From the NCBI GenBank assembly GCA_946480065.1, contig CAMLJA010000106.1:1-6742 (forward strand): a stretch of 6,742 nucleotides of DNA, read 5' to 3'. Below, piece after piece: positions 1-6,742 of this stretch (position 1 is the first letter of the stretch; each line of letters begins with the position of its first letter). The stretch is from an uncultured Thermomonas sp. (lineage in GTDB: Bacteria > Pseudomonadota > Gammaproteobacteria > Xanthomonadales > Xanthomonadaceae). The position numbers were made by a program, and so were the translations under genes. The notes under the pieces are model-generated. The model had not been told where the DNA came from, searched no databases, and worked only from the letters and a program-made list of their open reading frames with translations.

Positions 1-136
1 CCGAGAGCACGTGGAACACCGTCAGCGTGGTCATGCTGGCGCCGATGCCCAGCGCGATCGCGAGCACCATCAGCGCGGTCAGCGCGCGGTTGCGCCGGAA
101 ACTGCGCAGGGCGAGGTTGAGGTAATAGCGGAACAT
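1..136 (-). CDS. ABC transporter permease, FtsX/MacB type (partial, N-terminus only)
   Basis: Only the first 45 codons lie in the window; the gene continues past the left edge. The protein begins MFRYYLNLALRSFRRN, a short basic cytoplasmic start, followed by a hydrophobic stretch at about residues 18-45 (ALTALMVLAIALGIGASM) that forms the first membrane helix. This pattern, with the 'LAIALGIGAS' type helix, is typical of MacB/FtsX-family permeases, which have four helices and a large periplasmic domain between the first two. The start is the ATG at 134-136, preceded by a good ribosome binding site (GGGAGAG). It lies 13 bases after the stop of the ATPase gene, so the two are surely co-transcribed. 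It should be the inner-membrane partner of that ATPase. A second permease gene may follow outside the window, but this cannot be seen. Confidence 0.88.
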   Translation of the reverse strand, partial: MFRYYLNLALRSFRRNRALTALMVLAIALGIGASMTTLTVFHVLS

Positions 137-149
137 GGCGCTCTCCCGG

Positions 150-878
150 TCAGGCGCTGGCGAGCGCGGCTTCGTCCCTCGCGCGCGCGGCCCGCGCCAG
201 CCCGGACTCGGCCGACAGGTCGGTGGCCATGCCGTCGACGATGTGCACGTTGCGCTGCGCGCGCGCGGCCAGCTCGGGGTCGTGGGTCACCATCACGATG
301 GTGGTGCCCTGCTGGTTGATGTCCTCCAGCAGCTCCATCACGCTGCGCGCCATCTGCGAGTCCAGGTTGCCGGTGGGTTCGTCCGCCAGCAGCAGGCGCG
401 GGCTGCCGGCGAGCGCGCGGGCGATCGCGGCGCGCTGCTGCTGGCCGCCGGAGAGTTCCGCCGGGTAGTGCTTCATGCGCGAGCCCAGGCCCACCAGGCC
501 CAGCGCGTCCTCGATCCGCAGCCTGCGTTCGGACGCCGGCATCCCGCGGTAGCGCAGCGGCACGTCGCAGTTGTCGAACAGGTTGAGGTCCGGGATCAGG
601 TTGAAGCTCTGGAAGATGAAGCCGATCTTCTCGTTGCGCAGGCGCGAGCGGGCGTTGTCGTCCAGCCCCTTCACGTCGACCCCGTCCAGCAGGTACTCGC
701 CGCCGGTGAAGCTCTCCAGCAGGCCGGCGATGTTGAGGAAGGTGGTCTTGCCGGAGCCGGACGGGCCGGTGACGGCGACGAACTCGCCCTCGCGGACGTG
801 CAGGTCCAGCGAGCGCAGCGCGTGGGTTTCGACCAGTTCGGTGCGGTAGACCTTGTTGACTTGGCGCATGTCGAGCAT
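150..878 (-). CDS. ABC transporter ATP-binding protein, MacB/LolD family
   Basis: This 242-residue protein is a stand-alone nucleotide-binding subunit that hydrolyses ATP at the inner membrane to drive a FtsX-type permease. All motifs are present and intact: Walker A GPSGSGKTT at 38-46, Q-loop Gln90 in 'GFIFQSFNLIP', signature LSGGQ at 142-146, Walker B LLLADE at 162-167, D-loop NLDS at 171-174, and switch His199 in 'MVTHD'. The 'QSFNLIP' and 'ADEPTGNLDS' wording is characteristic of the MacB/LolD/FtsE branch rather than of importers. The length is normal for a free-standing domain, with a short Ala/Arg-rich tail after about 222. The ATG at 876-878 is preceded by AAGGAA eight bases upstream; Met4 is a weaker alternative. 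The gene begins 16 bases after the adaptor gene stops and ends 13 bases before the permease gene starts, so the three form one operon. The exported substrate is unknown. LolD of lipoprotein release is unlikely because a membrane fusion protein is encoded alongside. Confidence 0.95.
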   Translation of the reverse strand: MLDMRQVNKVYRTELVETHALRSLDLHVREGEFVAVTGPSGSGKTTFLNIAGLLESFTGGEYLLDGVDVKGLDDNARSRLRNEKIGFIFQSFNLIPDLNLFDNCDVPLRYRGMPASERRLRIEDALGLVGLGSRMKHYPAELSGGQQQRAAIARALAGSPRLLLADEPTGNLDSQMARSVMELLEDINQQGTTIVMVTHDPELAARAQRNVHIVDGMATDLSAESGLARAARARDEAALASA

Positions 879-894
879 GGCGGGGGTTCCTTGG

Positions 895-2184
895 TTAGTT
901 TCCGGAGATGCGGACGCGGTCCGCGCTGTCGAACTGGTCGGTGCCCGAGACCACGATGCGGTCGCCGGCCTTCAGGCCCGAGACGATTTCCACCGCGTCC
1001 AGGCTGGCGGCGCCGGTCTGGATCGGCTTGCGCACGGCGCTGGCGCCGTCCACCACGTAGGCGAAGCGGCCGCCGTCCTGCTCCACGAACGGCCCGCGCT
1101 CCACCATCAGCACGTCGCGGCGGGTGTCCATGACGATCCGCACCGACAGCCGCTGGTTCTGGCGCAGGCCGGGCGGCTGGCGGCCCTGGGCGAAGCGCAC
1201 GCGCGCGGTCACCTCGCCGTTCACCACCTCGGGCGAGACCGCGGCGATCTCGGCCGGATACACCGCGCCGCTGCTGGACACCTGCGCCGGCATGCCGATC
1301 CCCAGGTCGCGGGCGAAGCTCTCCGGCACCTTGATCTCGACTTCGAAGCGGGTGAGGTCCACCACCGTCAGCACCGGCCCGTTGGCGACCACGTTGGTGC
1401 CCTGCGGCACCTGCACCTGGCCGACCTGGCCGTCGAACGGGGCGCGGATGGTCAGCGCATCGACTTGGCGGCGCTGCTCGGCCACCACCGCGCGCTGGCG
1501 CTCGGCCAGCAGCTGCTTGTTGCGCGCGTCCAGGCCGGCACCCGCGCTCTGCAGCTGGAAGTCCTTGCGTGCGGCGGCCAGGCCGATCTCCGCCTTCTTC
1601 ATGTCGTCCTGGGCGCGGGCCAGGTCGTTCTGCGGCACCGCGCCGCCGTCGTAGGCGCGCTGGTAGCGCTCCAGGTCGCGCATGGCGGCGGTGCGCTCCA
1701 CCATCGCCTGGTCCAGCGCGCGGCGCGCGTTGGCGCGCATGATCTGGGCGTCCAGCAGCGCGCGGCTGGCCTCGGCCTCCATCCCGGCCAGGGTGGATTC
1801 CTCCTGCACCAGCTTGCTGCGCAGCTCCGGGCTGTCGATCACCGCCAGCGACTGGCCCTTCGCCACCTTGTCGCCGGCCACCACCTGCAGCGACACCGTG
1901 CCCGGCGCGATCGCGTACAGGGTGGGGCTGTTGGCGGCGATCACCCGGCCTTCCGCGCTGAGGTCGCGCACCAGGTCGCCGCGGCGGACCTCGGCGAAGC
2001 GCAGGCGCGCGGCGTCGTAGGAGCGTGCGCCGCCGCCCCACGAAGTGGCCACCCAGGCCACCGCGGCCAGCAGCGCAAGCCCGCCGGCGCCGGCCACCAG
2101 CCAGCGGCGGCGGGCGGGGCCCGGCGCGTGGGCCAGGACCTGGTCCTGGCCGGAGGTATCGCGGATGCGCTTGCGGTCGTCCAT
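895..2184 (-). CDS. Periplasmic adaptor (membrane fusion protein), MacA/HlyD family
   Basis: This adaptor links an inner-membrane transporter to an outer-membrane channel across the periplasm. From Met at 2182-2184 it has 429 residues: a basic N-terminus, one membrane anchor at about 28-47 (WLVAGAGGLALLAAVAWV), a first lipoyl half around 78-120 with 'GDKVAKGQSLAVIDSPELRSK', a long Ala/Gln/Arg-rich coiled-coil hairpin at about 121-239, a second lipoyl half around 240-275 with 'LTIRAPFDGQVGQV', then a beta-barrel and a membrane-proximal domain ending 'GLKAGDRIVVSGTDQF'. In-frame ATGs also occur at 2209-2211 and 2257-2259. The shorter start is preferred because the predicted sigma-54 transcript begins near 2212, because AAGGA lies upstream of it (a rather long 13-base gap), and because recalled xanthomonad homologues begin near 'IRDTSGQD'. 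The 2209 ATG, which would be almost leaderless, remains possible. It is the first gene of the adaptor-ATPase-permease operon. No outer-membrane partner is seen, so a shared TolC-type channel is inferred. Confidence 0.9.
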   Translation of the reverse strand: MDDRKRIRDTSGQDQVLAHAPGPARRRWLVAGAGGLALLAAVAWVATSWGGGARSYDAARLRFAEVRRGDLVRDLSAEGRVIAANSPTLYAIAPGTVSLQVVAGDKVAKGQSLAVIDSPELRSKLVQEESTLAGMEAEASRALLDAQIMRANARRALDQAMVERTAAMRDLERYQRAYDGGAVPQNDLARAQDDMKKAEIGLAAARKDFQLQSAGAGLDARNKQLLAERQRAVVAEQRRQVDALTIRAPFDGQVGQVQVPQGTNVVANGPVLTVVDLTRFEVEIKVPESFARDLGIGMPAQVSSSGAVYPAEIAAVSPEVVNGEVTARVRFAQGRQPPGLRQNQRLSVRIVMDTRRDVLMVERGPFVEQDGGRFAYVVDGASAVRKPIQTGAASLDAVEIVSGLKAGDRIVVSGTDQFDSADRVRISGN

Positions 2185-2221
2185 CGGTGCGGGGCTGTCC
2201 TTCGGGGTCATGCCCTGCCTG

Positions 2222-2239
2222 TTGCAAATTGCGTGCCAA
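2222..2239 (-). promoter_or_regulatory. Sigma-54 (RpoN) promoter of the exporter operon
   Basis: Read on the minus strand, the sequence is TTGGCACG-CAAT-TTGCAA. This matches the sigma-54 consensus YTGGCACG-N4-TTGCW at every conserved position. The invariant GG of the -24 element is at 2237-2236 and the invariant GC of the -12 element at 2225-2224, with the required 10 bases between them. Transcription would start close to 2212. That rules out the ATG at 2257-2259, makes the one at 2209-2211 essentially leaderless, and gives the one at 2182-2184 a leader of about 28 bases. RpoN promoters cannot open without an ATP-driven enhancer-binding protein, and matching sites are visible upstream. The call rests on sequence match and context; no start site was measured. 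Confidence 0.85.
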
Positions 2240-2242
2240 TCG

Positions 2243-2255
2243 CAAACCATTGATT
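2243..2255 (-). promoter_or_regulatory. Probable IHF binding site
   Basis: The minus strand reads AATCAA-TGGT-TTG, which fits the IHF consensus WATCAA-N4-TTR at every defined base. It lies at about -32 to -44, between the -24 element and the upstream dyads. There IHF would bend the DNA so that an enhancer-bound activator can touch sigma-54 polymerase. The surrounding 2226-2268 is the only AT-rich stretch in an otherwise very GC-rich window. The consensus is short, so the position matters as much as the match. Confidence 0.6.
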
Positions 2256-2283
2256 TCAAATGATTAAGTGGCGGCGTCCGGCT

Positions 2284-2323
2284 GTCCGCCCGGACGCGCG
2301 GCCGTCCGTCCGGACGCCCGGCC
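2284..2323 (-). repeat. Two 20-bp tandem units with dyads: probable activator (UAS) sites
   Basis: Units 2284-2303 and 2304-2323 are identical at 18 of 20 bases. Each begins with the 12-bp dyad GTCCG-NN-CGGAC (2284-2295 with CC in the middle, 2304-2315 with TC). Being exactly 20 bp apart, about two helical turns, the dyads face the same side of the DNA. Relative to the predicted sigma-54 start they lie at about -72 to -83 and -92 to -103, within or just short of the usual range for NtrC-type activators. A further half site, GTCCG, occurs at 2276-2280. These are inferred to be enhancer sites for the operon's activator, which is not encoded in the window. The distal unit also lies where the glmS -35 region would be. 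Confidence 0.65.
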
Positions 2324-2338
2324 TGGGCCGCCCGCGTT

Positions 2339-2344
2339 TACACT
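2339..2344 (+). promoter_or_regulatory. Candidate -10 element of glmS
   Basis: TACACT matches TATAAT at four of six positions and lies 28 bases before the glmS start codon, giving a leader of about 20 bases. The same 8-mer, TTACACTG, forms the proposed -10 of the btuB promoter on the other strand of this window. No convincing -35 is visible: the expected position, about 2315-2322, falls inside the distal tandem repeat. The call is tentative. Confidence 0.4.
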
Positions 2345-2354
2345 GGCGGCTTCC

Positions 2355-2363
2355 AGGAAGGAG
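2355..2363 (+). promoter_or_regulatory. Strong ribosome binding site of glmS
   Basis: AGGAAGGAG ends eight bases before the ATG at 2372-2374. It settles the start: the in-frame GTG at 2363-2365 overlaps the ribosome binding site itself, and starting there would put three extra residues before the catalytic cysteine. Confidence 0.85.
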
Positions 2364-2371
2364 TGCCCTGC

Positions 2372-4204
<1,833 letters not shown>

Positions 4205-4232
4205 GCCCCGGCGGCCGCGCGAGGCGCTGAAC

Positions 4233-4262
4233 CGGGCCCGGCACTGCCGGGCCCGTTCTTTT
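4233..4262 (+). terminator. Rho-independent terminator of glmS
   Basis: A perfect 10-bp stem (4233-4242 with 4246-4255) around a 3-base loop ACT is followed by TTCTTTT at 4256-4262. The stem starts 28 bases after the glmS stop codon. It sits in the 69-base gap between convergent genes. Read from btuB the same hairpin forms, preceded by AAAAGAA, but no T-run follows, so termination there would be weaker. Confidence 0.85.
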
Positions 4263-4273
4263 GGGGCCCGGGA

Positions 4274-6142
4274 CTAGCGCGGCTGCCAGCGCAGGGAGAG
4301 GGTGAATTCGCGCCCGGGCTGCGGATACCACGCGCTGGTCTGGTAGCGCCGGTCGAGCAGGTTCACCGCGTTCGCCTGCAGCGTCCACGCGGGCGCGAAG
4401 CCCCAGGACACGCGTGCGTCCAGCGTGGCGTAGCCGCCCACGCGCTGGGTGTTGGCGACGTCGTCCCAGCGCGCGGCCTCGGCGATGGCGGACAGGCCGA
4501 AGCCCCAGGCGCCGGCGTCGCGGTCCAGGTCCAGGCGCGCGCTGCGCGGCGGCCGGCGCGCCAGGCGCTTGCCGCTCTCCAGGTTGCGCGCGTCCAGCCA
4601 GCCGAGCTGGCCGCGCAGGTTCCATTCGCCCAGCGCGGCCGCGCCGGTCAGCTCCAGGCCGCGGATGCGCGCGTCCTCGACGTTGCCGGGCATGCCCAGC
4701 GCGGCGTCGTAGGCGATCAGGTCGCGCACCCGGGTCTGGTAGGCGTTGGCCTGCAGGTGCCAGCCGTCGCCCTCGCGCGCCAGCGACAGCTCGCTGCTGC
4801 GCGAGGTTTCCGGGCGCAGCAGCGGGTTGCTGTAGCCGGGGTAGTACAGCTCGTTGAAGGTGGGCGCCTTGAACGCGGTGGCGTGGCTGGCGGTCACGCG
4901 CCAGCCCGCGGCGACGTCCATGCCCCAGGCAAGACCGCCGGTGGTGTGGCCGCCGAACTGGTCGTTGTCGTCGCGGCGCAGGCTCAGCTGCAGGTCCTGG
5001 GCACCGAACCGCCCCTGGTACTGCGCGAACGCGGCGCGGTTGCCGCGCCTGCGGGCGAACGGCGCCCACGGGTCGACCACGGTGGCGGCGTCGCGCAGCC
5101 AGTCGATGCCGGCGGTCAGCAGCTGTCCCTCCGCCACCGCGACGTCGCCCTGCAGGCTCGCGCTGTCGCGGGTGGTGGTGTAGCGGTTGGCGAACGCCTG
5201 GCCCAGGTAGTTGTCGGAATCGTCGGTGTTGCGGCCGGCGGTCAGCTTCAGTCGCACCGCCTTCGACGGCGTCCAGCGCACGCTGCCGCCCACCGTCTGC
5301 TGGACGATGTCGGAGTTGTCCTGGTAGTCGCCGTCGTAGTCGTTGTGGCCCTCGGCGCGGCTGGCGCGGGCGTCGAGCTGCCAGGCCTCGCTGGGCGCGA
5401 AATCCGCGCGCAGCGCGGCGCTGCGGTTGCGGTAGCCGTCGCGGTCCAGGTGGGTGCCGGGGACGATGAAGCAGCCGGCGCCGGCCCAAGTGTCCGGATC
5501 GTAGAAGCCGGTGCAGGCGTTGATGCCGTCGGTCCGCTGGTGCGCCACGTCGATGCCGACGCCGCCGCGCGCGCCGCGCAGATCCAGCCCGGCGGAGGCT
5601 TCGCGCAGGCCGTGGCTGCCGGCGGCGATGCGGGCGCGACCGCGCGCGCCTTCGCCGTCGCCGCGGCGGGTGAAGATCTGGATCACCCCGCCGATCGCGT
5701 CGGCGCCGTACAGCGACGAACGCGGGCCGCGCACGATCTCGATGCGCTCGATCTGCGCCAGCGGCAGGTCCTGCAGCATGGTCAGGCCGGAGGTGGGCGA
5801 GCCCACGCGCACGCCGTCGATCAGGAACAGGGTGTGGTCGGATTCGGTGCCGCGCAGGAACAGCGTGGACAGCTTGCCCAGCCCGCCCTGGTTGACCAGG
5901 GTGATGCCGGCGCGGCCGCGCAGCAACTCGGGCAGCGAGCGCGCGCTGCTGGCGTCGATCTCCGCGCGGTCGATCACTTCGACCGCGGCCAGCGCGGCGT
6001 CGGCGGTGACCGGGGTGCGAGTGGCGGTGACGACGACGCCGTCGAGGTCCTTGGCGTCGTCGGCATGCGCGGCCAGCGGCAGCGCGCAAACGAGCGCCAG
6101 CGGCAGCGCCGCCGGGTGGAACGGGAAGGAACGGGATTGCAT
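4274..6142 (-). CDS. btuB: TonB-dependent vitamin B12 receptor, BtuB-like
   Basis: This outer-membrane beta-barrel imports cobalamin using TonB energy. From the ATG at 6140-6142 it has 622 residues (E. coli BtuB about 614). A signal peptide of about 27 residues (MQSRSF... to LPLAAHA) is followed by the TonB box DGVVVTATR at 34-42. The plug runs to about 160, with LFLRGTESDHTLFLIDGVRV and ERIEIVRGPRSSLYGADAIGGVI, the usual BtuB plug motifs. The barrel follows and ends 'NLLDRRYQTSAWYPQPGREF'. Two barrel cysteines, Cys210 and Cys224, may form a disulfide in an outer loop. An Asp-rich segment at 268-278 (DYDGDYQDNSD) resembles the calcium-binding loop of BtuB. The last residues are WQPR, not the usual terminal aromatic. 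The start is fixed by the signal peptide and by GGAG seven bases upstream; in-frame codons further upstream lie in the leader. The riboswitch in front strongly supports B12 as substrate. No other B12 gene is visible. Confidence 0.93.
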   Translation of the reverse strand: MQSRSFPFHPAALPLALVCALPLAAHADDAKDLDGVVVTATRTPVTADAALAAVEVIDRAEIDASSARSLPELLRGRAGITLVNQGGLGKLSTLFLRGTESDHTLFLIDGVRVGSPTSGLTMLQDLPLAQIERIEIVRGPRSSLYGADAIGGVIQIFTRRGDGEGARGRARIAAGSHGLREASAGLDLRGARGGVGIDVAHQRTDGINACTGFYDPDTWAGAGCFIVPGTHLDRDGYRNRSAALRADFAPSEAWQLDARASRAEGHNDYDGDYQDNSDIVQQTVGGSVRWTPSKAVRLKLTAGRNTDDSDNYLGQAFANRYTTTRDSASLQGDVAVAEGQLLTAGIDWLRDAATVVDPWAPFARRRGNRAAFAQYQGRFGAQDLQLSLRRDDNDQFGGHTTGGLAWGMDVAAGWRVTASHATAFKAPTFNELYYPGYSNPLLRPETSRSSELSLAREGDGWHLQANAYQTRVRDLIAYDAALGMPGNVEDARIRGLELTGAAALGEWNLRGQLGWLDARNLESGKRLARRPPRSARLDLDRDAGAWGFGLSAIAEAARWDDVANTQRVGGYATLDARVSWGFAPAWTLQANAVNLLDRRYQTSAWYPQPGREFTLSLRWQPR

Positions 6143-6173
6143 GGCAGGTCTCCGGCGCGCACGCCCGCGCGCC
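6143..6173 (-). promoter_or_regulatory. btuB ribosome binding site with abutting hairpin (likely riboswitch output)
   Basis: On the minus strand, GGAG (6153-6150) lies seven bases before the btuB ATG. Directly against it is a 7-bp GC-only stem, GGCGCGC/GCGCGCC (6173-6167 with 6160-6154) with a 6-base loop. Its 3' arm shares the CC and GG next to the ribosome binding site, so it could limit ribosome access or exclude alternative pairings. No terminator-like T-run occurs between the aptamer and the start codon, which favours control of translation rather than termination. The pairing was judged by eye. Confidence 0.55.
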
Positions 6174-6284
6174 ATGGGATGGCGTGGCGATGGCGTGCGG
6201 AGGGGAAACGACGGACGCAGGCGCGGCGACGGGCGCAACGCGAGGCCGCGCGACGCCCACCGCATCGCCACCAGTCATGCTCCG

Positions 6285-6477
6285 GGCCGGTCTCCGGGCT
6301 CGCGGGCGGGACATCGCAGGATGTCCCCGCTCGACGCCTTCCCATGCGCGTGCACAGTGGCCGATGCCGAGCTTGTCTCGCTTACCGTTGCGGGGGCAGC
6401 GCCGGGCTGGAGGCGCTTGCGCGCATCGTCACCGGCTTCCCGTTTCAATCCGCCGGCGGCTGCCTGCGGATCACCTT
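6285..6477 (-). ncRNA. Cobalamin (adenosylcobalamin-type) riboswitch
   Basis: This is the ligand-binding aptamer in the btuB leader; it senses B12 compounds and lowers receptor synthesis when they are plentiful. Read on the minus strand from 6477 it carries the conserved blocks in order: GGTG near the 5' end; GAAACGGGAAGCCGGTG at 6446-6430; GCTGCCCCCGCAACGGTAAG around 6400-6381; CACTG at 6359-6355; GGGAAGGC at 6343-6336; a peripheral hairpin with an 8-bp stem (6327-6320 with 6315-6308); and the B12 box GCCCGGAGACCGGCC at 6299-6285. About 142 bases separate the aptamer from the btuB start codon, leaving room for the output region. The full set of blocks, their order and spacing, and the btuB gene behind them make this secure; exact ends are approximate. 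Confidence 0.95.
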
Positions 6478-6487
6478 GAGCGCGCGC

Positions 6488-6515
6488 AGTGTAACCCGGC
6501 GCGCGCCCAAGTCAC
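6488..6515 (-). promoter_or_regulatory. Probable sigma-70-type promoter of btuB
   Basis: On the minus strand, GTGACT (6515-6510; TTGACA at four of six) is separated by 16 bases from TACACT (6493-6488; TATAAT at four of six). Transcription would start near 6481, just before the first riboswitch block, as expected. The -35 overlaps the TGA stop codon (6514-6512) of the upstream gene, so the promoter leaves no spare sequence between the genes. Confidence 0.5.
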
Positions 6516-6742
6516 GCGTCGCGGCCGCTGGCGTCGTCGTCGCGGTCGTCGTCGAACAGCGCCATCGCCGGCGCCGCGCCTTCGTCCGCCTGCACCTGGG
6601 TGGTGGTGACCGGCGCGGCGGCGGGGCGGCCGCGCGGCGGTGGCAGCTGCGCGATGGCGGCGTCCGCGGCCAGCACCAGCTCGCCGCGGCGCGCCTCCGG
6701 CACCTCCTGCCAGTGGCAGTCCGCCAGCGCGCCTTCCAGCGC
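6512..6742 (-). CDS. Unrecognised protein, C-terminal end only
   Basis: The frame is open from the right edge to a TGA at 6514-6512 and gives the last 76 residues of a longer protein; the start lies outside the window. The visible part begins ALEGALADCHWQEVPE, continues as a likely helical stretch 'RRGELVLAADAAIAQLPPPRG', then becomes a low-complexity Ala/Pro/Thr segment and ends in an acidic tail, LFDDDRDDDASGRDA. The change from ordered sequence to a disordered acidic tail is typical of a real C-terminus, and the stop lies just before the btuB promoter, as expected for an upstream gene. A GTG at 6703-6701 could be a start, but no ribosome binding site supports it and the coding pattern continues upstream. 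I do not recognise the family and assign no function. It might be co-directional with btuB by read-through, but the riboswitch gene has its own promoter. Confidence 0.6.
   Translation of the reverse strand, partial: ALEGALADCHWQEVPEARRGELVLAADAAIAQLPPPRGRPAAAPVTTTQVQADEGAAPAMALFDDDRDDDASGRDA

Follow-up and report, generated by a model that had tools for sequence, protein, structure and literature searches.

Which factor switches on the ABC exporter operon that lies back to back with glmS in an uncultured Thermomonas species, and through which DNA elements does it act? The stretch of 6,742 nucleotides analysed here (the window) holds the beginning of this operon on its minus strand. In a preliminary description of the window a sigma-54 control array was placed in front of the first gene, at positions 2212-2323; the array proper was found to occupy about 2223-2315, inside this range.

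Gene organization of the exporter operon

The first gene of the operon (895..2211, minus strand) encodes a periplasmic adaptor, a HlyD/RND-type membrane fusion protein (TIGR01730, 134.6 bits with a cut-off of 94.9). The closest database protein shows 98% identity and stems from a metagenome, and the closest named proteins are from Thermomonas (84%). The second gene (150..878, minus strand; PF00005) encodes an ABC ATPase of the MacB/LolD/FtsE class, the nearest solved sequence being 5xu1 chain A (E 1.3e-65). No NCBIfam equivalog among the matches listed attains its cut-off with this ATPase. The 5' part of a first permease gene, truncated by the window end, was recognized at 2..136 (minus strand) by tblastn with the permease of the related locus L036 (89% over the stretch). 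The full L036 permease carries MacB_PCD and FtsX domains in Pfam, which are the domains of the first permease in the relatives. On the other side of the adaptor gene, glmS (2372..4204, plus strand; TIGR01135, 856 bits over cut-off) is a divergent neighbour outside the operon. Beyond it lies a gene for a BtuB-type TonB-dependent receptor (4274 to about 6141, minus strand; TIGR01779, barely above cut-off), behind an ordinary cobalamin riboswitch (6268-6493, minus strand; 90.7 bits versus a gathering threshold of 31.5).

The exporter had been described as MacAB-type. It has in common with MacAB-type and Spr0694/0695-like exporters (PDB 5nik, 5xu1) the adaptor, the ATPase of the MacB/LolD class and the MacB_PCD/FtsX permeases, but the ATPase and two different permeases are encoded by separate genes and a fused MacB is lacking. 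The MacA model reached 58.8 of 342 bits and the MacB model 210 of 966 bits on the stand-alone ATPase. MacAB proper was rejected with both models below cut-off, and what stands of the description is a MacAB-like exporter. The darobactin exporter DarCD was rejected as well, its models also scoring below cut-off.

The two-component system in related operons

For comparison the window was combined with the best 80 of 365 relatives, confirmed by an adaptor-profile scan of genome contigs, into a set of 81 loci. The 80 relatives were picked by similarity of the adaptor protein, not by promoter, and belong to Thermomonas, Luteimonas, Pseudoxanthomonas, Lysobacter, Vulcaniibacterium, Stenotrophomonas and uncultured kin. 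In the relatives the operon runs in the order adaptor, ATPase, permease, permease, response regulator, kinase; its flanking genes are a divergent glmS and, on the opposite side, a convergent glmU. Matches in the 81-locus set were obtained for the ATPase (79), the two permeases (78 and 76), glmS (73) and glmU (64). The spacing between ATPase, permease and regulator genes is enlarged by at least 1 kb in L010, L015, L024, L037, L049, L056, L074 and L079, pointing to additional permease genes or duplicates in these operons.

The genes for a sigma-54 response regulator and kinase had been proposed to lie to the left of the window. The left edge falls inside the first permease, short of the position that these genes take in the relatives. 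There the proposal is borne out: an NtrC-type response regulator follows the second permease in 72 of the 81 loci and a kinase is found in 71 of them (window and best 80 of 365 relatives). In the genome of the window both genes would presumably occupy the same place. Counted from the promoter, the regulator gene begins after about 4.7 to 7.8 kb in the relatives. Among the nine loci without regulator, the sequence stops too soon in six relatives and in the window; in the other two, L056 and L074, no regulator was found in more than 11 kb downstream.

The regulator consists of a receiver domain, a sigma-54 AAA+ domain and a Fis-type HTH domain (both of two proteins scanned). All 71 regulators longer than 400 amino acids harbour GAYTGA, GxxGxGKE, LFLDE, QDMNF and KPWxD, and thereby Walker A and B motifs and, in QDMNF, the context of the receiver aspartate. 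The latter signature is accompanied by DTTSG, likewise in 71/71 (e.g. L016:14887-16227). The HTH segment SRQALYRR is unchanged throughout these 71 proteins. The sigma-54 loop reads GAYTGA in each of them and GAFTGA in none; GAYTGA has been quoted for HrpS in a review (PMC8657755). In the kinase, PAS and HATPase domains were recognized, with a HisKA match slightly under the Pfam cut-off. Its N-terminus consists of two close hydrophobic segments in the nine kinases inspected, and the RALxG segment after this hydrophobic part starts at residue 58-68 in 66 of 70 kinases, so that a periplasmic domain would not fit in.

The predicted sigma-54 promoter and IHF site

The preliminary description claimed a consensus -24/-12 promoter on the minus strand, an IHF consensus between promoter and enhancer and two phased dyads at enhancer distance, as an ordered set hard to explain by chance, and suggested an alignment of related promoter regions for the three elements and the GG/GC pair. 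This alignment supports each of these claims. The promoter element TGGCACGCAATTTGCA at 2223..2238 (minus strand) fits TGGCACG-N4-TTGCA without mismatch from 2238 to 2223, and its GG (2237-2236) and GC (2225-2224) stand ten bases apart in the TGGCACG-N4-TTGCW context. Loose -24/-12 matches are not enriched in the window (4 versus 13.7 in shuffles), and the remaining three carry 2 or 3 mismatches. Across all 81 loci (window and best 80 of 365 relatives) the core T-G-G-C-A and T-G-C, GG/GC pair included, is invariant at the right spacing. The whole 16-base pattern is exact in 20 loci and deviates by 1 mismatch in 48, by 2 in 12 and by 3 in one, while 3,092,117 other positions in the window and 80 relatives gave 0 exact and 10 one-mismatch matches. 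rpoN was present over cut-off in all six relatives' genomes tested. A sigma-70 promoter for the adaptor was rejected; a search for a sigma-70-like promoter at 2150-2420 found none.

By convention, sigma-54 transcripts start 12 nt downstream of the C in the -12 GC, which sets the predicted +1 at about 2212 (minus strand). Counted from there, the promoter spans -26 to -11 and is preceded by an IHF consensus site AATCAATGGTTTG at 2243..2255 (minus strand; -43 to -31), an exact match to WATCAANNNNTTR. The predicted site thus sits between promoter and dyads, as expected. With at most 1 mismatch the consensus occurs in 68 of the 81 loci, nearly always 17 or 18 nt ahead of the -24 element, versus 2.3% of shuffled windows; 13 loci are at least 2 mismatches off. 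The site is embedded in an AT-rich island (AT fraction 0.56-0.75 from -55 to -31, versus a locus mean of 0.32), and himA scored above cut-off in all six relatives' genomes tested. Conservation is weaker in the order-wide sample introduced below, where 26 of 56 regulator-linked adaptors have the consensus with at most 1 mismatch.

The predicted enhancer dyads

Two predicted enhancer dyads of the form GTCC-N4-GGAC precede the IHF site, a proximal one (GTCCGGGCGGAC, 2284..2295) and a distal one (GTCCGGACGGAC, 2304..2315). Compared with the fuller consensus TGTCCGNNCGGACA, the proximal dyad has 1 mismatch and the distal dyad 2. Their centres, 20 bp apart at about -77 and -97, were counted as lying at enhancer distance (about -80 to -150). 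Exactly two strict dyads (at most 2 mismatches each) were found in 31 of the 81 loci, at a spacing of 21 bp in 25 loci, 20 bp in 2, 22 bp in 2 and 4 bp in 2. The other 50 loci have one or no strict dyad, mostly because the spacing of the half-sites varies, and in clades without a strict pair the half-sites stand at different spacings. GTCC-Nx-GGAC occurs in the 81-locus set 74 times with x = 4 (versus 0.04 expected), 22 times with x = 0 and 21 times with x = 3. The half-sites themselves are present everywhere: each of the 81 loci has 3 to 8 GTCCG/CGGAC half-sites per 80 nt (mean 5.26), versus a mean of 0.21 and a maximum of 3 in 7815 control windows, an enrichment of about 25-fold.

A promoter-like string arising by chance in an AT-poor genome, next to GC-rich palindromes of other origin, would produce a similar picture at a single locus. 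The half-sites are indeed GC-rich, as is the genome, and short degenerate matches are common. One-mismatch -24/-12-like strings numbered 21 and 23 in two genomes, versus 12 and 19 for the reversed control. A single dyad with 1 mismatch allowed was found in 9 or 10 places in three of six genomes, and in all six the reversed-pattern control gave more matches, so that the single dyad is no regulon finder. However, chance leaves unexplained the fixed position and order of the elements, the invariance in 81/81 loci and the conservation in a second, more distant sample. This explanation was rejected, since promoter core, IHF site and half-sites are all conserved, and it has hardly any probability left. 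The strict dyad pair occurs only once in Luteimonas sp. J29 (G004), at the adaptor promoter; none was found in T. haemolytica (G002), whose own dyads deviate. The loci of 30 of the 44 -24/-12-like sites in these two genomes were examined. One is the G004 adaptor promoter, with 5 half-sites, and the other 29 rows, two of which are the same element, have 0 to 2.

The position of the dyads, 57-88 bp upstream of the glmS ATG, allows a second reading: sigma-54 would still act at the promoter, whereas the dyads would belong to the divergent glmS and bind a regulator, positive or negative, of amino-sugar synthesis. Most of the 81 loci have glmS next door, and of the 60 loci in which it lies nearby, 58 carry a TACACT-like -10 hexamer for this gene. 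Against this, the stretch between distal dyad and glmS -10 varies from 18 to 149 bp while the dyad spacing is fixed, and arrays persist where glmS is not near: 39 of 63 array-bearing adaptors in the order-wide sample lack a glmS N-terminus within 500 nt. Four loci (L034, L036, L046 and L055) have no glmS in 5.7-9.9 kb upstream, yet still 5 or 6 half-sites. The dyads were therefore rejected as glmS elements, a role that is very unlikely for them. In the window the -10-like hexamer TACACT is located at 2339-2344 (plus strand). The expected glmS -35 region directly adjoins the distal dyad, so that an additional effect of the regulator on glmS expression is conceivable.

Co-occurrence of array and regulator

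Assignment of the dyads to the exporter promoter raises the question which protein binds them. A sample of 151 genomes from the order of G006 was used here, in which a regulator orthologue was defined by at least 55% identity (65/151 genomes) and an array by no more than 2 mismatches in the promoter plus 3 or more half-sites. An adaptor match was obtained in 86 of the genomes (90 matches), and 89 adaptors were examined. With a regulator orthologue within 30 kb, 55 of 56 adaptors were preceded by an array; the exception, L193, has a 3-mismatch promoter, 4 half-sites and a near-IHF match. Where the orthologue lies elsewhere in the genome, 8 of 12 adaptors have the array, and the four without it are second copies in genomes whose other copy has one. 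Genomes without regulator orthologue gave 0 of 21 under this strict test. One of their adaptors, L177 (G058, no regulator at 55%), is a borderline case with a weak array of 3 mismatches and 3 half-sites.

That an NtrC-type activator goes with the RpoN-driven exporter, as had been anticipated, agrees with this pattern, in which the array tracks the regulator. It is mainly this co-occurrence that marks dyads, promoter and regulator as parts of one system. Another enhancer-binding protein could be the activator, with the linked pair merely using the same promoter: homologues of the regulator are numerous (9 to 14 scored matches in each of the 151 genomes), and in some genomes an array-bearing adaptor lies far from the regulator. 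The array is nevertheless absent from all 21 adaptors in genomes without orthologue, though every one of these genomes has other regulator homologues, and the constant HTH end SRQALYRR of the linked regulator is mirrored by a half-site that is likewise unchanged. Control by such a different protein is thus considered unlikely, and the linked regulator is preferred as the activator. In G009 and G059 an array-bearing adaptor and the regulator orthologue share a contig but are over 1 Mb apart; judged from this arrangement, regulator and putative target are separated with the array retained.

Translation start of the adaptor

An ATG scan revealed two possible adaptor starts in the window, at 2209-2211 and 2182-2184 (both minus strand), corresponding to +2 and +29 of the predicted transcript. 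An in-frame ATG at +2 or +3 was found in 15 of the 81 loci; the other 66 have their in-frame adaptor ATGs further downstream, mostly at +22 to +41. In nine of the 15 loci (L003, L004, L006-L010, L012 and L014) no start other than the +2/+3 ATG occurs from the promoter up to the conserved IRDT motif, and six, the window included, have another ATG downstream. A phylogenetic tree of 32 of the 81 adaptors placed the window in a clade of 14 rows (support 100/99), all of which have the +2/+3 ATG; a single row outside this clade, L025, has an ATG there too. A few loci also have out-of-frame ATGs close to +1, and +1 itself is a prediction. A Shine-Dalgarno match is missing from 61 of 66 adaptor leaders, and likewise in front of the regulator gene in 64 of 72 loci, in contrast to the ATPase genes (present in 74/78) and glmS (58/73). 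The second ATG of the window (2184) has AAGGA 13 nt upstream.

Counted from the predicted +1, these data make a leaderless adaptor mRNA a strong prediction for the nine relatives and a tentative one for the window. For the Thermomonas clade as a whole it can be proposed, at somewhat below even odds, that adaptor translation moved onto the sigma-54 start to give a leaderless mRNA. In the same tentative reading the window would be an intermediate with both ATGs, ATG 2211 being new and ATG 2184 ancestral, and the nine relatives would keep only the new one. If true, the -24/-12 element fixes the start of both transcription and translation, and the clade and its relatives provide a natural series from leadered to leaderless mRNAs behind one sigma-54 promoter. 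In S. meliloti, leaderless starts and sigma-54 starts both exist, with no overlap stated in the accessible text (PMC3616915).

Comparison with known systems

RpoN control of a MacAB-type exporter had been regarded as unexpected in the preliminary description, a view that can be softened. A survey from 2025 reported predicted sigma-54 promoters to be enriched ahead of FtsX-like ABC permeases (COG0577, COG1136), for COG0577 in gamma-Proteobacteria, Opitutia and Bacteroidia, and described this as the first evidence for the link (PMC12316311). The connection is less surprising because of this report, which concerns the same permease class and the same sigma factor. It is a class-level statistical prediction from promoter matrices, and its accessible text describes no enhancer, cognate activator or xanthomonad locus. 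The sigma-54 link to such exporters is thus already known; the likely activator, enhancer and circuit are contributed here. A sigma-54 site was predicted before an HlyD-family efflux operon in a related family, XF2093-94 of Xylella fastidiosa (PMC3224663). This system was called an RND pump, its site scored near the cut-off, and the accessible text assigns neither enhancer nor activator to it (PMC3224663). Three NtrC-family regulators of Xanthomonas oryzae were mentioned in a review as lacking a studied function (PMC8657755, section 3). The accessible text of PMC7280030 and PMC4641369 holds nothing on such an operon, and a literature search by title, with most subscription journals outside its scope, returned no paper on the exporter operon or on leaderless sigma-54 mRNAs.

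The two-component pair resembles NtrBC and ZraSR in the regulator, with its receiver, AAA+ sigma-54 domain and Fis-type HTH, and the kinase is similar to AtoS/ZraS. The best NCBIfam matches of the regulator were ntrC, PEP-CTERM regulator and AtoC, all far below their cut-offs. The pair differs from NtrBC/ZraSR in having GAYTGA instead of GAFTGA and in its target, an exporter operon that contains the pair itself. Bce-type modules of Firmicutes also combine an exporter with FtsX-type permease and a kinase with almost no periplasmic part, and BceA is among the solved relatives of the ATPase. The Bce modules, however, depend on sigma-70 and an OmpR-type regulator, whereas sigma-54 and an NtrC-type regulator are predicted here.

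Proposed circuit

In sigma-54 dependent transcription, as with NtrC and ZraR, a phosphorylated regulator bound to dyads contacts the promoter over an IHF bend and opens it at the expense of ATP. By comparison with these systems and from the conservation described above, the array is very probably an enhancer-dependent sigma-54 promoter of the exporter operon, switched by the operon's own NtrC-type two-component system; the support for this circuit is comparative throughout. The histidine kinase would phosphorylate the regulator, dimers of which would occupy the phased pair of GTCC-N4-GGAC sites (about -77 and -97) and then oligomerise. With IHF presumably bending the AT-rich stretch around -40, the AAA+ domain would open the RNA polymerase/sigma-54 complex at the -24/-12 element, giving rise to what may be a single transcript of the operon.

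With regulator and kinase encoded at its end, the operon is probably positively autoregulated and the circuit dedicated to the transporter. Positive autoregulation of the operon is likely from this gene order, with the regulator located elsewhere in some genomes. Dedication of the regulator to the exporter operon is also likely, as judged from a strict-pair scan that covered two genomes. By analogy to Bce systems, a kinase so poor in sensory parts, encoded next to FtsX-type permeases, may sense the transporter or the membrane. An exporter widespread in Lysobacterales can thus be linked to a likely activator, an enhancer code and a signal pathway, which makes its regulation directly testable.
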